Below are positions 1 to 64,000 of a DNA stretch of 64,000 bases, one piece after another. Source of the stretch: Altererythrobacter sp. H2 (GTDB lineage: Bacteria; Pseudomonadota; Alphaproteobacteria; Sphingomonadales; Sphingomonadaceae); NCBI RefSeq assembly GCF_035319885.1, contig NZ_CP141285.1, forward strand, positions 2,294,001 to 2,358,000. Direction: 5' to 3'. A program made the translations under genes and the position numbers. The notes beneath the pieces are model-generated. The model was not told the DNA's origin, ran no database searches, and was given only the letters and a program-made list of their open reading frames with translations. The first letter of the stretch is position 1, and each line of letters starts with the position of its first letter.

Positions 1-428
1 GCAGTCAGCGTATCGTGGTTGACCCCGAAGACGATGGTCTTCGACACACCGGTCGCCGGTGCCGAAATGATCACCCGCTTGGCCCCGGCGGAAAGATGCG
101 GCCGCGCCGCCTCGTCCGACTGGAAGAAGCCGGTGCATTCCATCACCAGATCGATGCCGTTTTCCTCGTGCGGCAACTTGCCCGGATCGCGCTCGGCCGT
201 GACCTGAATGCGCTTGCCGTTGACGACGATGTCGCTGCCATCGACCTCGATCTTACCCGGGAAACGGCCATGGGTGCTGTCAAAGCCGAACAGCAGCGCA
301 TTGGACTTCGTGTCCGACAGGTCGTTGATCGAAACGAGGTCCAGATCGTGGTCGGTCCGCTCCAGGATCGCGCGTGCTACCAGGCGCCCGATGCGCCCGA
401 ATCCGTTGATTGCAACCTTGGTCGCCAT
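1..428 (-). CDS. gap: Glyceraldehyde-3-phosphate dehydrogenase, type I (3' part cut by window edge)
   Basis: This is the N-terminal ~142 residues of GAPDH, the glycolytic enzyme that oxidises glyceraldehyde-3-phosphate to 1,3-bisphosphoglycerate with NAD(P). The start MATKVAINGFGRIGRLVARA is the family's Rossmann dinucleotide-binding motif, followed by the usual DLSDTKSNALLFGFDSTHGR stretch and an ECTGFF motif. The catalytic Cys and the C-terminal domain lie beyond position 1. It follows tkt on the same strand with a 15-base gap, the common tkt-gap glycolysis/pentose-phosphate arrangement, so the two are probably co-transcribed. Confidence 0.97.
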   Translation of the reverse strand, partial: MATKVAINGFGRIGRLVARAILERTDHDLDLVSINDLSDTKSNALLFGFDSTHGRFPGKIEVDGSDIVVNGKRIQVTAERDPGKLPHEENGIDLVMECTGFFQSDEAARPHLSAGAKRVIISAPATGVSKTIVFGVNHDTLT

Positions 429-443
429 GTCAAAGCTCCTCTG

Positions 444-2441
444 TCAGGAATTGAGTTTGTTCAGGATTTGCGGAACGATCGCGTCCGCGGTGAAACCGAA
501 TTTTTCAAACAGCACTTCTGCCGGAGCGGAGGCGCCGAAGCGGTCGATGCCGATGTTTATACCGTCCATGCCGGTATAGCGTTCCCAGCCATGGGTTACG
601 CCCGCTTCGATGGAGACCTTGAGGGCGTCAGCGGGAAGCAGGTCGGACCGGTAGCCTGCGTCCTGCGCCGCGAACAGTTCCATGCACGGCATCGACACGA
701 CATCCGCGCCAATGCCCTGCCCTTCGAGCGTGTCCGCCACGGCGCAGGCCAGTTCGACTTCCGAGCCGGTCGCCACCAGCACCACCTTGCGTGCGGCCTG
801 AGCGGCGCGCAGGCGATAGGCGCCGCGCGCAGAACGGTTGCCTGAAGCGGACCAGTTTTCGTCGCCCTCGCCGCGCATGGGCGCAAGGTTCTGGCGGGTC
901 AACGCGAGTACCGAGGGCGTTTCCGGCGTTTGTAGGGCCAGGGCCCAGCATTCCGCCGTCTCGATCGCATCGCACGGACGATAGACGTTGAGGTTGGGGA
1001 TCAGGCGCAGGCTCATCACCTGCTCGACCGGCTGGTGCGTCGGCCCGTCCTCGCCCAGCCCGATGCTGTCATGCGTCAGAACATAGACCACCCCGGCCTG
1101 CTGCAAGGCGGAGAGGCGGATGGCGTTGCGGCAATAGTCGCTGAAGATCAGGAAGGTGCCGCCATAGGGCACTACACCGCCGTGCAGCAGCATCCCGTTC
1201 ATCGCCGCCGCCATGCCGAATTCGCGGATGCCGTAATAGACATAGCGGCCGGAATAATCGCTCGCGCTGAACGGAGCAGTGGAAGGGGTCTTGGTGTTGT
1301 TCGAGCCGGTCAGGTCGGCCGAACCGCCGATCAGCTGCGGCAGCTTCTCGGTGAGCGGCCCGAGCGCCATCTCGGATGCCTTGCGGGTCGCCACCTTGGG
1401 CGGGTTCGCTGCGAGGCTGCGGATGTAGTCTTCGAGCGCAGGCGCAGCGGCATCCGCGACACCGGCAAGCTGGCTCTCGAATGCGGCGCGCCTGGGCGAG
1501 GCGGCCAGTCTGGCCTTCCAGTCGCCATGGGCGGCAGCGCCGCTCGTGCCGGTTGCCTGCCAGTCAGTCAGAATCTCCGCCGGCACCTCGAAGGGCGCGG
1601 CGCTCCAGCCCAGATACTCGCGGGCAGCGGCAATCTCGTCAGCGCCGAGCGGCGCACCGTGGACATTGTGGCCGCCCTGCTTGTTGGGCGCACCCTTGCC
1701 GATCACCGTGCGGCAGGCGACCAGCGAGGGACGATCATCCGCCATCGCTTCCTCGATCGCGCGAGCGATGTCAGCAAAGTCATGCCCGTCACACGCCGTA
1801 ACGTGCCAGCCGGTTGCGGCATAGCGCGCGGCAATGTCCTCGCTGGTGGAAAGGTCGGTGTCGCCGTCGATGGTGATGCGGTTATCGTCCCACAGCACGA
1901 TCATCCGGCCGAGCTTGAGGTGCCCGGCAAGACCGATCGCCTCGTGGTTCACGCCTTCCATCAGGCACCCGTCGCCAGCCACCACCCAGGTGCGGTGATC
2001 GACCAGATCGTCCCCGAACACGGCATTGAGATGGCGTTCGGCCATCGCCATACCGACCGCCATGGCCAGACCCTGACCCAGCGGGCCGGTGGTGCATTCG
2101 ACCCCGTCGAGCAGGAAGTTCTCCGGGTGGCCGGCGCACGGGCTGCCGAGCTGACGGAAATTGCGGATGTCGTCCATCGTCGGCCGGGCATAGCCGCTGA
2201 GGTGGAGCAGGCTGTAGACCAGCATCGAGCCGTGACCGGCACTCAGCACGAAGCGGTCCCGGTCTGCCCAGCCGGGCGCGGCGGGGTCAAACTTGAGATA
2301 TTTCGACCACAGCACGGTGGCCACATCGGCCATGCCCATGGGCATCCCCGGGTGCCCCGAATTGGCAGCCTGCACGGCATCCATCGACAGCGCCCGGATT
2401 GCATTGGCCATAGGGTTAAGACGGGCGGGATCGAGGCTCAT
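444..2441 (-). CDS. tkt: Transketolase
   Basis: A 665-aa thiamine-diphosphate enzyme that moves two-carbon ketol units between sugar phosphates (pentose phosphate and Calvin-type reactions). The N-terminal domain shows ANSGHPGMPMG and the ThDP motif GDGCLMEGVNHEA ending in the WDDNRITIDG metal-binding segment; the middle domain has GGSADLTGSN and the phosphate-binding histidine region THDSIGLGEDGPTHQPVEQ. Length matches the family (about 660). The ATG at 2441 (MSLDPARLNP) was chosen over upstream in-frame codons because the 40 extra residues are Arg/Ala-rich and match nothing in transketolases. It lies directly upstream of gap. Confidence 0.97.
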   Translation of the reverse strand: MSLDPARLNPMANAIRALSMDAVQAANSGHPGMPMGMADVATVLWSKYLKFDPAAPGWADRDRFVLSAGHGSMLVYSLLHLSGYARPTMDDIRNFRQLGSPCAGHPENFLLDGVECTTGPLGQGLAMAVGMAMAERHLNAVFGDDLVDHRTWVVAGDGCLMEGVNHEAIGLAGHLKLGRMIVLWDDNRITIDGDTDLSTSEDIAARYAATGWHVTACDGHDFADIARAIEEAMADDRPSLVACRTVIGKGAPNKQGGHNVHGAPLGADEIAAAREYLGWSAAPFEVPAEILTDWQATGTSGAAAHGDWKARLAASPRRAAFESQLAGVADAAAPALEDYIRSLAANPPKVATRKASEMALGPLTEKLPQLIGGSADLTGSNNTKTPSTAPFSASDYSGRYVYYGIREFGMAAAMNGMLLHGGVVPYGGTFLIFSDYCRNAIRLSALQQAGVVYVLTHDSIGLGEDGPTHQPVEQVMSLRLIPNLNVYRPCDAIETAECWALALQTPETPSVLALTRQNLAPMRGEGDENWSASGNRSARGAYRLRAAQAARKVVLVATGSEVELACAVADTLEGQGIGADVVSMPCMELFAAQDAGYRSDLLPADALKVSIEAGVTHGWERYTGMDGINIGIDRFGASAPAEVLFEKFGFTADAIVPQILNKLNS

Positions 2442-2626
2442 GCGGGTAGGCTCCTGCCGAAAGGCTCCGCGCGCGCGATTCGCACGGTTGGCGCGTCTCT
2501 TGCGGACCGGGCTGGCGAGGTCAACAGGCGCAGCGGCAAGCTTTTCCCCACCCCGCGACAAGCCAAGTTATCAACAGCCCGCCCCAAGCCTTTGCAGCAG
2601 CACACCAACTGGCTATTTCCGGTGCC

Positions 2627-2821
2627 ATGGACGAGGAGCGCATCGAAAACGCCGTAAAACGGATCGAGGCCGCCCTTGCGCGGATCGGGGCCGCGGCCGA
2701 TCAGGTCTCGCCGCAGCCGGCGTCCGTCTCCGCCTTGCTCGAAAAGCACGAGACATTGCGCGAAACCGTCTCCAACTCGCTGAAAGAGCTGGATGAATTG
2801 ATCGGGAAAATCGAGGCGTGA
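2627..2821 (+). CDS. Small coiled-coil protein upstream of zapA (ZauP-like)
   Basis: A 64-aa protein rich in Ala, Glu, Leu and Lys with heptad-like spacing (ENAVKRIEAALARIG near the start, LLEKHETLRETVSNSLKELD at the end), so almost entirely helical coiled coil. It overlaps the GTG start of zapA by 4 bases, implying translational coupling. In Caulobacter a small coiled-coil protein encoded just upstream of zapA, ZauP, interacts with ZapA at the Z-ring. Position, size and composition suggest this is the counterpart; direct homology was not tested. Confidence 0.75.
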   Translation: MDEERIENAVKRIEAALARIGAAADQVSPQPASVSALLEKHETLRETVSNSLKELDELIGKIEA

Positions 2822-3462
2822 GCGAGGTCCGTCTCTCGATAGGTGGCCGCAATTACACCATCGCATGCGCTGACGGGCAGGAAGATCACGTTGCCGGTCT
2901 CGGCGCGCTGGTCGATTCCAAGCTTGCCGAATTCGGGCCCAACCGCGCGCCGCAGGAAGCGCAGAATCTGCTTTTTGCCGCGCTCCTGATTGCCGAAGAC
3001 CTGCACCAGGCCCGCAGCACCGCCACCGCCCAGCAGGCCGAACTTGCTGCTGCGGTGCGCGAGCGCAATGTCGCGATGGGCCAGCATGACCAGCACAAGG
3101 CCCGTATCTCCGAGCTTGAAGTGGAGCTTTCGAACCTGCAGAGCGCCCAGCAGGCCTCTGCCCGCGAAAGCGACGACATCAAGGCCGAGCTGACCAGACT
3201 GCGAACCGAACTGGTCGATGCAGAGCAGGTCGAAGCCGAGCTGCGGTCCGGGTTGGCGGGGCTGGTCGAGGAACGGGACGCTCTCCAGCTGGAACTGGAC
3301 GAAGCCCTTGCGCGAGAGGCGGCAATGCCCGCCGCAGAGGGGCCATTTGCGCGCGTCGCCACGGCCGATCACGAAGCGGGCCTTGCCCCGGCGCTTGAGC
3401 GATTTGCCGAATTGCTCGAAAATTGTGCCGACAAGCTTGAGGGCAAGGTCCAGACTTCCTAA
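2818..3462 (+). CDS. zapA: Cell division protein ZapA with a long C-terminal coiled coil
   Basis: ZapA bundles FtsZ protofilaments at midcell. The N-terminal ~90 residues carry the ZapA domain (VRLSIGGRNYTIACADGQE followed by a helix with NLLFAALLIAEDL). The rest, to residue 214, is a predicted coiled coil (ELEVELSNLQSAQQAS, LRTELVDAEQVEAELRSGL) and a tail with ALERFAELLENCADKL. Typical ZapA is about 100 residues, so the extension doubles it. Translation starts at a GTG that overlaps the stop of the upstream small coiled-coil gene. A 6S RNA and the 5-FTHF cyclo-ligase gene follow, the conserved alphaproteobacterial order. Confidence 0.9.
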   Translation: MSEVRLSIGGRNYTIACADGQEDHVAGLGALVDSKLAEFGPNRAPQEAQNLLFAALLIAEDLHQARSTATAQQAELAAAVRERNVAMGQHDQHKARISELEVELSNLQSAQQASARESDDIKAELTRLRTELVDAEQVEAELRSGLAGLVEERDALQLELDEALAREAAMPAAEGPFARVATADHEAGLAPALERFAELLENCADKLEGKVQTS

Positions 3463-3471
3463 ATAGGGTGC

Positions 3472-3641
3472 GGCGGGACTGCCCGATACGAGCCGCATGA
3501 ATATCCCTGAGGCTATAAGCAATCCATGGGAGCTGTCCCTGTCTCAGTCCACTGGTTCGTCCGGAGGGTTGGGACATACGGTGCCCACCTGACGTCATGC
3601 GTCAGAGGATTTTCCGGCAAACGATCCATGGTGGTTCCGCC
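3472..3641 (+). ncRNA. ssrS: 6S RNA
   Basis: The 190-base gap between zapA and the 5-FTHF cyclo-ligase gene is where 6S RNA lies in many proteobacteria. A closing stem is visible: GGCGGGACTGCC at 3472-3483 pairs, with a few G-U pairs, with GGTGGTTCCGCC at 3630-3641. This delimits a 170-nt RNA, the expected size. 6S RNA mimics an open promoter and sequesters sigma70-RNA polymerase in stationary phase. Ends are inferred from the stem; no covariance model was run. Confidence 0.8.
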
Positions 3642-3656
3642 ACTCGCGCTAAGGAT

Positions 3657-4232
3657 ATGATGCAAAGCAAGGCCGCCTTGAGGAAGCATCTGCGGGCTGA
3701 ACGCCTGGCGCACGTCGCCGCGATCCCCGAAACGACGCTGGGCCTGCTGTTTCGCCATCCCCCTGCCCCGCTTCTTCGCCACATCCCCGCAGGCAGCACG
3801 ATCGGTCTTTACCGCGCGATGCCGGGCGAAGCGCCTGCTGCACGCTATGCTGCTTTCTTTGCCGAGCGCGGCCACGCGATTGCCCTGCCCCGCTTCGCGG
3901 GGGCGGCAGCGCCGATGGAATTTGCCCGGCACACCGATCCCTTTGATGAAGCAGACCTGCAACCCGGGCCATACGGCCTGCTCCAGCCACCGCCGGACGC
4001 GGACGTGCTGGTGCCCGATGTGCTGTTTGCCCCGCTGGTCGGCTTCACGGCTGACTGTCACCGCCTTGGCCAGGGCGGCGGACACTATGATCGCTGGCTG
4101 GCAGAGCACCCCGGCACGGTGGCCATCGGACTGGGATGGGACTGCCAGCTCTGTGCCGAATTGCCGGTCGAACCCCATGACATGCCGCTTGCCGCGGTGG
4201 TCACCCCTACCCGCCTGTTCGGAGAGCTCTGA
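3657..4232 (+). CDS. 5-formyltetrahydrofolate cyclo-ligase
   Basis: A 191-aa enzyme that converts 5-formyl-THF to 5,10-methenyl-THF using ATP. Visible family features are the N-terminal MQSKAALRKHLRAER basic helix, the substrate and ATP site VPDVLFAPLVGFTADCHRLGQGGGHYDRWL, and the late IGLGWDCQLCAELPVEPHDM segment. The start was set at the paired ATG ATG at 3657/3660, just after AAGGA; the longer upstream reading would run into the 6S RNA. The next gene's ATG overlaps this stop (TGATG). Usually called fau or ygfA. Confidence 0.93.
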   Translation: MMQSKAALRKHLRAERLAHVAAIPETTLGLLFRHPPAPLLRHIPAGSTIGLYRAMPGEAPAARYAAFFAERGHAIALPRFAGAAAPMEFARHTDPFDEADLQPGPYGLLQPPPDADVLVPDVLFAPLVGFTADCHRLGQGGGHYDRWLAEHPGTVAIGLGWDCQLCAELPVEPHDMPLAAVVTPTRLFGEL

Positions 4233-4447
4233 TGCGTGATCAACCCACCTGGCGCATTCCGGTCGGCCTGCTCGGCCTGCTCGTCGCGCTGACTGCCTAT
4301 GGCCTGATCATCGCACGCTATGTGCCTGAACTGATCGGCACCTGGCCGGGCCTCGCCCAGGCCCCGGTCTATCTGGTGCTGGGCCTGATCTGGCTGCTGC
4401 CCCTGCGCCGCTTCCTGATCTGGATGGAAACCGGCCGCACCCGGTAG
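4232..4447 (+). CDS. DUF2842 family small membrane protein
   Basis: A 71-aa protein with two hydrophobic segments (about residues 9-30 and 42-60) separated by VPELIGTWPGLAQAP, ending in RRFLIWMETGRTR. The two-TM layout and the W-x2-P ending match the DUF2842 family of alphaproteobacterial inner-membrane proteins of unknown function, commonly found after the 5-FTHF cyclo-ligase gene. Its ATG overlaps the preceding stop by one base, so the two genes are translationally coupled. Confidence 0.8.
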   Translation: MRDQPTWRIPVGLLGLLVALTAYGLIIARYVPELIGTWPGLAQAPVYLVLGLIWLLPLRRFLIWMETGRTR

Positions 4448-4502
4448 CGCTGTTGCCCGCAGGGCCGCTGGGGGTTAGCCTGCCTGACAAAGGGGCAGGA
4501 CG

Positions 4503-5579
4503 ATGGCGAAACGGATTGGACTGGCACTGCTCGCCCTGATCGGGCTGCTGGCGCTGGTTGCCTTGCTGGCTCAGCGCCAGATCGGCGAATGGCTGTTCGA
4601 GCGGGCGGTCAATTCGACCGTCGGGGTCGACAGGAGTTCGGATCTTCCGGACGGGCTCCACGCCTATATCTGCGGCAGCGGCTCGCCCATGCCCGACGCC
4701 GACCGCGCCGGTCCGTGTATTGCCGTGCTGGCCGGCGAGCGGGGCTTCGTGTTCGACGCCGGTTCCGGCTCGATCCGCAAGCTCGGGCGGATGGGCTTCC
4801 CGATGGACCGGCTCGATGCCGCCTTCCTGACCCACCTCCATTCCGACCACTTCGACGGTCTGGGCGAGCTGATGCTCCAGGCATGGATGGCGGGCGGGCG
4901 CGGCTCGCCGCTGCCGATCTACGGACCGGAAGGGACCGAGCGCGTCGTCGCGGGGTTTGTGGAGGCCTATACCATCGACCGGGGGTTCCGCATCGCCCAC
5001 CATGGCGAGGCCGTGGCGCGCCCGGGCGGGTTCGGCGGAGAAGCGCGGACGATCAGACTGGCTGGCTCCGGCAGGCGCGGAACGGTCGTCTACGAGGGCG
5101 ACGGCGTGACCATTCGCACCTTGCCCGTGGATCATGCACCGGTTGACCGGGCTGTCGCTTACCGGATCGATTATGGCGGCCGCAGCCTGGTCATCAGCGG
5201 CGATACCGTGCGATCACCTCAGCTGGCCCGCTTTGCGCGGGGCGCCGATGTTCTCTTTCACGAGGCGCTCAATCCCGGGATGGTCGGCCGGATCGGCGAA
5301 CAGCTGGCTGAAAGAGGCGATGCCGACGGAGCCAAGATCATGGCCGATATTCCCGATTACCACACATCGCCCGAAGATGCGGCGCGGGTGGCCCGCGATG
5401 CGGGGGTTCGGCACCTGGTTCTTTATCACCTGGTGCCGGCCCCACCGGTCAAGCTGATGGAACGGGTGTTCCTGGGGGAAGCGACCAAGCGGTTCGATGC
5501 GATCGACATCGCTTATGACGGGATGCGCGTCAGCCTGCCTGCTGGCACGCGGGACATTGCGCTTTCCGATCAGCTGTAA
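4503..5579 (+). CDS. Metallo-beta-lactamase fold hydrolase, membrane-anchored or exported
   Basis: A 358-aa protein beginning with one hydrophobic segment (residues 6-24, LALLALIGLLALVALLA), so a membrane anchor or uncleaved signal. The MBL-fold metal site is clear: FLTHLHSDHFDG (HxHxDH) near residue 115, VDHAPVDRAVAYR (second His), ISGDT (bridging Asp), and a C-terminal LYHLVP histidine. The order is that of the RNase Z/arylsulfatase-like MBL branch. The substrate is unknown. Upstream AGGGGCAGGACG provides a Shine-Dalgarno-like sequence before the ATG. Confidence 0.85.
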   Translation: MAKRIGLALLALIGLLALVALLAQRQIGEWLFERAVNSTVGVDRSSDLPDGLHAYICGSGSPMPDADRAGPCIAVLAGERGFVFDAGSGSIRKLGRMGFPMDRLDAAFLTHLHSDHFDGLGELMLQAWMAGGRGSPLPIYGPEGTERVVAGFVEAYTIDRGFRIAHHGEAVARPGGFGGEARTIRLAGSGRRGTVVYEGDGVTIRTLPVDHAPVDRAVAYRIDYGGRSLVISGDTVRSPQLARFARGADVLFHEALNPGMVGRIGEQLAERGDADGAKIMADIPDYHTSPEDAARVARDAGVRHLVLYHLVPAPPVKLMERVFLGEATKRFDAIDIAYDGMRVSLPAGTRDIALSDQL

Positions 5580-5595
5580 CGGTGCAGTTCCCAAG

Positions 5596-5672
<77 letters not shown>

Positions 5673-5883
5673 ATGAAAACTTGGCTTCAAGGGGGGCGAA
5701 GCGCCGCTTGGGAGCGCCGCCACTAAGGCAGGTGTGCAGGGCTGTCAATGGCCCGCCTGCGCAATTTTCGAACACATTTTCCAGGGCCCTGACCGGCCGC
5801 CCGGCAACCGCGCATTAACCTTATTTTCGCCTCTGCCTGTCACACAGCCTGCGATAGCCAGCCATGGTTGTGACGGGGGCGAC

Positions 5884-6330
5884 ATGAAGAAAATCCTGCT
5901 GACTCTGGTGGCGGCATCGCTCGCCGCCGGTGCAACCGCCGCGCAGCCAGGCGTGGAAATTTCGCGCGCCGTGTTCATCGAGCGCAAGGCAGCAGTGGCA
6001 CCGGGGCGGATGGCGCTGTCACTCGAACCGGCGACCACGCTCAAGCGCGGCGACGTCGTTGTCCTGATGCTCGAATGGACCGCACCGGGAAGGCCGGATG
6101 CCTTCGTCGTGTCGAGCCGGGTCCCGCGCGACCTCGCGTTCCGGCGCAGCGGCGGCATGAACCCGCAGGTTTCAACCGACGGCGGAAAAAGCTGGGGCGA
6201 ACTCGGAACGCTGCGGATCGGCCAGCGCAAGGCCACGCCGGAAGATGTGACCCACCTGCGCTGGCACGTCAGCGATACCGAGGCCGCGCTGGGCCGCGGC
6301 ACCATGACCTACAGCGCGATCGTGCGCTGA
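5884..6330 (+). CDS. Predicted exported protein of unknown function
   Basis: A 148-aa protein with a classical signal peptide: MKKILLTLVAASLAAGATAA followed by Q, with an AxA-type cleavage site near residue 20. The mature part is beta-rich (DVVVLMLEWTAPGRPDAFVV, RAVFIERK) and contains TDGGKSWGELGTL, which looks like a BNR/sialidase-type repeat turn. The ATG at 5884 was chosen because the signal peptide starts there. It converges with the E2 gene, with only 4 bases between stops. I do not recognise a named family. Confidence 0.75.
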   Translation: MKKILLTLVAASLAAGATAAQPGVEISRAVFIERKAAVAPGRMALSLEPATTLKRGDVVVLMLEWTAPGRPDAFVVSSRVPRDLAFRRSGGMNPQVSTDGGKSWGELGTLRIGQRKATPEDVTHLRWHVSDTEAALGRGTMTYSAIVR

Positions 6331-6334
6331 ACCT

Positions 6335-7639
6335 CTAGTCCGCCAGCAGCAACACCGGCGCTTCGATCAGGCGCTTCACTTCCTGCACAAAGCTCGCGGC
6401 ATCGTGGCCATCGACCACGCGGTGGTCACAGCTGATGGAAATGTTCATCAGCTTGCGCTTCTCGATCCGCTCGCCGCCCATACCGTCGGGCACGAACATG
6501 GGGCGTTCAATGATTCTGTTGGGTCCGATGATCGCCACCTCAGGGCGGTTGATGACCGGCGTGGTCGCCACCCCGCCCAGTGGCCCGAGCGAGGTAATCG
6601 TCAGGGTCGAACCGCTCAGCTCCTCGCTGGTCGCCTTGCCGCTGCGCGCGGCCTCGGCCAGGCGGCCAATCTCGTTGGCCAGCTGCCACAGGTTGCGGGC
6701 CTGCGCGTCGCGGATGACGGGCACCATCAGCCCGCCGCCGGTCTGCGCCGCCATGCCCAGGTGCACGGCGCCATAGCGGGTGACCACGCCCGCCTCGTCA
6801 TCATAACGGGCATTGATCATCGGAAATTTCGGCACGGCCTTGCAGATCGCGGCGATCAGCAGCGGCAGCATCGTCAGTTTCGCCTTACCCCCGCGCGAAT
6901 CGTTGAGCTGGGCACGCAGCCGCTCCAGCTCGGTCACATCGCATTCCTCGACATAGGAGAAGTGCGGGATGTTGCGTTTGGCCTCGGCCATGTTCTGGGC
7001 GATGCGCTTGCGCAGGCCGATCACGCGGATTTGCTCGTCCGCCCGGGCCTTGCCCGAAGGGGCGAACCCGCCGCCGGCATTGTAGGCGAGGAAGGCGTCG
7101 AGATCGGCGTGGCGCACGCGGCCATCTTCGGCCGGTTTCACTTCGGCCAGGTCAATCCCCAGGTTGCGCGCGCGCTGGCGCACGGCCGGGGTGGCGAGGA
7201 CTTTCTTGCCAAGTCCGGTGGTATCGGGGGCCGTCGAGGCGGGTTGCGCTTCGGGCTCCGTCCGGGGCGTTTCAGTCGCACGAGGTGTCTCGACTTCGCT
7301 CGACACGACCGGGTCCTGCGAGGGCACGTTCATTACGTCCTCCGCATCGGGCGTCTCTGCCTCGATCCGCTCTGCTACGTTGTCCGCAGCCTCTTCTCCC
7401 TCGACCTCGATCACCACCAGGGCCGAGCCGATCGCGACCATGTCGCCAACCTCGCCCGCCACTTCCAGCACAGTGCCGGTAACGGGGCTTTCCAGCGGCA
7501 CGGTGGCCTTGTCCGTCATCATGTCGACGAACTCCTGGTCTTCCTCGATCCGGTCACCCGGCTTGACGTGCCAGGCCACGATTTCGGCCTCGGCGATGCC
7601 TTCGCCGATGTCGGGCATGTTGAAGATGAATTTCGCCAT
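6335..7639 (-). CDS. bkdB: Dihydrolipoamide acyltransferase (E2) of branched-chain 2-oxoacid dehydrogenase
   Basis: A 434-aa E2 core subunit that transfers acyl groups from lipoate to CoA. Domains in order: lipoyl domain (residues 1-80, with TDKATVPLESPVTGTV, the Lys being lipoylated), a variable Pro/Glu/Thr linker, a peripheral-subunit-binding domain (ATPAVRQRARNLGIDLAEV), and the catalytic acyltransferase domain ending in SCDHRVVDGHDAASF with the catalytic His and Asp. It starts 5 bases after the E1beta stop and is the last gene of the E1alpha-E1beta-E2 operon. A short palindromic repeat is embedded in the linker (7285-7306). No E3 gene is next to it. Confidence 0.92.
   Translation of the reverse strand: MAKFIFNMPDIGEGIAEAEIVAWHVKPGDRIEEDQEFVDMMTDKATVPLESPVTGTVLEVAGEVGDMVAIGSALVVIEVEGEEAADNVAERIEAETPDAEDVMNVPSQDPVVSSEVETPRATETPRTEPEAQPASTAPDTTGLGKKVLATPAVRQRARNLGIDLAEVKPAEDGRVRHADLDAFLAYNAGGGFAPSGKARADEQIRVIGLRKRIAQNMAEAKRNIPHFSYVEECDVTELERLRAQLNDSRGGKAKLTMLPLLIAAICKAVPKFPMINARYDDEAGVVTRYGAVHLGMAAQTGGGLMVPVIRDAQARNLWQLANEIGRLAEAARSGKATSEELSGSTLTITSLGPLGGVATTPVINRPEVAIIGPNRIIERPMFVPDGMGGERIEKRKLMNISISCDHRVVDGHDAASFVQEVKRLIEAPVLLLAD
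7285..7306. repeat. REP-like palindrome inside the E2 interdomain linker
   Basis: An imperfect palindrome, GTGTCTCGAC then TTCG then CTCGACAC, lies in frame in the E2 coding sequence between the lipoyl and subunit-binding domains. It resembles the short dispersed palindromes common in sphingomonad genomes and encodes VVSSEVETPR of the linker. Only one copy is in this window, so its repeat status is inferred. Confidence 0.5.
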
Positions 7640-7644
7640 GGCGG

Positions 7645-8712
7645 TCAGTCCTTGAGGAGCTTGTCGATGGCCTCGCCGATGCGGATCGGGCCGGGGAAAT
7701 AGGCCCATTCGAGGCTGTGGGGATAGGGCGTGTCGAAGCCGGTGACGCGTTCGACCGGGGCTTCGAGATGGTAGAAACACCGCTCCGTCACCAGCGCGGA
7801 AAGCTCTGCCCCGAAGCCGGACGTGCGGGTCGCCTCGTGCACGATCAGGCAGCGTCCGGTACGTTCGACCGATTGCTCGATCGCTTCGATGTCGAGCGGC
7901 ACCAGCGTCCGCAGGTCAAGAATATGGGCGTCGACGCCCTTGGCCGCGCAGACCGCTTCAGCCACGTGCACCATGGTGCCATAGGCCAGCACGGTCAGCG
8001 CATCGCCTTCGGTTACCGTGCGCGCCTTGCCCAGCGGCACTCGGTAATGCCCTTCCGGCACCACGCTGTCCTTGTGCCGCTTCCACGGCTCGACCGGCTT
8101 GTCATAGTAGCCGGTGAACGGCCCGTTGTAGATCCGCTTGGGTTCGAAGAAGATCACCGGATCGTTGTCCTCGATCGCGGAAATCAGCAGGCCCTTGGCA
8201 TCGTAGGGGTTGGAGGGGATGACCGTCTTGAGACCCGAAACATGGGTGAAGATCGCCTCCGGGCTCTGGCTGTGAGTCTGCCCGCCGAAGATGCCGCCGC
8301 CGAACGGGCTGCGCACGGTCAGGGGGGCAATATAGTCGCAGGCCGAGCGGTAACGCAGCCTGGCCGCTTCGGAAATCAGCTGGTCCAGCCCGGGGTAGAT
8401 ATAGTCGGCGAACTGGATTTCCGGCACCGGGCGCAGGCCATAGGCCCCCATCCCCACCGCCACGCCAATGATCCCGCATTCGGAAATGGGGGTATCGAAC
8501 ACGCGCGTCTTGCCGTGCTTCGCCTGCAATCCGGCCGTGGCGCGGAACACGCCGCCAAAGTAGCCGACATCCTCACCCATGACGACCACATCAGGGTCAC
8601 GCGCGAGCATGATGTCGAGGGCCTCGTTGATTGCCTCGATCATGTTGAGGCGGCGCTCGGCCTCTGCCGGTGCGGCGGTATCCGGCGCCTGGGCTTCGGG
8701 GGCAGTGCTCAC
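7645..8712 (-). CDS. bkdA2: Branched-chain 2-oxoacid dehydrogenase E1 beta subunit
   Basis: A 355-aa beta subunit of the heterotetrameric ThDP-dependent E1. Typical landmarks are NMIEAINEALDIMLARDPDV, VMGEDVGYFGGVFRATAGL with the ThDP-activating Glu, DTPISECGIIGVAVGMGAYG, QFADYIYPGLDQLISEAA and the C-terminal LIVHEATRTSGFGAEL. The start is a GTG (VSTAPEAQ) overlapping the E1alpha stop by 4 bases; longer readings only run antisense or out of frame through E1alpha. The YFGGVFRAT and FFEPKRIYNGP features favour the branched-chain over the pyruvate type. Confidence 0.92.
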   Translation of the reverse strand: MSTAPEAQAPDTAAPAEAERRLNMIEAINEALDIMLARDPDVVVMGEDVGYFGGVFRATAGLQAKHGKTRVFDTPISECGIIGVAVGMGAYGLRPVPEIQFADYIYPGLDQLISEAARLRYRSACDYIAPLTVRSPFGGGIFGGQTHSQSPEAIFTHVSGLKTVIPSNPYDAKGLLISAIEDNDPVIFFEPKRIYNGPFTGYYDKPVEPWKRHKDSVVPEGHYRVPLGKARTVTEGDALTVLAYGTMVHVAEAVCAAKGVDAHILDLRTLVPLDIEAIEQSVERTGRCLIVHEATRTSGFGAELSALVTERCFYHLEAPVERVTGFDTPYPHSLEWAYFPGPIRIGEAIDKLLKD

Positions 8713-10010
8713 GAGTTGGGCCTCCCTTCGGGAAACTTGATCAGCCGTTCGCGGGTCGCCTGCGCGGCCTGTTCCTTGAGGTGCCAGGGCAGTTCCTCGA
8801 ACACGTCCTCGAACATGGTGCGGAAGGGATGGTGCAGCCCGTGGCCGAGGATGCCGTTCTTCTCCGCCTCGCGAGTGGCCTCCTTGACCCGTTCGGCGGC
8901 GGCGAGGTCCATTGCGGCGTGCCGCTCCTCGTCCCATTCGCCCAGCGCGATCAGGTGGTTGCGCAGCCGGGCAATCGGATCGCCCAGCGGCCAGTCGATC
9001 CCTTCCTGCACGCTGCGGTAGGCGCTCGGATCGTCGGAGGTGGAATGGCCCTCGGCACGGTAGGTGAAGTATTCGATCAGGGTCGGCCCGCCATTGGCGC
9101 GGGCGCGGTTGGCGGCCCATTGCTGCGCCGCGAACACCGCCAGCGCGTCGTTGCCGTCCACCCGCAGACCAGCCAGGCCATAGCCGAGCGCGCGGGCGGC
9201 AAACGTTGTCCGCTCCGCCCCGGCAAACCCGCTGAAGCTGCTGATCGCCCACTGGTTGTTGATAACGTTGAGGATAACCGGTGCATTATAGACCGTGGCA
9301 AAGGTGCACGCGCTGTGGAAATCGCCTTCCGCAGTGCTGCCCTCGCCAACCCAGCTTGCGGCAATCCGGCTGTCACCCTTGATCGCGCTGGCCATGGCCC
9401 AACCAACCGCCTGCGGGCACTGCGTGGCCAGGTTGCCGCTGATCGAGAAGAAGCTGTGTTCCCGGCTCGAATACATGATCGGCAGCTGGCGGCCCTTCAG
9501 CTTGTCACCCTTGTTGGAGTAGATCTGGTTGATCATTTCGACCAGCGGATAGCCGCGCGCGATCAGGATGCCCTGCTGGCGGTAGCTGGGGAAGACCATG
9601 TCATCGCTCGCCAGCGCCATCCCGGCGGCGACCGAGGTCGCCTCCTCGCCGGTGCACTTCATGTAGAAGCTGGTCTTGCCCTGGCGCTGCCCGCGGAACA
9701 TCCGTTCGTCGAACGCGCGGACCAGCACCATGTGGCCCAGCATGGTCCGCAGCGTGTCCGGATCGAGCTTCGGGTCCCACGGGCCGTGGGCTTGGTTGTC
9801 ATCGCCAAGCACGCGTACCAAGTCATAGCACAGCGACGCCGTCTCGCTGGCGTGGCAGGCCTCGTCGGGGCGCGGCTGCTGGCCCGCCGCAGGAATGGCG
9901 AGGTGCGAGAAGTCCGCCGCGTCTCCGGGGCGGAAGCGCGGTTCGGGAACGTGGAGCTGCAAGGCGGGCTTGTTGCTTCCCGCCGCACTGCCCTCGGGCC
10001 GCTCGGCCAT
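8709..10010 (-). CDS. bkdA1: Branched-chain 2-oxoacid dehydrogenase E1 alpha subunit
   Basis: A 433-aa alpha subunit that decarboxylates 2-oxo acids (from Val, Leu, Ile) with thiamine diphosphate. It has GEEATSVAAGMAL, PSYRQQGILIARGY (typical of BCKDH E1alpha), the ThDP/Mg motif GEGSTAEGDFHSACTFATVY...NVINNQWAIS, and the phosphorylation-loop equivalent YRAEGHSTSDDPSAYR. It is the first gene of the operon; the 76-base space from thyA holds an inverted repeat that may act as operator or terminator. Confidence 0.93.
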   Translation of the reverse strand: MAERPEGSAAGSNKPALQLHVPEPRFRPGDAADFSHLAIPAAGQQPRPDEACHASETASLCYDLVRVLGDDNQAHGPWDPKLDPDTLRTMLGHMVLVRAFDERMFRGQRQGKTSFYMKCTGEEATSVAAGMALASDDMVFPSYRQQGILIARGYPLVEMINQIYSNKGDKLKGRQLPIMYSSREHSFFSISGNLATQCPQAVGWAMASAIKGDSRIAASWVGEGSTAEGDFHSACTFATVYNAPVILNVINNQWAISSFSGFAGAERTTFAARALGYGLAGLRVDGNDALAVFAAQQWAANRARANGGPTLIEYFTYRAEGHSTSDDPSAYRSVQEGIDWPLGDPIARLRNHLIALGEWDEERHAAMDLAAAERVKEATREAEKNGILGHGLHHPFRTMFEDVFEELPWHLKEQAAQATRERLIKFPEGRPNS

Positions 10011-10038
10011 ATCGATTCTCCCAGACGCAATATTTTAC

Positions 10039-10065
10039 GCGAGCGTTATTTTATTTCACGCTCGC
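10039..10065. promoter_or_regulatory. Inverted repeat between thyA and the bkd operon
   Basis: Arms GCGAGCG (10039-10045) and CGCTCGC (10059-10065) are perfect, with a 13-base AT-rich centre, 29 bases upstream of the E1alpha ATG and 21 bases past the thyA stop. On the minus strand no clear T-run follows, so a terminator is weak; a repressor site over the bkd promoter is equally possible. Confidence 0.5.
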
Positions 10066-10086
10066 CTCTGGGTCAAGGCGAACGAC

Positions 10087-11043
10087 TCACACCGCCACGG
10101 GTGCGCTGAGGGGCGCTTGCGGGCAGTAATCCCGCACTGCGAAATCGCTGATTTCAAATTCGAAAATCGAAGGCGGACGGCGAACAAGGTCAAGCACCGG
10201 CGATCCGGAGGGGGCGCGCGTCAGTTGCTCGCCCACCAGATCGGCATGGTTGAGATAGAGGTGGACATCGCCCCCCATCCACACGAATTCGCCCGGTTCC
10301 AGATCGACCTGCTGCGCGATCATCCGCGTCAGCAGCGCCCCGCCCCACAGGTTGAACGGCAGCCCCAGCGCGACATCGCAGCTGCGCTGGTAGAGCGCAC
10401 AGTTGAGCCGGCCGTCAGCGACATGGAACTGGTAGCTCTTGTGGCACGGCGGCAGCGCCATCCAGTCCAGCTCGGCCACGTTCCAGCCTTCGATGATATG
10501 GCGGCGGCTGCCGGGATTGGTGCGCAGCGAATCGATCACCTGCGCCACCTGGTTGATGCCGGGCCCCCGCTCGTACTTCCCGTCCGGGCCATAGCGGTAA
10601 GTCGGCCAGTCGACCCATTGCTTGCCATAGACCGGGCCAAGATCGCCCCAGCGTGCGGCGAAAGCCTCGTCTTCGGCGATGCGCCGGACGAACTCATCCA
10701 GCGTGATCGCATCGCCCGTTTCGCGCACGTAATGGGCGTGGGGCCACTCGTTCCAGATCTTCACGCCCTGGAGCACCAGCGGCCGGATATTGGTTTCGCC
10801 GGTCAGGAACCACAACATCTCGCGGGTGGCGGTCTTCCAGTAGACCCGCTTGGTCGTGATAAGGGGCATCCGGCCACCCCCAAGGTCGAACCGCAGCATC
10901 GCCCCGAACAGCGACCGGGTGCCGATACCGGTGCGGTCAATGCGTTCGCTGCCGGTCTCCCAGATGGCGCGCATCAGGTCGAGATATTGCCATTCGGGAT
11001 GGTGGGGATCGCTCCGCAGAGCAGGATTCGCGGCAGTGGCCAT
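10087..11043 (-). CDS. thyA: Thymidylate synthase
   Basis: A 318-aa enzyme that methylates dUMP to dTMP using methylene-THF. Visible motifs: DRTGIGTRSLFG near the N-terminus, TTKRVYWKT, the WGDLGPVYGKQW region, the catalytic Cys in LPPCHKSYQFHV, the dUMP-binding YQRSCDVALGLPFN, and GDVHLYLNH. It is longer than the ~264-residue E. coli form because of an insert around YVRETGDAITLDEFVRRIAED, as in many bacterial long-type ThyA. No ThyX is needed in this genome on this evidence. Confidence 0.97.
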   Translation of the reverse strand: MATAANPALRSDPHHPEWQYLDLMRAIWETGSERIDRTGIGTRSLFGAMLRFDLGGGRMPLITTKRVYWKTATREMLWFLTGETNIRPLVLQGVKIWNEWPHAHYVRETGDAITLDEFVRRIAEDEAFAARWGDLGPVYGKQWVDWPTYRYGPDGKYERGPGINQVAQVIDSLRTNPGSRRHIIEGWNVAELDWMALPPCHKSYQFHVADGRLNCALYQRSCDVALGLPFNLWGGALLTRMIAQQVDLEPGEFVWMGGDVHLYLNHADLVGEQLTRAPSGSPVLDLVRRPPSIFEFEISDFAVRDYCPQAPLSAPVAV

Positions 11044-11153
11044 GAATGTTCCCTAGACCGGCAAATGCCCGCTTGCCACCCCGCACAACGCTGCCTATAG
11101 CGCGCGCCTTGCCTCGACCCGCCAGCCTTTCGGGCCAGCGGGAACGACACGGT

Positions 11154-11230
11154 CGGGGAGTAGCTCAGCCTGGTAGAGCACTGTCTTCGGGAGGCAGGGG
11201 CCGGAGGTTCGAATCCTCTCTCCCCGACCA
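11154..11230 (+). tRNA. tRNA-Pro (CGG)
   Basis: A 77-nt cloverleaf: acceptor CGGGGAG with CTCCCCG, D-arm TAGCTCAGCCTGG, anticodon stem CTGTC/GGCAG with loop TTCGGGA giving anticodon CGG, T-arm GAGGTTCGAATCCTC, discriminator A and encoded CCA. Confidence 0.97.
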
Positions 11231-11264
11231 ACGTCATTCTGCCCCAATCGCGGCTTGTTTCCGC

Positions 11265-13325
11265 TCAGCCCCCGCGCAAGAGCTGCACGCCCCAGTCGCG
11301 CTCGAACAGGTAGAGCAGCACCCGCGCTGCCTCACCGCGCGGGCCGGTCAGCCCGCCATCTCGCTCGATCAGCAGGCGCGCATCGTCGTGCGCGGCGGGC
11401 AGCAGGCGGGTGATCTGTTCCAGCGTGGCGATGCGGAACGGGGCGTCGCCCGACTGGCGCGTGCCGAGCAGTTCGCCCCCGCCGCGCAGGCGCAGATCCT
11501 CTTCCGCCAGCCGGAACCCGTCCTGCGTCTCGCGCATCAGGGCGAGCCGCTCGCGCCCGGTTTCTGACAGCGCTTCGCCCCGCAGCAGCAGGCAGGTTGA
11601 CTTCTCGCTCCCGCGCCCGACCCGCCCGCGCAGCTGGTGCAGCTGGGCGAGGCCAAACCGCTCGGCCTGCTCGATCACCATCAGGGTGGCGGCGGGAACA
11701 TCGACCCCGACTTCGATCACCGTGGTCGCGACTAGCAGACTTGCCGCGCCACTTGCGAAACGTTCCATCGCCGCGTCCTTGGCCTCGGGGCGCAATTGCC
11801 CGTGAACCAAAACCACGGCATCACCAAACCGTTCGCGCAGCAGGGCATAGCGGGCCTCGGCAGCGGCAATGTCCTCCGTCTCGTGCTCGTGCACCATCGG
11901 GCAGACCCAGTAGGCCTGCTGGCCACCGGCAATATGCCGCCCCACCCCCTCGATCACGTCGGCCAACCGCTCCTGCGAGACAACGCGGGTGTCGATCGGC
12001 TGGCGACCGGGCGGCATTTCGTCGAGGCGGCTGACGTCCATTTCGCCATATTGCGCCAGCGTCAGCGTGCGCGGGATCGGGGTGGCCGTCATTGCCAGCG
12101 TGTGCGGCGCCGCGCGGCCCTTGCTCGCCAGCCGCAGCCGCTGGGCCACGCCGAAGCGGTGCTGCTCGTCGATCACCACCAGCCCCAGATCGCGGTAAGC
12201 CACGGTGTCCTGAAAGATCGCATGGGTGCCGACCACGATCTGCACCGATCCGTCCATCAGGCCCATCAGCACGCTTTCCCGCGCCCGGCCTTTGTCCCGC
12301 CCGGTCAGGATCGCGATTGCGACCCCGGTGGGGGCGAGCATGCGGCGCAGGGTTTCGTAATGCTGGCGGGCCAGGATTTCGGTCGGGGCAAGCAAGGCGG
12401 CCTGCTTGCCCGCCTCGACCGCCACCAGCATGGCCATCAGGGCGATCACCGTCTTGCCCGCGCCGACATCTCCCTGCAGCAGGCGCAGCATCGGTGCCTG
12501 CTGGGCGAGGTCGCCCTCGATCTCGGTAATCGAGCGGGTCTGCGCCCCGGTCAGCGGGAACGGCAGGTCCAGCCGCGCCCGCAGCGACCCGTCGCCACAC
12601 AGTGCCTGCCCGCTGCGCCGCCGGTTGTGCGCCCGCACCAACAGCAGGGCAAGGCTGTTGGCAAGCAGTTCGTCATAGGCCAGCCGGTCACGTGCGGCGG
12701 CGTGTTCGCCCTTGTGGGCAAGGTGCAGGGCATCCTGCCAGGTGGGCCACCCTGCCCGGTCCAGCTGGCCCGGTTCGATCCATTCGGGCAGGTGCGGCAG
12801 ACGGGCGAGCGCCTGCGCGGCAAGGCCGGCGACTTTCGGCTGGGTCAACCCTTCGGAGAGCGCATAGACCGGCTCGCACATGCGACCCAGCCCGGCTTCT
12901 TCCTTTTCCTCGACATGGTCGGGATGAACGATCTGGAGCATGTCGCCATAGCGGTCGATCCGTCCGGAAACCCGGCGCATTTCCCCCACCGGCAGCAGCT
13001 TCTTCGCACTGTAGGCGGCCCGGCCGAACCAGGTCAGCGAACAGACATTGCCCACGCTGTCCTGCGCCAGCACCCGATAGGGGCCGCGCGGATTGCGCGG
13101 CGCGCGATGCTCGATGGCGGTCAGGGCGATGACCACCTGCTCGCCCTCGGCCACATCGTCGAGGCTGGCGACCGGGCGGCGCGAGACGAATCGTTCAGGC
13201 AGGTGATAGGCCAGATCGCGCACCCGCGTGAGGCCGAGCTTGTCCAGCGGCTTGCGCAGCTTCGGACCGACGCCATCGAGCGTCTCGGTTTCGGCAAACA
13301 GGGGGTTGAGAATGTCCGGGCGCAT
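11265..13325 (-). CDS. recG: ATP-dependent DNA helicase RecG
   Basis: A 686-aa superfamily 2 helicase that regresses stalled forks and branch-migrates Holliday junctions. The N-terminal wedge/OB domain spans about residues 1-230 (LDGVGPKLRKPLDKLGLTRV, RVSGRIDRYGDMLQIVHPD). Helicase motifs follow: I LLQGDVGAGKTVIALMAM, II VVIDEQHRFGV, III TLAMTATPIPRTL, IV-VI through ATTVIEVGVDVPAATLMVIE and LHQLRGRVGRG. Length matches RecG (~690). Divergent from sdhE-mfd, with the tRNA-Pro gene past its 3' end on the other strand. Confidence 0.96.
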   Translation of the reverse strand: MRPDILNPLFAETETLDGVGPKLRKPLDKLGLTRVRDLAYHLPERFVSRRPVASLDDVAEGEQVVIALTAIEHRAPRNPRGPYRVLAQDSVGNVCSLTWFGRAAYSAKKLLPVGEMRRVSGRIDRYGDMLQIVHPDHVEEKEEAGLGRMCEPVYALSEGLTQPKVAGLAAQALARLPHLPEWIEPGQLDRAGWPTWQDALHLAHKGEHAAARDRLAYDELLANSLALLLVRAHNRRRSGQALCGDGSLRARLDLPFPLTGAQTRSITEIEGDLAQQAPMLRLLQGDVGAGKTVIALMAMLVAVEAGKQAALLAPTEILARQHYETLRRMLAPTGVAIAILTGRDKGRARESVLMGLMDGSVQIVVGTHAIFQDTVAYRDLGLVVIDEQHRFGVAQRLRLASKGRAAPHTLAMTATPIPRTLTLAQYGEMDVSRLDEMPPGRQPIDTRVVSQERLADVIEGVGRHIAGGQQAYWVCPMVHEHETEDIAAAEARYALLRERFGDAVVLVHGQLRPEAKDAAMERFASGAASLLVATTVIEVGVDVPAATLMVIEQAERFGLAQLHQLRGRVGRGSEKSTCLLLRGEALSETGRERLALMRETQDGFRLAEEDLRLRGGGELLGTRQSGDAPFRIATLEQITRLLPAAHDDARLLIERDGGLTGPRGEAARVLLYLFERDWGVQLLRGG

Positions 13326-13381
13326 CGCGCGCAGTCTATACCGGCTTGCGCCGCCAATGCGAGTGCCCTACCCGCCCGGCC

Positions 13382-13648
13382 ATGCCCGATCCTGTACGCC
13401 TTGCCCGAGCCAAGTTTCGCGCCTGGCATCGTGGTACCCGCGAGGCCGATTTTACTATTGGCGGGTTCTTCGACCGCTATCACCCCACGTGGGGCGAAGC
13501 CGAGCTCGACTGGTTCGAGACCCTGCTCGATGAAGACGATGTCGATGTGCTCGCGTGGGCCTTCAGCACCGCGCCCGTGCCTGACCGGTACGCGGGGCCG
13601 CAGATGGCGCTGATGCAGCGGCTCGACTACGTCTCCATTCCGCGCTGA
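13382..13648 (+). CDS. sdhE: Succinate dehydrogenase flavinylation factor SdhE
   Basis: An 88-aa protein of the SdhE/Sdh5 family that promotes covalent FAD attachment to SdhA. The five-helix fold's signature is altered but visible: RAKFRAWHRGTREADFTIGG (usual form RG.rE.D..lg.F), then a helix and DWFETLLDEDDVDVLAW. The start at 13382 gives MPDPVRLAR, matching the family's start. It ends 2 bases before mfd and is translated with it, a common alphaproteobacterial pair. Confidence 0.9.
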   Translation: MPDPVRLARAKFRAWHRGTREADFTIGGFFDRYHPTWGEAELDWFETLLDEDDVDVLAWAFSTAPVPDRYAGPQMALMQRLDYVSIPR

Positions 13649-13650
13649 CC

Positions 13651-16600
13651 ATGCCCGATATTGCCCGCATCCTTTCGGCCAGGGAGCCGCTGACCCTCGC
13701 TTCGGTGGCGCGCGGGGCGCAGCCGCTGCTGATGGCAGACCTGGCCCGGGCCGCCAAACAGCGCGCGGTGTTCATCGCGCCCGACGAAGCGGCGATGCGC
13801 GCGGTATCCGAAGCGGCGCACTATTTCGCCCCTGAGCTGGAAGTGCTGGAATTCCCGGCATGGGACTGCCTGCCTTATGACCGCGCAAGCCCGGCGCTGA
13901 CCGTGAGTGCGCGGCGTCTCGCCACCCTCTACCGGTTGCAAGCTGGCCGCAAAGGGCCGCAACTTCTGGTGACCACGGTCAACGCGGTGCTGCAGCGCGT
14001 GCTGACCCCGTTCCGGGTGCGCGAGAGCGTGCGCGATTTCCGCCCCGGCACGGAGTTCGGGCGCGAAAGCCTCAGCGCCCTGCTCCAGCGCCAGGGCTAC
14101 AGCCGCACGGATACCGTGGTCGACAAGGGCGAATACGCGGTTCGCGGCTCGATCGTCGACATCTTCCCGTCCGGCCTCGACGAAGGATTGCGGCTCGATT
14201 TCTTCGGAGACGAGCTGGAAAGCCTGCGCAGCTTCGATCCCTCGACCCAGATGAGCACCGGCGTGCTCGGCTCGCACCTGCTCCTGCCAGCCAGCGAAGC
14301 CCTGCTCGACGAAAACAGCATCAAGCGGTTCCGTACCCGCTATCGCGAAAAGTTCGGCGCCGCCGCCACCCAGGACCCGCTGTACGAAGCGGTCAGCGAG
14401 GGGCGCCGGCTCGCCGGGATGGAACACTGGCTGCCGCTGTTCGAAGACCGGATGGTGACATTATTCGACTACTTCGTCGATGATGATGTCATCGTCGTTG
14501 ATAATGCCGCAATCGGTGCGGGCGAGGAACGCCTGGCCGATATCGCCGACTATGCCGAGCAACGCCGCTCTGCCAGCGGGCAGGCGAAGGGCAGTTACCG
14601 GCCGCTTGGCCCCGACGCGCTCTACCTCACGGCCGACGAGTTCTCCGCCAAGCTGGAGTCCGCCCCGGCCCACCGCGCCTCGATCTTCGCCGAACCGGAG
14701 AGCGTGAAGGTTCTCGACTTCGGCTTCGCCTCAGCCCGCGATTTCGCTCCTGAACGCGCCCGTGGTGACAACATCTACGAGGCAGCCGCAGCCCATCTCA
14801 AGGCCGTCACCAGGACGGGCCGCAAGGCCCTGCTGGCAGCTTATTCGACCGGCAGCCGGGCGCGGATCGCCTCGATCCTGGGCGAAGCGGGAGCGCCGAC
14901 ACAGCTGGTCGAAAGCTGGCAGGAAGCCCTGGGCATGGCCGCCAAGGGGCAGCCGGTGGCGATGGTCCTGCCGCTCGAAAGCGGCTTTGCGAGCGACCAG
15001 ATCGAGCTGCTGACCGAGCAGGACCTGCTAGGCGACCGGCTGGTGCGCCGCCGCAAGAAACGCAAGGATTCCGATGCTTTCCTGGCCGAATTGCAGGCGC
15101 TCAACCGGGGCGACCTGGTGGTTCATGTCGAACATGGCATCGGCAAGTACCTGGGCCTTGAACCGATCACCGTCGGCAAGAGCAAGCACGACTGCGTGAT
15201 GCTGGAATACCGGGGCGGCGACAAGCTCTACATCCCGGTCGAGAACATCGACGTCCTCACCCGCTACGGCAGCAGCGAAGAGGCGGTCATGCTCGACCGG
15301 CTCGGCGGGGAAGGCTGGCAGAAACGCCGCGCCAAGCTGAAGGACCGCATTCGCGAGATCGCCGGCGAGCTGCTCGCGGTTGCGGCCCAGCGGGCCTTGC
15401 GCAAGGCCCCGGTGCTCGAACCGGAAGATGCCAGTTTCAACCAGTTCGTCGAGCGTTTCCCGTGGCAGGAAACCGACGACCAGGACCGCGCAATTGCCGA
15501 CGTGCTGGAGGATCTGGCAGCAGGCCGGCCGATGGACCGGCTGGTGTGCGGCGATGTCGGCTTCGGCAAGACAGAAGTCGCGATGCGGGCGGCCTTCGTC
15601 GCGGCGATGAGCGGGCGCCAGGTCGCGGTGGTGGCGCCGACCACCCTGCTCGCGCGCCAGCACTACCAGAACTTCGCGGATCGCTTTGCGCCCTTCCCGC
15701 TCACCGTCGGACGGCTCAGCCGGCTGGTTCCGGCAAAGGAGATGGCGGAAACCCGCGAAGGGCTGGAAAAGGGCTCGGTCGACGTCATCGTCGGGACCCA
15801 CGCGATCCTCTCCAAGACCACCAAGTTCCGCAACCTGGGGCTGGTGATCGTCGACGAGGAGCAGCGCTTCGGGGTCAACCACAAGGAGCGGCTGAAGCAG
15901 TTGCGCGCTGACGTGCATATGCTCACCCTTACCGCCACGCCGATCCCGCGCACCTTGCAGATGGCGATGAGCGGATTGCGCGAACTCTCCACCATCCAGA
16001 CCCCGCCGGTTGATCGCCTCGCCGTCCGCACTTACGTGATGGAGTGGGACGAAATGGTGATGCGCGAGGCCTTGCTGCGCGAACACCATCGCGGCGGGCA
16101 GAGCTTCATCGTGGTGCCCCGCATCTCCGACATGGAAGGCGTGGAAAGCTGGCTGGCCGAACACGTACCCGAAGTGAAGGCGATTGCCGCCCACGGCCAG
16201 ATGGGCGCGACCGAGATCGAAGAGCGGATGAGCGCCTTCTACGAAGGCAAGTACGATGTGCTGCTCTCCACCACGATCGTCGAAAGCGGGCTCGACCTGC
16301 CGAGCGCCAATACGATCATCATCCACCGCGCCGACATCTTCGGCCTGGCCCAGCTTTACCAGCTGCGCGGCCGGGTCGGCCGGGCGAAGCTGCGTGCTTA
16401 TGCCTACCTCACCACCGCGCCTGATAACCAGTTGTCAGAAGTGGCGGAAAAACGCCTGAAAGTGCTCGGTGATCTGGACAGCCTTGGGGCCGGGTTCCAG
16501 CTCGCCAGCCACGATCTCGACATTCGCGGCGCAGGCAACCTGCTGGGCGATGAGCAATCCGGCCATATCCGCGAGGTCGGCTTCGAGCTCTACCAGTCGA

Positions 16601-17139
16601 TGCTGGAAGATGCGATCCTCGCCGCCAAGGCCGGTGCCGCCGGGCTCGAAGCCAAGGCTGACACGGTCAGCCCGCAGATTACGGTCGATGCGCCGATAAT
16701 GATCCCCGAGGAGTATGTCCCGGACCTTACGGTGCGGATGGCGCTCTACCGCCGCCTGAACGACGCGGCCGACAAGGCCGAGGTCGAAGCCATGGCGGCC
16801 GAGATGATCGATCGCTTCGGCCCCCTGCCCGCCGCTACTGCCAACCTGGTCAAGCTGATCGAGATCAAGCAGCAGGCCATTGTCGCCAACATTGCCAAGG
16901 TTGATGTGGGTGCGCGGGGTACACTGGTGGCGTTCCACAACGACAATTTTCCCGACCCGGCGGGGCTGCTCGCCTGGGTCGCACGGCTCGATGGCACGGC
17001 CAAGCTGCGGCCGGACATGAAGCTGGTAATCAACCGTGCCTGGGCCGACCCGCAGAGCCGCCTCAATGGCCTGTTCCAGCTGACCAAGGGCCTCAGCGCC
17101 ATCGCCCGGCGCGCTGCCAAGGCCTCAACCGGAGGCTAG
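13651..17139 (+). CDS. mfd: Transcription-repair coupling factor Mfd
   Basis: A 1162-aa translocase that removes stalled RNA polymerase and recruits UvrA. Order of domains: N-terminal UvrB-like module (residues 1-350, EFPAWDCLPYDRASP, QRQGYSRTDTVVDKGEYAVRG), RNA-polymerase-interacting CarD-like domain near 480-550 (LVVHVEHGIGKYLGLE), the RecG-like helicase core (GDVGFGKTEVAMRAAF, VDEEQRFGV, TATPIPRTLQMAMSG, QLRGRVGRA), and a C-terminal TRCF domain. Length is standard. The last 15 bases overlap the convergent EAL gene's end. Confidence 0.97.
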   Translation: MPDIARILSAREPLTLASVARGAQPLLMADLARAAKQRAVFIAPDEAAMRAVSEAAHYFAPELEVLEFPAWDCLPYDRASPALTVSARRLATLYRLQAGRKGPQLLVTTVNAVLQRVLTPFRVRESVRDFRPGTEFGRESLSALLQRQGYSRTDTVVDKGEYAVRGSIVDIFPSGLDEGLRLDFFGDELESLRSFDPSTQMSTGVLGSHLLLPASEALLDENSIKRFRTRYREKFGAAATQDPLYEAVSEGRRLAGMEHWLPLFEDRMVTLFDYFVDDDVIVVDNAAIGAGEERLADIADYAEQRRSASGQAKGSYRPLGPDALYLTADEFSAKLESAPAHRASIFAEPESVKVLDFGFASARDFAPERARGDNIYEAAAAHLKAVTRTGRKALLAAYSTGSRARIASILGEAGAPTQLVESWQEALGMAAKGQPVAMVLPLESGFASDQIELLTEQDLLGDRLVRRRKKRKDSDAFLAELQALNRGDLVVHVEHGIGKYLGLEPITVGKSKHDCVMLEYRGGDKLYIPVENIDVLTRYGSSEEAVMLDRLGGEGWQKRRAKLKDRIREIAGELLAVAAQRALRKAPVLEPEDASFNQFVERFPWQETDDQDRAIADVLEDLAAGRPMDRLVCGDVGFGKTEVAMRAAFVAAMSGRQVAVVAPTTLLARQHYQNFADRFAPFPLTVGRLSRLVPAKEMAETREGLEKGSVDVIVGTHAILSKTTKFRNLGLVIVDEEQRFGVNHKERLKQLRADVHMLTLTATPIPRTLQMAMSGLRELSTIQTPPVDRLAVRTYVMEWDEMVMREALLREHHRGGQSFIVVPRISDMEGVESWLAEHVPEVKAIAAHGQMGATEIEERMSAFYEGKYDVLLSTTIVESGLDLPSANTIIIHRADIFGLAQLYQLRGRVGRAKLRAYAYLTTAPDNQLSEVAEKRLKVLGDLDSLGAGFQLASHDLDIRGAGNLLGDEQSGHIREVGFELYQSMLEDAILAAKAGAAGLEAKADTVSPQITVDAPIMIPEEYVPDLTVRMALYRRLNDAADKAEVEAMAAEMIDRFGPLPAATANLVKLIEIKQQAIVANIAKVDVGARGTLVAFHNDNFPDPAGLLAWVARLDGTAKLRPDMKLVINRAWADPQSRLNGLFQLTKGLSAIARRAAKASTGG

Positions 17140-17946
17140 CTCGAGAAATTCGTTGGCCGTGATTGGCGCGGATCCGTAGAACCCCTGCCAACGATCGCAC
17201 CCTTCCCTGCACACCGCTGCGCGCTGCGACGGGGTTTCGATCCCTTCTGCAATCACGCGCAGATCCAGGGCGCGGGCCATGGCCATGATCGCCCGGAACA
17301 CGGCAAGGTCGCGCCGGTCGGTCGTAATCCCTTCGATCATTGACCGATCGAGCTTCAGCGCTGCCAGCGGCAGCACTTTCAGGTAATGGAAATTGCAGAA
17401 ACCCGCACCGAAGTCGTCCAGCGCGATGGCAATGCCCTGATCGGTCAGGGCCCGCAGCATCATGGCCGCCGCGTCAAGCCCATGCACCAGCGCCTGCTCG
17501 GTAATCTCCAGCGTCAGGCGCGAGGCAGCAAAGCCTGTCTTGGCAAGGCTCTGGTGAAGCATGGCCGGATAGCCAGGGGAGGCCAGATCGTCTGCCGTGG
17601 CATTGATGGCCAGGCGCAGGTGATCCGGCCATGGGGCCGCGCTGGCCATCGCGCTCTCGCAGACATGCTGCGCCAGGCGGTCTGCAAGGCCGGCATCCTT
17701 GGCGAGGCTGAAAACCCGATCACCGGACAGCAGCCCTTCGGCAGGATGCTGCCACCGTACCAGTGCCTCGGCCCCGGCCAGCGCCCCATCGGCGCAGAGA
17801 TACTGCGGCTGGAACAGCACCTCGATCTCACCATGTTCGATCGCGGCGGCCAGCTCTGCCACCTGCGCCGGCGCAGCCCGCTGGCGCCGATCAAAACGGG
17901 TGCGTCGATCAACCACGGGGGAAACGGGCTCGGCTGGGATCATCAT
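17125..17946 (-). CDS. EAL domain protein, probable c-di-GMP phosphodiesterase
   Basis: A 273-aa stand-alone EAL domain with no signal peptide, membrane segment, GGDEF or sensor domain. The catalytic set looks complete: E in AEALVRWQHP, N in LAINATADDL, E in LTLEITEQA, DD in IALDDFGAGF, K in AALKLDRSMI, E in VIAEGIET, and Q in RWQGFYGS. Loop 6 reads DDFGAGFCNFHYL versus the usual DDFGTGYSSLSYL, a modest departure. It would hydrolyse cyclic di-GMP to pGpG in the cytosol. The 3' end overlaps mfd by 15 bases convergently. Confidence 0.88.
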   Translation of the reverse strand: MMIPAEPVSPVVDRRTRFDRRQRAAPAQVAELAAAIEHGEIEVLFQPQYLCADGALAGAEALVRWQHPAEGLLSGDRVFSLAKDAGLADRLAQHVCESAMASAAPWPDHLRLAINATADDLASPGYPAMLHQSLAKTGFAASRLTLEITEQALVHGLDAAAMMLRALTDQGIAIALDDFGAGFCNFHYLKVLPLAALKLDRSMIEGITTDRRDLAVFRAIMAMARALDLRVIAEGIETPSQRAAVCREGCDRWQGFYGSAPITANEFLELASG

Positions 17947-18063
17947 GCGCCTTGCCTAGCCTATGTCGGCGGCCCTTGGCCTGTCATTTCACATGCGTTG
18001 CCAAATGGCACAGCCGCCCATAGGTAGGGGAGCGCCAGATCGCGCGACGGAGGGGACCCGGCT

Positions 18064-18852
18064 TTGGGCAGCAATCACGGTTTTTCGCGGCTGGCACTGG
18101 TCGCGTCCGACACGGATCGGGCGCAGGAAGCTGCCGCCGAACTGGCCGGAGTGCATGACTGGGTGCCGATGGCGCAAGCCGATGCCGTGGTCGTGCTGGG
18201 CGGTGACGGCTTCATGCTCCACACGCTCCATGCCATGCTCGATGCAGGGGCAATCCTGCCCGCCTACGGCCTCAACCTCGGCACAGTGGGTTTCCTGATG
18301 AACCGCTATCGCAGCGGCAGCCGGATACTCGACAAGGTCAATCGTTCACGCTCCATTGCTATCGCGCCGCTGCGGATGGAAGCCGTGACCCAGACCGGCG
18401 TGCGGCATGTGGCCTGCGCCATCAACGAGGTCTCCTTGCTGCGTGAAACCCGCCAGACCGCGAAGATCGAGGTTTCGGTGGACGAGCGGATCCGGATCAA
18501 GGAACTGGTCTGCGACGGTGTGCTGGTGGCCACTCCTGCCGGTTCGACCGCCTACAACCTGTCCGCCAACGGGCCGATCCTGCCGCTCGATTCGCAATTG
18601 CTGGCGCTGACGCCGATCAGCCCCTTCCGTCCGCGCCGGTGGCGCGGGGCAATCCTGCCCGACCGTTCGACCATCCGGCTGCGGGTCAACGAGCCGGACA
18701 AGCGCCCCGTTTCCGCCGTGGCTGACCAGAAGGAATTCCGCGATATTGCCGAAGTCTCGCTCGAGATCGCGGGCGATTCCGAGCTTACCCTGCTGTTCGA
18801 TCCGGGCCATGCGCTGGACGAACGGATCGTTGCCGAGCAATTCCTCGCCTGA
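18064..18852 (+). CDS. nadK: NAD kinase
   Basis: A 262-aa enzyme that phosphorylates NAD to NADP. Motifs are VVVLGGDGFMLHTLH (GGDG), GLNLGTVGFLMN, the NE/D site AINEVSLLR, and TPAGSTAYNLSANGPI. Translation begins at TTG 18064, preceded by GGAGGGG about 9 bases upstream; there is no better ATG in frame before the domain starts. Length (usually 255-300) fits. Monocistronic between the EAL gene and tRNA-Asn. Confidence 0.95.
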   Translation: MGSNHGFSRLALVASDTDRAQEAAAELAGVHDWVPMAQADAVVVLGGDGFMLHTLHAMLDAGAILPAYGLNLGTVGFLMNRYRSGSRILDKVNRSRSIAIAPLRMEAVTQTGVRHVACAINEVSLLRETRQTAKIEVSVDERIRIKELVCDGVLVATPAGSTAYNLSANGPILPLDSQLLALTPISPFRPRRWRGAILPDRSTIRLRVNEPDKRPVSAVADQKEFRDIAEVSLEIAGDSELTLLFDPGHALDERIVAEQFLA

Positions 18853-18919
18853 ACGCCACTGGGCACTTGCCAAACAAATCCGCCGCCCATATAGGCGCGC
18901 TCTGCCCGCAAGAGGCTGC

Positions 18920-18994
18920 TCCCCGATAGCTCAGCGGTAGAGTAGGTGACTGTTAATCACTTGGTCGTTGGTTCGAATCCAACTCGGGGAGCCA
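18920..18994 (+). tRNA. tRNA-Asn (GTT), integration target
   Basis: A 75-nt cloverleaf: acceptor TCCCCGA with TCGGGGA, D-arm TAGCTCAGCGGTAGAG, anticodon stem GTGAC/ATCAC region with anticodon GTT, T-arm GTTGGTTCGAATCCAAC, discriminator G and CCA. Its last 19 bases are repeated at 26145-26163, marking it as the attachment site of the element downstream. The tRNA itself is left intact. Confidence 0.97.
18976..18994 (+). repeat. attL: left copy of the 19-bp attachment repeat
   Basis: AATCCAACTCGGGGAGCCA, the T-arm/acceptor 3' end of tRNA-Asn, identical to 26145-26163. The sequences diverge immediately on both sides except a GTT three bases to the left. Confidence 0.92.
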
Positions 18995-19133
18995 TACACT
19001 TTTCTTAGAGCTTTGAATTACCTAGCCTTCTGAGGCCGGTCGCTAATTCGCTCCCACATTCTTTACCACATCGCGCTATGAAACTGGTCTTCCATCGCTC
19101 AAGGCCAGTGCCAAAGCTCTATTATGGGTGGGG

Positions 19134-19337
19134 TCAAAGGAGTTCCACAAACAAAGTGATAAACCACCCTGCAAAAAAGAGGCCCCATAGGCCCCAGGCT
19201 AGCGGTTGTCCGTAATTGTCACGCGCGCCCCGTCCTGCCTTCCGAACGTGTAGATTCTCCCAAAGGAAAAGGAGGCAACCGCTCGACAGGGTAAGAGCCA
19301 CGCCGGTTAATATGCCTGTGAACGCGTCGTCTGACAT
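19134..19337 (-). CDS. Small two-TM membrane protein of the element
   Basis: A 67-aa protein with two hydrophobic segments, about residues 8-26 (ILTGVALTLSSGCLLFLW) and 48-66 (AWGLWGLFFAGWFITLFVEL), separated by a basic loop NLHVRKAGRGARDN. It is the last gene of the minus-strand small-gene operon, starting 37 bases after the preceding stop. AGGAGG lies one base before the ATG, closer than ideal. Two-TM small proteins at the end of phage-type operons can be holin-like, but nothing here proves that. Confidence 0.55.
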   Translation of the reverse strand: MSDDAFTGILTGVALTLSSGCLLFLWENLHVRKAGRGARDNYGQPLAWGLWGLFFAGWFITLFVELL

Positions 19338-19374
19338 GCCTCCTGCCTAACGTGCTATTTTGTCAGATAGAAGC

Positions 19375-19554
19375 CTATTTGAGACCGACCAGCCGGATAA
19401 GCAACGGCTCTGCATCGCTAGGGCCGTAGCGCGACCGCCATGCAGCAAGCTCCGCCTCCACATCGGTTTCAGGCGTTACAAGCAGGACAGGTCGCAACGT
19501 GGGCGGCTGGCTTACCGTTTCCAGCTTTTGAAGTCTGGTAGCTATTCTAGACAT
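19375..19554 (-). CDS. Small element protein, L-x2-LE family (paralogue of the upstream gene)
   Basis: A 59-aa protein, MSRIATRLQKLETVSQPP at the start and EAELAAWRSRYGP near residue 34. The start overlaps the preceding stop by 8 bases. Both blocks resemble those of the next gene upstream (RRLEALETR and EAEATAAYEAEHGP), so the pair look like diverged tandem duplicates. The N-terminal helix is of the coiled-coil kind often seen in small phage proteins. Function unknown. Confidence 0.6.
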   Translation of the reverse strand: MSRIATRLQKLETVSQPPTLRPVLLVTPETDVEAELAAWRSRYGPSDAEPLLIRLVGLK

Positions 19555-19747
19555 GACAACCCGGCTTTCGGATAATCACACGCAGGATGGAATTGCTCTC
19601 ACCGATAGGGCCATGCTCTGCCTCATAGGCTGCCGTGGCCTCCGCCTCGCTCTCGCCTTCGTGCTGGATAATGCGCACCCACGGAACGAACCCGCCGAGC
19701 GTTCGCGTTTCCAAGGCTTCCAGCCTCCGCTTTATTGCTGCAACCAT
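19547..19747 (-). CDS. Small element protein, L-x2-LE family
   Basis: A 66-aa protein starting MVAAIKRRLEALETRTLGG with an acidic middle (EGESEAEATAAYEAEHGP) and a basic end. It overlaps the upstream gene by 16 bases and the downstream one by 8. It is similar to the 59-aa product that follows and shares the opening helix pattern with the 65-aa product before it. No known family recognised. Confidence 0.6.
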   Translation of the reverse strand: MVAAIKRRLEALETRTLGGFVPWVRIIQHEGESEAEATAAYEAEHGPIGESNSILRVIIRKPGCHV

Positions 19748-19929
19748 TCTCGAACCTCCTTTGAAAAGCCGCTTAGATCGCCATCAAATTCGGGCGGGCT
19801 TTCATTATCGACCCGCTCTTGTTCTTCGCCCGTCAACTGAATGCCGAGCCACTGCTTTGCCCAAGGTGACAGGGAGCTTTCACGCCTTGCCCCCTCCAGT
19901 GCGGACAGCCTTCGATTAAGTGCACTCAT
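19732..19929 (-). CDS. Small element protein with N-terminal coiled-coil helix
   Basis: A 65-aa protein, MSALNRRLSALEGARRES at the start, then an acidic C-terminal half (GEEQERVDNESPPEFDGDLS) ending in VREWLQQ. Its ATG overlaps the stop of the DUF5681-type gene (ATGA). The opening M-x3-L/I-x-RRL-x-ALE pattern recurs in the following small genes. Function unknown. Confidence 0.6.
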   Translation of the reverse strand: MSALNRRLSALEGARRESSLSPWAKQWLGIQLTGEEQERVDNESPPEFDGDLSGFSKEVREWLQQ

Positions 19930-20357
19930 TGTTTTGCCTCCAGTGCGGCCAATCGGGTTTCGAGGTCGCAGGTTTCCACCAGCTGCTTGTGCGAAGTCAG
20001 CAGCGACATGACCCGCCCCCCTTCATCGGGAGTAACCTCACCAGCCGCCACAGCAGCCAGCAGGGCGGACGAGGCAGTTACCGCATCCTCAATGGAGCGA
20101 ATTGCAGGCAGGGCGAACGTGACCGGCGAGTCTTTCCTAGCCGGGGCGATGCGATCCAAGCACAGGCGAATAGCGGCAGTGTCACCTTCCAGCGCCTTGT
20201 CGATTGCTGCACGCGTCAACGCTTCGTGCTCACCTTCCAGCAGCGCCTCAATTGCTACCGTTGTCTTGTTACGCGAGCCGGGGGTGCGGCCCCCAAGCGA
20301 ATTGCCCGGAGCAAAGGTGCCATCCGTTTTTCTGCCGTTATCTTTCGGTTCAGCCAT
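19926..20357 (-). CDS. DUF5681-type protein (phage or island associated)
   Basis: A 143-aa protein. The N-terminal 45 residues (GTFAPGNSLGGRTPGSRNKTT) match the basic Gly-rich signature G-x-F-x-P-G-N-x2-G-R-x2-GSRNK of DUF5681 proteins, which sit in prophages and genomic islands, often beside packaging genes. The rest is helical (AAIDKALEGDTAAIRLCLDRI and a C-terminal LETRLAALEAKQ). It overlaps the flanking genes by 1 and 4 bases. A small-terminase-like or DNA-binding role is a guess from context. Confidence 0.7.
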   Translation of the reverse strand: MAEPKDNGRKTDGTFAPGNSLGGRTPGSRNKTTVAIEALLEGEHEALTRAAIDKALEGDTAAIRLCLDRIAPARKDSPVTFALPAIRSIEDAVTASSALLAAVAAGEVTPDEGGRVMSLLTSHKQLVETCDLETRLAALEAKQ

Positions 20358-20455
20358 CAGCGCGCCCCTGCCGGATTAGGGCGCTTAACGCCCACCGCCA
20401 GCACCAGGAGAGCGAACAGCGTAAGCACGCCGATTGCGGCTAGAATCTCGATCAT
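20357..20455 (-). CDS. 32-aa single-TM element protein
   Basis: A tiny frame, MIEILAAIGVLTLFALLVLA followed by a short basic tail, so one membrane helix with a cytosolic C-terminal tail. Its ATG shares a base with the preceding stop (TGATG) and its stop shares a base with the DUF5681-type start, which argues that it is translated. Function unknown. Confidence 0.5.
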   Translation of the reverse strand: MIEILAAIGVLTLFALLVLAVGVKRPNPAGAR

Positions 20456-20553
20456 CACAGCCACCCCGAGAAAGCGCGGTTAAGCGAACGGTTGAGACGC
20501 ACCGCGCCTATCGCCAGAGCGCCAGCAAGAAGAGTGAGGACGAGGCGGGTCAT
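20455..20553 (-). CDS. 32-aa small hydrophobic element protein
   Basis: MTRLVLTLLAGALAIGAVRL then a basic tail with two Arg-containing turns. It has one hydrophobic segment. It is the first of seven small minus-strand genes (20553 to 19134), six of them overlapping, and its stop overlaps the next start. It could be a small membrane peptide; no family recognised. Confidence 0.45.
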   Translation of the reverse strand: MTRLVLTLLAGALAIGAVRLNRSLNRAFSGWL

Positions 20554-20591
20554 ACGCTTGCCTCATTCCTGCCTTGTGCTAATGCCGCCCT

Positions 20592-21176
20592 ATGTTGGCT
20601 ATTTACGGCGCAGGCGGCTACGCCTTGCAGATGCTCGATACGGTCGAGACCCTGCTCGCAAACGGGCGCCAGGCCTGTTTTGTCAGCGACAACGGCCCCG
20701 ATGAACTTTGCGGCGTTCCGGTTCTCCGTCCTGCCGCAGTCCCCGAGGGTGCAAGTTATTGCATCGCCATTGCCGGTAGCGACACCCGCAAGCGCATTGC
20801 CAGCGGCCTGCCTCGCTTCTCCACTCTTGTTTCCCCCACAGCGATTATCTCCGATCATGCGACAATCGGTGAAGGAAGCATTATTGCGCACAACACCATC
20901 ATCGAGGCGAAGGCGCGCATCGGCAGGCACTTCCACGCCAATATCTATTCCTACGTCGCCCACGAATGCACCATCGGAGATTTCGTGACATTTGCCCCCC
21001 GCGTGAACTGCAACGGGAATGTCACCATTGGCGATGGTGTTTACATCGGGACAGGCGCGATGATTAAACAGGGCGTAACCATTGGAGAGGGCGCAGTAAT
21101 TGGCATGGGCGCAGTCGTCACGAAGGACGTTCCTGCTGGCGAAACATGGGTCGGCAACCCAGCCAAGGCTCGCTAA
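20592..21176 (+). CDS. PglD/NeuD-type sugar O- or N-acetyltransferase
   Basis: A 194-aa left-handed beta-helix acyltransferase. The N-terminal Rossmann-like part begins MLAIYGAGGYALQMLDTVE and binds a nucleotide sugar; from about residue 80 hexapeptide repeats run as TAIISDHATIGEGSIIAHNT, AHECTIGDF, VTIGDGVYIGTGAMIKQGV, ending GMGAVVTKDVPAGETWVGNP. The His in YVAHECTIG fits the catalytic His of PglD. It is the only plus-strand gene inside the element, set between two minus-strand operons and 6 bases from the stop of the convergent one. Such placement is typical of a cargo gene; modification of surface polysaccharide, and thus of phage receptors, is a reasonable inference. Confidence 0.85.
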   Translation: MLAIYGAGGYALQMLDTVETLLANGRQACFVSDNGPDELCGVPVLRPAAVPEGASYCIAIAGSDTRKRIASGLPRFSTLVSPTAIISDHATIGEGSIIAHNTIIEAKARIGRHFHANIYSYVAHECTIGDFVTFAPRVNCNGNVTIGDGVYIGTGAMIKQGVTIGEGAVIGMGAVVTKDVPAGETWVGNPAKAR

Positions 21177-21181
21177 CTCCA

Positions 21182-21388
21182 TCATGCCCACTTGTTGAAC
21201 ACGATACGATTGCCAGACGATGCCGTAGTGGGCGGCGCGGTTGTAAGTGTAACCGTTGTTCCCGAGAGTGCTGAAATGTCCGACCAATGCGCTTCGCCGC
21301 TATCCAGCCAGACCCCGGCCCCATACGTGCGCCGGGCGGCACCGCTTGGGAGTTCGTCTTGTCCTGTGTGTTTCATGTTCCCCGCCAT
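21182..21388 (-). CDS. Small element protein, Thr/Ser-rich
   Basis: A 68-aa protein, start MAGNMKHTGQDELPSGAARR, then a beta-type stretch SGTTVTLTTAPPTTASSGNR ending IVFNKWA. The composition recalls small phage tail or head-decoration proteins, but no family is recognised. It starts 6 bases after the 96-aa gene and converges with the acetyltransferase gene. Confidence 0.5.
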   Translation of the reverse strand: MAGNMKHTGQDELPSGAARRTYGAGVWLDSGEAHWSDISALSGTTVTLTTAPPTTASSGNRIVFNKWA

Positions 21389-21394
21389 CGTCTC

Positions 21395-21685
21395 TTAGTG
21401 GACCGCTGGAGCATAGCCCGTAGGCGCTCGCCTGAGATCGTCCGCGAGATAGGCAGCCAGTGCCGACCAGCCTTGCGGATGATCCAGAAGTGAAAGCATG
21501 TTGTCCGGAATGAGGGTGAGGCTGTCCCACACCTTCCCCTGATCTTCGCCAAGCTCGCCAGCCACATCGGCAGCAAGAGCCTGTGCCGATACAAAGCGCG
21601 CAAGTTCCGCCAGCCGCTCGCACTGAGCAACCGGGGGATGCGCCGCATTTGAAGGGGCAAAGGCTTGAGCGTCAGGCTGGTGCAC
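21395..21685 (-). CDS. Element protein of unknown function, 96 aa
   Basis: A 96-aa protein starting at GTG, sharing one base with the preceding TAG. It is helical and acidic (LAELARFVSAQALAADVAGE, LLDHPQGWSALAAYLADDLR). No recognisable family. It is the second gene of a three-gene unit led by the ribbon-helix-helix-like regulator, so the three are probably co-regulated. Confidence 0.55.
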   Translation of the reverse strand: MHQPDAQAFAPSNAAHPPVAQCERLAELARFVSAQALAADVAGELGEDQGKVWDSLTLIPDNMLSLLDHPQGWSALAAYLADDLRRAPTGYAPAVH

Positions 21686-21819
21686 TACTGCAACCCAACC
21701 TTCTCACGCACCATCGAACGGAGATATTCGGATACGGAGCAGCCTGCCCGTTGAGCACGAAGGGCCAGCGCCGCCTCAATGGACGGGCTGGCCCGGAATG
21801 AAATTCGCGAAGCCTGCAT
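21685..21819 (-). CDS. Ribbon-helix-helix-like small regulator (44 aa)
   Basis: A 44-aa product: a short beta strand ASRISFRASP, helix SIEAALALRAQRAG, turn CSVSEYL, helix RSMVREKVGLQ. This strand-helix-helix order and the SVSEYLR turn fit the Arc/CopG (ribbon-helix-helix) fold. GGGGAGAGGGA precedes the ATG. A palindromic operator overlapping TTGACA lies about 90 bases upstream, consistent with self-repression. Its stop overlaps the next gene's GTG. Confidence 0.65.
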   Translation of the reverse strand: MQASRISFRASPSIEAALALRAQRAGCSVSEYLRSMVREKVGLQ

Positions 21820-22133
21820 TCCCTCTCCCCTTCTGTCATCGCGACGATGGGCGCACGCTCAATAATTCATCGAAGTGCAGGGGTTCGCCTAGCACATTTT
21901 GCCGTGTCTGTCAAGTGACTGACAGGCTTCCACGAATCATTAGTTCCCGTATTGTTCTGCCGATGAGTTCCAAGCGTCTAGAAACCCTAGCAGACTATGC
22001 CACCCCCGCAGGGATCGCGGGGCGCAAAAAGGGCCAAATATTTTGAGCAATGTTTGTGGCGCGGTTTCTTGTTATCTTTCGGTCACTTAAATAGCTGGTG
22101 TTTCCACAATGGTAAGTAGACCGTGTATGTAGT
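21820..22133. other. Non-coding region between the regulator unit and the polymerase-like gene
   Basis: This 314-base stretch holds the operator/-35 described at 21908-21925 and an inverted repeat CCCCGC/GCGGGG (22004-22009 and 22017-22022) with a 7-base loop, about 180 bases past the ATG-proximal promoter and downstream of the polymerase-like gene on the minus strand. No T-run follows the hairpin on the minus strand. It is otherwise AT-rich with no convincing gene; an origin of replication would be possible here but no iterons are evident. Confidence 0.5.
21908..21925. promoter_or_regulatory. Palindromic operator with overlapping -35 element
   Basis: CTGTCA and TGACAG form perfect 6-base arms around AGTGAC. 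On the minus strand the left arm provides TTGACA (21914-21909), a consensus -35 facing the ribbon-helix-helix-like gene; a matching -10 is weak (TAGGCG at 17 bases). Probably the autoregulated promoter of the three-gene unit. Confidence 0.55.
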
Positions 22134-23291
22134 CTATCCTTGCAACTCCACTATTGGACCACTCAGACCATAATCGAGGGCCGTTTCGGCCATAATATCC
22201 TCTAGATTCTGCGCGTGGCAATTTTTGGCGATAAATCCGTCATGCATCGAGAGGGCGAGGAACCCCTGCCTCAACGCTTTGAGCATTACGCGCTCAGCCA
22301 TTTGGCTTTCGATGTGCTGGAGGCGCAGGCCCACACCAGAATGAAAGGCCTTTGCAATCGGGCGGTGCGCGTCCTTAATGTCGTCGATCAGCTGATTGGC
22401 TTGTTTCTTGGCCTCAATATCGGGCAGGCCCATCGCCTTCATTGCATCGCAGTTGACGATTGCACCTAGAGCCTTGCGCTTGGTTAAGGCGTTCAGAAGT
22501 ATCAACATTGCCCGCTTCACCAACTGACGAGGCCACGCGCCTATGTCGTAGCAATCGGAAGGAGGAACCGCCCCTATCTCAGCGTAGAGAATGCGAGGGT
22601 GTAGATTTTTGTAATCCGCCTCGCTGGTGGCCTCACCGTCCATTGTGAGATCCCTACGCAATGCCCGTGGCACGTTCTGATAGGACGACCCTTGGCAGAA
22701 CAGCCGTCCCCCCATCCCCATGCAGTGCTTGAACATTCGACACATTGGCGCGGTCATCAACGGGCCTAGTCCAATCCTCAAATCAGCCGATGCCTGCCCC
22801 TCATTCAATTCCGCCATGCGCTTAATCATCCGAGAGATTGCCCGCGTGTTCGGTAACCGCTGCGGAGTGCCGTTTGCATCCCGCAAGATGACCCCCGGAG
22901 AAGGGCGCACCAGCCGAAGTAGAGGACTATCACCGAGCAGATTTCCCACTAGGTCAACAAGAGCAGGCTTTGCAGTGAGCGTGCTTTGCCAGCCTCGTCG
23001 ACCTGGAGTAGGAACAAAAGACTCGCACAAATCACTTTGCGCCCTGAAATAATCAGCAGCGCTGGCAACTCCGCGATATGAAAACGCATGGTGGGCGGTC
23101 CAATGCCCCATGTGGCGACTGTAGGATAGACTGCGGCCTAGGGCCTTAGCCTCAACCATACCGAGGGCCATATGTGCGCCGGTATCGCAGCACCCAAGAG
23201 CGCCCCGTAGTTCCTCGCCAACCTCGCCCAGCTCGTATTTTCGCGCCAGTGGAATGTCTCGTATTGTGTCGTCATCGTGGCCCCCGCCCAT
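22134..23291 (-). CDS. Compact family-A-polymerase-like protein of the element
   Basis: A 385-aa protein. The C-terminal half reads like a reduced Pol I polymerase domain: GRLFCQGSSYQNVP at 195-208 (compare GRLsSs.PNLQNIP), motif A SEADYKNLHPRILYAEIG with D226 (compare DYSQIELRILA), a helix RQLVKRAMLILLNA with R255 and K259 spaced four apart as in the Pol I O-helix, and motif C LSMHDGFIAK with H350-D351 (compare VHDE). There is no 3'-5' exonuclease signature; the N-terminal 190 residues are unassigned, with a basic HTH-free region TRAISRMIKRMAELNE. It is the last gene of a tightly packed operon. Likely a replication protein; activity is inferred only. Confidence 0.6.
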   Translation of the reverse strand: MGGGHDDDTIRDIPLARKYELGEVGEELRGALGCCDTGAHMALGMVEAKALGRSLSYSRHMGHWTAHHAFSYRGVASAADYFRAQSDLCESFVPTPGRRGWQSTLTAKPALVDLVGNLLGDSPLLRLVRPSPGVILRDANGTPQRLPNTRAISRMIKRMAELNEGQASADLRIGLGPLMTAPMCRMFKHCMGMGGRLFCQGSSYQNVPRALRRDLTMDGEATSEADYKNLHPRILYAEIGAVPPSDCYDIGAWPRQLVKRAMLILLNALTKRKALGAIVNCDAMKAMGLPDIEAKKQANQLIDDIKDAHRPIAKAFHSGVGLRLQHIESQMAERVMLKALRQGFLALSMHDGFIAKNCHAQNLEDIMAETALDYGLSGPIVELQG

Positions 23292-23295
23292 ACCC

Positions 23296-23484
23296 CTAGA
23301 CCCCCTTAGTCAGGTCGATCTTTCGACGACCGAGGACTAGGCGCAGACCACCCATCGCGCCGCGTGCATCACGTATGTCCGAGAAGCGTTGTTCTGGTGC
23401 GTGAATGCCGCCCGGTTCAGGAGGAACAAGCCTCACGACATATTCCGCCCCTTCCTGCGATAGTATCACCTCGCCCCGATCCAT
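23296..23484 (-). CDS. Small element protein, 62 aa
   Basis: MDRGEVILSQEGAEYVVRLV begins a beta-rich N-terminal half, then RFSDIRDARGAMGGLRLVLG and a basic end KIDLTKGV. It shares one base with the preceding stop and ends 4 bases before the polymerase-like gene, so it belongs to the same operon. No family recognised. Confidence 0.55.
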   Translation of the reverse strand: MDRGEVILSQEGAEYVVRLVPPEPGGIHAPEQRFSDIRDARGAMGGLRLVLGRRKIDLTKGV

Positions 23485-23840
23485 TACGCCACCTCGCCTT
23501 CTGGCGGGGGAACGATGCTAAACGCGGTCACATCGCAGCCCATACGCCCCGGACGCTTGCCGACCTCATACAGCAGCTTTCTGGTGCGAAGCTCACCGCA
23601 TCGAGGACGGACAACGTGAACCGGCAAGTCCAGATCGTTTGCCACCTCTTCCGGGATAGCACCGGCAGCGCCGTAGGTCGCAAATGCCTCCACGACTTGC
23701 CTGTGACGACGCGGAAGCGTCTGTGTGACCTCAGAGGCCGCAGCCTCGCTATTCGCCTTGGCAGTGGGCGTATTGCCCTTGGAGCCAGCAGCAGTCCCGC
23801 GCCCGTAGTGGTTGCCGTTCTCGTTCTCAGCCTTCGACAT
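23484..23840 (-). CDS. Winged-helix element protein
   Basis: A 118-aa protein. The first 40 residues are disordered (Asn/Gly/Ala/Thr-rich). From residue 45: LPRRHRQVVEAFATYGAAGA, IPEEVANDLDLPVHVVRPRC, GELRTRKLLYEVGKRPGRMG then CDVTAFSI. Helix-helix-recognition helix (VVRPRCGELR) and a wing around GKRPGRMG fit a wHTH that senses or binds DNA, as in small phage replication regulators. The ATG at 23840 was chosen because the longer frame is antisense-like. It overlaps the preceding gene by 14 bases. Confidence 0.6.
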   Translation of the reverse strand: MSKAENENGNHYGRGTAAGSKGNTPTAKANSEAAASEVTQTLPRRHRQVVEAFATYGAAGAIPEEVANDLDLPVHVVRPRCGELRTRKLLYEVGKRPGRMGCDVTAFSIVPPPEGEVA

Positions 23841-24036
23841 AATCAAACCCCGCGAATTGTTCAGACATTCCCCCTTTGTCGGCCAGCTTTCCCAGCCAGC
23901 TCCATTGCTTGGGGGTGAGTGGGTAGTGGTCAGGGGCGCAGAGCTGCCCGAGGAATTGCCCGCTCTTGCGGGTGATCCCTTCACCGTTCTGAAGTAGCGC
24001 CAGAGCCAGCGCCCGCAGCTTCGCCCGCTCATCCAT
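23827..24036 (-). CDS. Small element protein, 69 aa
   Basis: A helical protein: DERAKLRALALALLQNGEG, then GQFLGQL and PLTPKQWSWLGKLADKGGM. The block P-L-x-x-K-Q-x-x-W-L-x-x-L resembles small phage and island proteins that sit beside replication genes, but I cannot name it. The ATG at 24036 has GGAGGG 9 bases upstream; a TTG five codons earlier is less likely. It overlaps both neighbours. Confidence 0.55.
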   Translation of the reverse strand: MDERAKLRALALALLQNGEGITRKSGQFLGQLCAPDHYPLTPKQWSWLGKLADKGGMSEQFAGFDYVEG

Positions 24037-24226
24037 TGCCGCGCCCTCCAAACTTGGAGAGAGAGTTGCGCTTGCGCTTCTCGACTTCCCATTGAGAGGC
24101 AGCCGCCATCAATGCGATAGCCCAGCGGCGCGTAGGCTCTAATCTGTCTGGTGTGGCGCAGTCAGGCAGACCGCACAGCAATTTCTCAACGCCCGGATTA
24201 CGAGCGGAAAGCACAACTCTGTTCAT
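24029..24226 (-). CDS. Small basic element protein, 65 aa
   Basis: First gene of the replication-type operon. The sequence MNRVVLSARNPGVEKLLCGL then a helix RRWAIALMAAASQWEVEKRK and a Gly/Arg-rich tail. GGAAGGA lies 7 bases before the ATG, a good ribosome site. The product's end overlaps the next start by 8 bases. No family recognised. Confidence 0.55.
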   Translation of the reverse strand: MNRVVLSARNPGVEKLLCGLPDCATPDRLEPTRRWAIALMAAASQWEVEKRKRNSLSKFGGRGNG

Positions 24227-24285
24227 GAAACGTTCCTTCCGTCACTTTTCGATGCGAGGAAGCGAACAGAACGAACCCAACTAGG

Positions 24286-24314
24286 TTGACGTAAACGTAA
24301 ACCTGTTCTATAAG
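24286..24314 (+). promoter_or_regulatory. Near-consensus sigma70 promoter facing the plus strand
   Basis: TTGACG (24286-24291), a 17-base spacer, then TATAAG (24309-24314). No protein gene lies downstream on this strand, only a 66-base stretch ending in a terminator. A tandem TAAACG TAAAC repeat in the spacer could be an activator or repressor site. Confidence 0.6.
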
Positions 24315-24320
24315 GATCGA

Positions 24321-24390
24321 ATGGAAACCGTTTGCTACCACGCAGACACTTAGACCCCTTCCCTTGCTCAGAGGGTTGGGGTCTTTTCTT
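24321..24390 (+). ncRNA. Candidate small RNA of the element
   Basis: About 70 nt would be made from the promoter at 24286-24314 to a Rho-independent terminator at 24352-24390. The terminator has outer stem AGACCCC/GGGGTCT, inner CCCT/AGGG around TGCTCAG, then TTTTCTT, and it works only in this direction. The RNA lies between an AlpA-like gene and the replication-type operon, antisense to the operon's leader. In P4-like satellites a small immunity RNA sits in a comparable place. This is a prediction from sequence alone. Confidence 0.45.
24352..24390 (+). terminator. Rho-independent terminator of the candidate small RNA
   Basis: Outer stem AGACCCC (24352-24358) with GGGGTCT (24378-24384), inner stem CCCT/AGGG, loop TGCTCAG, then a T-rich run TTTTCTT on the plus strand. 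There is no T-run on the minus-strand side. Confidence 0.7.
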
Positions 24391-24397
24391 TGAGGCT

Positions 24398-24625
24398 TCA
24401 CGCAGCCTCCACTACCGGCAGGCTGTTGCGCCACGCCATCTCATCCTCCAGCTTGATCCGAGTTGCGCGCCCAACCTTTGTGAAGCGCAAGAGACCTTCC
24501 CGATGGGCGGTGTAAACGTAGCTGCGGGACACATCGTTATCAGCGCAAAAGGAAGCGATGGACTTCATCCCGCCCATAAAGTTCGCGCCCTGCGAAGATT
24601 CCGTTTGCGTTGTAGATTTTGACAT
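24398..24625 (-). CDS. AlpA/excisionase-like HTH protein
   Basis: A 75-aa protein. After a 17-residue polar leader, GMKSIASFCADNDVSRSYVYTAHREGLL shows the MerR/AlpA-type turn (S-R-S-x-V-Y) and RFTKVGRATRIKLEDEMAWRN is the usual K-x-G-R-x-x-R-I wing and following helix. Such proteins act as transcription activators of integrase genes or as recombination directionality factors. It sits between the replication-type operon and the integrase, a typical island arrangement. Confidence 0.75.
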   Translation of the reverse strand: MSKSTTQTESSQGANFMGGMKSIASFCADNDVSRSYVYTAHREGLLRFTKVGRATRIKLEDEMAWRNSLPVVEAA

Positions 24626-24695
24626 GATAGGCTTTCCCCGAAGGACGTGTTGTGAAGCTCATCCATACACGGTGAAGCACAAAAAGCGAACATCG

Positions 24696-24784
24696 CTGGG
24701 GCAGTAATCCCCAGTCCCTTCGTGGTTGGTCGCAAATTAGGCACGGCCTAGCGCACTGACCCTATCTTTGTTTTTGCAAATCAG
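24696..24784. repeat. Inverted and direct repeats upstream of the AlpA-like gene
   Basis: CTGGGG/CCCCAG (24696-24701, 24709-24714) form a hairpin or operator. Further on, GCAAATTAG (24732-24740) and GCAAATCAG (24776-24784) are near-identical direct repeats in an AT-rich stretch just past the integrase stop. They could be arm-type sites for integrase or the AlpA-like protein; function untested. Confidence 0.4.
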
Positions 24785-24812
24785 CGTGGCCGACGACTCC
24801 GGGCGTCCTGTG

Positions 24813-26000
24813 CTATCCGAGAGACCGCAAGGAAAGCGGAAGCTGGACCACATCGCCAGACGTTCCGGCAGCATACCTGCCCCACGCATCGAGCAGGGTT
24901 CTCCGCATCTCTAGAAACTTGGCCCTGTTGTAGGCACGCACAACCTTGTCCGGGATCTTGTGTGCCAATGCCGCCTCAGCGACAGCCTCAGGGATCGAGG
25001 GCATACGTTCCGCCGCCCATGTCCGGAATGTAGAGCGGAAGCCGTGCACCACGTAAGGCAGCGCGGCCATTTCTTTGCCAATCGTCATATCGGATAGACG
25101 CTTGCCGCCCTTGCCGGGAAACACATGGCAGTCCGCCTCGATGGTCCGCCACCGCTTTGCCCGTTCCAGTATCACCACCGCTTCCGGTGACAGCGTAATG
25201 GTGTGGGCCTCGCCGTTCTTGCGCATCATAGAAGCCGGTCGCCGCCATTCGCCAGCTTCAAGGTCAATCTGTGACCACATCGCGTCTCTAACCTCCCCAT
25301 TACGGGCAGCAGTCAGGATCGTGAACAGCAGGGCCAACCGCCCTATCGTTTCCGTCTTGGCCTCCAGCTTCGCGATAAATGCGGGCAATTCCTCATAGGG
25401 CATGGAAGAGAAGTTGCCGCCCTCCTGTTGCTTCGACAGCAGCGCCGAGAGGCTTTGACGCGGAGCGCCCTCATTGCGCCACCCGCTTGCCTTCGAGTAA
25501 TCGAGTATCAGGCCGATCCGGTGCCGTAGCTTCTTCGCCAGCGCAGGCTTGCTATGCCATACAGGCGACAGCGCAGCCGCAACATCGCGCTCCGTAATGC
25601 TATCCACCCTCAGCTTGCCAATCTTGGGGTGCACGTGGGCCGAGAGGGATGACAGGAACGCGGCAGCAGTCTTATCGGACCAGCCTGGAGCCTTCGCGTC
25701 ATGGCAGGCCTGTGCGGCATCCTTGAACGAGGGCGGCGCGTTACTATCCCTGTCACGCTCTGCAATCGGGTCACGCCTTTGCTTAGCAGTCTTGCGCAAC
25801 TCGCGGGCGCGGTCCCGAGCTTCCGCCAGACCGTAAGCCGCCAGCGATCCTAGGCCAATGTCCTTGCGCTTGCCATCGACTTGCACCCGGAGAACCCACG
25901 ACTTCGCCCCTTTGGACGAGACGAGCAGGTTCAGGCCATCGCCATCGCTATGCCTTCCCGGCTTCGCATTCTCGACTTGTTTGTTTGTCAGTTTGCCCAC
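24813..26000 (-). CDS. Site-specific tyrosine integrase (DUF4102/IntS type)
   Basis: A ~395-aa recombinase that would insert and excise the element at tRNA-Asn. The N-terminal arm-binding domain has GRHSDGDGLNLLVSSKGAKS (DUF4102), then a core-binding domain, and the catalytic domain with R in TAARNGEVR, K nearby, HGFRSTFRTWA (H-x-x-R), LAHKI (H), and the Tyr nucleophile in VVRAYNRAKF. The gene starts at a GTG near 26000 (VGKLTNKQV); another GTG at 26018 is possible. The 5' end is about 145 bases from attR and the gene points into the element. Confidence 0.93.
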   Translation of the reverse strand: MGKLTNKQVENAKPGRHSDGDGLNLLVSSKGAKSWVLRVQVDGKRKDIGLGSLAAYGLAEARDRARELRKTAKQRRDPIAERDRDSNAPPSFKDAAQACHDAKAPGWSDKTAAAFLSSLSAHVHPKIGKLRVDSITERDVAAALSPVWHSKPALAKKLRHRIGLILDYSKASGWRNEGAPRQSLSALLSKQQEGGNFSSMPYEELPAFIAKLEAKTETIGRLALLFTILTAARNGEVRDAMWSQIDLEAGEWRRPASMMRKNGEAHTITLSPEAVVILERAKRWRTIEADCHVFPGKGGKRLSDMTIGKEMAALPYVVHGFRSTFRTWAAERMPSIPEAVAEAALAHKIPDKVVRAYNRAKFLEMRRTLLDAWGRYAAGTSGDVVQLPLSLRSLG

Positions 26001-26144
26001 GGGCCAGCGCTCCCACACTTCTTACCACACTATGCGCTGGATAGAGGAACGCGTCAATGCGCGCCCAAATACAAACTCCCCCCCTAAGCCCCTAGGATTC
26101 AGGGACTTCCAAAATGCCGAGAATCACCCAAACACAAGAGTTGC

Positions 26145-26163
26145 AATCCAACTCGGGGAGCCA
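26145..26163 (+). repeat. attR: right copy of the 19-bp attachment repeat
   Basis: AATCCAACTCGGGGAGCCA, identical to the 3' end of tRNA-Asn at 18976-18994. No other part of a tRNA is present, so it is the recombination scar rather than a second tRNA. The next 20 bases lead into a terminator hairpin that was probably downstream of tRNA-Asn before integration. Confidence 0.92.
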
Positions 26164-26182
26164 CTTTCTAGCACCGGACATG

Positions 26183-26221
26183 AAAAACCCCGCGCAAGGC
26201 TCTGGCCTCGCGCGGGGTTTT
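26183..26221. terminator. Bidirectional Rho-independent terminator after secA
   Basis: AAAAACCCCGCGC pairs with GCGCGGGGTTTT across a short loop; T-runs flank both sides, so it can stop minus-strand secA transcription and plus-strand transcription coming from the left. Before integration it would have followed tRNA-Asn directly. Confidence 0.85.
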
Positions 26222-26239
26222 CCGTTTCCGGGGGGCCGT

Positions 26240-28993
<2,754 letters not shown>

Positions 28994-29087
28994 GGAATGG
29001 ATTTCCCTTGCGGGCGGATAGGGGAATAGCCACCCCTGCGCTCATGGCGCGAGGTGGCGTGACAGAAACCGGGTATGGCTGGCGGCT

Positions 29088-29360
29088 CTATTCGAGCGCG
29101 CGATCAGGGCCGTACTGGACTGTCGGGATGGTGATGACGATCGCGCGGCGGTGCTTGCACTGCGGCGCAACGTCCCGCTTTGCGGGGTTGGTGCCGCGCT
29201 GGGGCGAACATTCGCGCCGTTCCGCCGATGGCGTACCGGATGCCGCTTTGCTGACGCCAACCTGTGCGGACAGCGTCTCGGCAAAGGCCGCATTCGCCGG
29301 GGTGCCGATGGCGGCAAGCCCGGTCAACAGCGCAAGGCAGGCTAGGAGGCGGCGGAACAT
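29088..29360 (-). CDS. Small predicted exported protein
   Basis: A 90-aa protein with a signal peptide (RRLLACLALLTGLAAIGTPANA) cleaved near residue 24, then a basic, Ser/Arg-rich mature part with two Cys (RRECSPQRGTN, APQCKHRR). It is divergent from argJ and lies upstream of secA. No family recognised; the small size lowers certainty. Confidence 0.45.
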   Translation of the reverse strand: MFRRLLACLALLTGLAAIGTPANAAFAETLSAQVGVSKAASGTPSAERRECSPQRGTNPAKRDVAPQCKHRRAIVITIPTVQYGPDRALE

Positions 29361-29488
29361 ACCATTGGCAGATAGGCGCGAAAGGCCGCTTCGTCCACCG
29401 TGAATGGCGTCAAGTCACAATGCGGTGTCGCTCGTCATCGATTAACGCCCCTTGCAGCAGGGAATTGCGGGCGGGCTCTCCAGCACCT

Positions 29489-30727
29489 ATGCGCGCGATC
29501 ATGGACATCGCCAGAAGCCCGCTCGCCCAGACCTTTCCTGCCATGCCGCCCGTCGAAGGCGTAACGCTGCGCGTTGCCCGCGCACGCTACAAGGCGTGGG
29601 ACCGGTGCGACCTGACTCTTGCTGAGCTGGCCCCCGGCACGGCCGTGGCCGGGGTATTCACCCGAAGCGCCTGCGCTTCCAGCGAGGTCGAACTGGGCCG
29701 GGCCCATGTGGCGCAAGGCCAGGCCCGCGCACTGGTCGTCAACGCGGGCAATTCCAATGCCTTCACCGGCTATCGCGGACGCGAGGCAGTGGAGGCCATC
29801 ATGGCGCAGGTTTCGGACCATCTCGGCTGCCCGGCAGAACAGGTGTTCGTTTCCTCCACCGGGGTAATCGGGGTGCCGCTGCCGCAAGATAAGGCGCGCG
29901 CAGGGATCGAGGCTGCTCTCGCGGCAGAGCCTTGCGGATGGGAAGCCGCCGCCAGTGCTATCGGGACCACCGACACCTTCACCAAGGGCGCCCACACATC
30001 GGCCATGATTGCCGGCAAAAGGGTGGAGCTGTGCGGGATCATCAAGGGCAGCGGGATGATCGCGCCGGACATGGCGACCATGCTGGGCTATGTCTTCACT
30101 GACGCGGCAGTGGAGCCGGCATTCCTGCAACATCTGCTGGAGCGCGCCAACGGCCGGACCTTCTCCTGCATTACGGTGGATGGCGACACCTCGACCAGCG
30201 ACACCGTGATGGCCTTTGCCACCGGCGCGGCAGGCAACGCTCCCCTCGCCTCGTTCGAGGATGCCGGGGCCGATGCTTTTGCGGCCGCGCTGGAAGACAT
30301 CTGCCGCCAGCTGGCCCACCTGGTGGTGCGCGATGGTGAAGGCGCGCAGAAGTTCATTGAAATCGCCGTGCGCGGTGCCGTGTCAGATGACAGTGCCCGG
30401 CGGGTCGGCCTTGCCATCGCCAACTCGCCGCTGGTGAAGACCGCCATCGCGGGCGAAGACGCCAACTGGGGCCGCGTGGTCATGGCAGTGGGCAAGGCGG
30501 GCGAACCGGCTGACCGCGACAGGCTTTCAATCGGATTCGGCGGTGTCTGGTGCGCGCGTGACGGGCAGCCGCTGGCGGGCTATGACGAAGCACCGGTGGC
30601 GGCGCATCTCAAGGGGCGGGATATTCGCATCGATGTCGATCTGGGCCTGGGGGAAGGTCTGGCGACTGTCTGGACCTGTGACCTGACCCACGGCTACATC
30701 GCCATCAACGCGGACTACCGTTCATGA
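29489..30727 (+). CDS. argJ: Bifunctional ornithine acetyltransferase / N-acetylglutamate synthase
   Basis: A ~412-aa Ntn-type enzyme of arginine synthesis that cleaves itself and recycles acetyl groups from N-acetylornithine to glutamate. The self-cleavage site is in SCITVDGDTSTSDT (Thr nucleophile), with VVNAGNSNAFTG and KGSGMIAPDMATML in the alpha part and EDANWGRVVMAVGKAG in the beta part. The ATG at 29489 or 29501 was preferred because residues further upstream are unlike ArgJ. Its stop overlaps the next ATG (ATGA). Confidence 0.95.
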   Translation: MRAIMDIARSPLAQTFPAMPPVEGVTLRVARARYKAWDRCDLTLAELAPGTAVAGVFTRSACASSEVELGRAHVAQGQARALVVNAGNSNAFTGYRGREAVEAIMAQVSDHLGCPAEQVFVSSTGVIGVPLPQDKARAGIEAALAAEPCGWEAAASAIGTTDTFTKGAHTSAMIAGKRVELCGIIKGSGMIAPDMATMLGYVFTDAAVEPAFLQHLLERANGRTFSCITVDGDTSTSDTVMAFATGAAGNAPLASFEDAGADAFAAALEDICRQLAHLVVRDGEGAQKFIEIAVRGAVSDDSARRVGLAIANSPLVKTAIAGEDANWGRVVMAVGKAGEPADRDRLSIGFGGVWCARDGQPLAGYDEAPVAAHLKGRDIRIDVDLGLGEGLATVWTCDLTHGYIAINADYRS

Positions 30728-31527
30728 GTGCCACGCTGGACGGTGCCATTCACGCCCTGATGCAGCGGGTCAGCGAACAGGTTATCCTGCCGCGCTACCA
30801 GTCTCTCGCCAGTGGTGAGGTTGTTGCCAAAGGGCCCGGTGACGTCGTCACGGTCGCCGATCACGAGGCCGAGGCGATCCTGAGCGAAGCACTGGCGGCC
30901 CTTGATCCGGGCCTGGCCATTGTCGGCGAAGAAGCCACTCATGCCGATCCGGCGGTGCAGGATGCGCTCGGCCGCGATTGCTGGATTATCGACCCGCTCG
31001 ACGGGACCCGCAATTTCGCAGCCGGCAAGCCGCCCTTCGGGATCATCCTTGCCCGTGCTTCCGGCGGGATCTGCACGTCCGGCTGGGTCTATGACTGCCT
31101 GACGGGCCGGTTCTGCGCCGCCCATGCAGGCCAAGGGGCCTGGCTTGACGGCGAACGGGTAGCCGCCCGGCCTACCGGGCTTGCGACCCCCGTCGCCGCA
31201 ATCTCGCTGATCTACATGGATCCTGCTCACCGCGAGGCAGTCAAGGCGCAGGTCGCGCCCCACTATTCGCTGGTCGACATTCCCTACTGCGCAGCCGAAC
31301 AGTATCCCCGCCTTGGCCTGGGCGTGAACGACGTGTCGATCTTCGAGCGCACCCTGGCGTGGGATCACGCCGCTGGCGTGCTCTGGCTGAACGAGGCGGG
31401 CGGCAAGGCAGCGCGACCCGATGGCTCAGCCTACCGGGCCGATGAATGGGATCGCCGCGGCCTGATCGGCGCGGCCAGCCCCGCCCTGTGGGAGGAACTG
31501 GCCGTGCGCATGGCGGCCCTGGCTTAA
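30724..31527 (+). CDS. Inositol monophosphatase family protein
   Basis: A 267-aa Mg-dependent phosphatase. Metal-site motifs: VTVADHEAEAIL, VGEEATH, DCWIIDPLDGTRNFAAGKP, and LAWDHAAGVLWLNEAGG. It is coupled to argJ by a 4-base overlap. The family includes inositol, PAP and histidinol-phosphate phosphatases; histidinol-phosphate is common in alphaproteobacteria (HisN), so the substrate is open. It ends over trxA on the other strand. Confidence 0.9.
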   Translation: MSATLDGAIHALMQRVSEQVILPRYQSLASGEVVAKGPGDVVTVADHEAEAILSEALAALDPGLAIVGEEATHADPAVQDALGRDCWIIDPLDGTRNFAAGKPPFGIILARASGGICTSGWVYDCLTGRFCAAHAGQGAWLDGERVAARPTGLATPVAAISLIYMDPAHREAVKAQVAPHYSLVDIPYCAAEQYPRLGLGVNDVSIFERTLAWDHAAGVLWLNEAGGKAARPDGSAYRADEWDRRGLIGAASPALWEELAVRMAALA

Positions 31528-31844
31528 AGCACGCTCTCGAGCCAGGCCTTGAGCTGGCTCTTGGGGCGGGCGCCGGTCAGTTCGGCGGCTTTCTCGCCGT
31601 TCTTGTAGAGCACCAGGTAGGGGATGCCCTGCACGCCCAGCTTGGCCGGGGTATCGGTGTTTTCCATGATGTCCATCTTGGCGATGGTGACCTGCCCGGC
31701 CAGCTCCTCGCTGATTTCTTCCAGCGCGGGGGCAATCATCTTGCACGGGCCGCACCATTCGGCCCAGAAATCGACCAGCACGGGCTTGTCGCTGCCCAGC
31801 ACATCGGTGGGGAAGCTGGCGTCGGTGACGGTAACGGTAGCCAT
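31524..31844 (-). CDS. trxA: Thioredoxin
   Basis: A 106-aa thioredoxin with the redox centre DFWAEWCGPCKMIAPAL (WCGPC), the cis-Pro in GIPYLVLYKNG, and the usual length. It is the last gene of a line running divL, tsaE, amgK, murU, addB, addA, trxA on the minus strand; the gap from addA is 47 bases. Confidence 0.97.
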   Translation of the reverse strand: MATVTVTDASFPTDVLGSDKPVLVDFWAEWCGPCKMIAPALEEISEELAGQVTIAKMDIMENTDTPAKLGVQGIPYLVLYKNGEKAAELTGARPKSQLKAWLESVL

Positions 31845-31891
31845 CGCAAATCTCCTGTCAGGTTGGTCGCCAAAGTAGGAACTGGCGCCGC

Positions 31892-34800
31892 TTACTCAAG
31901 CAGCAACGGATCAAACCTTTGCTGCGCTGTGGACAACGCGGCCTTGTGTTCATCCAGCACCACCGCCGGAATCTCGATCAGCTGCGGCGTCTGGGTGTAG
32001 AGCAAGGCGGCGCGTATGGTGCGACCCGGGTAGATCTGCTCCAGCACTGCCGCATAGGCAGCCATCTGCCTTCGTGTGTTGTCAGGCACCTGCTCAAGTG
32101 ATGCGGGCGGGCGGCGCGCGGTCTTGAAATCGACCACGGTGACGCAGTCCGGTGTGACCAGCAGCCGGTCAGCCACCCCGGCGATGACCTGCCCGCCAAC
32201 GGTCGCTGCCAGCGGCACTTCGGCCAGGGCATCGGGGCCGAACAGGTCGGCAAAGCCGGGATCGGCAATCACCAGCAATGCCGCGTGAAGCAATTCGTCA
32301 CATGCCGCCGGTTCGAGATCCGCTGCGGTGCGGGCGAGCCATGCGCGGGCCTCTTCTGACCGGCGCGCAGGCGGAACATCTGGCAGCCGTTCCAGCAGCC
32401 GGTGAATCAGCGCACCGCGGCGCGCGGCTTCAGCCAGAGAGGCGCTTGGCATCGGCGGTTCCGCTCCGCGATCCTCCCCGACCGACGAGGGAGCAAGCGG
32501 GCGCGGCGGACGCGGCTCCTTGCCAACCGGCCGATAAGCCCATTCGGGCAGCGAAGGCCGGGCCGACGGTTCACCGGAAGTTCCCGACGGAACCGGCGAC
32601 GGGGGCAGGCCGTGACGGATCACATTGCCCCACACCGGGTCCTCCAGTGCCTCGCCGCCGGGCAGTGCGGCCAGCCGGGCATACCAGCTGTCTTTTGCGG
32701 GTTCCTTCTCGCGCTTGCTCAGCGCACCGCCGATGAACAGCGCCTCTTCGGCGCGGGTCATGGCGACGTAGAGCAGGCGCCAGTGTTCTTCGCGTTCGGC
32801 CCGCTTCGCGCCCTCCTCTACTTCGGCCACCGGGCCGACCTTCTGGTCCTTGCGCAAGGGGGGCAGCGGGATTTCCGCCTGACCCGAATGCGCATCCGGC
32901 AAGGCAAGCCCGCGGGTCGGCGACCGGTCCGGGTCGCCGGTTGCATCGGCCAGGATCACGATCGGCGCCTGCAGCCCCTTCGATCCGTGCGCGGTCATGA
33001 CCCGGACCAGCCCTTTGCTCGCCCCCGCCTCGCGCTTCAGCTCGCCCTCGCCGCTGTCGAACCAGCGGATGAAACCGGCAAGGCTGGCAGTGTGGCTGGC
33101 AGCATAGGCATTGGCCGCGTTGAGCAGTTCGTCGATCGGATCGTTGGCTTCGGTCCCGAGGCGGGCAACCAGCTTGCGCCGCCCGCCCCACGGGCCAACC
33201 AGAAGCCAGTAGAGCAAGGCCTGCGGCGGCTCTGTATCCGCGCGCCGCAGCAGATCGCGCAACTGATCGGCCACCGCCATCGCATCAGGATGATCGGAAC
33301 GGCGGAGATGGTCCCACAGGGCCTCGCCCTTGGGCCGCCATCCATGCTCCAGCAGTTGTTCCTGCGTCCAGCCCAGCAGGGGCGAGACAAGCAGGTTCGC
33401 CAGGCTCAGGTCGTCGAGCGGCTGGGCGGCGAAGCGCAGTGCCGCCATCAGGTCTTTCACCGCCAGCGGCGCGCCGAGCCGCAGCCGGTCAACCCCCGCC
33501 ACCGGAACTCCCGCTGCATAGAGCCGGGCCACGATCAGCCCAGCGAGTTCCCGCCGCTTGCGCACCAGCACCATGATATCGCCCGGCCCGGCATTGCGGG
33601 GATTGCCTGCGTCCTTGACGAGGGGAAACCCGTGGTCGAGCCAGTGCCGGACCTGATCCGCGATCCGGTCTGCCATGCGCCGTTCGGGTTCGGAAAACCA
33701 GTCCGGCCCTTCGGCTTCGCTTTCGTCCCCTTCCTCATCATCGGCCTGTGCGCGCAAGGCGGGCCAGACCACCACCTGGCCCGGCCGGTCGAAGCCGGTA
33801 TGCGTTTCCGCGCCCTGCCGCAGTCCGAAGTTCGGCCCACCGATTGCGGCGATCGCGGCATCGACGAAATCCAGCACCGGCTGCGACGTGCGGTAGGACC
33901 GACCGAGGCCAAGTGCCTGGAGCCCCTTGCGCTCGACCGGCGGCCTCATCGCCCCGGCGTTGCGCGCAGCCGCGCCGATCACCAGGTCAAACTCCTCGCG
34001 CGCTTTCTCGAAGTTGTCAGGGCTCGTACCCTGGAACCCGAAGATGGCCTGCTTGTAATCCCCCACCACGAAAATGGTGCGCTGCCGGCCTTCGCGCTGC
34101 CCTTCCCCGCTGAAAAAGTCGTCGGTCAGGGCTCTGATGATCGACCATTGCGCGGCGTTCGTATCCTGCGCTTCGTCGATCAGGATGTGGTCGAACTGGC
34201 GGTCCAGCTTGAAGCGGATCCACGGGCCCAGGTCAGGCGAAGCGAGCAGGCTGGCGGCGCGGCGAATCTGGTCGTCGAAATCGATCAGCCCCTCACGCGA
34301 TTTGGCTTCTTCCCACGCCAGCGCGAAGCGGCGCCCGGCGGTGAGTGCGGGAACAAGGTAATCGACAAGGGCGAGCAGGGAAGCCTGTGCGGCGACAGCA
34401 TCAAGCCAGCCGAGCGCATCCGCCGCCAGCGCAGCGGCGCCTTCGACCTTCTTCTCGAGGTTCGACTGGTACTTGAGCTTGCCTTCGTCGTTGAAGATCG
34501 CGCCCCTGAGTGTACCCGCGCTGGCGAAGCGAACGTCTGGCGAACTCATGAGCCAGTCGCCAATCCGTCCGGCGAATTTCTGCCCGCTCGCCGCGCCCCA
34601 TTGGTCATAGGCCCACATGACCTGGCGGAGGAGATTGACCCCCGCCTGGCCATCGGCACAGCCACCGGCGAAACTGGCCGCGCTCGCATCCGCTGCCAGC
34701 CCAAGGGCACTGCGCACCCGCGCCGCGATGTCGCTGTCCTGCCATCCGGCCGGGCCGTGCCACAGGTCCCGCGCTTCAGCGCACCGCATCAGCCACTTGC

Positions 34801-35395
34801 GCGTGCCGTCCGGGCCAAGGCGCACGCTCAGCATCTCGATCGCATCGGTCAGGTCACGCTCGCCGTGCGCCTCCCAGTCGGCCAGCAGCGCGGCAAGCAC
34901 CTCGTGCGCCAGCAGGTCGCGGTCGCGGTCCTCCATCGGGCGCGTGCCCGGGACCAGCCCGGCTTCCTCCGGAAATGCGGCCAGCAACCACTGCGAAAAA
35001 GCGTGGATCGTATCGATCCGCAGCCCGCCGCCGGGGCAGTCCAGCACGCGGGCGAACAGGCTGCGCGCCCGCTCGCGCGTCGCAGGGCCGTTGTCGGCCC
35101 CCAGCGCCACCAGATCGGCCCCGAGCTGCGGGTCTGGCATCCGCACCCAGTTGGCCAGCACCTCGCTCACCCGCACCGCCATTTCCGCAGCACCGGCCTT
35201 GGTGAAGGTCAGGCACAGTATCTGTTCGGGAGCGACATCCTCGCGCAGCAGCAACCGCAGCACGCGGGCGGACAGAACCTGCGTCTTGCCTGTGCCAGCC
35301 GAGGCGGACAGCCAGACGTTATCCAGCGGGTTGACCGCCGGCAGCTGGTTGCCCTGAAGCGGGAACACCCGCCCTGTCTTGCCTGCGCCGCTCAT
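31892..35395 (-). CDS. addA: Double-strand break repair helicase-nuclease AddA
   Basis: A 1167-aa SF1 UvrD-like helicase with a C-terminal nuclease. Motif I is LSASAGTGKTQVLSARVLRL, followed by LCLTFTKAGAAEM, the motif II region HILIDEAQDTNAAQW, VVGDYKQAIFGFQGT, MTAHGSKGLQAPIVIL and VAMTRAEEALF. The nuclease motif VTVVDFKTAR is near the end. With AddB it makes the RecBCD-equivalent that prepares ends for RecA. Its ATG overlaps the addB stop. Confidence 0.96.
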   Translation of the reverse strand: MSGAGKTGRVFPLQGNQLPAVNPLDNVWLSASAGTGKTQVLSARVLRLLLREDVAPEQILCLTFTKAGAAEMAVRVSEVLANWVRMPDPQLGADLVALGADNGPATRERARSLFARVLDCPGGGLRIDTIHAFSQWLLAAFPEEAGLVPGTRPMEDRDRDLLAHEVLAALLADWEAHGERDLTDAIEMLSVRLGPDGTRKWLMRCAEARDLWHGPAGWQDSDIAARVRSALGLAADASAASFAGGCADGQAGVNLLRQVMWAYDQWGAASGQKFAGRIGDWLMSSPDVRFASAGTLRGAIFNDEGKLKYQSNLEKKVEGAAALAADALGWLDAVAAQASLLALVDYLVPALTAGRRFALAWEEAKSREGLIDFDDQIRRAASLLASPDLGPWIRFKLDRQFDHILIDEAQDTNAAQWSIIRALTDDFFSGEGQREGRQRTIFVVGDYKQAIFGFQGTSPDNFEKAREEFDLVIGAAARNAGAMRPPVERKGLQALGLGRSYRTSQPVLDFVDAAIAAIGGPNFGLRQGAETHTGFDRPGQVVVWPALRAQADDEEGDESEAEGPDWFSEPERRMADRIADQVRHWLDHGFPLVKDAGNPRNAGPGDIMVLVRKRRELAGLIVARLYAAGVPVAGVDRLRLGAPLAVKDLMAALRFAAQPLDDLSLANLLVSPLLGWTQEQLLEHGWRPKGEALWDHLRRSDHPDAMAVADQLRDLLRRADTEPPQALLYWLLVGPWGGRRKLVARLGTEANDPIDELLNAANAYAASHTASLAGFIRWFDSGEGELKREAGASKGLVRVMTAHGSKGLQAPIVILADATGDPDRSPTRGLALPDAHSGQAEIPLPPLRKDQKVGPVAEVEEGAKRAEREEHWRLLYVAMTRAEEALFIGGALSKREKEPAKDSWYARLAALPGGEALEDPVWGNVIRHGLPPSPVPSGTSGEPSARPSLPEWAYRPVGKEPRPPRPLAPSSVGEDRGAEPPMPSASLAEAARRGALIHRLLERLPDVPPARRSEEARAWLARTAADLEPAACDELLHAALLVIADPGFADLFGPDALAEVPLAATVGGQVIAGVADRLLVTPDCVTVVDFKTARRPPASLEQVPDNTRRQMAAYAAVLEQIYPGRTIRAALLYTQTPQLIEIPAVVLDEHKAALSTAQQRFDPLLLE

Positions 35396-38364
35396 TCCTC
35401 GCGCCCCATCCATTCATCCAGCCGCATCAGCTGGTCATACGTGGCATAACCCTTTGCATCGGGGTTCAGGCGGGCGGTGAACGGCTGGTCGCCGAGGATC
35501 CATTGGTCGAGCGCCTCGTCGAGATATCGCTGCGCCTGAGGCAGGAAGTCTGCGGCTGGAATGCCCGTGCGATTCGCGCCGACCAGCAGCGGCGTATCGC
35601 GATATCCGAAACCGGTTTCGCTCTTGTCGCTCTTGCCCAGCGACCAGTATTCGTACCCGGTCGTCTGGCCGGTCACGTCCTTGAACCCGCCCGCCTCGAC
35701 GATCAGGCCGAGTGTCCCGAGCTGGAGGGCAAAACCTTCCTCCACCTGCTTGCGGCTGGGAGGTTTTCCGGTCTTGTAGTCGATCACCACGAAGCTGCCG
35801 TCCGCGCACCGGTCAAGCCGGTCGATCCGGCCGAACACGCGCACGCCGCGCAAGTGCATATGGCCCCACTGCTCCCACCTGAACGGCGCGCGTGATCCAT
35901 CCCGGGCGATCTCCCCCTCAACCCATTCGAGCGCCTTCAGCAGCCGCGGGCGCCATAACGCCCGGGTGAGCGGGTGCGCGTTCATGGCTTCGAGCTCAGC
36001 TGCCGCAATGTCGGCGAGCGAACCCTTTCCGTCGTGCCACTTTTCGAGAATCGCGTGGGCCAGCTGGCCCTGCCAGGCCGGGGTCGGCTCGGCATCAAGC
36101 GGCTCCAGTTCCTTGAGCCGCAGGATGGCCGAGGCATAGAACTGGTAAGGATCGGAACGCAGCCGGTCGAGCGCGGTCACGCTCACATCGACCTTGCGCT
36201 GTTCCGGCGAAGGGCGCGGCTCGGGCCGCGGGTACCGCTCCGCCGGTTGGGCCCAGTCGATGGCCTTGGCCCATTCGACCGGCGCCGGATCAAGATGCCG
36301 CTCCAGCAGGTCTTCCCCCAGCAGCGCGCGCACGCGCAGCAGGAAGCGTGAAGGGATTGTCGGCCCGCTCTCGTCGCGCTGGGCGCGGGTCAGGACGACT
36401 TCAGGCGCGCCAAGCATGGCGGCAAGGTCATGTGCGGACAGGCCGATCCGGAAATCCGCCCCCGGCACCCCGAGCGCACGCAGGACCGACGGCGCGACCA
36501 GCGGGTCAGTCGCCGGGCGGGCTGGCCAGACGGCCTCGTTCAGGCCAGCACAGATGGCGAGGTCGGCACGAGCCATCCGCGCCTCCAGCAAGCCGTAGAT
36601 GGCGACGCGCGGGTGGCCGCCATAGGGCGGGCGGACGGCGACCTGCTCCATCGCATCGCGCAACACGGCATGGAGATCGCCCCGTTCGACGACCGTGCCA
36701 ACTTCGCGCGCCTGCTCGCGCAGGTCCTCAACGAAGCGGGCCAGTGCGCGGCCATCCTCGCGTGCCCACAGGGCCTCGCCGCACAGGGCCTCGCCGGCTT
36801 CGGCAAGCCAGTCAAGCCACTGCGCCAGGGATGCTTCCTGCGCGGCGCAGATTGGCGCCAGCAGGGGCTCAACCCCGCCCCACCATTCCCGGACCTTCGC
36901 CTCGTCTGCGGAGTCACCCAGAGCGGCGAGGCCCGGCTCACTTCGGGGGCCGCGCAGGACCAGCTCGAAAGCCCGGACTGAACCGAGCCAGTCACCCCGG
37001 CCTTCACCAATCCGCACCAGCGGATGGCTCAGCAGCCCCACCAGCGGCACGGGGGCTGCATCATCCCCTGCCGTTTCGGCAAGCAACAGCAGCAGACGAC
37101 CGGCCGCCGTCAACGACAGGGGGCGACCTGCGGAATCGTCTGCCACCACGTTCCAGCGGCGCAAATGGCTGGCGACCCGGCGGGCCAGCGCGCGGTCAGG
37201 CGTGACCACGGCCACGCGCCGCTCAGGCACTTCCAGCGCCTCGCGCACCAGCAGCGCGATTGCCTGAGCCTCGCTCTCGGGATTGGCCGCCTCGACCAGC
37301 CGCACCCCGGCGAGACGGCGGCGATCGGGCGGCAGGCCGACCCAGCTCTTGCTGGCCTCGGGCGGCAGGAACAGGCTCGAGAGGGCATGGCTGCGATCAG
37401 GGTCGGCCGCCGACAGACCGCGCCGGTGCCACGGTTGCACTTCCTCGCGCGCCACGCCCATGCGGTTGAGCAGGAGCTTGAGATGGTACTGCGGATGGGT
37501 CACCGCATCACCGCGTCCGAACGGCGGCTGGCCAGGTTCCTCCGGCGCGCCCGCCACGCCCAGCTCGTCCCACACCGTGCCATCGAGCGAGAGGTCGAGG
37601 TCAGGCAGGACGACAGAGCCCAGCGGCAGGTCGGCGACAACCCGCAGGAGCCGGGCCAGGGCCGGGGCTGCGCTGGTTACCCCGGCGGCCACGATCGGGC
37701 TGGCGGGCGGCACATCCTGCCAGCGCGCAGCGGCCCGGCGGAACAGCAGGTTGCGCCGCTGCGCCGCATCGACTTGCGCGCGCTGAGCCAGTTCGGCCAG
37801 CCAGAGCTGCTGCACGGTGGCGAACGTGTGCAGGTTCTTCTGCCAGTGCTCCGAAAGGTCCTTCTCGAACAGGTCGAGCACCCGGTCAGCAAGCAGGTCT
37901 TCCGGCGCGATCTCTTCCGCCAGCAGCCGGTCCATCGTCCGGGCCAGATCTGCCGCCAGCCGCAGCAGGGCGCTTCCGCCGGGTGCCTTGTCACCCATAT
38001 GCGCGCGCAAAATCTCGGCAATTCTCAGCCAGCGGTAAGTCGGATCGCAGGCAGGCGGGATATCTGCCGCGCCCAGTGGATCGAGCAGGCTGCCGAGCGT
38101 CTCGTCGAGATCAAGATCGCCGACCGCGGCCATGCGCGGCATGAGGAGCCCCCCGCGTCCCTGCTCTCCGAAGTGACGGATGAAGGCTTCCTGCACGGTC
38201 CGCATGGCGCGGCTGCTCGGCAGCAGCAGGGTCAGCCGGGCAAGGCCCGTCTCGGGATCGGCGTAACGCGGCACCAGCCCGGCCACCAGCGCATCGGCAA
38301 AGCCACGATGGGCAGCAATCGAATAGACGCGCGGGCCCGGCCGGGAAGCGGGCCGCTCAGGCAC
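35392..38364 (-). CDS. addB: Double-strand break repair protein AddB
   Basis: A 990-aa partner of AddA with a degenerate helicase half and a Fe-S type nuclease. Visible: TLLLPSSRAMRTVQEAFI near the start, GLLEARMARADLAICAGLNE, and the C-terminal FVVIDYKTGKPPSRKQVEEG. It starts at GTG 38364, eight bases inside murU; upstream codons are out of frame in murU. Typical for alphaproteobacterial AddB in having no classical Walker A. Confidence 0.92.
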   Translation of the reverse strand: MPERPASRPGPRVYSIAAHRGFADALVAGLVPRYADPETGLARLTLLLPSSRAMRTVQEAFIRHFGEQGRGGLLMPRMAAVGDLDLDETLGSLLDPLGAADIPPACDPTYRWLRIAEILRAHMGDKAPGGSALLRLAADLARTMDRLLAEEIAPEDLLADRVLDLFEKDLSEHWQKNLHTFATVQQLWLAELAQRAQVDAAQRRNLLFRRAAARWQDVPPASPIVAAGVTSAAPALARLLRVVADLPLGSVVLPDLDLSLDGTVWDELGVAGAPEEPGQPPFGRGDAVTHPQYHLKLLLNRMGVAREEVQPWHRRGLSAADPDRSHALSSLFLPPEASKSWVGLPPDRRRLAGVRLVEAANPESEAQAIALLVREALEVPERRVAVVTPDRALARRVASHLRRWNVVADDSAGRPLSLTAAGRLLLLLAETAGDDAAPVPLVGLLSHPLVRIGEGRGDWLGSVRAFELVLRGPRSEPGLAALGDSADEAKVREWWGGVEPLLAPICAAQEASLAQWLDWLAEAGEALCGEALWAREDGRALARFVEDLREQAREVGTVVERGDLHAVLRDAMEQVAVRPPYGGHPRVAIYGLLEARMARADLAICAGLNEAVWPARPATDPLVAPSVLRALGVPGADFRIGLSAHDLAAMLGAPEVVLTRAQRDESGPTIPSRFLLRVRALLGEDLLERHLDPAPVEWAKAIDWAQPAERYPRPEPRPSPEQRKVDVSVTALDRLRSDPYQFYASAILRLKELEPLDAEPTPAWQGQLAHAILEKWHDGKGSLADIAAAELEAMNAHPLTRALWRPRLLKALEWVEGEIARDGSRAPFRWEQWGHMHLRGVRVFGRIDRLDRCADGSFVVIDYKTGKPPSRKQVEEGFALQLGTLGLIVEAGGFKDVTGQTTGYEYWSLGKSDKSETGFGYRDTPLLVGANRTGIPAADFLPQAQRYLDEALDQWILGDQPFTARLNPDAKGYATYDQLMRLDEWMGREE

Positions 38365-39073
38365 TCCGCAGCGCCTCTTCGGTCGGGCCGATCGCCTGCG
38401 GCGTGCCGACCTCGAACCACAACCCGGTAAAGCTGGCCCCGAACAGCCGCCCTTCGGCAGCGGCGCGATCCCACAGCAGATTGGTGGAGAACCTGCCGGC
38501 CGGCGCATCGCGCAGCAGACGGTGCGATACCAGCTGGATGCCGGTGTAGATGAAAGGTGCTATCCGCCCCGGGCGGCGGCGGGCAAGCCGGCCAACCGGG
38601 TCCATGGTGAAATCGCCCTCGCCCCGGAAATTGAGCGCCCGGGCATGGGGGACCACCAGCAGCAGGGCGTCCATCTCGGCCGGGCTCCAGCGCGTGGACA
38701 GATCGTGAAAGGCGCTGCGCGGGCCGTCGAGCCAGATATTGTCGGCGTTGAGGCAGAAGAACGGGTCAGGCAGATGCGGCAGGGCCTTGACCATCCCGCC
38801 GCCGGTTTCGAGCAATTCGGACCTCTCGTCGGAGACGATCACTGCCGGGCTGGCCCGAGACCCGAGGTGGGCCTCGAGTGCATCGGCCAGATAGTGGACA
38901 TTGACCACCGCCCTGCCAACCCCGGCATCGGCCAGCCGGTCAAGCGCATGGTCGATCAGCGGCTTGCCGCCGACCCGGACCATCGGTTTGGGCTGAGTGG
39001 CGGTCAGCGGGCGCATCCGCTTGCCCAGCCCGGCGGCCATGACCATGGCCGTGTCGGACGCAAGCCCGGTCAC
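38357..39073 (-). CDS. murU: N-acetylmuramate-1-phosphate uridylyltransferase-like protein
   Basis: A 238-aa sugar-phosphate nucleotidyltransferase. The N-terminal AMVMAAGLGKRMRPLTATQP is the NTP-binding signature, followed by KPMVRVGGKPLIDHALDRL, LLETGGGMVKALP, and FFCLNADNIW. With the adjacent kinase it would recycle MurNAc to UDP-MurNAc, bypassing de novo synthesis as in the Pseudomonas AmgK-MurU path. It overlaps both neighbours. Confidence 0.87.
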   Translation of the reverse strand: MTGLASDTAMVMAAGLGKRMRPLTATQPKPMVRVGGKPLIDHALDRLADAGVGRAVVNVHYLADALEAHLGSRASPAVIVSDERSELLETGGGMVKALPHLPDPFFCLNADNIWLDGPRSAFHDLSTRWSPAEMDALLLVVPHARALNFRGEGDFTMDPVGRLARRRPGRIAPFIYTGIQLVSHRLLRDAPAGRFSTNLLWDRAAAEGRLFGASFTGLWFEVGTPQAIGPTEEALRSA

Positions 39074-40059
39074 CGGACTCCGCCTCCGTGTGCGGCACGC
39101 ACCTCGTCCGGGATATTGGCCGAAAACCAGTCCGCTACCGGGCCGAGCGCCGGATGGGCGAGGTCACGCTCCAGCGCCTGCCAGACACGCGGGATCAGCG
39201 AAAGATAGCGCGGCTTCCCGTCGCGCCGGGCCAGCCGGGTGAAAATGCCCACAATCTTGGCGTTGCGCTGCGCCCCGAGGAGGGCATAGTCGGCCTCGAA
39301 CTGGTCGTCCGCCCCGGTCGAGGCGCGGTAACGGTCCAGCATCCGCCGCTCCAGTTCGGGGGCAACATCGCGCCGGGCGTCCTGCAGCAGCGACACGAGA
39401 TCATAGGCCGGGTGGCCCACCAGCGCGTCCTGGAAGTCAATCAGGCCCTGCTCCCCGCTCCCGTCGGCAGCCGGGGACAGCAGCATGATGTTTTCGGCAT
39501 GGTAATCGCGCAGCACGGTCACACCGGGCTGCTGACGGTCCAGCAACGGAGCGAGCGCCTTGCCCCAGGCAGTGCGATAGGCCGCCGCGTCTGCCGCGAT
39601 CTCCCGGGCCGGGCAATACCACTCGGTCAGCAGATCGGCTTCGCGGTGGTAAACCGACATATCGTAAGGCGCGAACGGCCCCGGCGGGGACTGGTGAAGC
39701 TGCACCAGGGCATCGATTGCCTGGGCATAGGCCTGTTCCTCGCCAGCCGGATTCGCATCGAGCCAGTCACGCATCCGGTCATTGCCGAAATCTTCAGTCA
39801 GAACCCAGCCTTCCGCCGGCTCGGCAGCGTGGATGGCAGGGGCGCGATGGCCGTGCTGTGCCAGCCAGCGCGCCACATCGAGGAAAGGCTGCGGATCCTC
39901 ATGCGGTGGCGGAGCGTGCATCAGCATGGCCCGCCGCCCCCCGTCAGCCACACGGAAATAGCGCCGGAAAGAGGCATCCCCCGGGATGGGGTCAATGACC
40001 GCTCCGGCCCAGCCGGCGTGTTCCAAAAATGCGAAGAGGCCGTCAGGCAGATTGTTCAT
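39070..40059 (-). CDS. amgK: Anomeric MurNAc/GlcNAc kinase-like phosphotransferase
   Basis: A 329-aa APH-fold kinase. GDASFRRYFRV is the nucleotide loop, WVLTEDFGNDRMRDWL follows, and the catalytic loop reads TVLRDYHAENIMLL (usual H-x-D-x3-N is displaced to R-D-Y-H-x-x-N) with FQDALVGHPAYDLVSL as the metal DFG-equivalent. It is coupled by 4-base overlaps to tsaE and murU, the gene order seen with peptidoglycan-recycling AmgK in other alphaproteobacteria. Confidence 0.87.
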   Translation of the reverse strand: MNNLPDGLFAFLEHAGWAGAVIDPIPGDASFRRYFRVADGGRRAMLMHAPPPHEDPQPFLDVARWLAQHGHRAPAIHAAEPAEGWVLTEDFGNDRMRDWLDANPAGEEQAYAQAIDALVQLHQSPPGPFAPYDMSVYHREADLLTEWYCPAREIAADAAAYRTAWGKALAPLLDRQQPGVTVLRDYHAENIMLLSPAADGSGEQGLIDFQDALVGHPAYDLVSLLQDARRDVAPELERRMLDRYRASTGADDQFEADYALLGAQRNAKIVGIFTRLARRDGKPRYLSLIPRVWQALERDLAHPALGPVADWFSANIPDEVRAAHGGGVR

Positions 40060-40493
40060 GGCCAGCGGGTTAGCCAATCGGCCCCCGGGCGAGCAATCGC
40101 AATCCGCCCTGCACCCACAGTTTGCAGCTCGATCGACAGGCATCCCGGCTCGTGCGCGAAGCCGCCGGCGTGGTCTGGCCATTCAGCGATCAGCGCGGCC
40201 CCATCGCGATAATCATCCAGCCCAAGCTCATGCGCATCTTCCGGGCGGCCGAGGCGATAGAAATCGGCGTGGATCACAGGCGGATCAAGCGAGTCGTAGG
40301 TTTCGATCAGGGTAAAGGTCGGCGACGGGACCTCGCCCCGATGGCCGAGCGCCGCGATGATCGCCCGGGCCAGCGTCGTCTTGCCTGCACCCAGCCCGCC
40401 GGTAAGGGCGACGACGTCGCCCGGCCGGAGCTGCGCCGCTATCCGCGCACCCAGAGCGTCCATCGCTGCAAGGTCAGGCAGATCGATGGTCAC
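40056..40493 (-). CDS. tsaE: tRNA threonylcarbamoyladenosine ATPase TsaE
   Basis: A 145-aa P-loop ATPase needed for t6A37 tRNA modification with TsaB and TsaD. Walker A GGLGAGKTTLARAIIAAL, the VPSPTFTLIETY segment, IHADFYRL and IAEWPDH are all typical. It overlaps divL upstream and amgK downstream by 4 bases each. Length is standard. Confidence 0.95.
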   Translation of the reverse strand: MTIDLPDLAAMDALGARIAAQLRPGDVVALTGGLGAGKTTLARAIIAALGHRGEVPSPTFTLIETYDSLDPPVIHADFYRLGRPEDAHELGLDDYRDGAALIAEWPDHAGGFAHEPGCLSIELQTVGAGRIAIARPGADWLTRWP

Positions 40494-42820
40494 GGCAGAG
40501 TGATCGTCACCGTGGTGCCCTCGCCCTGCCGGGAAAGGATTTCCATCCGCCCGCCGTGCGCCTCCACCAGCTGCCGCGCGAGCGGAATGCCCAGCCCCTG
40601 GCGCCGCTCGCCGGGATCGGCGCCCGGCCGCAGCGACCTGGCCAGTTCCTCCTTGCTCATGCCCCGGCCATTGTCGGACACGACGATCCGCGCGGCGCCC
40701 TGCACCCGGGCAAGGTCGATCAGCACCTTGCCACCCGCCGGTGTGGCCGCAATCGCGTTATCGAGGATCAGGCCGACCGCCTTGCCCAGCTGGCGCGGGT
40801 CTGCCTGGACCGTGCCGCTGGCCTTGCTGCCACGCAGGTCAAGGCTGAGCCCGGCATCGAGAATCGCCTTCTCGCGTTCACGCACCAGTTGCGCCGCAAA
40901 TCCGAACAGCTCCAGCCGTTCCTTGTTGAGCGGCATCAACCCTGCTTCGCTCTGCGACAGGTCCAGCACGTTTTCGACCTGTGCGGTCAGGCGTTCAACC
41001 GATTCGAGAATGGCCGCCACATAGTCATGCGCCTGGTCGCTGAGTTCGCCCGCCACCCCGCTGTGAAGCAGTTCGGCAAAACCGCCGATGGAGGTCAGCG
41101 GCGTGCGGAACTCGTAGCTCATGTTGGCGAGGAAACTGGTCTTGACCTGATCAGCCTGTTCGAGCGCCTGATTGCGTTCGCGCAGGGCGGATTCGGCCTG
41201 TTCGTTGGCCGTCACATCCAGCACGGTCAGAAGCCCGTTGCCATCGGGCAGCGGCACACCCGCGTATTCGAGCGTGCGCCCGTCCGCCAGCGCAATCCGG
41301 CCAGCCCGCTGCCGCCGGTCAAGCGTGGCCGCGCGGATCGTTTCGCCGATCAGGCTGGACTGCCCCGGCCGATGGAGATTGGGCGCAATGGCCGCGAGCA
41401 GGGCCTCGGCAGACGGGTGCGCGTCGAGCAGCTCAGGCTCCAGCCCCCAGGTGCCGGCGAAACTGCGGTTCCAGAGCTGGAGCTTCCCATCGGGCGCAAA
41501 CACCGCCAGCGCTTCGAACAGGCTGTCGAAGGTGGCCGTGCGGGTGCGCAGCAGCGTGTCGCGGGTCGATGCCAGCGCCAGCTGTTCGGTCCGGTCCTCG
41601 GCGATCAGCACCATCCCCCCGTCGGGCATTGGCTGGGCGACGATCCTCAGATGGGTGCCATCGGACAGGGGCCAGGCCTCTTCCCGCGTCCCGCCACTGG
41701 TGAACCAGCCCGCGTGCTCCGCCCGCCAGGCCGGAAAATCGCGCACTTCCGGTGTTCGCCCGGCCTCGCGCGCGCCGCTGAGGACGCGCTCGAATTCCAG
41801 CTTGATGCCGACCGCACCGGGAGGGAGGGCGAAGATCCGCCCGAACGGCTGGTTGGCGAACACCAGCTGGCGCTTGCTGTCGAACTGGGCAACCCCGACA
41901 GAAAGCTGGTCCAGCATCTGCCGCTGCGCTTCGCGGAAAGCGCGAAACTCGCGGCCCAGCTCTTCCATTTCCTCGATGTCGACCGCGTAACCGGCCACGC
42001 CTTCGCTGCCCAGCGGCAGGTCGCTGACCCGCAAGGCCCGCCGTTCCCCGCCGATCGTCGCGGCGACAATCCGCTCGATCGGCATTTTCTGCGTGGCGGC
42101 CTGGCTGGCGACTTGTGCGGCGGACAGGCCGTCAACCGGTTCAACCAGTTCAATCCGGCCATCGACGACCGCTTCTGCGCTGTCTGCCCCCACGGCGTCG
42201 ACATAGGCCTGGTTGACCAGCCGCAGCGCGCCATCCTCGCCGCGAAACCACATCGGCATCGGCGCCGCCTCGATCAGGCCGACCAGCGCGGCGAAATCAT
42301 TCCGCGCACGGTGCGCCTCGGCCCGCAGACGGGCAATTTCCGCTTCGCTGTCGCTGAAATCGAAGATCCAGACCAATGCCGCGCCGCCCGGTGATACCTG
42401 CGGATCGGCCAGCGCCCCGCGAAACGCCATGCTGCGCTGTGCCCCCGGCTGTGTCGCCACCATCCGGAAAGGGGCGGCGGTTTTCTGAGTGGTGCGGACC
42501 AGAAGCTCCAGCTCGCGCAGCTGGGTTTCGGTCAAACCCTTGCCCGGCCCGGCCGAGAGTTCGGACAGGAACTTGGGCGGCTTGTCGAGGTCGAGCCAGC
42601 TCGCCAGACGGTCCGACACCTCGATCCGGCCGTCAACACGCACCAGCATGGGAATGGCCGGTGCTTCCTCGATCATCCGCGCCATCTGGCGCGCGGCCCG
42701 CCGGCCACTCTCGGCCCGCCGCGCCTTGCCGACCGACCACAGCACCGCCCAGGCCGCCGCCACGGTCCAGGCGGCGAGCAGGACCCCGATCAGGGTCAGT
42801 GCGGTGGGGGAAAGATCCAT
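40490..42820 (-). CDS. divL: DivL-like PAS sensor kinase with Tyr at the phospho-acceptor position
   Basis: A 776-aa membrane protein: one TM segment (residues 8-29), several PAS-type modules over about 55-550 (for example VGVAQFDSKRQLVFANQPF, ALAVFAPDGKLQLWNRSF), a dimerisation helix, and a HATPase domain at the end (ILDNAIAATPAGG, SDNGRGMSKEEL, GLGIPLARQLVEAHGGRM). The H-box reads FLANMSYEFRTPLTSIGGF, so the usual His is Tyr569. Caulobacter DivL is similar in size and also has Tyr there; it acts as a cell-cycle scaffold that controls CckA. Function here is inferred from that match. Confidence 0.85.
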   Translation of the reverse strand: MDLSPTALTLIGVLLAAWTVAAAWAVLWSVGKARRAESGRRAARQMARMIEEAPAIPMLVRVDGRIEVSDRLASWLDLDKPPKFLSELSAGPGKGLTETQLRELELLVRTTQKTAAPFRMVATQPGAQRSMAFRGALADPQVSPGGAALVWIFDFSDSEAEIARLRAEAHRARNDFAALVGLIEAAPMPMWFRGEDGALRLVNQAYVDAVGADSAEAVVDGRIELVEPVDGLSAAQVASQAATQKMPIERIVAATIGGERRALRVSDLPLGSEGVAGYAVDIEEMEELGREFRAFREAQRQMLDQLSVGVAQFDSKRQLVFANQPFGRIFALPPGAVGIKLEFERVLSGAREAGRTPEVRDFPAWRAEHAGWFTSGGTREEAWPLSDGTHLRIVAQPMPDGGMVLIAEDRTEQLALASTRDTLLRTRTATFDSLFEALAVFAPDGKLQLWNRSFAGTWGLEPELLDAHPSAEALLAAIAPNLHRPGQSSLIGETIRAATLDRRQRAGRIALADGRTLEYAGVPLPDGNGLLTVLDVTANEQAESALRERNQALEQADQVKTSFLANMSYEFRTPLTSIGGFAELLHSGVAGELSDQAHDYVAAILESVERLTAQVENVLDLSQSEAGLMPLNKERLELFGFAAQLVREREKAILDAGLSLDLRGSKASGTVQADPRQLGKAVGLILDNAIAATPAGGKVLIDLARVQGAARIVVSDNGRGMSKEELARSLRPGADPGERRQGLGIPLARQLVEAHGGRMEILSRQGEGTTVTITLP

Positions 42821-42931
42821 TCGCTGTCAGCTATGCGGTACTTGCCGCGGTTGCAACGGCGGCTGCGGCCGAATGCACCAAACGCCGCCTCCCATGAATG
42901 GAAAGCGGCGTTCGATGGAACCAGCGCGGGC

Positions 42932-44338
42932 TCAATAACGGTAATGATCGGGCTTGAACGGCCCCTGCTGCGGCACACCGATGTAGTCCGCCTGCTTGGC
43001 GCTGAGCGTGGTCAGCTGGACACCCAGCTTTTCAAGGTGCAGCGCCGCCACCTTCTCGTCGAGGTGCTTGGGCAGGACATAGACGTCGTTGTCGTATTCG
43101 TCCGACTTGGTGAACAGTTCGATCTGCGCCAGCGTCTGGTTGGTGAAGCTGCTGCTCATCACGAAGCTGGGGTGGCCGGTGGCGCAGCCCAGGTTCACCA
43201 GCCGCCCCTTGGCCAGCACGATGATCGACTTGCCGTCCGGGAAAGTGACCAGATCGGTGCCGGGCTTCACTTCCTTCCAGGTGTAGTTGTCGAGCGCCGA
43301 AATCTGGATTTCGCTGTCGAAGTGGCCGATGTTGCAGACGATCGCCATCGGCTTCATCGCCATCATGTGCTCGGCCGTGATGACGTCCTCGTTGCCGGTC
43401 GCGGTGACGAAGATATCGGCCCGGCTGACGGCGTTCTCCATCGTCACCACCTCGAACCCGTCCATCGCCGCCTGAAGCGCGCAGATCGGATCGATTTCGG
43501 TCACCAGCACGCGGGCACCGCCATCGCGCAGCGAAGCGGCCGAGCCCTTGCCGACGTCGCCGTATCCGGCAACGCAGGCGACCTTGCCGGCCAGCATCAC
43601 GTCGGTCGCGCGGCGGATCGCGTCGACCAGCGATTCCTTGCAGCCATAGAGGTTATCGAACTTCGACTTGGTGACGCTGTCGTTCACGTTGATCGCGGGG
43701 AACGGCAGCTTGCCCTGCTTGGCAATCTGGTAAAGCCGCATCACGCCGGTGGTGGTTTCCTCCGAAACGCCCTTGATGTTGCGGACCGTGTCCGTGAGGT
43801 AGCCCGGCTTGGCCGCGACGAACGCCTTGAGCGCGCGCTGGAATTCGATTTCCTCGGCATTGGTGGGCTCGGGCAGTTCCTCACCCGCCTCGATCCGCGC
43901 GCCCCACAGGGCGAACATGGTGGCATCGCCGCCATCATCAAGGATCATGTTGGTCGTCCGGCCATGGCCGTCATCCCAGTCGAAAATGCGGCCGACATAA
44001 TCCCAGTATTCGGCCAGGGTCTCGCCCTTCACGGCGAAGACCGGGATGCCCTGCGCGGCAATTGCGGCTGCGGCGTGATCCTGGGTCGAGTAGATGTTGC
44101 AGGTCGCCCAGCGCACGTCGGCGCCCAGTGCCACCAGCGTTTCGATCAGGACCGCGGTCTGGATCGTCATGTGCAGCGAGCCGGTGATGCGCGCGCCCTT
44201 GAGCGGCTGCGCGGCGCCATATTCCTCGCGCAGCGCCATCAGGCCGGGCATCTCGGTCTCGGCGATGCTGATTTCGTCCCGGCCATATTCGGCCAGGGTG
44301 ATGTCGCGAATGATATAGTCCTGCTGGGCGTGGGCCAC
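42932..44338 (-). CDS. ahcY: Adenosylhomocysteinase
   Basis: A 468-aa NAD-dependent enzyme that splits S-adenosylhomocysteine to adenosine and homocysteine. Motifs: [58 protein letters not shown] (NAD-binding), and the C-terminal [10 protein letters not shown]. It includes the ~40-residue insert common to bacterial and plant forms. An 8-base palindrome upstream (44427-44446) may regulate it. Confidence 0.97.
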
Positions 44339-44426
44339 GATAATGCTCCTGAAATCCGGCTTCGGGGCACCGGACCGGCACCCGCCATAGCCACACGCAT
44401 CTAGCGACGGGCCGCTGGCGAGGCAA

Positions 44427-44446
44427 ATATAAAGCGATCTTTATAT
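44427..44446. promoter_or_regulatory. ATATAAAG palindrome upstream of ahcY
   Basis: Perfect arms ATATAAAG and CTTTATAT around CGAT, about 90 bases before the ahcY ATG and 75 bases before the peroxiredoxin ATG on the other strand. ArsR-family regulators of the methionine/SAH cycle (SahR type) bind such AT-rich palindromes ahead of ahcY in proteobacteria; assignment to SahR is inference. Confidence 0.5.
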
Positions 44447-44521
44447 CCTTCTGTGTTGCCGCATCGGTCTACGTGTCTATATCGGGTGCGGATGGGTTTG
44501 CAGACGAAAGGATATTACCCG

Positions 44522-45001
44522 ATGACGATTTCCGTGGGCGACAAGCTCCCTGACGTAACGCTGATCAAGGCGACCGAGGAAGGGCCGCAGAAGGTCCAGA
44601 GCAGCGAGTATTTCGCGGGCAAGAAAGTGGCCCTGTTCTCCGTGCCCGGTGCCTTCACGCCGACCTGCTCGGCCCGTCACCTGCCCGGCTATGTCGACAA
44701 GGCAGCCGAGCTGAAGGCCAAGGGCGTGGATGAAATCGTTGCCACTGCGGTCAACGACCCGTTCGTGATGGGCGCCTGGAACAAGGCCGCCGGCAGCGAG
44801 GACATCACCATGCTGGCCGACGGCAATGCCGAATTTGCCGAAGCACTCGGCCTGACCATGGACGGTTCGGGCTTCGGCCTGGGCAAGCGCGGCCAGCGGT
44901 TCTCGATGGTGGTCGAGGACGGGGTCGTGAAGGAACTGAACGTCGAAGCACCGGGCGACTTCTCGGTTTCCAGCGCTGAGCACCTGCTCGGCCAGCTATG
45001 A
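44522..45001 (+). CDS. Peroxiredoxin (Prx5 type)
   Basis: A 159-aa thiol peroxidase. The peroxidatic Cys is in SVPGAFTPTCSARHLPGY, with the later conserved Arg in GKRGQRFSMVVEDGVV. The start MTISVGDKLP is usual for the family. It belongs to the AhpC/Prx5 branch that reduces H2O2 and organic peroxides with thioredoxin or glutaredoxin. Divergent from ahcY; a terminator follows. Confidence 0.93.
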   Translation: MTISVGDKLPDVTLIKATEEGPQKVQSSEYFAGKKVALFSVPGAFTPTCSARHLPGYVDKAAELKAKGVDEIVATAVNDPFVMGAWNKAAGSEDITMLADGNAEFAEALGLTMDGSGFGLGKRGQRFSMVVEDGVVKELNVEAPGDFSVSSAEHLLGQL

Positions 45002-45042
45002 CCGGCCAGCTCTGACGGGAACGCCCGACTGACAAAGAAAAA

Positions 45043-45068
45043 GGGCGCCTCATCTGGCGCCCTTTTTT
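45043..45068. terminator. Terminator between peroxiredoxin and folE
   Basis: Stem GGGCGCC/GGCGCCC with loop TCATCT, A-run before and T-run after, so it can act for both the plus-strand peroxiredoxin gene and minus-strand folE. Confidence 0.9.
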
Positions 45069-45074
45069 GTGGCT

Positions 45075-45686
45075 TCAGCCGTAGCCCATCAGGCCGAGAA
45101 CTTCCTCACGGCTGCGATGATCGTCGAGGAAACAGCCGAGCAGCCGGCTGGTGATCATGCCAACCCCCGGTGTGCGGACCCCGCGGCCGGTCATGCAGCC
45201 ATGCTGCGCCTCGATCACCACCGCCACGCCGTGGGGGTTGAGATTGTCCCAGATGCACTGCGCCACCTCGGCCGTCAGGCGCTCCTGGATCTGGAGACGC
45301 CGGGCATAGGCGTGCAGCACCCGGGCCAGCTTGGATATCCCCACCACCTTGTCGCGCGGCATATATGCGATGCAGGCCTTGCCGGTGATCGGCGCCATGT
45401 GGTGTTCGCAATGGCTCTGGAACGGGATGTCCTTGAGCAGGACGAGCTCGTTGTAGCCCCCCACTTCCTCGAACTGGCGGGCCAGATGCGATGCAGGGTC
45501 TTCCAGATAGCCCTGGCAATATTCCTTCCACGCGCGGCCCACACGCTTGGGCGTGTCGAGCAGCCCTTCACGGGTCGGATCATCACCCGCCCAGGCGATC
45601 AGGGTACGAATGGCATCCTGCACTTCGACGGGAACCGGCAGCTTGCCCGAAACGTCATCGTCATCCGGATCGATCGAGCAATTCAT
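45075..45686 (-). CDS. folE: GTP cyclohydrolase I
   Basis: A 203-aa FolE1 enzyme making dihydroneopterin triphosphate for folate. It has the zinc and GTP site FQSHCEHHMAPITGKACIAYM (Cys and His ligands), then KLARVLHAYARRLQIQERLT, the second Cys in EAQHGCMTGRGVR. Its ATG overlaps the PLD gene's stop, so both are in one unit. Confidence 0.97.
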   Translation of the reverse strand: MNCSIDPDDDDVSGKLPVPVEVQDAIRTLIAWAGDDPTREGLLDTPKRVGRAWKEYCQGYLEDPASHLARQFEEVGGYNELVLLKDIPFQSHCEHHMAPITGKACIAYMPRDKVVGISKLARVLHAYARRLQIQERLTAEVAQCIWDNLNPHGVAVVIEAQHGCMTGRGVRTPGVGMITSRLLGCFLDDHRSREEVLGLMGYG

Positions 45687-47212
45687 GCAGCCTTCTTCCT
45701 TGTCCTGTTCCTGATGCGACTCAGGAACATCCCTTTGCGGAACAGGCCGCCTTTCGCAAATGGTTCCAGCAATTCGTCAGGGCGCTCAGGATCGAGCATT
45801 GCCGATTCCGCCAGCGTTTCGGCCATGCCGTTGAGCTGTTTGAGATCGAACCGGCGCAGCGTCCTGGTTCGCTCCTGTCCCAGCGCCTGGATCATGGCGT
45901 GCATCGATCCGGCTTGCTCAATCAGGCGGGGAACTTCGTCGATTTTGAGCCCGCAATGCTCTGCCAGCAGGGAATGGCGCAAGTTGGCGATTGCCCCCCG
46001 GGCATGGGCATTGCCCGGCCGCCGCGCATCGATGAACACGTCGCATTCGCTGTCCAGCCCCATCGAACGGTTGTTCATATTGGCGGAGCCGATCCGGATA
46101 ATTGCGTCATCGACAATCATGATCTTGGAATGGACGTAGATCGGCGTTTCGCCCGTATAGGGCACATAGAGGTTGAACCGGCCCGCCTGGTCGACTTCGC
46201 CCAGGGTCCGGACCAGCTGCGCCCGTGCATGGTCCATCGCCTGCTGCTCTAGCCAGCCGTCGGCATTGGCAGGATGGACGATCAGAACTTCCGGCGGGTC
46301 CGGCTCGGCCATCCGCCTCGCAATCGCATCGGCAATCCGGCGCGAGGCGAAATACTGGCTTTCGGCATAGATGAAATGGCGCGCCTCCCTGATCTGCCGT
46401 TCGAACAGGTCGGCAATCTCGCACACCTGCGGCGAGTTCTCATGGGCTGCGCGGGTACGGGCGATGCCGATTTCGACGTTCTCGAACTGCGGCTCCAGCC
46501 CCTCGGGCCAGCATTTGCCCGTGGTCGGGTTCACGGGGGTCAAAGCGTCCCCCCCGGCCCTGCACCACCGGTCGCGCCCCAGTTCGTCCAGGTCTTTCAC
46601 GATGGCCCCCGCCATGATCATGGTTGCATCATGCCAGGGGCCGTATTGCTTCCAGCGAGACCATCTGCGCCGCGGATCATCCTCGACATGGTCCCGGGTG
46701 TCCCACCGGCCCCTCGTCATGTCGATGCCGCCGCAAACGGCCAGCTGATCATCGATCACCACGATCTTCTGGTGATGGCAGGCGCCCATGGGATGGGCAC
46801 TGTCCCACTTGAAATCGATCCGCCGGCGCGGTGCCCAGCGCAGCAGGTCGAGCGCCATTGAGCCGCGCAGGGCCATCGGGATCATACCCATGCCCCATTT
46901 GAGCATCTTGATGTCGAGCCCCGGCCGATGCCGGTTGAGCCAGAGGATAAAACTGCCGAGGCGGGAAGGATGGCTCCGGTCAGTGCCCTTCCGCCACCAT
47001 CGCCGCCCGGTTTCAAGGTGAATGCGCGTGTCGAAATCCCAGCCGATCATCAGGATGCGCTGCTCGGCCCTGAGCATCGCGTCCTGCATGAAACGGAAGT
47101 AATCCTGCGCATCAATGACCACGCTGGCCTTGTCGGCACGCGCAAAGCGCCAGACGCCCGGCTCTACCGGATCGTCATCGAAATCGTCCAGTCCATCGCT
47201 GCTGGCATCCAA
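45683..47212 (-). CDS. Phospholipase D-like domain protein
   Basis: A 509-aa protein with two HKD motifs: GACHHQKIVVIDDQLAVCGG (H-x-K-x4-D) and IYVHSKIMIVDDAIIRIGSA. There are no clear N-terminal membrane helices, so it differs from typical ClsA; it is closer to soluble PLD-type phospholipases with DFDTRIHLETGRRWW near the start. Role in phospholipid turnover is inferred. Confidence 0.85.
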   Translation of the reverse strand: MDASSDGLDDFDDDPVEPGVWRFARADKASVVIDAQDYFRFMQDAMLRAEQRILMIGWDFDTRIHLETGRRWWRKGTDRSHPSRLGSFILWLNRHRPGLDIKMLKWGMGMIPMALRGSMALDLLRWAPRRRIDFKWDSAHPMGACHHQKIVVIDDQLAVCGGIDMTRGRWDTRDHVEDDPRRRWSRWKQYGPWHDATMIMAGAIVKDLDELGRDRWCRAGGDALTPVNPTTGKCWPEGLEPQFENVEIGIARTRAAHENSPQVCEIADLFERQIREARHFIYAESQYFASRRIADAIARRMAEPDPPEVLIVHPANADGWLEQQAMDHARAQLVRTLGEVDQAGRFNLYVPYTGETPIYVHSKIMIVDDAIIRIGSANMNNRSMGLDSECDVFIDARRPGNAHARGAIANLRHSLLAEHCGLKIDEVPRLIEQAGSMHAMIQALGQERTRTLRRFDLKQLNGMAETLAESAMLDPERPDELLEPFAKGGLFRKGMFLSRIRNRTRKKAA

Positions 47213-47237
47213 GTTCGATATCCCCCGCGTTGCCGCC

Positions 47238-47729
47238 CTACTCCTTGGCGTCTTCGGCCTTCTCGGGTGTCACTTCCGCGTCGGCCTTTTCCACCTTCTT
47301 CCGGCGGTCGAACACCGCTGTCATATGAACCTCGTCCTCGGCGGTAAGGTGTTGAGCGAAATCCGGGAAGTGCTCTTCTTCCTCCTCCTCGATATGGTGG
47401 AGGTAACGGTGCTCCAGATCACGGAATTTCGTCATCCATTCGTCGCTCGCCATGTCTGTCGCGGCGAGGTCGTTGAGCATTTCGTCGATTTCGTGATGCT
47501 CCGCCACGGAATGGCGTGTTTCATCGGTGGTCGGGGGCTTGCGCATCATGGTGGAATAGAGCGCCTGCTCCTCGGCGGCGGCGTGCCCTTTCAGCTCCTT
47601 GGTCAGTTCGGTGAAGAGCCCGGCCTTGGCTTCGCCATCATCCCCGGCTGACCCGATTTTCTTCAGCAAAGCACGGTGGTGGTCATGATCCTGCTTCAGG
47701 CGTACGAAAATGGCTTCGCAATGCGACAT
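47238..47729 (-). CDS. Hemerythrin-like HHE domain protein
   Basis: A 163-aa four-helix protein with metal-ligand residues spread as HDHHRALLKKI, HAAAEEQALYS, SVAEHHEIDEML, and EHRYLHHIEEEEEEHFPDF. The pattern H...H..E...H...H/E fits a di-iron HHE site for O2 or stress sensing. The C-terminus is charged (KKVEKADAEVTPEKAED). It lies ahead of the PLD gene by 25 bases. Confidence 0.85.
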   Translation of the reverse strand: MSHCEAIFVRLKQDHDHHRALLKKIGSAGDDGEAKAGLFTELTKELKGHAAAEEQALYSTMMRKPPTTDETRHSVAEHHEIDEMLNDLAATDMASDEWMTKFRDLEHRYLHHIEEEEEEHFPDFAQHLTAEDEVHMTAVFDRRKKVEKADAEVTPEKAEDAKE

Positions 47730-47847
47730 CGATGGTTCTCTTTAAAAATGTTAATCCCTGCCACCCAAACAGGCGAACAGGCGCCAGGTTCCTGAGCGGT
47801 TTTGCAAGGGAACTTCTCTTTGCCAGACAGACACCCATATCACCGTG

Positions 47848-48255
47848 ATGAACCGCCCCATGCCACCCCCACCGACCGCTGCCGACATGGAAACAATGGC
47901 GTTCGCGTCAATCCGCGCGCTGCCGGAGCATTTCCGCGACCAGCTCATTGACGTGGTGATCAAGGTGGAAGAATTCGCCACGCGGGAGCAGCTCGATTCA
48001 GTCGGGATCGAGAGCCGCTGGCAATTGACCGGCCTCTATGAAGGCCGGCCGATTGACGAACAGTCCTTGTGGGATTCGGGCGACCTGCCACCGGTCATCA
48101 CCCTTTTCCGCCAACCGCTGATCCGGGAATGGCGGGAGACAGGGGTCGATTTTGCCGCGCTGATCCACCACGTCACGATTCACGAGGCGGGACACCATTT
48201 CGGCTTGTCGGACGAGGATATGCACGCGCTGGAAGAGGCTGCGGAGGAAAACTAG
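47848..48255 (+). CDS. Zincin-like metallopeptidase family protein
   Basis: A ~135-aa protein with HVTIHEAGHHFGLSDEDMHALE, the H-E-x-x-H motif of the short zincin family (metallopeptidase family, PF06262 type), preceded by ITLFRQPLIREW. A GTG one codon upstream is possible. Small, soluble, function unknown. The stop overlaps the convergent PilZ gene. Confidence 0.85.
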   Translation: MNRPMPPPPTAADMETMAFASIRALPEHFRDQLIDVVIKVEEFATREQLDSVGIESRWQLTGLYEGRPIDEQSLWDSGDLPPVITLFRQPLIREWRETGVDFAALIHHVTIHEAGHHFGLSDEDMHALEEAAEEN

Positions 48256-48557
48256 CCTTCGCGCTTGCGGGTATCGAGCTCGTCACGGATATGTTCGAAC
48301 ACCGGCCCGTAGAGCGGCTTTTCGAACTCGACGCCGACCACTTGCTGGCGGCACCACCGCACGGTGGCGATGACCGGGCCGATGGCGCCGATGCGCAGGC
48401 TGATTTCCGTTCCCGCGATCATGCGGCCGAACCGGTCGAAAAACCGGCAGCCAGTTTCGGAAAGGTCGAGAATATCGACATCCTTCGCCACCCCGGAGCC
48501 GGTCCGATACCGGCCCGGCACCGAAATCGGATGCCTGGGTTTGCCGCGATCTTCCAT
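48252..48557 (-). CDS. PilZ domain protein, putative c-di-GMP receptor
   Basis: A ~101-aa stand-alone PilZ domain. GRYRTGSGVAKDVDILDLSETGCRFF carries the D-x-S-x-x-G motif, and RWCRQQVVGVEFEKPLYGP the C-terminal strand. The RxxxR arm is reduced (RHPISVPGRYR). The ATG at 48557 was preferred; a TTG 11 codons earlier is possible. Pairs functionally with c-di-GMP enzymes such as the EAL protein elsewhere in the window. Confidence 0.8.
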   Translation of the reverse strand: MEDRGKPRHPISVPGRYRTGSGVAKDVDILDLSETGCRFFDRFGRMIAGTEISLRIGAIGPVIATVRWCRQQVVGVEFEKPLYGPVFEHIRDELDTRKREG

Positions 48558-48653
48558 GTGGATGAACACTAGGCTCTGATGAGCCGACAAACAACCGCCG
48601 ATGCGGAAAGCCCCCGGGGCGTTCGCGGGGCTGGATAACCCCGGTGGAAGAAA

Positions 48654-48730
48654 TGGCGCGCCCGGAACGATTCGAACGTCCGACCCCCAGATTCGTAGTC
48701 TGGTGCTCTATCCAGCTGAGCTACGGGCGC
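48654..48730 (-). tRNA. tRNA-Arg (ACG)
   Basis: A 77-nt cloverleaf on the minus strand: acceptor GCGCCCG/CGGGCGC, D-arm TAGCTCAGCTGGATAGAG, anticodon stem CCAGA/TCTGG with anticodon ACG, T-arm with GTTCGAATC, discriminator G and encoded CCA. Confidence 0.97.
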
Positions 48731-48778
48731 CTGTGAGGCAGGGCACATAGGCAGGGTGGCAGGCCTTGGCAATCCCTA

Positions 48779-49198
48779 TCATTGCTGTTTTTGCGCCAAT
48801 TGCAGCGCCAGCACCTGATCGAGCGGCGGCTTGTCGAGCGCAGCGATCTCGTCTGCGTTGCACCAGGCTACCGCGCCGCCCTCCATCGCCACCGGCTCTC
48901 CCTGCCATTGGCGGCACGCGTAAGGAAACAGGACAATCGCTGACCCGCCCTCTGTCAGCGAACCGTCTGCAAACCCCACGGGCTCAAGATCATCCAGACG
49001 AACAACGATATCGAGCTCCTCGGCTGCTTCCCTGACCAGTGCAAGTGCGGGAATTTCGCCGCTTTCCACCTTTCCGCCTGGAAACTCCCACAGCCCCCCG
49101 TGCTGCTTGCCGAGCGGCCGCCGGTGCATCAGCCATCGCCCCGCTCCATCATAAAGCGCCAGTGCCACCACGGGCTGCCATGTCGGATTATTTTCCAA
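48779..49198 (-). CDS. mutT: 8-oxo-dGTP diphosphatase-like NUDIX protein
   Basis: A 139-aa sanitising hydrolase. The Nudix box is GGKVESGEIPALALVREAAEELDI (G-x5-E-x7-REUxEE). HRRPLGKQHGGLWEFPG is the MutT signature upstream. The TTG at 49198 is preferred because AAGGAG sits 9 bases before it; no in-frame ATG is near. It removes oxidised dGTP from the pool. Confidence 0.9.
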   Translation of the reverse strand: MENNPTWQPVVALALYDGAGRWLMHRRPLGKQHGGLWEFPGGKVESGEIPALALVREAAEELDIVVRLDDLEPVGFADGSLTEGGSAIVLFPYACRQWQGEPVAMEGGAVAWCNADEIAALDKPPLDQVLALQLAQKQQ

Positions 49199-49281
49199 CC
49201 AGTCTGACTCCTTCAAACATTTATTAACCGATAGGACGGATACCGCAGCCTGTCTGGACCATATCCGGGGGCCTTTTTTCC

Positions 49282-49461
49282 ATGTCATTGCGTACTCTGC
49301 TTGAAAGTATCGGAGCCGACAATGGCGGGGCGACAGCCATCGAATACGGCCTGATACTTGCTCTCATCGCCATCGCCGCCATGGGCGTCATGAACAGTCT
49401 CGGCAACGAGACCACGACCCTGTGGGAGACGGTAACGGAGCAGGCCACCGCAGTGCTGTGA
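49282..49461 (+). CDS. Flp/Fap-type IVb pilin, copy 1
   Basis: A 59-aa prepilin: short leader MSLRTLLESIGADNGG then ATAIEYGLILALIAIAAMGV, the Flp motif G(A/G)TAIEYGL with the conserved Glu and Tyr and a hydrophobic helix. Cleavage would be after Gly. It stands 124 bases before the second pilin, without the cpa/tad genes nearby in this window. Confidence 0.9.
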   Translation: MSLRTLLESIGADNGGATAIEYGLILALIAIAAMGVMNSLGNETTTLWETVTEQATAVL

Positions 49462-49585
49462 ACGGCAGCGTCGGAGATTTTTCCACGTTAGGAAATTCTC
49501 AACGCCTCGTTCCTAGAACTGCAATCACTCCTTCCGGAAGACCACTGGAATGAGACGGGTACCGAAGACCAACAGGAGACTGACC

Positions 49586-49762
49586 ATGAAGTTCATCAAC
49601 AAGCTGCTCCGCGACGAGCAGGGCGCCACCGCCATCGAATACGGCCTGATTGCTGCCCTGATCGCCATCGCCGCGATCACCGCCATGCAGAGCCTCGGCA
49701 ACGAACTCGAAACCACCTTCTCGACCGTGTCGAGCGAGCTGTCGGCTTCGAACACCGTCTGA
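49586..49762 (+). CDS. Flp/Fap-type IVb pilin, copy 2
   Basis: A 58-aa prepilin: MKFINKLLRDEQG leader then ATAIEYGLIAALIAIAAITA, followed by NELETTFSTVSSELSASN. CAGGAGA lies 7 bases before the ATG. It resembles copy 1 over the pilin motif but differs in the tail. Terminator follows at once, so it is probably strongly expressed. Confidence 0.93.
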   Translation: MKFINKLLRDEQGATAIEYGLIAALIAIAAITAMQSLGNELETTFSTVSSELSASNTV

Positions 49763-49786
49763 TCGGTCTGACGATACGACAAGAAA

Positions 49787-49818
49787 GGGCGGCAGGAGCA
49801 ATCCTGCCGCCCTTTTCT
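49787..49818. terminator. Rho-independent terminator after the second Flp pilin
   Basis: Stem GGGCGGCAGGA/TCCTGCCGCCC with loop GCAA, then TTTTCTTTT on the plus strand; an A-rich 5' side also allows minus-strand function for the M48 gene. Confidence 0.93.
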
Positions 49819-49843
49819 TTTGCCCTAAACAGGGCCCAGCCGG

Positions 49844-51313
49844 TTACCGGCCCTTGACGACGATCTTGACCTTCTGGCCGGCCCGCAAGGTGGCGTTCGA
49901 GGCGAGCCCGTTGAGCACGCGGAACCGGGTTTCCTGCGCCGTGTCGAATGCCATGCGGCGTGCCAGCGAGGCCACCGTATCACCGCTGCGAACGGTCACC
50001 ACCTCGATCCGCCGGGGCACGACCTGAGCCGCCTCGTTCGCCGAGACACGGCGCATCGAATTGAACATCGGCGAAAATGCGTCGGCCGAGCCCGCCTGAC
50101 TGATGGCGGTGAAGTGATAGGCCCGGTCGCGCGCAAATTCATAGGCGAACACCACCACGTCCACCTGGCTGCCCCCGCTGTTGACGCGGGCCTGACCATA
50201 AGCGGCCGGTATGCCGTTGACCGTGGTTCGCTGCATCGTGGCCGGTGCAAGCTGCTGCTGGTCCCCGCCAAGCGCAGTGAAGACGCTGCGGACATAGGTC
50301 TCCAGGTTGCCGTTATAAGGGGCAAGGGTGAGCTGGGCCCGGCCGCTCTGGCCATTGATGGTCACCGCGCGGGTGCCGTTGACCATGTAGAAGCCCTGTG
50401 GCGCGTTGAACGCCAGCCGCATGTCGGGATGGATGAAGGTGTTGCCTTCGATCACGCCCTGACGCGGATCGTCTCCGTAGGTCATCCCGTTGATGCGCGT
50501 AAGGAACGTATCGGCGTTGGTCTGGCCGGTAGAGGCACCCGCCTTGGAAAGCGCGCTCTGCACCCGGCTTGCCGGGTCTGGGTGGGTCGATGCCCATTCC
50601 GGCATCCGCGCATCGCGGCCCTGCAGCTGCGCATCGAGCGTGTTCTGAGCGGCCAGGCTGGCGAGCACTGTGCCCATCGCCCGCGGATCATAGCCCGCGC
50701 GGTTCAGGTACTGGATGCCGAGATCATCGGCCTCAAGTTCCTGGTTGCGCGAAAACTTCAGCGTCAGCATCTGGGAACCCTGCAGGAACCCGCGCGACAG
50801 GGTGTTGCCCACGCTGCTGTCGCCCAGAAGGACGCCTGAAAGAATTGCGCCCGCTGCCCCCAGCAAGGTGTTGCGCTGCGCCGCAGCCTGCCGGCGCTGC
50901 GCATGCCGCGCCGCCACGTGGCCAACTTCGTGCCCTAGCACGGCGGCCAGTTCCGCCTCGTTGTTCATCAGCCCGACCAACTGGCGCGTGCCGTAAACAT
51001 AGCCGCCGGGGATGGCGAACGCGTTGTTCACGGGGCTGTTCAGGAGGGTGACGGTGAAGTCAGACCGGGCGTTCCCCAAGCCGGAATGCACCGCAATGTT
51101 CTTACCGACGCTTTCGACGTAAGCCGACTGCGGGCCTTCGTAAGCCCCGCCGAACTCGGCCAGGAACTGCGGGTGATACTGCGCGCCCTGCTGCGCTTCG
51201 GACTGGGTTATGGGTGTCGAAGCGTCAGGAACTTCCCCTGCACCCATGCAGCCGGACAGCAGCAGGCTGGCCGAGGCCGTTGTGGCCAGTGCGACGGATT
51301 TGAATCGGATCAT
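49844..51313 (-). CDS. M48 family zinc metalloprotease lipoprotein with C-terminal LysM-like domain
   Basis: A 489-aa protein with a lipobox signal peptide (ASASLLLSGC, lipidated Cys). The peptidase has the zinc motif LAAVLGHEVGHVAARHAQRRQ and a later Glu in LEADDLG. The tail (VVTVRSGDTVASLARRMAFD...LRAGQKVKIVV) is LysM-like and likely binds peptidoglycan. Such BepA-like proteins do quality control of outer-membrane assembly. Start chosen at the ATG with GGAGGAT upstream. Confidence 0.92.
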   Translation of the reverse strand: MIRFKSVALATTASASLLLSGCMGAGEVPDASTPITQSEAQQGAQYHPQFLAEFGGAYEGPQSAYVESVGKNIAVHSGLGNARSDFTVTLLNSPVNNAFAIPGGYVYGTRQLVGLMNNEAELAAVLGHEVGHVAARHAQRRQAAAQRNTLLGAAGAILSGVLLGDSSVGNTLSRGFLQGSQMLTLKFSRNQELEADDLGIQYLNRAGYDPRAMGTVLASLAAQNTLDAQLQGRDARMPEWASTHPDPASRVQSALSKAGASTGQTNADTFLTRINGMTYGDDPRQGVIEGNTFIHPDMRLAFNAPQGFYMVNGTRAVTINGQSGRAQLTLAPYNGNLETYVRSVFTALGGDQQQLAPATMQRTTVNGIPAAYGQARVNSGGSQVDVVVFAYEFARDRAYHFTAISQAGSADAFSPMFNSMRRVSANEAAQVVPRRIEVVTVRSGDTVASLARRMAFDTAQETRFRVLNGLASNATLRAGQKVKIVVKGR

Positions 51314-51400
51314 GGTCTGGTATCCTCCATCGGTGCGGCCCCACCTTCCGCCGTTCATCAATGCTGCGCCTCCAACGGCTCAATGCGGGCACAGTTCCCT

Positions 51401-52348
51401 TCAGAGCGAACCTATCCGAAGGAAGCGATCCTCGCGCACCTGCCGCAGGGCAGCGGCGTCCTTGCCAGCCAGCCCGTCAAGCTCTTCCCCGATCGCCTTC
51501 GCCAGCGATTTCGCGGCGGCGGCCGGATTACGGTGGGCCCCGCCCGATGGTTCGCCGACGATCCGGTCGATCACGCCCAGCTTGTGGAGATGCTGCGCGG
51601 TAACCTTCATCGCTTCGGCTGCGTCGGGGGCCTTTTCTGCCGTGCGCCACAGGATCGAGGCGCAGCCTTCGGGCGAGATCACCGAATAGACAGCGTGTTC
51701 GAACATCAGCACCCGCTCGGCACTTGCCAGCGCGACCGCCCCGCCCGATCCGCCTTCGCCGACGATGGTCGCCACCATTGGCACCGGCAGAGCAAGACAC
51801 GCCTCGGTCGATCGTGCGATAGCCTCGGCCTGGCCGCGCTCTTCAGCCTCAACCCCGGGAAACGCGCCCGAGGTGTCGACCAGAGTCACCACCGGCAGGC
51901 CGAACCGGCCGGCCATTTCCATCAGGCGGATCGCCTTGCGGTACCCTTCGGGCTTGCCCATGCCGAAATTGTGGCGAAGGCGGCTTTCGGTATCGTTGCC
52001 CTTCTCGTGCCCGATCAGCATCACGCGGCGCTCACCCAGCCGGGCAAAGCCCCCCATGATCGCCTCGTCCTCGCCGTAATGGCGATCCCCGCCGAGCGGG
52101 ATGAATTCGTCGAAGGCATGGTCGACGAAATCCCGGAAGTGCGGGCGGGCCGGATGGCGGGCCACCTGCGTCTTCTGCCAGGGTGAGAGCGAGGCATAAG
52201 TGCTCGCCAGCAGATCGGCGCTCTTTTGCTCGAGCCGGGCGATCTCTGCCGAGATGTCTACGTCATCATGCACGGAAGCGGCACGAAGCTCGGCGATGCG
52301 GGCTTCGAGCAAGGCGACCGGCTTCTCGAATTCGAGGTAGGAAATCAT
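51401..52348 (-). CDS. accA: Acetyl-CoA carboxylase carboxyltransferase subunit alpha
   Basis: A 315-aa subunit that transfers CO2 from carboxybiotin to acetyl-CoA with AccD, the committed step of fatty-acid synthesis. Landmarks: FEKPVALLEARIAELR at the start, DHAFDEFIPLGGDRHYGEDE, IGHEKGNDTESRLRHNFGM, LVDTSGAFPGVEAEERGQAE, and IVGEGGSGGAVALASAERV. It lies in order xerD, accA on the minus strand. Confidence 0.97.
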   Translation of the reverse strand: MISYLEFEKPVALLEARIAELRAASVHDDVDISAEIARLEQKSADLLASTYASLSPWQKTQVARHPARPHFRDFVDHAFDEFIPLGGDRHYGEDEAIMGGFARLGERRVMLIGHEKGNDTESRLRHNFGMGKPEGYRKAIRLMEMAGRFGLPVVTLVDTSGAFPGVEAEERGQAEAIARSTEACLALPVPMVATIVGEGGSGGAVALASAERVLMFEHAVYSVISPEGCASILWRTAEKAPDAAEAMKVTAQHLHKLGVIDRIVGEPSGGAHRNPAAAAKSLAKAIGEELDGLAGKDAAALRQVREDRFLRIGSL

Positions 52349-52357
52349 CCTGCCCCG

Positions 52358-53236
52358 CTAGTCGCGCTGGCGCTTCTCTGCAAGCGGATGCCGTTCATTG
52401 ACCAGCGTCACCAGCCGTGCAGCATCGACGTGGGTGTAGATCTGGGTCGTGGCAATATCCGCATGGCCGAGCAGGGTTTGCAGCACCCGCAGGTCTGCCC
52501 CGCCCTCCAGCAAGTGCGTGGCAAAGGCGTGGCGAAGCACGTGCGGGCTGACCTTTTCCGGGGTGAGCCCGGCGCGGACGGCGAGCTCTTTGAGCAACTG
52601 GAACAGCCGCACCCGCGTCAGGTGCTTGCCGCGCGAAGGAAACAGGTACTTCGATCCGCCAGGATGCAGCGCCAGCCAGCCCGCAAGAGCCGTCTTCGCC
52701 CTGCCGCTCACCGGGACCATTCTCGCCTGGCCGCCCTTGCCCGTCACGGTGAGGAACGGGGCATCGCGCGGCACGGCTGACAGGGGCAGGCTCATCAGCT
52801 CGCTCGCCCGCAGGCCCGATCCATAGAGCAGTTCGATCAGCGCCAGCAGGCGAACTGCGGAAGCCGTGCCGCCCTGGGCTTCCTTTTCGGCGCGTGAGAA
52901 CAGCGCCTCGACTTCGGCATGGGACAGGATCTTGGGCAATTGCCGCCGCGCCCCGGCACGCGGCAGCGCAGCCGAGGGATCGTCGCTCCGCCAGCCTTCA
53001 TCGACGAGAAATCCGTAGAACTGGCGCAGGGCCGAAGCCTTCCGCGCGACAGTCGCAGGCGCAAGATCCGACCATTGCTGGCCCAGCCCGCCCAGATCGG
53101 CCTGCTTCACCGTGACCAGGTTGCCAAGCGCGCCTTCGACCGCTTCAAGATCTCGCCGGTAGGCGGCCAGCGTATTGGCAGCTGCCCCCCGCTCTGCCGC
53201 CAGCATGGCGAGAAAGGCATCGACTGCCTCGCTCAT
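52358..53236 (-). CDS. xerD: Site-specific tyrosine recombinase XerD
   Basis: A 292-aa chromosome-dimer resolvase. The SAM-like N-terminal domain (AFLAMLAAERGAAANTLAAYR) is followed by the catalytic domain with R in YGSGLRASELMSLPL, K in VTGKGGQARMVPVS, HVLRHAFATHLLEGG, HADIATTQIYTHV (H...Y). It acts at dif with XerC and FtsK. Upstream of accA with 9 bases between. Confidence 0.94.
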   Translation of the reverse strand: MSEAVDAFLAMLAAERGAAANTLAAYRRDLEAVEGALGNLVTVKQADLGGLGQQWSDLAPATVARKASALRQFYGFLVDEGWRSDDPSAALPRAGARRQLPKILSHAEVEALFSRAEKEAQGGTASAVRLLALIELLYGSGLRASELMSLPLSAVPRDAPFLTVTGKGGQARMVPVSGRAKTALAGWLALHPGGSKYLFPSRGKHLTRVRLFQLLKELAVRAGLTPEKVSPHVLRHAFATHLLEGGADLRVLQTLLGHADIATTQIYTHVDAARLVTLVNERHPLAEKRQRD

Positions 53237-53249
53237 GGCACGGCGCGCG

Positions 53250-55088
53250 TCACCCGCGCGCCACCGCCTCCGCCGCGATCATCCGGGCTTCCGCAGTCAT
53301 GCCCACCCGGTTGAGGGCGGAGACGATATGATAGAGATGCCGCGGGGTCATCCGCTCCCAGCTGCTGCCCTGCATGCCTACCCCTGCGAGCAGCGCGACC
53401 AGCCCCGGATTGCCGCTATCGGCAGCCTGGTCGATCAGTGCGCTCCACCGGGTCTCGCGCGAAAAGTCGGCTCCCAGATCGGCGGCAAAGCCTTCAACCG
53501 CCCCGTCTTCAATCCGGCCCAATCCGGCGAGCCCGGCCAGCAGGAAGGCCGATTTGCGCTGGCCAGCGCTTTCATCGTTTCCGCTGAAGCTGTCGAACGC
53601 GCCCGAGCTGACCGGCGTGGCGCGATTCGGCTGGGCGAACACCAGCAGGGCCCAGCCCTCGCTGCCCTGGGGAACCAGGCTTGCCCAGCGCAAGGCATCG
53701 CGCTCCAGCCCGGCTGCCAGCATCGATGCGATCAGCGCCGGTGCATCGTCCAGCAGCGCCTCGTCCGGCTCAAGCCGGGCTGCCGCATAGGCGGTCAGAA
53801 CGAGGCGGCCATAATCGGGATCGGCACCGCCCCACACATCCTTGATGGCAGCCACCCGCGCGGCCGGATCGGCCAGCACATAGGCATCCCGCAGGCGGGC
53901 AGCGACGCGCGCAGCATCGCCTTCCTGCGCCCCTTCCGCCCGCAGTTCGGCGTAGAGATCGACAAAGGCCCCGGCTGAGAGAATGCCCTCACGCGCCGCC
54001 CGCTGAGCCCCGTCGAGGCGCTGGCTGAGCGGCAGCATCGGCGCAATGGCGGCCATCCGCTGGAGCGTGGGCGACGGGTTGGCCAAAAGCGATTCGGGGA
54101 TCTCTGCCCCGACCGCGTTGGCCAGCGCAAAGCGCCACGGGGTCAGCTCCCGGACCTCTTCCCATTCCAGGTTGACCGCCCGGCGGCCGTCCCCGGCTGC
54201 TCCGGCGAAACGCTGCGCCAGCAGCACGTCGATCGGGTCGGCCCGCCCGCGTGACAGCATCCGGCTGAGATCGCTCCCGGCGCGGGCACCCTGGCCCGAA
54301 TAGGCAGTGCAGATCGACCGGGCCATTTCCCACTGCGCGTCCTCACGCGAATGGCTGCCAACCTGAACGCGCGGGCAGATGCCCACCAGGTCGGCAGTGT
54401 GGAGGTATGAATCGAATGCAGCATTGGTCAGCGCGCCGTTCCAGTTGCCGGTATCGACATCCTGCGCCAGCGCGCGGGCCACGGCCCATTCGCCCATGGT
54501 GTTGAGGACCCGGGCCCGCAGCGCAGCAAATTCGACCGGGTCCATACCCGAAGGTGCCTCAAGCCGGCTGGCGAGTGCACGGCGCAACATGATGTGGCCC
54601 CAACGCGACACCAGCGGCCGCTTTGTCCCGGCCAGGGCCGCGCGGACTAGCGCGGCCGGCTGGTTCGCCAGCGACGCCGTCGGCAGACCGCCTTCGGCCA
54701 TGTCGAGCAGGCCGACCCGTTCGGTCGACCGGCGCGCGGCTGGCGGAATGTCGAACTTCGGCTTGAGGCCGAGCAGCTCGTCCAGCTCGTCAGTATCGAG
54801 CTTCTCGAGCTCTTCCAGCGAGGGCAGGTTGCCCGGAATGGGCAGATCGGGCACGGCCGCAGGCGTGCCCGCACCGGCCCCGGGAAGCGGCTGCACCACG
54901 GGAGTGCCGGTGGAAGGCGCAGGGGTTGACGGGTCGGGCTGCTGGGGTCGTGGTGTTGGCGAGGCAGTGGGCGCAGGTGCCGGATCATCGAACCCCGGGG
55001 GGAGCAGCGATTCGGGGCGTTGCTGCGCCATGACCAGAGTCGAGCACAGGGCCAGCGCGGCCCCGCCAAGCAGCCAGCCGCGCCTCAT
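53250..55088 (-). CDS. Large predicted exported protein of unknown function
   Basis: A 612-aa protein. A signal peptide (LLGGAALALCSTLVMAQ) is followed by a Pro/Thr-rich segment (PTASPTPRPQQPDPS, TPAPSTGTPVVQP), then a long helical, repeat-like region with many Ala/Leu (LVRAALAGTKRPLV, ARVAARLRDAYVLADP). This looks like an envelope protein with a flexible linker and helical-repeat body. It starts inside the end of the small gene upstream (ATGA) and ends 14 bases before xerD. I do not recognise the family; sphingomonads keep similar genes next to xerD and aroK. Confidence 0.75.
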   Translation of the reverse strand: MRRGWLLGGAALALCSTLVMAQQRPESLLPPGFDDPAPAPTASPTPRPQQPDPSTPAPSTGTPVVQPLPGAGAGTPAAVPDLPIPGNLPSLEELEKLDTDELDELLGLKPKFDIPPAARRSTERVGLLDMAEGGLPTASLANQPAALVRAALAGTKRPLVSRWGHIMLRRALASRLEAPSGMDPVEFAALRARVLNTMGEWAVARALAQDVDTGNWNGALTNAAFDSYLHTADLVGICPRVQVGSHSREDAQWEMARSICTAYSGQGARAGSDLSRMLSRGRADPIDVLLAQRFAGAAGDGRRAVNLEWEEVRELTPWRFALANAVGAEIPESLLANPSPTLQRMAAIAPMLPLSQRLDGAQRAAREGILSAGAFVDLYAELRAEGAQEGDAARVAARLRDAYVLADPAARVAAIKDVWGGADPDYGRLVLTAYAAARLEPDEALLDDAPALIASMLAAGLERDALRWASLVPQGSEGWALLVFAQPNRATPVSSGAFDSFSGNDESAGQRKSAFLLAGLAGLGRIEDGAVEGFAADLGADFSRETRWSALIDQAADSGNPGLVALLAGVGMQGSSWERMTPRHLYHIVSALNRVGMTAEARMIAAEAVARG

Positions 55089-55222
55089 TGCGCGCGATCC
55101 GGCACAGCGACAGGCTGGGCAATCGGACGCAGCGCCTGTTCGCCGCCATCGATCCAGGCATAGGCGAGCAAGGCCAGCAACAGCCCCGCCCCGGTCCAAC
55201 CGATCCTGCGCGAATTCGTCAA
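55085..55222 (-). CDS. Small single-TM protein ahead of the exported protein
   Basis: A 45-aa product beginning TTG (MTNSRRIGWTGAGLLLALLAY) with one hydrophobic helix (residues 10-25) and a tail ending VAVPDRAQ. Its stop overlaps the next gene's ATG by 4 bases, which supports real translation despite the weak start. Function unknown. Confidence 0.5.
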   Translation of the reverse strand: MTNSRRIGWTGAGLLLALLAYAWIDGGEQALRPIAQPVAVPDRAQ

Positions 55223-55307
55223 AGCGGCGATCCCCAGTCTTCTAGCTAGCAGCGCCTGCGGCGCCGGTGGTTGCGCCGCGTCTAGCGCATCTATAGGCGC
55301 TGCATCA

Positions 55308-55877
55308 ATGACCCAGCCGCCGCAATTCCTTTCCGATGACCGGATTACCGCCGTCGCCCGGCGGATTGACCGACCGGTCGTGCTGGTGGGGCTGATGGGC
55401 GTGGGCAAATCGACCGTCGGCCGCAGGCTGGCCGCGCTGCTGCGCCGCAGCTTCGTGGATGCCGACGACGAGATCGAAAAAGCCGCGCAGATGAGCATCG
55501 CGGAAATCTTCGCCCAGTTCGGCGAAGGCTATTTCCGTGACGGCGAGCGGCGCGTCATCGCCCGCCTGATGGATCAGAACCACGGCGTGATCGCCACCGG
55601 CGGCGGGGCTTTCGTGAATGATGAAACGCGCGCGCTGATCCTTGATCGCGGCATCGCGGTCTGGATCGACTGCCCGGTCGAAACCCTGGTGGAACGCACC
55701 GCGCGCAAGAACACCCGGCCGCTGCTGCAAGGCGGCGATCCCCACGCGATCCTCACCCGGCTGCACGCCGAACGGCAACCCTTCTATGCCGAGGCGCCGA
55801 TTCACGTCTCAAGCAGGCATGGACCCCATAGCGAGACAGCTCTCGCCATCATCGGAGCAATTGACCAATGGCTGTGA
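55308..55877 (+). CDS. aroK: Shikimate kinase
   Basis: A 189-aa P-loop enzyme of the aromatic amino-acid path. Walker A is [37 protein letters not shown] carries the shikimate-binding Asp, RVIARLM, ATGGGAF (motif GGG) and [12 protein letters not shown] the lid. It overlaps aroB by 10 bases, the usual aroKB pair. Confidence 0.96.
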
Positions 55878-56974
55878 TCCCCGTCGCGCTGGCCGGGCGG
55901 CCGTACGAGGTGCGCGTGGCGCGCGGCCTGATCGGCAACGTGGCGCAGGAAGCGCAGGCTTTCGTGCGCAAGGATCGGGTGGCCGTGGTGGCAGACGCCA
56001 ATGCGCGGCATTTTCATGGCGCAGCACTGGAAGCCTCGTTCGCGTCCGCAGGCCTGGCCCTGGACTGGCTCGAACTTGTGCCCGGCGAAGGGGCCAAGAG
56101 CTGGGATGGCTTGCGGCTGCTGGTTGACTGGCTGCTCGCACGCGAAGTCGAGCGCGGCGACCATGTCTTCGCGCTCGGCGGCGGGGTAACCGGCGACCTG
56201 ACCGGTTTTGCCTGCGCCATCCTCAAGCGTGGCTGCGGCTTCGTGCAGATCCCCACCACCCTGCTGGCTCAGGTCGATTCGAGTGTCGGCGGCAAGACCG
56301 CGATCAACACCCCGGCGGGCAAGAACCTGGTCGGCGCCTTCCACCAGCCATCGCTGGTGCTGGCAGACCTGGCGGCGCTCGACACCCTGCCCGACCGCGA
56401 AATGCGTGCAGGTTACGCCGAGGTGATCAAGTACGGCATCCTCGGCGATGCGGCGTTTTTCGACTGGCTCGCCGATAACGGCGCGGCGGTGCTGGCGCGC
56501 GATCCAGCGGCGCTCGAACACGCCGTCGCCACCAGCGTTGCGGCCAAGGCCCGGATCGTGGCGGAGGACGAGCGCGAGACCACCGGGGCCCGCGCGCTGC
56601 TCAACCTGGGGCACACGTTCGGCCATGCACTGGAGGCGGAGACCGGCTTTTCCGACCGCCTGCTGCATGGCGAAGGCGTGGCGTTGGGGATGGTGTTGGC
56701 AGCGCGCTATTCCGCACGGCGCGGGCTGATCCCGGCAGCCGATGCAGAGCGGGTGGCACTGGCGATCGCCGCAGTCGGCCTGCCCGCCAGCCTCCCTGCG
56801 CTGGGCCTCGATTGCGATGGCGCGCGCCTCGCCGACCACATGCGCCATGACAAGAAGATGGACGCGGGCACCCTGCCCTTCCTGCTGCTGCGCGGCGTGG
56901 GCGAGGCGTTCCTGGCCCGCGATGTCGAACTGGCCGATGTGGCCGCATTCCTGGACGAACAGTTGAAGGGATAA
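55868..56974 (+). CDS. aroB: 3-dehydroquinate synthase
   Basis: A 368-aa NAD- and metal-dependent enzyme. Motifs: [36 protein letters not shown] (NAD), [50 protein letters not shown] (His ligands), [10 protein letters not shown]. Length standard. Coupled with aroK; a cyclase-family gene follows 4 bases later. Confidence 0.97.
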
Positions 56975-56978
56975 CCGG

Positions 56979-57749
56979 ATGCCCCGCTTCATCGATCTGT
57001 CGATTCCGATCACCAACGACGTGATCTCCGACCCGGAGGTGATGCGGCCCAAGGTCACCTACATGAACCACGAAAGCACGTGGGCCCAGATCGCCATGTT
57101 CTTCCCCGGGCTGGAGCAGGCCGACCTGCCCGATGGCGAAGGCTGGGCCGTCGAATTCGTCGAACTGTCCACCCACAACGGCACCCACATGGACGCGCCG
57201 TGGCATTACCATTCGACCACGGATTCGGGCGCGACCCCTGCCCCCAGCATCGACGAAGCGCCACTCGACCGGTTCTTCCGCCCCGGCGTGAAGCTCGACT
57301 TCAGCCACCTGCCGCATGGCCACGTGGTCAGCGCACAGGAGGTTCAACAGGCGCTCGAAGCGATCGGATATGACCTGCAACCGCTCGACATCGTGCTGAT
57401 CCAGTCGGGTGCAGTCTACGGTACGGAGAATTTCACCGACCAGGGCGTCGGCCTCGGTGCGGAAGCGACGCTGTGGCTGACGGAACGCGGCATCGAAGTG
57501 GTCGGCACCGATGCGTGGAGCTGGGATGCGCCGTTCAGCCACACCGCGAAGCGCTGGGCCGAGACGCGCGACCCTTCGATCATCTGGGAAGGCCACAAGG
57601 CCGGACGCATCCGCCCCTATTACCAGATCGAGAAACTGACGGGCCTCGCCGCCCTCCCCCCGCACGGATTCACTCTGAGCTGCTTCCCGGTGAAGATCGA
57701 ACGCGCGAGCGCGGGCTGGATCAGGGCGGTGGCGCTGGTGGAGGACTGA
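56979..57749 (+). CDS. Cyclase family protein (kynurenine formamidase-like metal hydrolase)
   Basis: A 256-aa protein. The metal site LSTHNGTHMDAPWHYHSTTD gives H-x-G-T-H-x-D-x-P-x-H, diagnostic of the cyclase family (KynB-like). GTDAWSWDAPF and RPYYQIEKLTGLAALPPHGF complete the fold. It probably hydrolyses an amide or lactone; kynurenine formamidase is one member but no other kynurenine gene is near. Last gene after aroKB. Confidence 0.85.
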   Translation: MPRFIDLSIPITNDVISDPEVMRPKVTYMNHESTWAQIAMFFPGLEQADLPDGEGWAVEFVELSTHNGTHMDAPWHYHSTTDSGATPAPSIDEAPLDRFFRPGVKLDFSHLPHGHVVSAQEVQQALEAIGYDLQPLDIVLIQSGAVYGTENFTDQGVGLGAEATLWLTERGIEVVGTDAWSWDAPFSHTAKRWAETRDPSIIWEGHKAGRIRPYYQIEKLTGLAALPPHGFTLSCFPVKIERASAGWIRAVALVED

Positions 57750-58014
57750 TCGCATACCGGCCCGAGGCCGACCTCAGCGCAAAACCATTTTCCTACACCG
57801 CGGAAATATGGCTCATGCTCGGCGATGGTCGATCCCGCTTCCCTTGCGTGCCCTGCTAACCGGACCCCGAACGGCGCCCCCCCCCCGGGGACCTCCCTGC
57901 GAAAGGGCGCAGCGTGCCTATGCATTTTATTATTTTTATAACAGATAGTTATGTCCATTCGCCAAGCTTGACAGGGTGTCAACTTCGTCAAGCAAGTGTC
58001 AAGCAAACCCGCGT
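57750..58014. other. Intergenic region with repeats between cyclase gene and csaA
   Basis: No gene is supported. The region has a run of ten C at 57877-57886, then an AT-rich tract (57920-57955) unusual for this genome, the perfect palindrome TTGACA-GGG-TGTCAA (57968-57982) and two GTCAAGCAA direct repeats (57987-57995, 57998-58006). It lies past the 3' ends of two convergent genes, so a promoter role is not expected. Confidence 0.6.
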
Positions 58015-58386
58015 TCAGAACAGGCGTGTACCGTCGGGCACTTTCACGTCCGGCGCGAACAGCACCACCTCGCCGGCCTCGTCGGCAAAGCCCAGTGTCA
58101 GCACCTCGGACATGGCCGGGCCGATCTGGCGCGGCGGGAAATTGACCACTGCGGCCACCTGCCGCCCCGGCAGTTCATCGACATGGTAATTGGCTGCGAT
58201 CTGGGCGCAGCTCTTCTTCCGGCCGATTGCCGGGCCGAAATCGATCACCAGCCGGTAGCTTGGTTTGCGCGCCTCGGGGAATTCCTCGGCCGCCACGATG
58301 GTCCCGATGCGGATATCCACCTTGAGGAAGTCGTCGAACGCGATTTCCCCCGCAGCAGGCGCATCGGGATCGTGGCGGAGGTGCAT
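58015..58386 (-). CDS. csaA: tRNA-binding CsaA-like protein
   Basis: A 123-aa EMAP/OB-fold protein: AFDDFLKVDIRIGTIVAAEEF, EARKPSYRLVIDFGPAIGRKKS, AQIAANY, then VVNFPPRQIGPAMSEVLTLGF and a last strand KVPDGTRLF. This is the CsaA family, binding tRNA or acting as export chaperone. Its ATG shares one base with the pccA stop, last gene of the operon. Confidence 0.9.
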   Translation of the reverse strand: MHLRHDPDAPAAGEIAFDDFLKVDIRIGTIVAAEEFPEARKPSYRLVIDFGPAIGRKKSCAQIAANYHVDELPGRQVAAVVNFPPRQIGPAMSEVLTLGFADEAGEVVLFAPDVKVPDGTRLF

Positions 58387-60407
58387 TATTCCAGCTCGAG
58401 GATGACCGCATCGACCGCCAGGCTGTCACCCTCGGCCGCGTTGATTTTCGCCACCACTGCCTGCTTTTCGGCGCGGAGGATGTTCTCCATCTTCATCGCC
58501 TCGACTGTAGCGAGCGGCTGGCCGGGCTGGACTTCCTCGCCCTCGGCCACGTGCAGCTTCACCAGCAGGCCGGGCATGGGGCAGATCAGCAGCTTGGACA
58601 GGTCCGGCGGGATCTTTTCGATCATGTGTCCGGCCAGATGCGCCACCCGCTGCGGCAGCACACGCAGGCCGTGAGTCGCCCCGCGCGTGGTGATGGCATA
58701 GCCGGCGCGGGTGGGCTTCAACTGGATGGTCATCGCCTCGCCATCGAGTTCAAGGTCCACCATGGTATCGCCGGGGGTATAGTCGAAGCTGACCTCGACC
58801 GGCATGCCGTCAACGGTGATCGCCTCTTCCTCCAGGCTGACCGCGTAATCGGTTTCGCCGATCCGCACGGCCCAGTCACCCGGAGGCGGGTTGGCGCCAT
58901 TCAATTGCTGGTCGATCCGCCGGGCACGGTCCGCGTCGGCCGTCGCCAGCACCCCGCCGATGGCGGCAAGGCCGCGCAGCAGCTCAGGCGAGGCGGGCGC
59001 GCCGGTGAACCCGTCCGGATATTCCTCGGCAATGAAGCCGGTGGTCAGCTCGCCGCTGCGGAAGCGCGGATGCTGCATGATCGCGCTGAGGAAATCGACG
59101 TTGTGCCCCAGCCCGTCCAGCCGGAACGCGTCGAGCGCCTGAACCTGCAGGTCGGCCGCTTCATCGCGGGTCTTGCCCCAGGTGATCAGCTTGGCGATCA
59201 TCGGGTCATAGAACATGCTGACTTCACCGCCTTCGTAGACGCCGTCGTCCACCCGCACGCCGTCAATGCCCCGCCGCCCGTTGGCGCTGCCATCGTCGGT
59301 CCAGCCGTCGACCGGCGGCTGATAACGCACCAGCCGCCCGGTGCTGGGCAGGAACCCGCGATAGGGGTCTTCGGCATAGACGCGATTCTCGATCGACCAG
59401 CCGTCGATCCCGATATCGTCCTGCGTCATCGCCAGCGGTTCGCCTGCGGCAACCCGGATCATCTGCTCGACCAGGTCGACCCCGGTGATCGCCTCGGTAA
59501 CGGGGTGCTCCACCTGCAGGCGGGTATTCATTTCGAGGAAGTAGAAGCTCTCCCCCGTCGGGTCCGCCCCGCTGACGATCAGTTCGACCGTGCCCGCCGA
59601 GTGATAGCCGACCGCCTTGGCCAGCGCGACGCACTGCTCGCCCATGGCCTTGCGCATCTTGGGCGTGACGAAGGGCGACGGGGCTTCCTCCACCACCTTC
59701 TGGTGACGGCGCTGGATGCTGCATTCGCGCTCGTTGAGGTAGAGCACGTTGCCGTGCTTGTCGCCGAGGATCTGGATTTCGATGTGGCGCGGGTTGAGGA
59801 TGAACTTCTCGATGAACACGCGGTCATCGCCAAAGCTGTTCAGCCCCTCGCGCTTGGTCGCTTCGAACCCTTCGCGGACATCGGCTTCGGAGAACGCCAG
59901 CCGCATCCCCTTGCCGCCGCCGCCGGCACTGGCCTTCATCATCACCGGATAGCCGATTTCCGACGCGATCCGCACCGCGTGCTCGGTGTCGTCGATCTCA
60001 CCGAGATAGCCGGGGACGACGTTGACGCCCGCTTCCTTGGCCAGCTTCTTGGATTCGATCTTGTCACCCATCGCAGCAATCGCGTTCACCGGCGGGCCGA
60101 CGAAGGCGATGCCCTCGGCCGCCAGCGCCTCAACGAAGCTCGCCCGCTCCGACAAGAAGCCATAGCCCGGATGGACCGCATCGGCCCCGGTCTGCTTGCA
60201 CGCGGCGATGATCTTTTCCGGGATCAGATAGCTCTGCGCCGCCGGAGCCGGGCCGATATGGACCGCCTCGTCCGCCATCTTCACGAACGGCGCGCGGGCA
60301 TCGGCATCGGAATAGACCGCGACGGTGGCGATACCCATGCGGCGGGCGGTCTTGATCACCCGGCAAGCGATTTCGCCGCGATTGGCGATGAGGATTTTCT
60401 TGAACAC
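58386..60407 (-). CDS. pccA: Acetyl/propionyl-CoA carboxylase alpha subunit
   Basis: A 673-aa biotin carboxylase with BCCP domain. N-terminal MFKKILIANRGEIACRVIKT, ATP-grasp KASAGGGGKGMRLAFSEA, FIEKFILNPRHIEIQILGD, MNTRLQVEHPVTEAITGVD, and at the end TVEAMKMENILRAEKQ, the biotinyl Lys. It starts at GTG 60407, overlapping the lprI stop. As methylmalonyl-CoA mutase is in the same operon, propionyl-CoA is the likely substrate; PccB is outside the window. Confidence 0.93.
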   Translation of the reverse strand: MFKKILIANRGEIACRVIKTARRMGIATVAVYSDADARAPFVKMADEAVHIGPAPAAQSYLIPEKIIAACKQTGADAVHPGYGFLSERASFVEALAAEGIAFVGPPVNAIAAMGDKIESKKLAKEAGVNVVPGYLGEIDDTEHAVRIASEIGYPVMMKASAGGGGKGMRLAFSEADVREGFEATKREGLNSFGDDRVFIEKFILNPRHIEIQILGDKHGNVLYLNERECSIQRRHQKVVEEAPSPFVTPKMRKAMGEQCVALAKAVGYHSAGTVELIVSGADPTGESFYFLEMNTRLQVEHPVTEAITGVDLVEQMIRVAAGEPLAMTQDDIGIDGWSIENRVYAEDPYRGFLPSTGRLVRYQPPVDGWTDDGSANGRRGIDGVRVDDGVYEGGEVSMFYDPMIAKLITWGKTRDEAADLQVQALDAFRLDGLGHNVDFLSAIMQHPRFRSGELTTGFIAEEYPDGFTGAPASPELLRGLAAIGGVLATADADRARRIDQQLNGANPPPGDWAVRIGETDYAVSLEEEAITVDGMPVEVSFDYTPGDTMVDLELDGEAMTIQLKPTRAGYAITTRGATHGLRVLPQRVAHLAGHMIEKIPPDLSKLLICPMPGLLVKLHVAEGEEVQPGQPLATVEAMKMENILRAEKQAVVAKINAAEGDSLAVDAVILELE

Positions 60408-60808
60408 TAGCCTTCGATCTCCGTTAGCTCACGCAACTGAGCGGTGCGCGCCTTGGTCAGGGACGTCTTGCAGAAGCTGACCAGCATCGGCTCCATCGAG
60501 CCCCCCCGTGCAAGATAGCCCTCGCTGGCGCAATGGGCGTCACGATACCTGAGCCAGGCACGCTGGCCGTCGAGCAGGGTCTGGAAGTAGCCCGGCCGGC
60601 CGTCGTCCAGCATGTCGCCCACGTCCTTGTCCCGCTGCTTCATCACCTCTGCCACCAGCTTCCACTGCGCGTTCAACTCGGCATCGGCGACAAGGAAATC
60701 CTGATGGGCGCAATAGTTCATTTCCTGCTGCACCAGCGGATCGGCGCAGTTCCACTGCGGTGCTTCCGAGGCAGCCTGCACAGCGAGCAGCAGCGGCAGC
60801 ACGATCAT
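60407..60808 (-). CDS. LprI-like (DUF1311) exported protein
   Basis: A 133-aa protein with a short signal peptide ([14 protein letters not shown]) then the LprI-like domain: [54 protein letters not shown], with paired Cys for disulfides. The family includes lysozyme inhibitors. It overlaps bioB and pccA. Why it is in a carboxylase operon is not clear. Confidence 0.87.
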
Positions 60809-61830
60809 GCGGGCTCTGCTTGCAGGCAGGCCGAGGACTCGCGCTGAGCCTGACGAAGGGGCTCCTCGCCCTTCAGCGCGGTCAGGCCGAGCTTGGCGAA
60901 CAGGGCTGCGTCCTTGTCATCGCCGGCATTGGCAGCGGTGAGCAGCTTGTCGCCGGTGAAGATCGAGTTCGCCCCGGCCATGAAGCACAGCGCCTGGGTC
61001 GCCTCGCTCATGCTCTCGCGTCCGGCGGAAAGGCGGACCATGGAGAGCGGCATGGTGATGCGGGCCACCGCGACGGTGCGGACGAATTCGATGTCGTCAA
61101 TCTTCGCCAGCGGCGTATCCGCCAGCATGTCGCCCAGCACCGTGCCCTTGATCGGCACCAGCGCGTTGACCGGCACGCTTTCGGGATGCTGCGGCAGGGT
61201 GGCCAGCGTGTGGATGAATCCCACCCGGTCATCCCGCGTCTCGCCCATGCCGACGATGCCGCCGGAGCAGACGTTGATCCCCGCCGCGCGGACGTTGCCG
61301 AGGGTATCGAGCCGGTCCGCCATGGTGCGGGTGGAGATCACCCGCTCATAATACTCAGGGCTGCTGTCGATGTTGTGGTTGTAGTAGTCGAGCCCGGCCT
61401 CAGCCAGCATCTCAGCCTGGTGCGGTTCGAGCATCCCCAGCGTCATGCAGGTCTCAAGACCCATGGCTGAGACGCCCTTCACGATCTCCACGATTGCAGG
61501 CATGTCGCGGTCCTTGGGATTGCGCCACGCCGCGCCCATGCAGAACCGCTGGCTGCCCGCATCCTTGGCCTGCGCCGCGCGCTGGAGCACGGCCTGCACG
61601 TCCATTAGCTTGGTCGCTTCGACGCCGGAGTCGGCCTTGACCGACTGCGAACAATAGCCGCAATCCTCCGGGCACCCGCCGGTCTTGATCGAGAGGAGCG
61701 TGCAGAGCTGGACCTGCTCAGGCGGATGGTTCGCGCGGTGGACGCTGGCGGCCTGAAACAGCAGCTCGGTGAAGGGAAGGTCGAAGAGGGCCGCGATTTC
61801 GGCGCGGGTCCAGTCGGTACGGGTATTCAT
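60805..61830 (-). CDS. bioB: Biotin synthase
   Basis: A 341-aa radical-SAM enzyme that inserts sulfur into dethiobiotin. The cluster motif is [13 protein letters not shown] (C-x3-C-x2-C), then [38 protein letters not shown] and [16 protein letters not shown]. The last 17 residues ([17 protein letters not shown]) come from a GC-rich palindromic-repeat-like stretch and are atypical. ATG overlaps the ydcZ stop. It supplies the cofactor for PccA next door. Confidence 0.96.
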
Positions 61831-62288
61831 AGGGGCTTCCTTGCCAGATACAGTCCAATCGCCATGATGGCGATGCCGAGCATACGGCGAGGTGTCAAAC
61901 TGCTCTGGATCGCTCCAAGCCACCCGAAATGATCAATTGCTGCTGCCGCCACGATTTGCCCCAGCAGCACGAAGAAGATCGCGTTACCCAGTCCGATCCT
62001 TGGGGCTGCGAAGGTTACCGAGACGCCGTAAAACAAGATGAAAACTGCGCCGAACCAGATGTAGGGCACCTCGAAGTGCAGGGTGGAACGCTGCGGCAGG
62101 CCCGTGAGTGCGAGCAAGGCCAGTGCTATTGCCAGCCCCACGGCGAATGCTGCTGCGGTTGCAGCAATCGGGCCGCCCAACTGCTTGCTGAGTCCAGAAT
62201 TGAACGCGGCGAAGACCGGAATTCCAATCCCGGCTGCAAACATCATCGCCGCAATTGGCAAGAACGCACTGGACTGGGGCGTGTTCAC
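61827..62288 (-). CDS. YdcZ-type (DUF606/DMT) small multidrug/metabolite transporter-like protein
   Basis: A 153-aa integral membrane protein with five hydrophobic segments and repeats of [20 protein letters not shown] and [18 protein letters not shown], typical of one-domain YdcZ/DMT proteins that form dimers. It starts at GTG 62288 overlapping the mcm stop by 4 bases. Substrate unknown; position between mcm and bioB raises a link to CoA-ester or biotin precursor traffic. Confidence 0.87.
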
Positions 62289-64000
62289 TCCGCCGCCTCG
62301 TCCAGTTCATCCCCTGCAGGCGGCATATTATGACCCAGCAGGCGCAGCATGTCCGCGCCGCATTCGACCACGTTGCTGCCCGGGCCGTAGATGCCCTGCA
62401 CCCCCGCCTCGCGCAGGAAGTCGTAATCCTGCGGCGGGATCACGCCGCCAGCGACGACCTTGATATCGCTGCGCCCGGCTTCACGCAGGAGCTGGATCAG
62501 CTCGGGGATCAGCGTCTTGTGCCCGGCGGCGAGGCTGCTTGCACCGATGGCGTCGACATCCTGCTCCAGCGCCATTGCCACGGTTTCGCGCGGGGTCTGG
62601 AACAGCGGGCCGGAGACGACCTCGAACCCCATGTCGGCAAAGGCGGATGCGATCACGTTTGCGCCGCGGTCGTGCCCGTCCTGGCCCATCTTGGCGACCA
62701 TGATCTTCGGCTTGCGGCCCAGGCGGCGCTCGACCGCCTGCACCCCATCCAGCACCTGCTGCCAGCGGCGGTCGAATTCATAGGCGCTCTTGTAGACGCC
62801 GCGCACCGGCTTGGGCGTGGCGTCATGGCGGCCGAACACCTGCTCCATTGCAGCGGAAATCTCGCCCAGCGTAGCATCGTGCCGCGCCGCATCGACCGCG
62901 AGGGCAAGCACGTTGGCCCCGCCCGCCGCGCCTTCGGTCAGGGCCTTGAGCGCCGCCTGGCAGGCCGCCTCGTCACGCCCGGCCCGCACCGCTTTCAGCC
63001 GCGCGATCTGGCTGTCGCGCACGGCGTGGTTGTCGACCTCCAGCGTGTCCATCGCGTCTTCGGTTTCGCGGCGGTACTTGTTGACGCCGACGATCACCGC
63101 CTCGCCCTTGTCGATGGCGGTCTGTTTCTGCGCCGCCGCCGTTTCGATCGCGGCCTTGGGCGCGCCGGTGGCAACATAGGCGGTCATCCCGCCAGCCGCC
63201 TCGACCTCGGCCATCAGCGCCTCGGCCTGCTCCACCAGCGTCTGCGTCAGCGCCTCGATGTAGTAGGAGCCGCCGAGCGGATCGACCACGTTGCAGATGC
63301 CGCTTTCCTCCTGCAGCACCAGCTGGGTGTTGCGGGCAATGCGGGCAGAGAAATCGGTTGGCAGGGCAATGGCTTCGTCGAGCGCGTTGGTGTGCAGGCT
63401 CTGCGTCCCCCCCAGCGTCGCGGCCATGGCCTCGATCGTGGTGCGGATGACGTTGTTGTAGGGGTCCTGCTCCTGCAAGCTGACGCCGCTGGTCTGGCAG
63501 TGGGTGCGCAGCATCTTGCTGCGTTCGCTCTTCGCGCCCAGCCCGTCCATCACCCGCCACCACAGCGTGCGCGCGGCGCGCAGCTTGGCGATCTCCATGA
63601 AGAAGTTCATGCCGATGCCGAAGAAGAAGCTCAAGCGACCCGCAAACGCGTCCACGTCCAGCCCCGCCGCCATCGCACGGCTCGCATATTCCTTGCCGTC
63701 GGCGATGGTGAAGGCGAGTTCCTGCACCGCCGTCGCCCCGGCTTCGTGCATGTGGTAGCCGGAAATCGAAATGCTGTTGAACTTCGGCATCTTGGCCGAG
63801 GTATAGGCGATGATGTCCGACACGATCCGCATCGAAGGCTCAGGCGGATAGATGTAGGTGTTGCGGACCATGAACTCCTTGAGGATGTCGTTCTGAATCG
63901 TCCCGTCGAGCTTGTCCTGGCTCACCCCCTGGCGTTCTGCCGCGACGATGAAGAAGGCCAGCACCGGGATCACCGCGCCGTTCATCGTCATGCTGACCGA
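62285..64000 (-). CDS. Methylmalonyl-CoA mutase large subunit (5' part cut by window edge)
   Basis: At least 571 residues of an adenosylcobalamin-dependent mutase converting methylmalonyl-CoA to succinyl-CoA. The B12-binding C-terminal domain has [22 protein letters not shown] (D-x-H-x-x-G), then [23 protein letters not shown] and [13 protein letters not shown]. The catalytic TIM-barrel shows [20 protein letters not shown]. The N-terminus lies beyond position 64000. First visible gene of the propionate operon. Confidence 0.96.

Follow-up and report, generated by a model that had tools for sequence, protein, structure and literature searches.

The divPolA2 family of polymerases was named from phages (Yutin et al. 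2024, Virol J 21:200; PMC11348598). In phages its genes occur in variable neighbourhoods and as extra copies, and its N-terminal domain is unrelated to those of RNA polymerases; its authors named repair or RNA polymerase among the options and left open whether the product is DNA or RNA (PMC11348598), and no activity test was reported in the literature found. TV-Pols were proposed in 2008 (Iyer, Abhiman and Aravind, Biol Direct 3:39; PMC2579912); some of them carry an additional domain at the N-terminus and are encoded near lambda-type integrases or resolvases, and a combined primase and polymerase role was predicted (PMC2579912). For CcPol-MP, an A-family primase encoded by the mobile element SCCmec, primer synthesis has been shown (Bebel et al. 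2020; PMC7581432). In the CcPol papers, the criterion for priming is a shorter last thumb helix, which spans residues 684-692 in DNA polymerase I (Pol I) and 151-156 in CcPol (PMC7581432; Rice 2023, PMC10061031). Whether the divPolA2 product is DNA, RNA or primers is the central question, and the reason why a polymerase on an island matters. No study of the type of island described below was recognised by title among the matches listed in the literature on TV-Pols and integrative elements.

The window, a stretch of 64,000 nucleotides from Altererythrobacter sp. H2, carries an uninterrupted ORF for a 385-aa protein on its minus strand (23291 to 22134); the plus strand in the same frame over 22134-23291 is broken by stops. 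The protein matches PHROG 4756 (E = 1.7e-44), a name under which no paper was found. The divPolA2 exemplar AUR84708 matches profile A5, in which it was not included, at E = 2.3e-36, and the 385-aa protein itself by BLASTP at E = 8e-9 (23% over 202 columns). Judged by these matches, the polymerase family is not new but was published for phages as divPolA2 in 2024. Similar unnamed proteins had been thought possible in other alphaproteobacterial islands; relatives are present in other alphaproteobacteria, and about half of 80 loci lie near an integrase, but the family already has its name. The likeness to divPolA2 extends to an intact palm with motifs A, B and C, no recognised thumb, no exonuclease, an N-terminal globular domain, and DNA and RNA polymerases both among the fold matches. 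Whereas the published members are from phages and their N-terminal domain was left unassigned, the present gene lies on a bacterial island beside an integrase, and its N-terminal domain can be assigned, on a modest match of a predicted model, to the winged-helix fold. The occurrence of divPolA2 both in phages and on bacterial islands with an integrase suggests exchange between the two.

The preliminary description had placed the gene on a small mobile element, and it does lie on one, a tRNA-integrated element of 7.17 kb with a tyrosine integrase, 19-bp end repeats and an empty site in a relative (Table 1). In this congener the joined flanks align unbroken, with 87% identity over 271/272 bp (genome G033), and G+C is lower from 19 to 26 kb than in the surroundings. 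A Pfam scan of 17 island ORFs, counting those of the polymerase and the integrase, recognised no helicase or other replication family, and no capsid or packaging gene was recognised; no replication origin was identified on the island. Nor did sequence comparison recognise a partner single-strand-binding protein among them, a search for which structure prediction is far stronger where CcPol-type partners are concerned, according to a review (PMC10061031).

Table 1. Coordinates, in the window, of the island, its genes and the key residues of the polymerase
Feature	Position	Strand	Evidence or remark
Integrated element in tRNA-Asn 3' end	18976..26163		7.17 kb, repeat start to repeat start
tRNA-Asn (gtt), target gene	18920..18994	+	ARAGORN
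att repeat, tRNA-side copy	18976..18994	+	19-bp exact repeat
att repeat, distal copy	26145..26163	+	19-bp exact repeat
DUF5681 protein	19926..20357	-	PF18932 3.8e-6, just over cut-off
Hexapeptide acetyltransferase, probable cargo	20592..21176	+	Hexapep 1.5e-19, PglD_N 1.8e-5
44-aa ribbon-helix-helix protein	21685..21819	-	PF21983 NikA-like 1.4e-7
Predicted winged-helix and PolA-superfamily polymerase, 385 aa (PHROG 4756 / divPolA2 family)	22134..23291	-	
Predicted polymerase core, residues 131-385	22137..22901	-	VIA-align Z 13.4-15.2
Probable winged-helix domain, residues 20-126	22914..23234	-	AlphaFold2 of residues 1-130, pLDDT 84.8
Motif A catalytic Asp226	22614..22616	-	D in 133/133 rows with residue
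His231, position of Pol I gate residue Glu710	22599..22601	-	H in 113/133 rows
O-helix Arg255-x3-Lys259	22515..22529	-	R 128/132, K 129/132 rows
Asn267, position of Pol I Tyr766	22491..22493	-	N in 121/132 rows
Motif C His350-Asp351	22239..22244	-	H 125/130, D 130/130 rows
62-aa ORF, ends just before polymerase start, same strand	23296..23484	-	ORF list
ORF upstream of polymerase	23484..24092	-	residues 108-181 match PHROG 1123 (unknown function), E = 1e-9
Short HTH protein, excisionase/AlpA-like (weak)	24398..24625	-	HTH_17 E = 0.0042, below Pfam cut-off
Tyrosine integrase, P4-like domain layout	24813..26018	-	Arm-DNA-bind_3 2.6e-20, Phage_int_M 3.5e-20, Phage_integrase 1.3e-9

The motifs noticed at first, GRLF-x5-YQNVP, D226 in ADYKNLHPRIL, R255, K259 and H350-D351, are all present in the translation, with 125 residues from D226 to D351. 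They had been likened to the template and dNTP loops of Pol I, with which they do align in register, but motif C is HDG and not HDE, and the residues of the sugar pocket equivalent to E710, F762 and Y766 are replaced. The catalytic residues are conserved in the homologues (Table 1), as are R196 (131/133 rows) and the presumed fingers Asp, D246 (86/90 rows). Except for D246, these counts come from a 134-row alignment that includes the 385-aa protein, the denominators being rows with a residue at the position. Since the relatives in alignment A5 (the 385-aa protein and 90 of 91 relatives, a second copy in locus L125 being omitted) came partly from scans seeded with GRFYG and HDS peptides, the conservation of these two motifs is biased; D226, E224, H231, R255, K259 and N267 are unseeded positions. 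Alignment A6 holds the window segment and 84 of 86 rows, and alignment A1 the 385-aa protein and 36 of 45 first matches. A chance match of motifs was rejected on the conservation and the predicted fold, and the match goes beyond chance because of the PHROG 4756 hit and the conserved catalytic residues. No Pfam domain matches the 385-aa protein, and the exonuclease domain stated to be lacking was indeed not recognised by Pfam; phmmer and the A5 profile gave no convincing relative among PDB sequences. With peptide patterns drawn from this protein alone, 15 stretches of genome contigs matched a pattern, none being confirmed as a relative, and no viral contig matched.

The AlphaFold2 model of the whole protein has a pLDDT of 89.8 and a pTM of 0.83. 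Residues 131-385 are confidently modelled with the palm and fingers of a polymerase from the PolA/T7-RNA-polymerase superfamily, which supports the original reading as a polymerase, and the protein is very probably an A-type polymerase. The 50 matches listed by VIA-align for the core, at Z 13.4-15.2, comprise RNA polymerases of mitochondria and of T7 as well as PolA DNA polymerases, whereas the 50 listed by Foldseek against the PDB are A-family DNA polymerases. The top VIA-align match is a mitochondrial RNA polymerase at Z 15.2, with which DNA polymerases tie, so that a choice between DNA and RNA polymerase from the fold was rejected. Residues 1-130 fold independently in the model. The N-terminal half had been called unassigned, and no Pfam domain is found there, but its model points to a probable winged helix: the PDB matches listed are mostly winged-helix regulators, the best at Z 7.2, a level that the comparison tool rates as possibly a mere common arrangement, and Foldseek found nothing at E up to 0.001. 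Helix 150-167 is the only one that the model places between the winged helix and the hairpin (strands 183-188 and 194-199), and no thumb homologous to those of other polymerases is seen in it; the best explanation is that the winged helix takes the place of the thumb and exonuclease parts of other A-superfamily members. D226, K259 and D351 would be co-localised, as judged from secondary structure and motif register. As a whole, the protein is best explained as a nucleic acid polymerase that represents the A superfamily in minimal form and carries a predicted winged-helix domain.

At the positions of Pol I E710, F762 and Y766, the protein has H231, L263 and N267, and in the family His replaces Glu, mostly Leu replaces Phe, and Asn replaces Tyr. 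In the enzymes used for comparison these positions read E, then F or Y, then Y in all ten DNA polymerases, and G, M, Y in all five single-subunit phage RNA polymerases. Rows found without peptide seeding show the His/Asn pair less consistently (22/38). By alignment, the replacement of the gate residues together with the resemblance of other positions to RNA polymerases appears as a new feature here. Because the Pol I gate residues are absent, PolA-like does not mean DNA-polymerase-like in this case.

The 385-aa protein resembles TV-Pols by published description rather than by a sequence link. Both are minimal A-superfamily polymerases on mobile elements, several TV-Pols being alphaproteobacterial; the beta-hairpin with a conserved Arg, the two Asp, the presumed fingers Asp and RxxxK are all present, and the integrase or resolvase neighbourhood of a TV-Pol subset recurs on this island. 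In contrast, the D5-like helicase linkage of another subset is absent among the 17 island ORFs scanned, and the N-terminal domain of TV-Pols was predicted to be all-helical whereas the model here has strands and a wing. TV-Pols are described with a thumb of two antiparallel helices; in the model, helix 150-167 lies before the hairpin. Ma-LMM01, a named TV-Pol carrier in which the TV-Pol gene was not pinpointed, has no A5 match anywhere. With CcPol-MP the protein shares an A-family core, lack of active exonucleases, a mobile element and a shortened last thumb helix, the helix following QNVP in the model being residues 209-212. In line with this criterion of priming, the spacing from template Arg to catalytic Asp is 28 in 91/130 rows and 30 in the 385-aa protein, and 37 in 6/6 bacterial PolA, readable in these six and not in the four phage DNA polymerases. 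However, CcPol retains counterparts of E710 and F762, depends on its partner MP and has a helicase, whereas here the two positions are H231 and L263 and neither partner nor helicase was recognised among the scanned ORFs. This precedent is not close, because CcPol needs a partner to prime and keeps both gate residues.

Among 80 bacterial genome loci of the family, a tyrosine integrase lies within 5 kb in 39 (38 confirmed by PF00589), and a tyrosine or serine recombinase in 40; half of the loci have no integrase within this distance. These loci are mutually related, many of their contigs are short, and they span about 8 kb per side, so that the last 2.5-kb bin of integrase distances is mostly unseen. 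Flanking repeats of at least 18 bp were found in 8 of 34 testable loci and in none of 34 in the reversed control. In some loci integrase and polymerase are the only two recognised genes, and one contig (L165) has three identical 3,347-bp integrase-polymerase units between 24-bp repeats. The integrase in about half of the bacterial loci and the triplicated 3.35-kb unit are new here. Ten ORFs from seven other elements, scanned with Pfam, likewise gave no replication family. On viral contigs, a profile-based count gave an integrase in only 6 of 41. An 874-aa ORF in locus L158, drawn in by single-linkage clustering, was rejected as an integrase, being unrelated.

The reading that we prefer, with confidence just short of even, is that of an origin-binding primase or initiator polymerase that starts replication of the island. 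We infer that the integrase would cut the island out of tRNA-Asn in circular form, the winged helix would bind the island origin or orient the template strand, the polymerase core would make a short primer at the origin, probably tolerating ribonucleotides, and host enzymes would extend it; the fold and the winged helix that this mechanism uses are themselves predicted. It is favoured by the predicted fold and the conservation of the catalytic residues, by the altered sugar pocket together with the RNA-polymerase-like family positions and the trimmed profile scores given below, by the pairing with an integrase on a tRNA-integrated element, the flanking repeats and the triplicated unit, by the short last thumb helix and the short Arg-to-Asp spacing, by the lack of any other recognised replication family and by the CcPol-MP precedent. 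Against it stand the modest winged-helix match, the distance of that precedent, the lesser uniformity of the His/Asn pair in unseeded rows, the narrow RNA-polymerase profile match, the two RNA-polymerase-like letters that this protein lacks, the coexisting replication genes and variable neighbourhoods in phages, and the half of the loci and most viral contigs without a nearby integrase. A wider proposal, possible but doubtful, is that divPolA2 is a class of origin-binding primases with winged helix and A-superfamily core in one small chain, in which the His/Asn pocket accepts ribonucleotides, and that no replicating integrative element is smaller than one made of an integrase and divPolA2 (3.35 kb, L165). 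On this wider proposal, divPolA2 would choose its sugars in a manner intermediate between Pol I and the RNA polymerases of T7 type. A divPolA2 able to prime by itself would belong to neither the DnaG nor the archaeo-eukaryotic type of primase and would be simpler than CcPol-MP. The largely conserved His/Asn pair, the probable winged helix, which should bind DNA, and the small natural elements with no other recognised replication gene make the question of DNA versus RNA short to test.

The strongest rival, though unlikely, is a DNA polymerase that depends on primers, lacks proofreading and would fill gaps or make the second strand as the island enters or leaves the cell. Repair was one of the options of the divPolA2 authors (PMC11348598), motif A matches that of Pol I without gaps (DY..[IL].xR), and the Foldseek matches listed point the same way. 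With Pol I (PF00476) the protein also has in common the palm and fingers, the template Arg, both catalytic Asp, RxxxK in the O-helix and a Gln at the Q849 position. The untrimmed family profile scores highest to DNA polymerases (44.6 vs 36.1). On trimmed columns the scores were 32.5 against DNA polymerases and 35.9 against RNA polymerases, with at most 21.1 and 23.2 in 20 column shuffles. The aligned span is 130 columns with the DNA-polymerase profile and only 42-44 columns around motif C with the RNA-polymerase profile, the references being the ten and five enzymes above and hhalign P-values being those of single comparisons. However, both Pol I gate residues (E710, F762) and Tyr766 are changed, and PF00476 is matched neither by this protein at E up to 1 nor among the 21 Pfam families matched by 91 family members at E 0.1. 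With these gate changes and no Pfam match, membership in bacterial Pol I was rejected.

Another reading, an improbable one, is that of a single-subunit RNA polymerase of very small size, which would transcribe the genes of the element and read promoters with its winged helix; RNA polymerase activity was likewise raised by the divPolA2 authors (PMC11348598). Besides the tied top fold match, it is suggested by family positions shared with T7-like and mitochondrial RNA polymerases (PF00940): Tyr two after the template Arg (R-x-Y, 119/134 rows), Asp/Glu three after the Gln849 position (127/130; Asp after the Q/H helix position in PF00940) and Ser after HD (HDS, 121/130). PF00940 is also the commonest Pfam match among the 91 members (3/91, best E = 0.0013), though not matched by the 385-aa protein, which lacks two of these letters (GRLF, not GRxY; HDG, not HDS). 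A PF00940 search of 190 genomes of the class gave no match, with the control also silent, and has no bearing on absence. Against such an enzyme, the His/Asn gate (H231, N267) replaces the Gly gate of D-x-[ST]-C-S-G, no D-x-x-C-S-G motif A is found, Asn stands at K+8 where the five RNA polymerases compared keep Tyr, and the core is about 255 aa vs 779-883 aa in those five. The divPolA2 N-terminal domain is unrelated to those of RNA polymerases (PMC11348598), and the KASIA phage, a carrier of the family, already has an RNA polymerase.

Still less probable is a polymerase-based accessory, an anti-phage or competition system that would be cargo rather than a replication gene. In the KASIA phage the family gene lies beside genes for DNA polymerase I, primase, helicase and RNA polymerase, in the Barba19A phage it coexists with DNA polymerase and primase, and in some phage records it occurs in two places; the presence of other replication genes and the variable phage neighbourhoods with extra copies (PMC11348598) fit such a role, and defence was raised as an alternative in the CcPol review. 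The recurrent integrase pairing, even where integrase and polymerase are the only recognised genes, argues against it, and the 385-aa protein has no PADLOC match, neither PADLOC nor NCBIfam yielding a usable family. A decayed remnant, to which the shortness of the protein for its family, its branch length of 1.94 (in a quick-method tree with many long branches) and the low G+C of the island might point, is highly improbable, as the ORF is uninterrupted with a complete catalytic set and the protein is sister to the relative from locus L161 with a support of 99.

The 385-aa protein is very probably a polymerase of the A superfamily. The Pol I-like motifs listed in the preliminary description are all present on translation except for the end of motif C, which was given as HDE in the Pol I comparison and reads HDG in this protein; the feature as a whole is real and had been read correctly. 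An A-superfamily fold, for which structure prediction had been proposed as a check, was returned by AlphaFold2, Foldseek and VIA-align, the structural matches covering approximately residues 131-385. The AlphaFold2 model (91 sequences) reached pLDDT 89.8 and pTM 0.83, and A-family DNA polymerases make up the 50 PDB matches listed by Foldseek, with a best E of 1.2e-6. When Foldseek candidates were compared by VIA-align, mitochondrial RNA polymerase came top (Z 15.2, rmsd 3.6, 241 residues aligned), followed by apicoplast PolA (14.4), KlenTaq (14.3), T7 RNA polymerase (14.2) and T7 DNA polymerase (13.9). Rows less than 1 Z apart count as tied; therefore, the fold does not decide between DNA and RNA polymerase, and a choice on this basis was dropped. 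Residues 1-130 modelled alone (pLDDT 84.8) matched mostly winged-helix regulators; Foldseek gave nothing at E up to 0.001 (best 0.044), and VIA-align reached at most Z 7.2, over 88 residues, in a range (below 8) that may reflect no more than a common arrangement. The elements run helices, two strands as a wing, then a helix, an order that agrees with a winged helix, and the model gives this assignment modest support.

The Pfam scan of the protein gave no match at E up to 1, and PF00476, the family that the preliminary description had named for a profile-profile search, was touched at 0.1 by none of 91 family members. The protein does match PHROG 4756, whose function is not known (E = 1.7e-44). 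The family is already known in print, and the protein is a further member: AUR84708, the published exemplar of divPolA2, belongs to the same sequence family. In the main text of Yutin et al. (2024; PMC11348598), divPolA2 is placed in barbaviruses and other phages, with an intact palm, no thumb or exonuclease, and an N-terminal domain without known relative, and repair and RNA polymerase are offered as alternative possible roles; the words 'integrase', 'satellite' and 'mobile element' do not occur there, and TV-Pol is mentioned once, as background. In the literature searched, the name divPolA2 was found only in this article and its preprint. What is added here, the residues of the sugar pocket, the probable winged helix and the small elements with an integrase, makes the function of the family testable. 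Primase and polymerase activity was predicted for the TV-Pols, some of which possess an N-terminal domain and lie beside integrase or resolvase genes (Iyer et al., 2008; PMC2579912). The island polymerases agree with this published description; no match tying them in sequence to a named TV-Pol emerged, and Ma-LMM01, a named TV-Pol carrier, has no match to A5, the profile of our family.

The gene lies on a small integrative element (coordinates in the table). About 7 kb of lower G+C follow tRNA-Asn, whose final 19 bases are repeated at the far end. The tyrosine integrase encoded at that end has the domains Arm-DNA-bind_3 and Phage_int_M. When the two flanks are joined, the congener G033 aligns across them uninterrupted (87% over 271/272 bases), so the integration site is empty there. 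A second genome, G004, matches at 74% over query bases 25-272; in a search of 25 genomes that included the strain's own, only these two clearly span the junction, and the others gave pieces, mostly tRNA, or nothing. Pfam recognised no helicase, primase, capsid or terminase in a scan of 17 ORFs of the island, counting those of the polymerase and the integrase. Of the satellite-type element first proposed, the integrative element stands, and satellite status is possible. The island also carries a DUF5681 protein, its match weak yet above the cut-off, and three short ORFs with similar starts (RLxxLE pattern) and no Pfam match, perhaps a small paralogous set.

Features of the window and of loci carrying relatives
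Sequence	Positions	Strand	Feature
Window	18920-18994		tRNA-Asn
Window	18976-26163		Island
Window	19375-19929	minus	Three short ORFs
Window	19926-20357		DUF5681 protein
Window	22134-23291	minus	385-aa polymerase ORF
Window	26145-26163		Repeat of the final 19 bases of tRNA-Asn
L046	11629-12978		Family gene of Shewanella phage KASIA
L054	3087-4394; 7810-8832		Two family members
L118	9605-9850; 14593-14814	opposite	Two near-identical short ORFs
L165	1-11069		Contig with repeated units

Tentatively, and at somewhat less than even confidence, we propose that the polymerase would begin replication of the island, as primase or initiator. The conservation that the preliminary description looked for at D226, K259 and D351 was borne out in an alignment of 134 non-redundant rows, this protein included: counting at each position the rows that are not gapped there, D226 is found in 133/133, D351 in 130/130, K259 in 129/132 and R255 in 128/132 rows, and R196 (131/133) and E224 (129/134) are similarly kept. 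Cys replaces K259 in three rows (L039, L041, L042), all from genomes of ~1.4 Mb; these polymerases also lack other conserved residues and, judging from sequence, are possibly inactive.

That the protein is a DNA polymerase is rather unlikely. In its favour, hhalign scored the family at 44.6 (P = 9.5e-5, 130 columns) against DNA polymerases and at 36.1 (P = 0.0022, 42 columns around motif C) against RNA polymerases, the two reference sets scoring 17.9 against each other; a separate comparison gave 29.0 against 24 bacterial PolA, 35.3 with T7 added and 26.6 against two RNA polymerases. Against it stands the sugar pocket. Ten reference DNA polymerases (six bacterial PolA plus the T7, SP6, phiKMV and Syn5 enzymes) carry Glu at motif A Asp +5, Phe/Tyr at O-helix Lys +4 and Tyr at +8; the corresponding residues of five phage RNA polymerases (T7, SP6, phiKMV, Syn5, KASIA) are Gly, Met and Tyr. 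In the family, His occupies the first, or E710, position (113/133), Leu (81/131), Asn (25) or Met (9) the F762 position, and Asn the Y766 position (121/132). In Pol I, according to PMC9324360, E710 keeps incoming ribonucleotides out and makes up the gate together with F762, and Y766 contributes to the nucleotide site. Among 38 rows found without peptide seeding, 35 have both catalytic Asp and the other three lack the second column; the His/Asn pair is found in 22 and is thus common, not universal.

An RNA polymerase is distinctly unlikely. Three features lean this way: Tyr at template Arg +2 (119/134; Phe in this protein), Asp/Glu three past the Q849/H784 position (127/130), and Ser after HD (121/130; Gly in this protein), the last count being biased by peptide seeding of the search. 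On trimmed columns the family scores 35.9 against RNA and 32.5 against DNA polymerases, 20 shuffles of those columns giving at most 23.2 and 21.1, respectively. PF00940 is touched by 3/91 members (best E = 0.0013).

Returning to initiation, Bebel et al. and Rice (PMC7581432, PMC10061031) argue that the last thumb helix is shorter in those members of the superfamily that start chains; it spans residues 684-692 in E. coli Pol I and 151-156 in CcPol. CcPol-MP, an A-family enzyme of a mobile element, is shown by Bebel et al. to prime, given a partner and dNTPs. In our model, the helix after QNVP, taken as the counterpart, spans residues 209-212. Template Arg and catalytic Asp are 28 apart in 91/130 family rows, 30 apart in this protein and 37 apart in 6/6 bacterial PolA, the only DNA polymerases of the reference set in which this spacing was read (the other four are phage enzymes). 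As modelled, the short helix and this spacing agree with chain initiation without proving it. Against this reading, phages with a family gene also carry their own replication genes, gate residues vary among rows found without seeding, and no integrase lies within 5 kb at half of the bacterial loci (best 80 of 307).

Among these best 80 of 307 genome loci, a tyrosine integrase lies within 5 kb of the polymerase in 39 (38 matching PF00589), a serine recombinase in 4, and either type in 40. At 36 loci with full flanks, successive 2.5-kb bins hold 12, 15, 5 and 1 integrases, the last bin being mostly beyond the flanking DNA examined. The nearest relative of the window integrase among the neighbours (L139, 37.6% over 391 aa) lies 88 bp from its polymerase. 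By profile, 6/41 viral loci have an integrase within 5 kb. Repeats of at least 18 bp flank the integrase-polymerase span at 8/34 testable loci (reversed control 0/34), and at 16 bp the count is 11 versus 0. ARAGORN found a tRNA gene in 9/10 loci (none in L148), overlapping the repeat in all but L094; tRNA-Gln(ttg), a recurrent target among Rhodobacterales relatives, is in or near the element at L140, L111, L137, L118 and L094, and at the repeat in four. In L118, two near-identical short ORFs on opposite strands flank the integrase, suggesting a repeat inside the element.

That the polymerase is itself cargo is improbable. Nine elements measured 4,982 to 8,875 bp, with a caspase-like protein, Sel1 repeats, an M10 protease, TerB and DUF4062 as cargo by Pfam, and no replication family was detected by Pfam among ten scanned ORFs, a subset of those on seven elements. 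A smaller unit, of 3,347 bp, carries a 215-aa integrase (PF00589, 6e-37) and a 422-aa polymerase. IMGVR_UViG_3300037296_000253 (L165 and L202) has three copies of this unit, with identical polymerase genes; a perfect 24-bp repeat stands at each unit boundary, and the copies are identical over 3,371 bp, closing repeat counted. Copies 1 and 2 are separated by a 1,288-bp repeat-bounded stretch with a 296-aa ORF (no Pfam match). That the copies are identical may be due either to recent accretion at the att site or to the assembly. A remnant has the slimmest chance; the ORF is uninterrupted.

By tblastn (E up to 0.01), the family occurs in 238 phage records, every one below 60% identity (Rheinheimera 115 and Vibrio 97 by name; in 118, a single place spans 80% or more of the query), in 3 plasmid records and in 14/298 genomes of the host's family, own included; the PHROG profile matched 32/385 genomes of the class, own included. 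The named-genome scan confirmed 307/349 candidate stretches, and two overlapping viral-contig sets gave 28/39 and 20/56. Record titles include Rhodobacterales, SAR116, Nitrosomonas, Desulfovibrio, a Cyclobacteriaceae and a Clostridia bin, and labels may be wrong for the several relatives from bins. Five phage contigs (L068-L072) share the same neighbours around the polymerase, with a 499-aa ORF two genes upstream that we take to resemble a UvsW-type helicase. The viral contig L054 has two family members close to an integrase, separated by an ORF presumably resembling a cytosine methylase. In KASIA, the family gene sits between an AAA ATPase and terminase, and the phage also encodes a DNA polymerase I and an RNA polymerase of its own.
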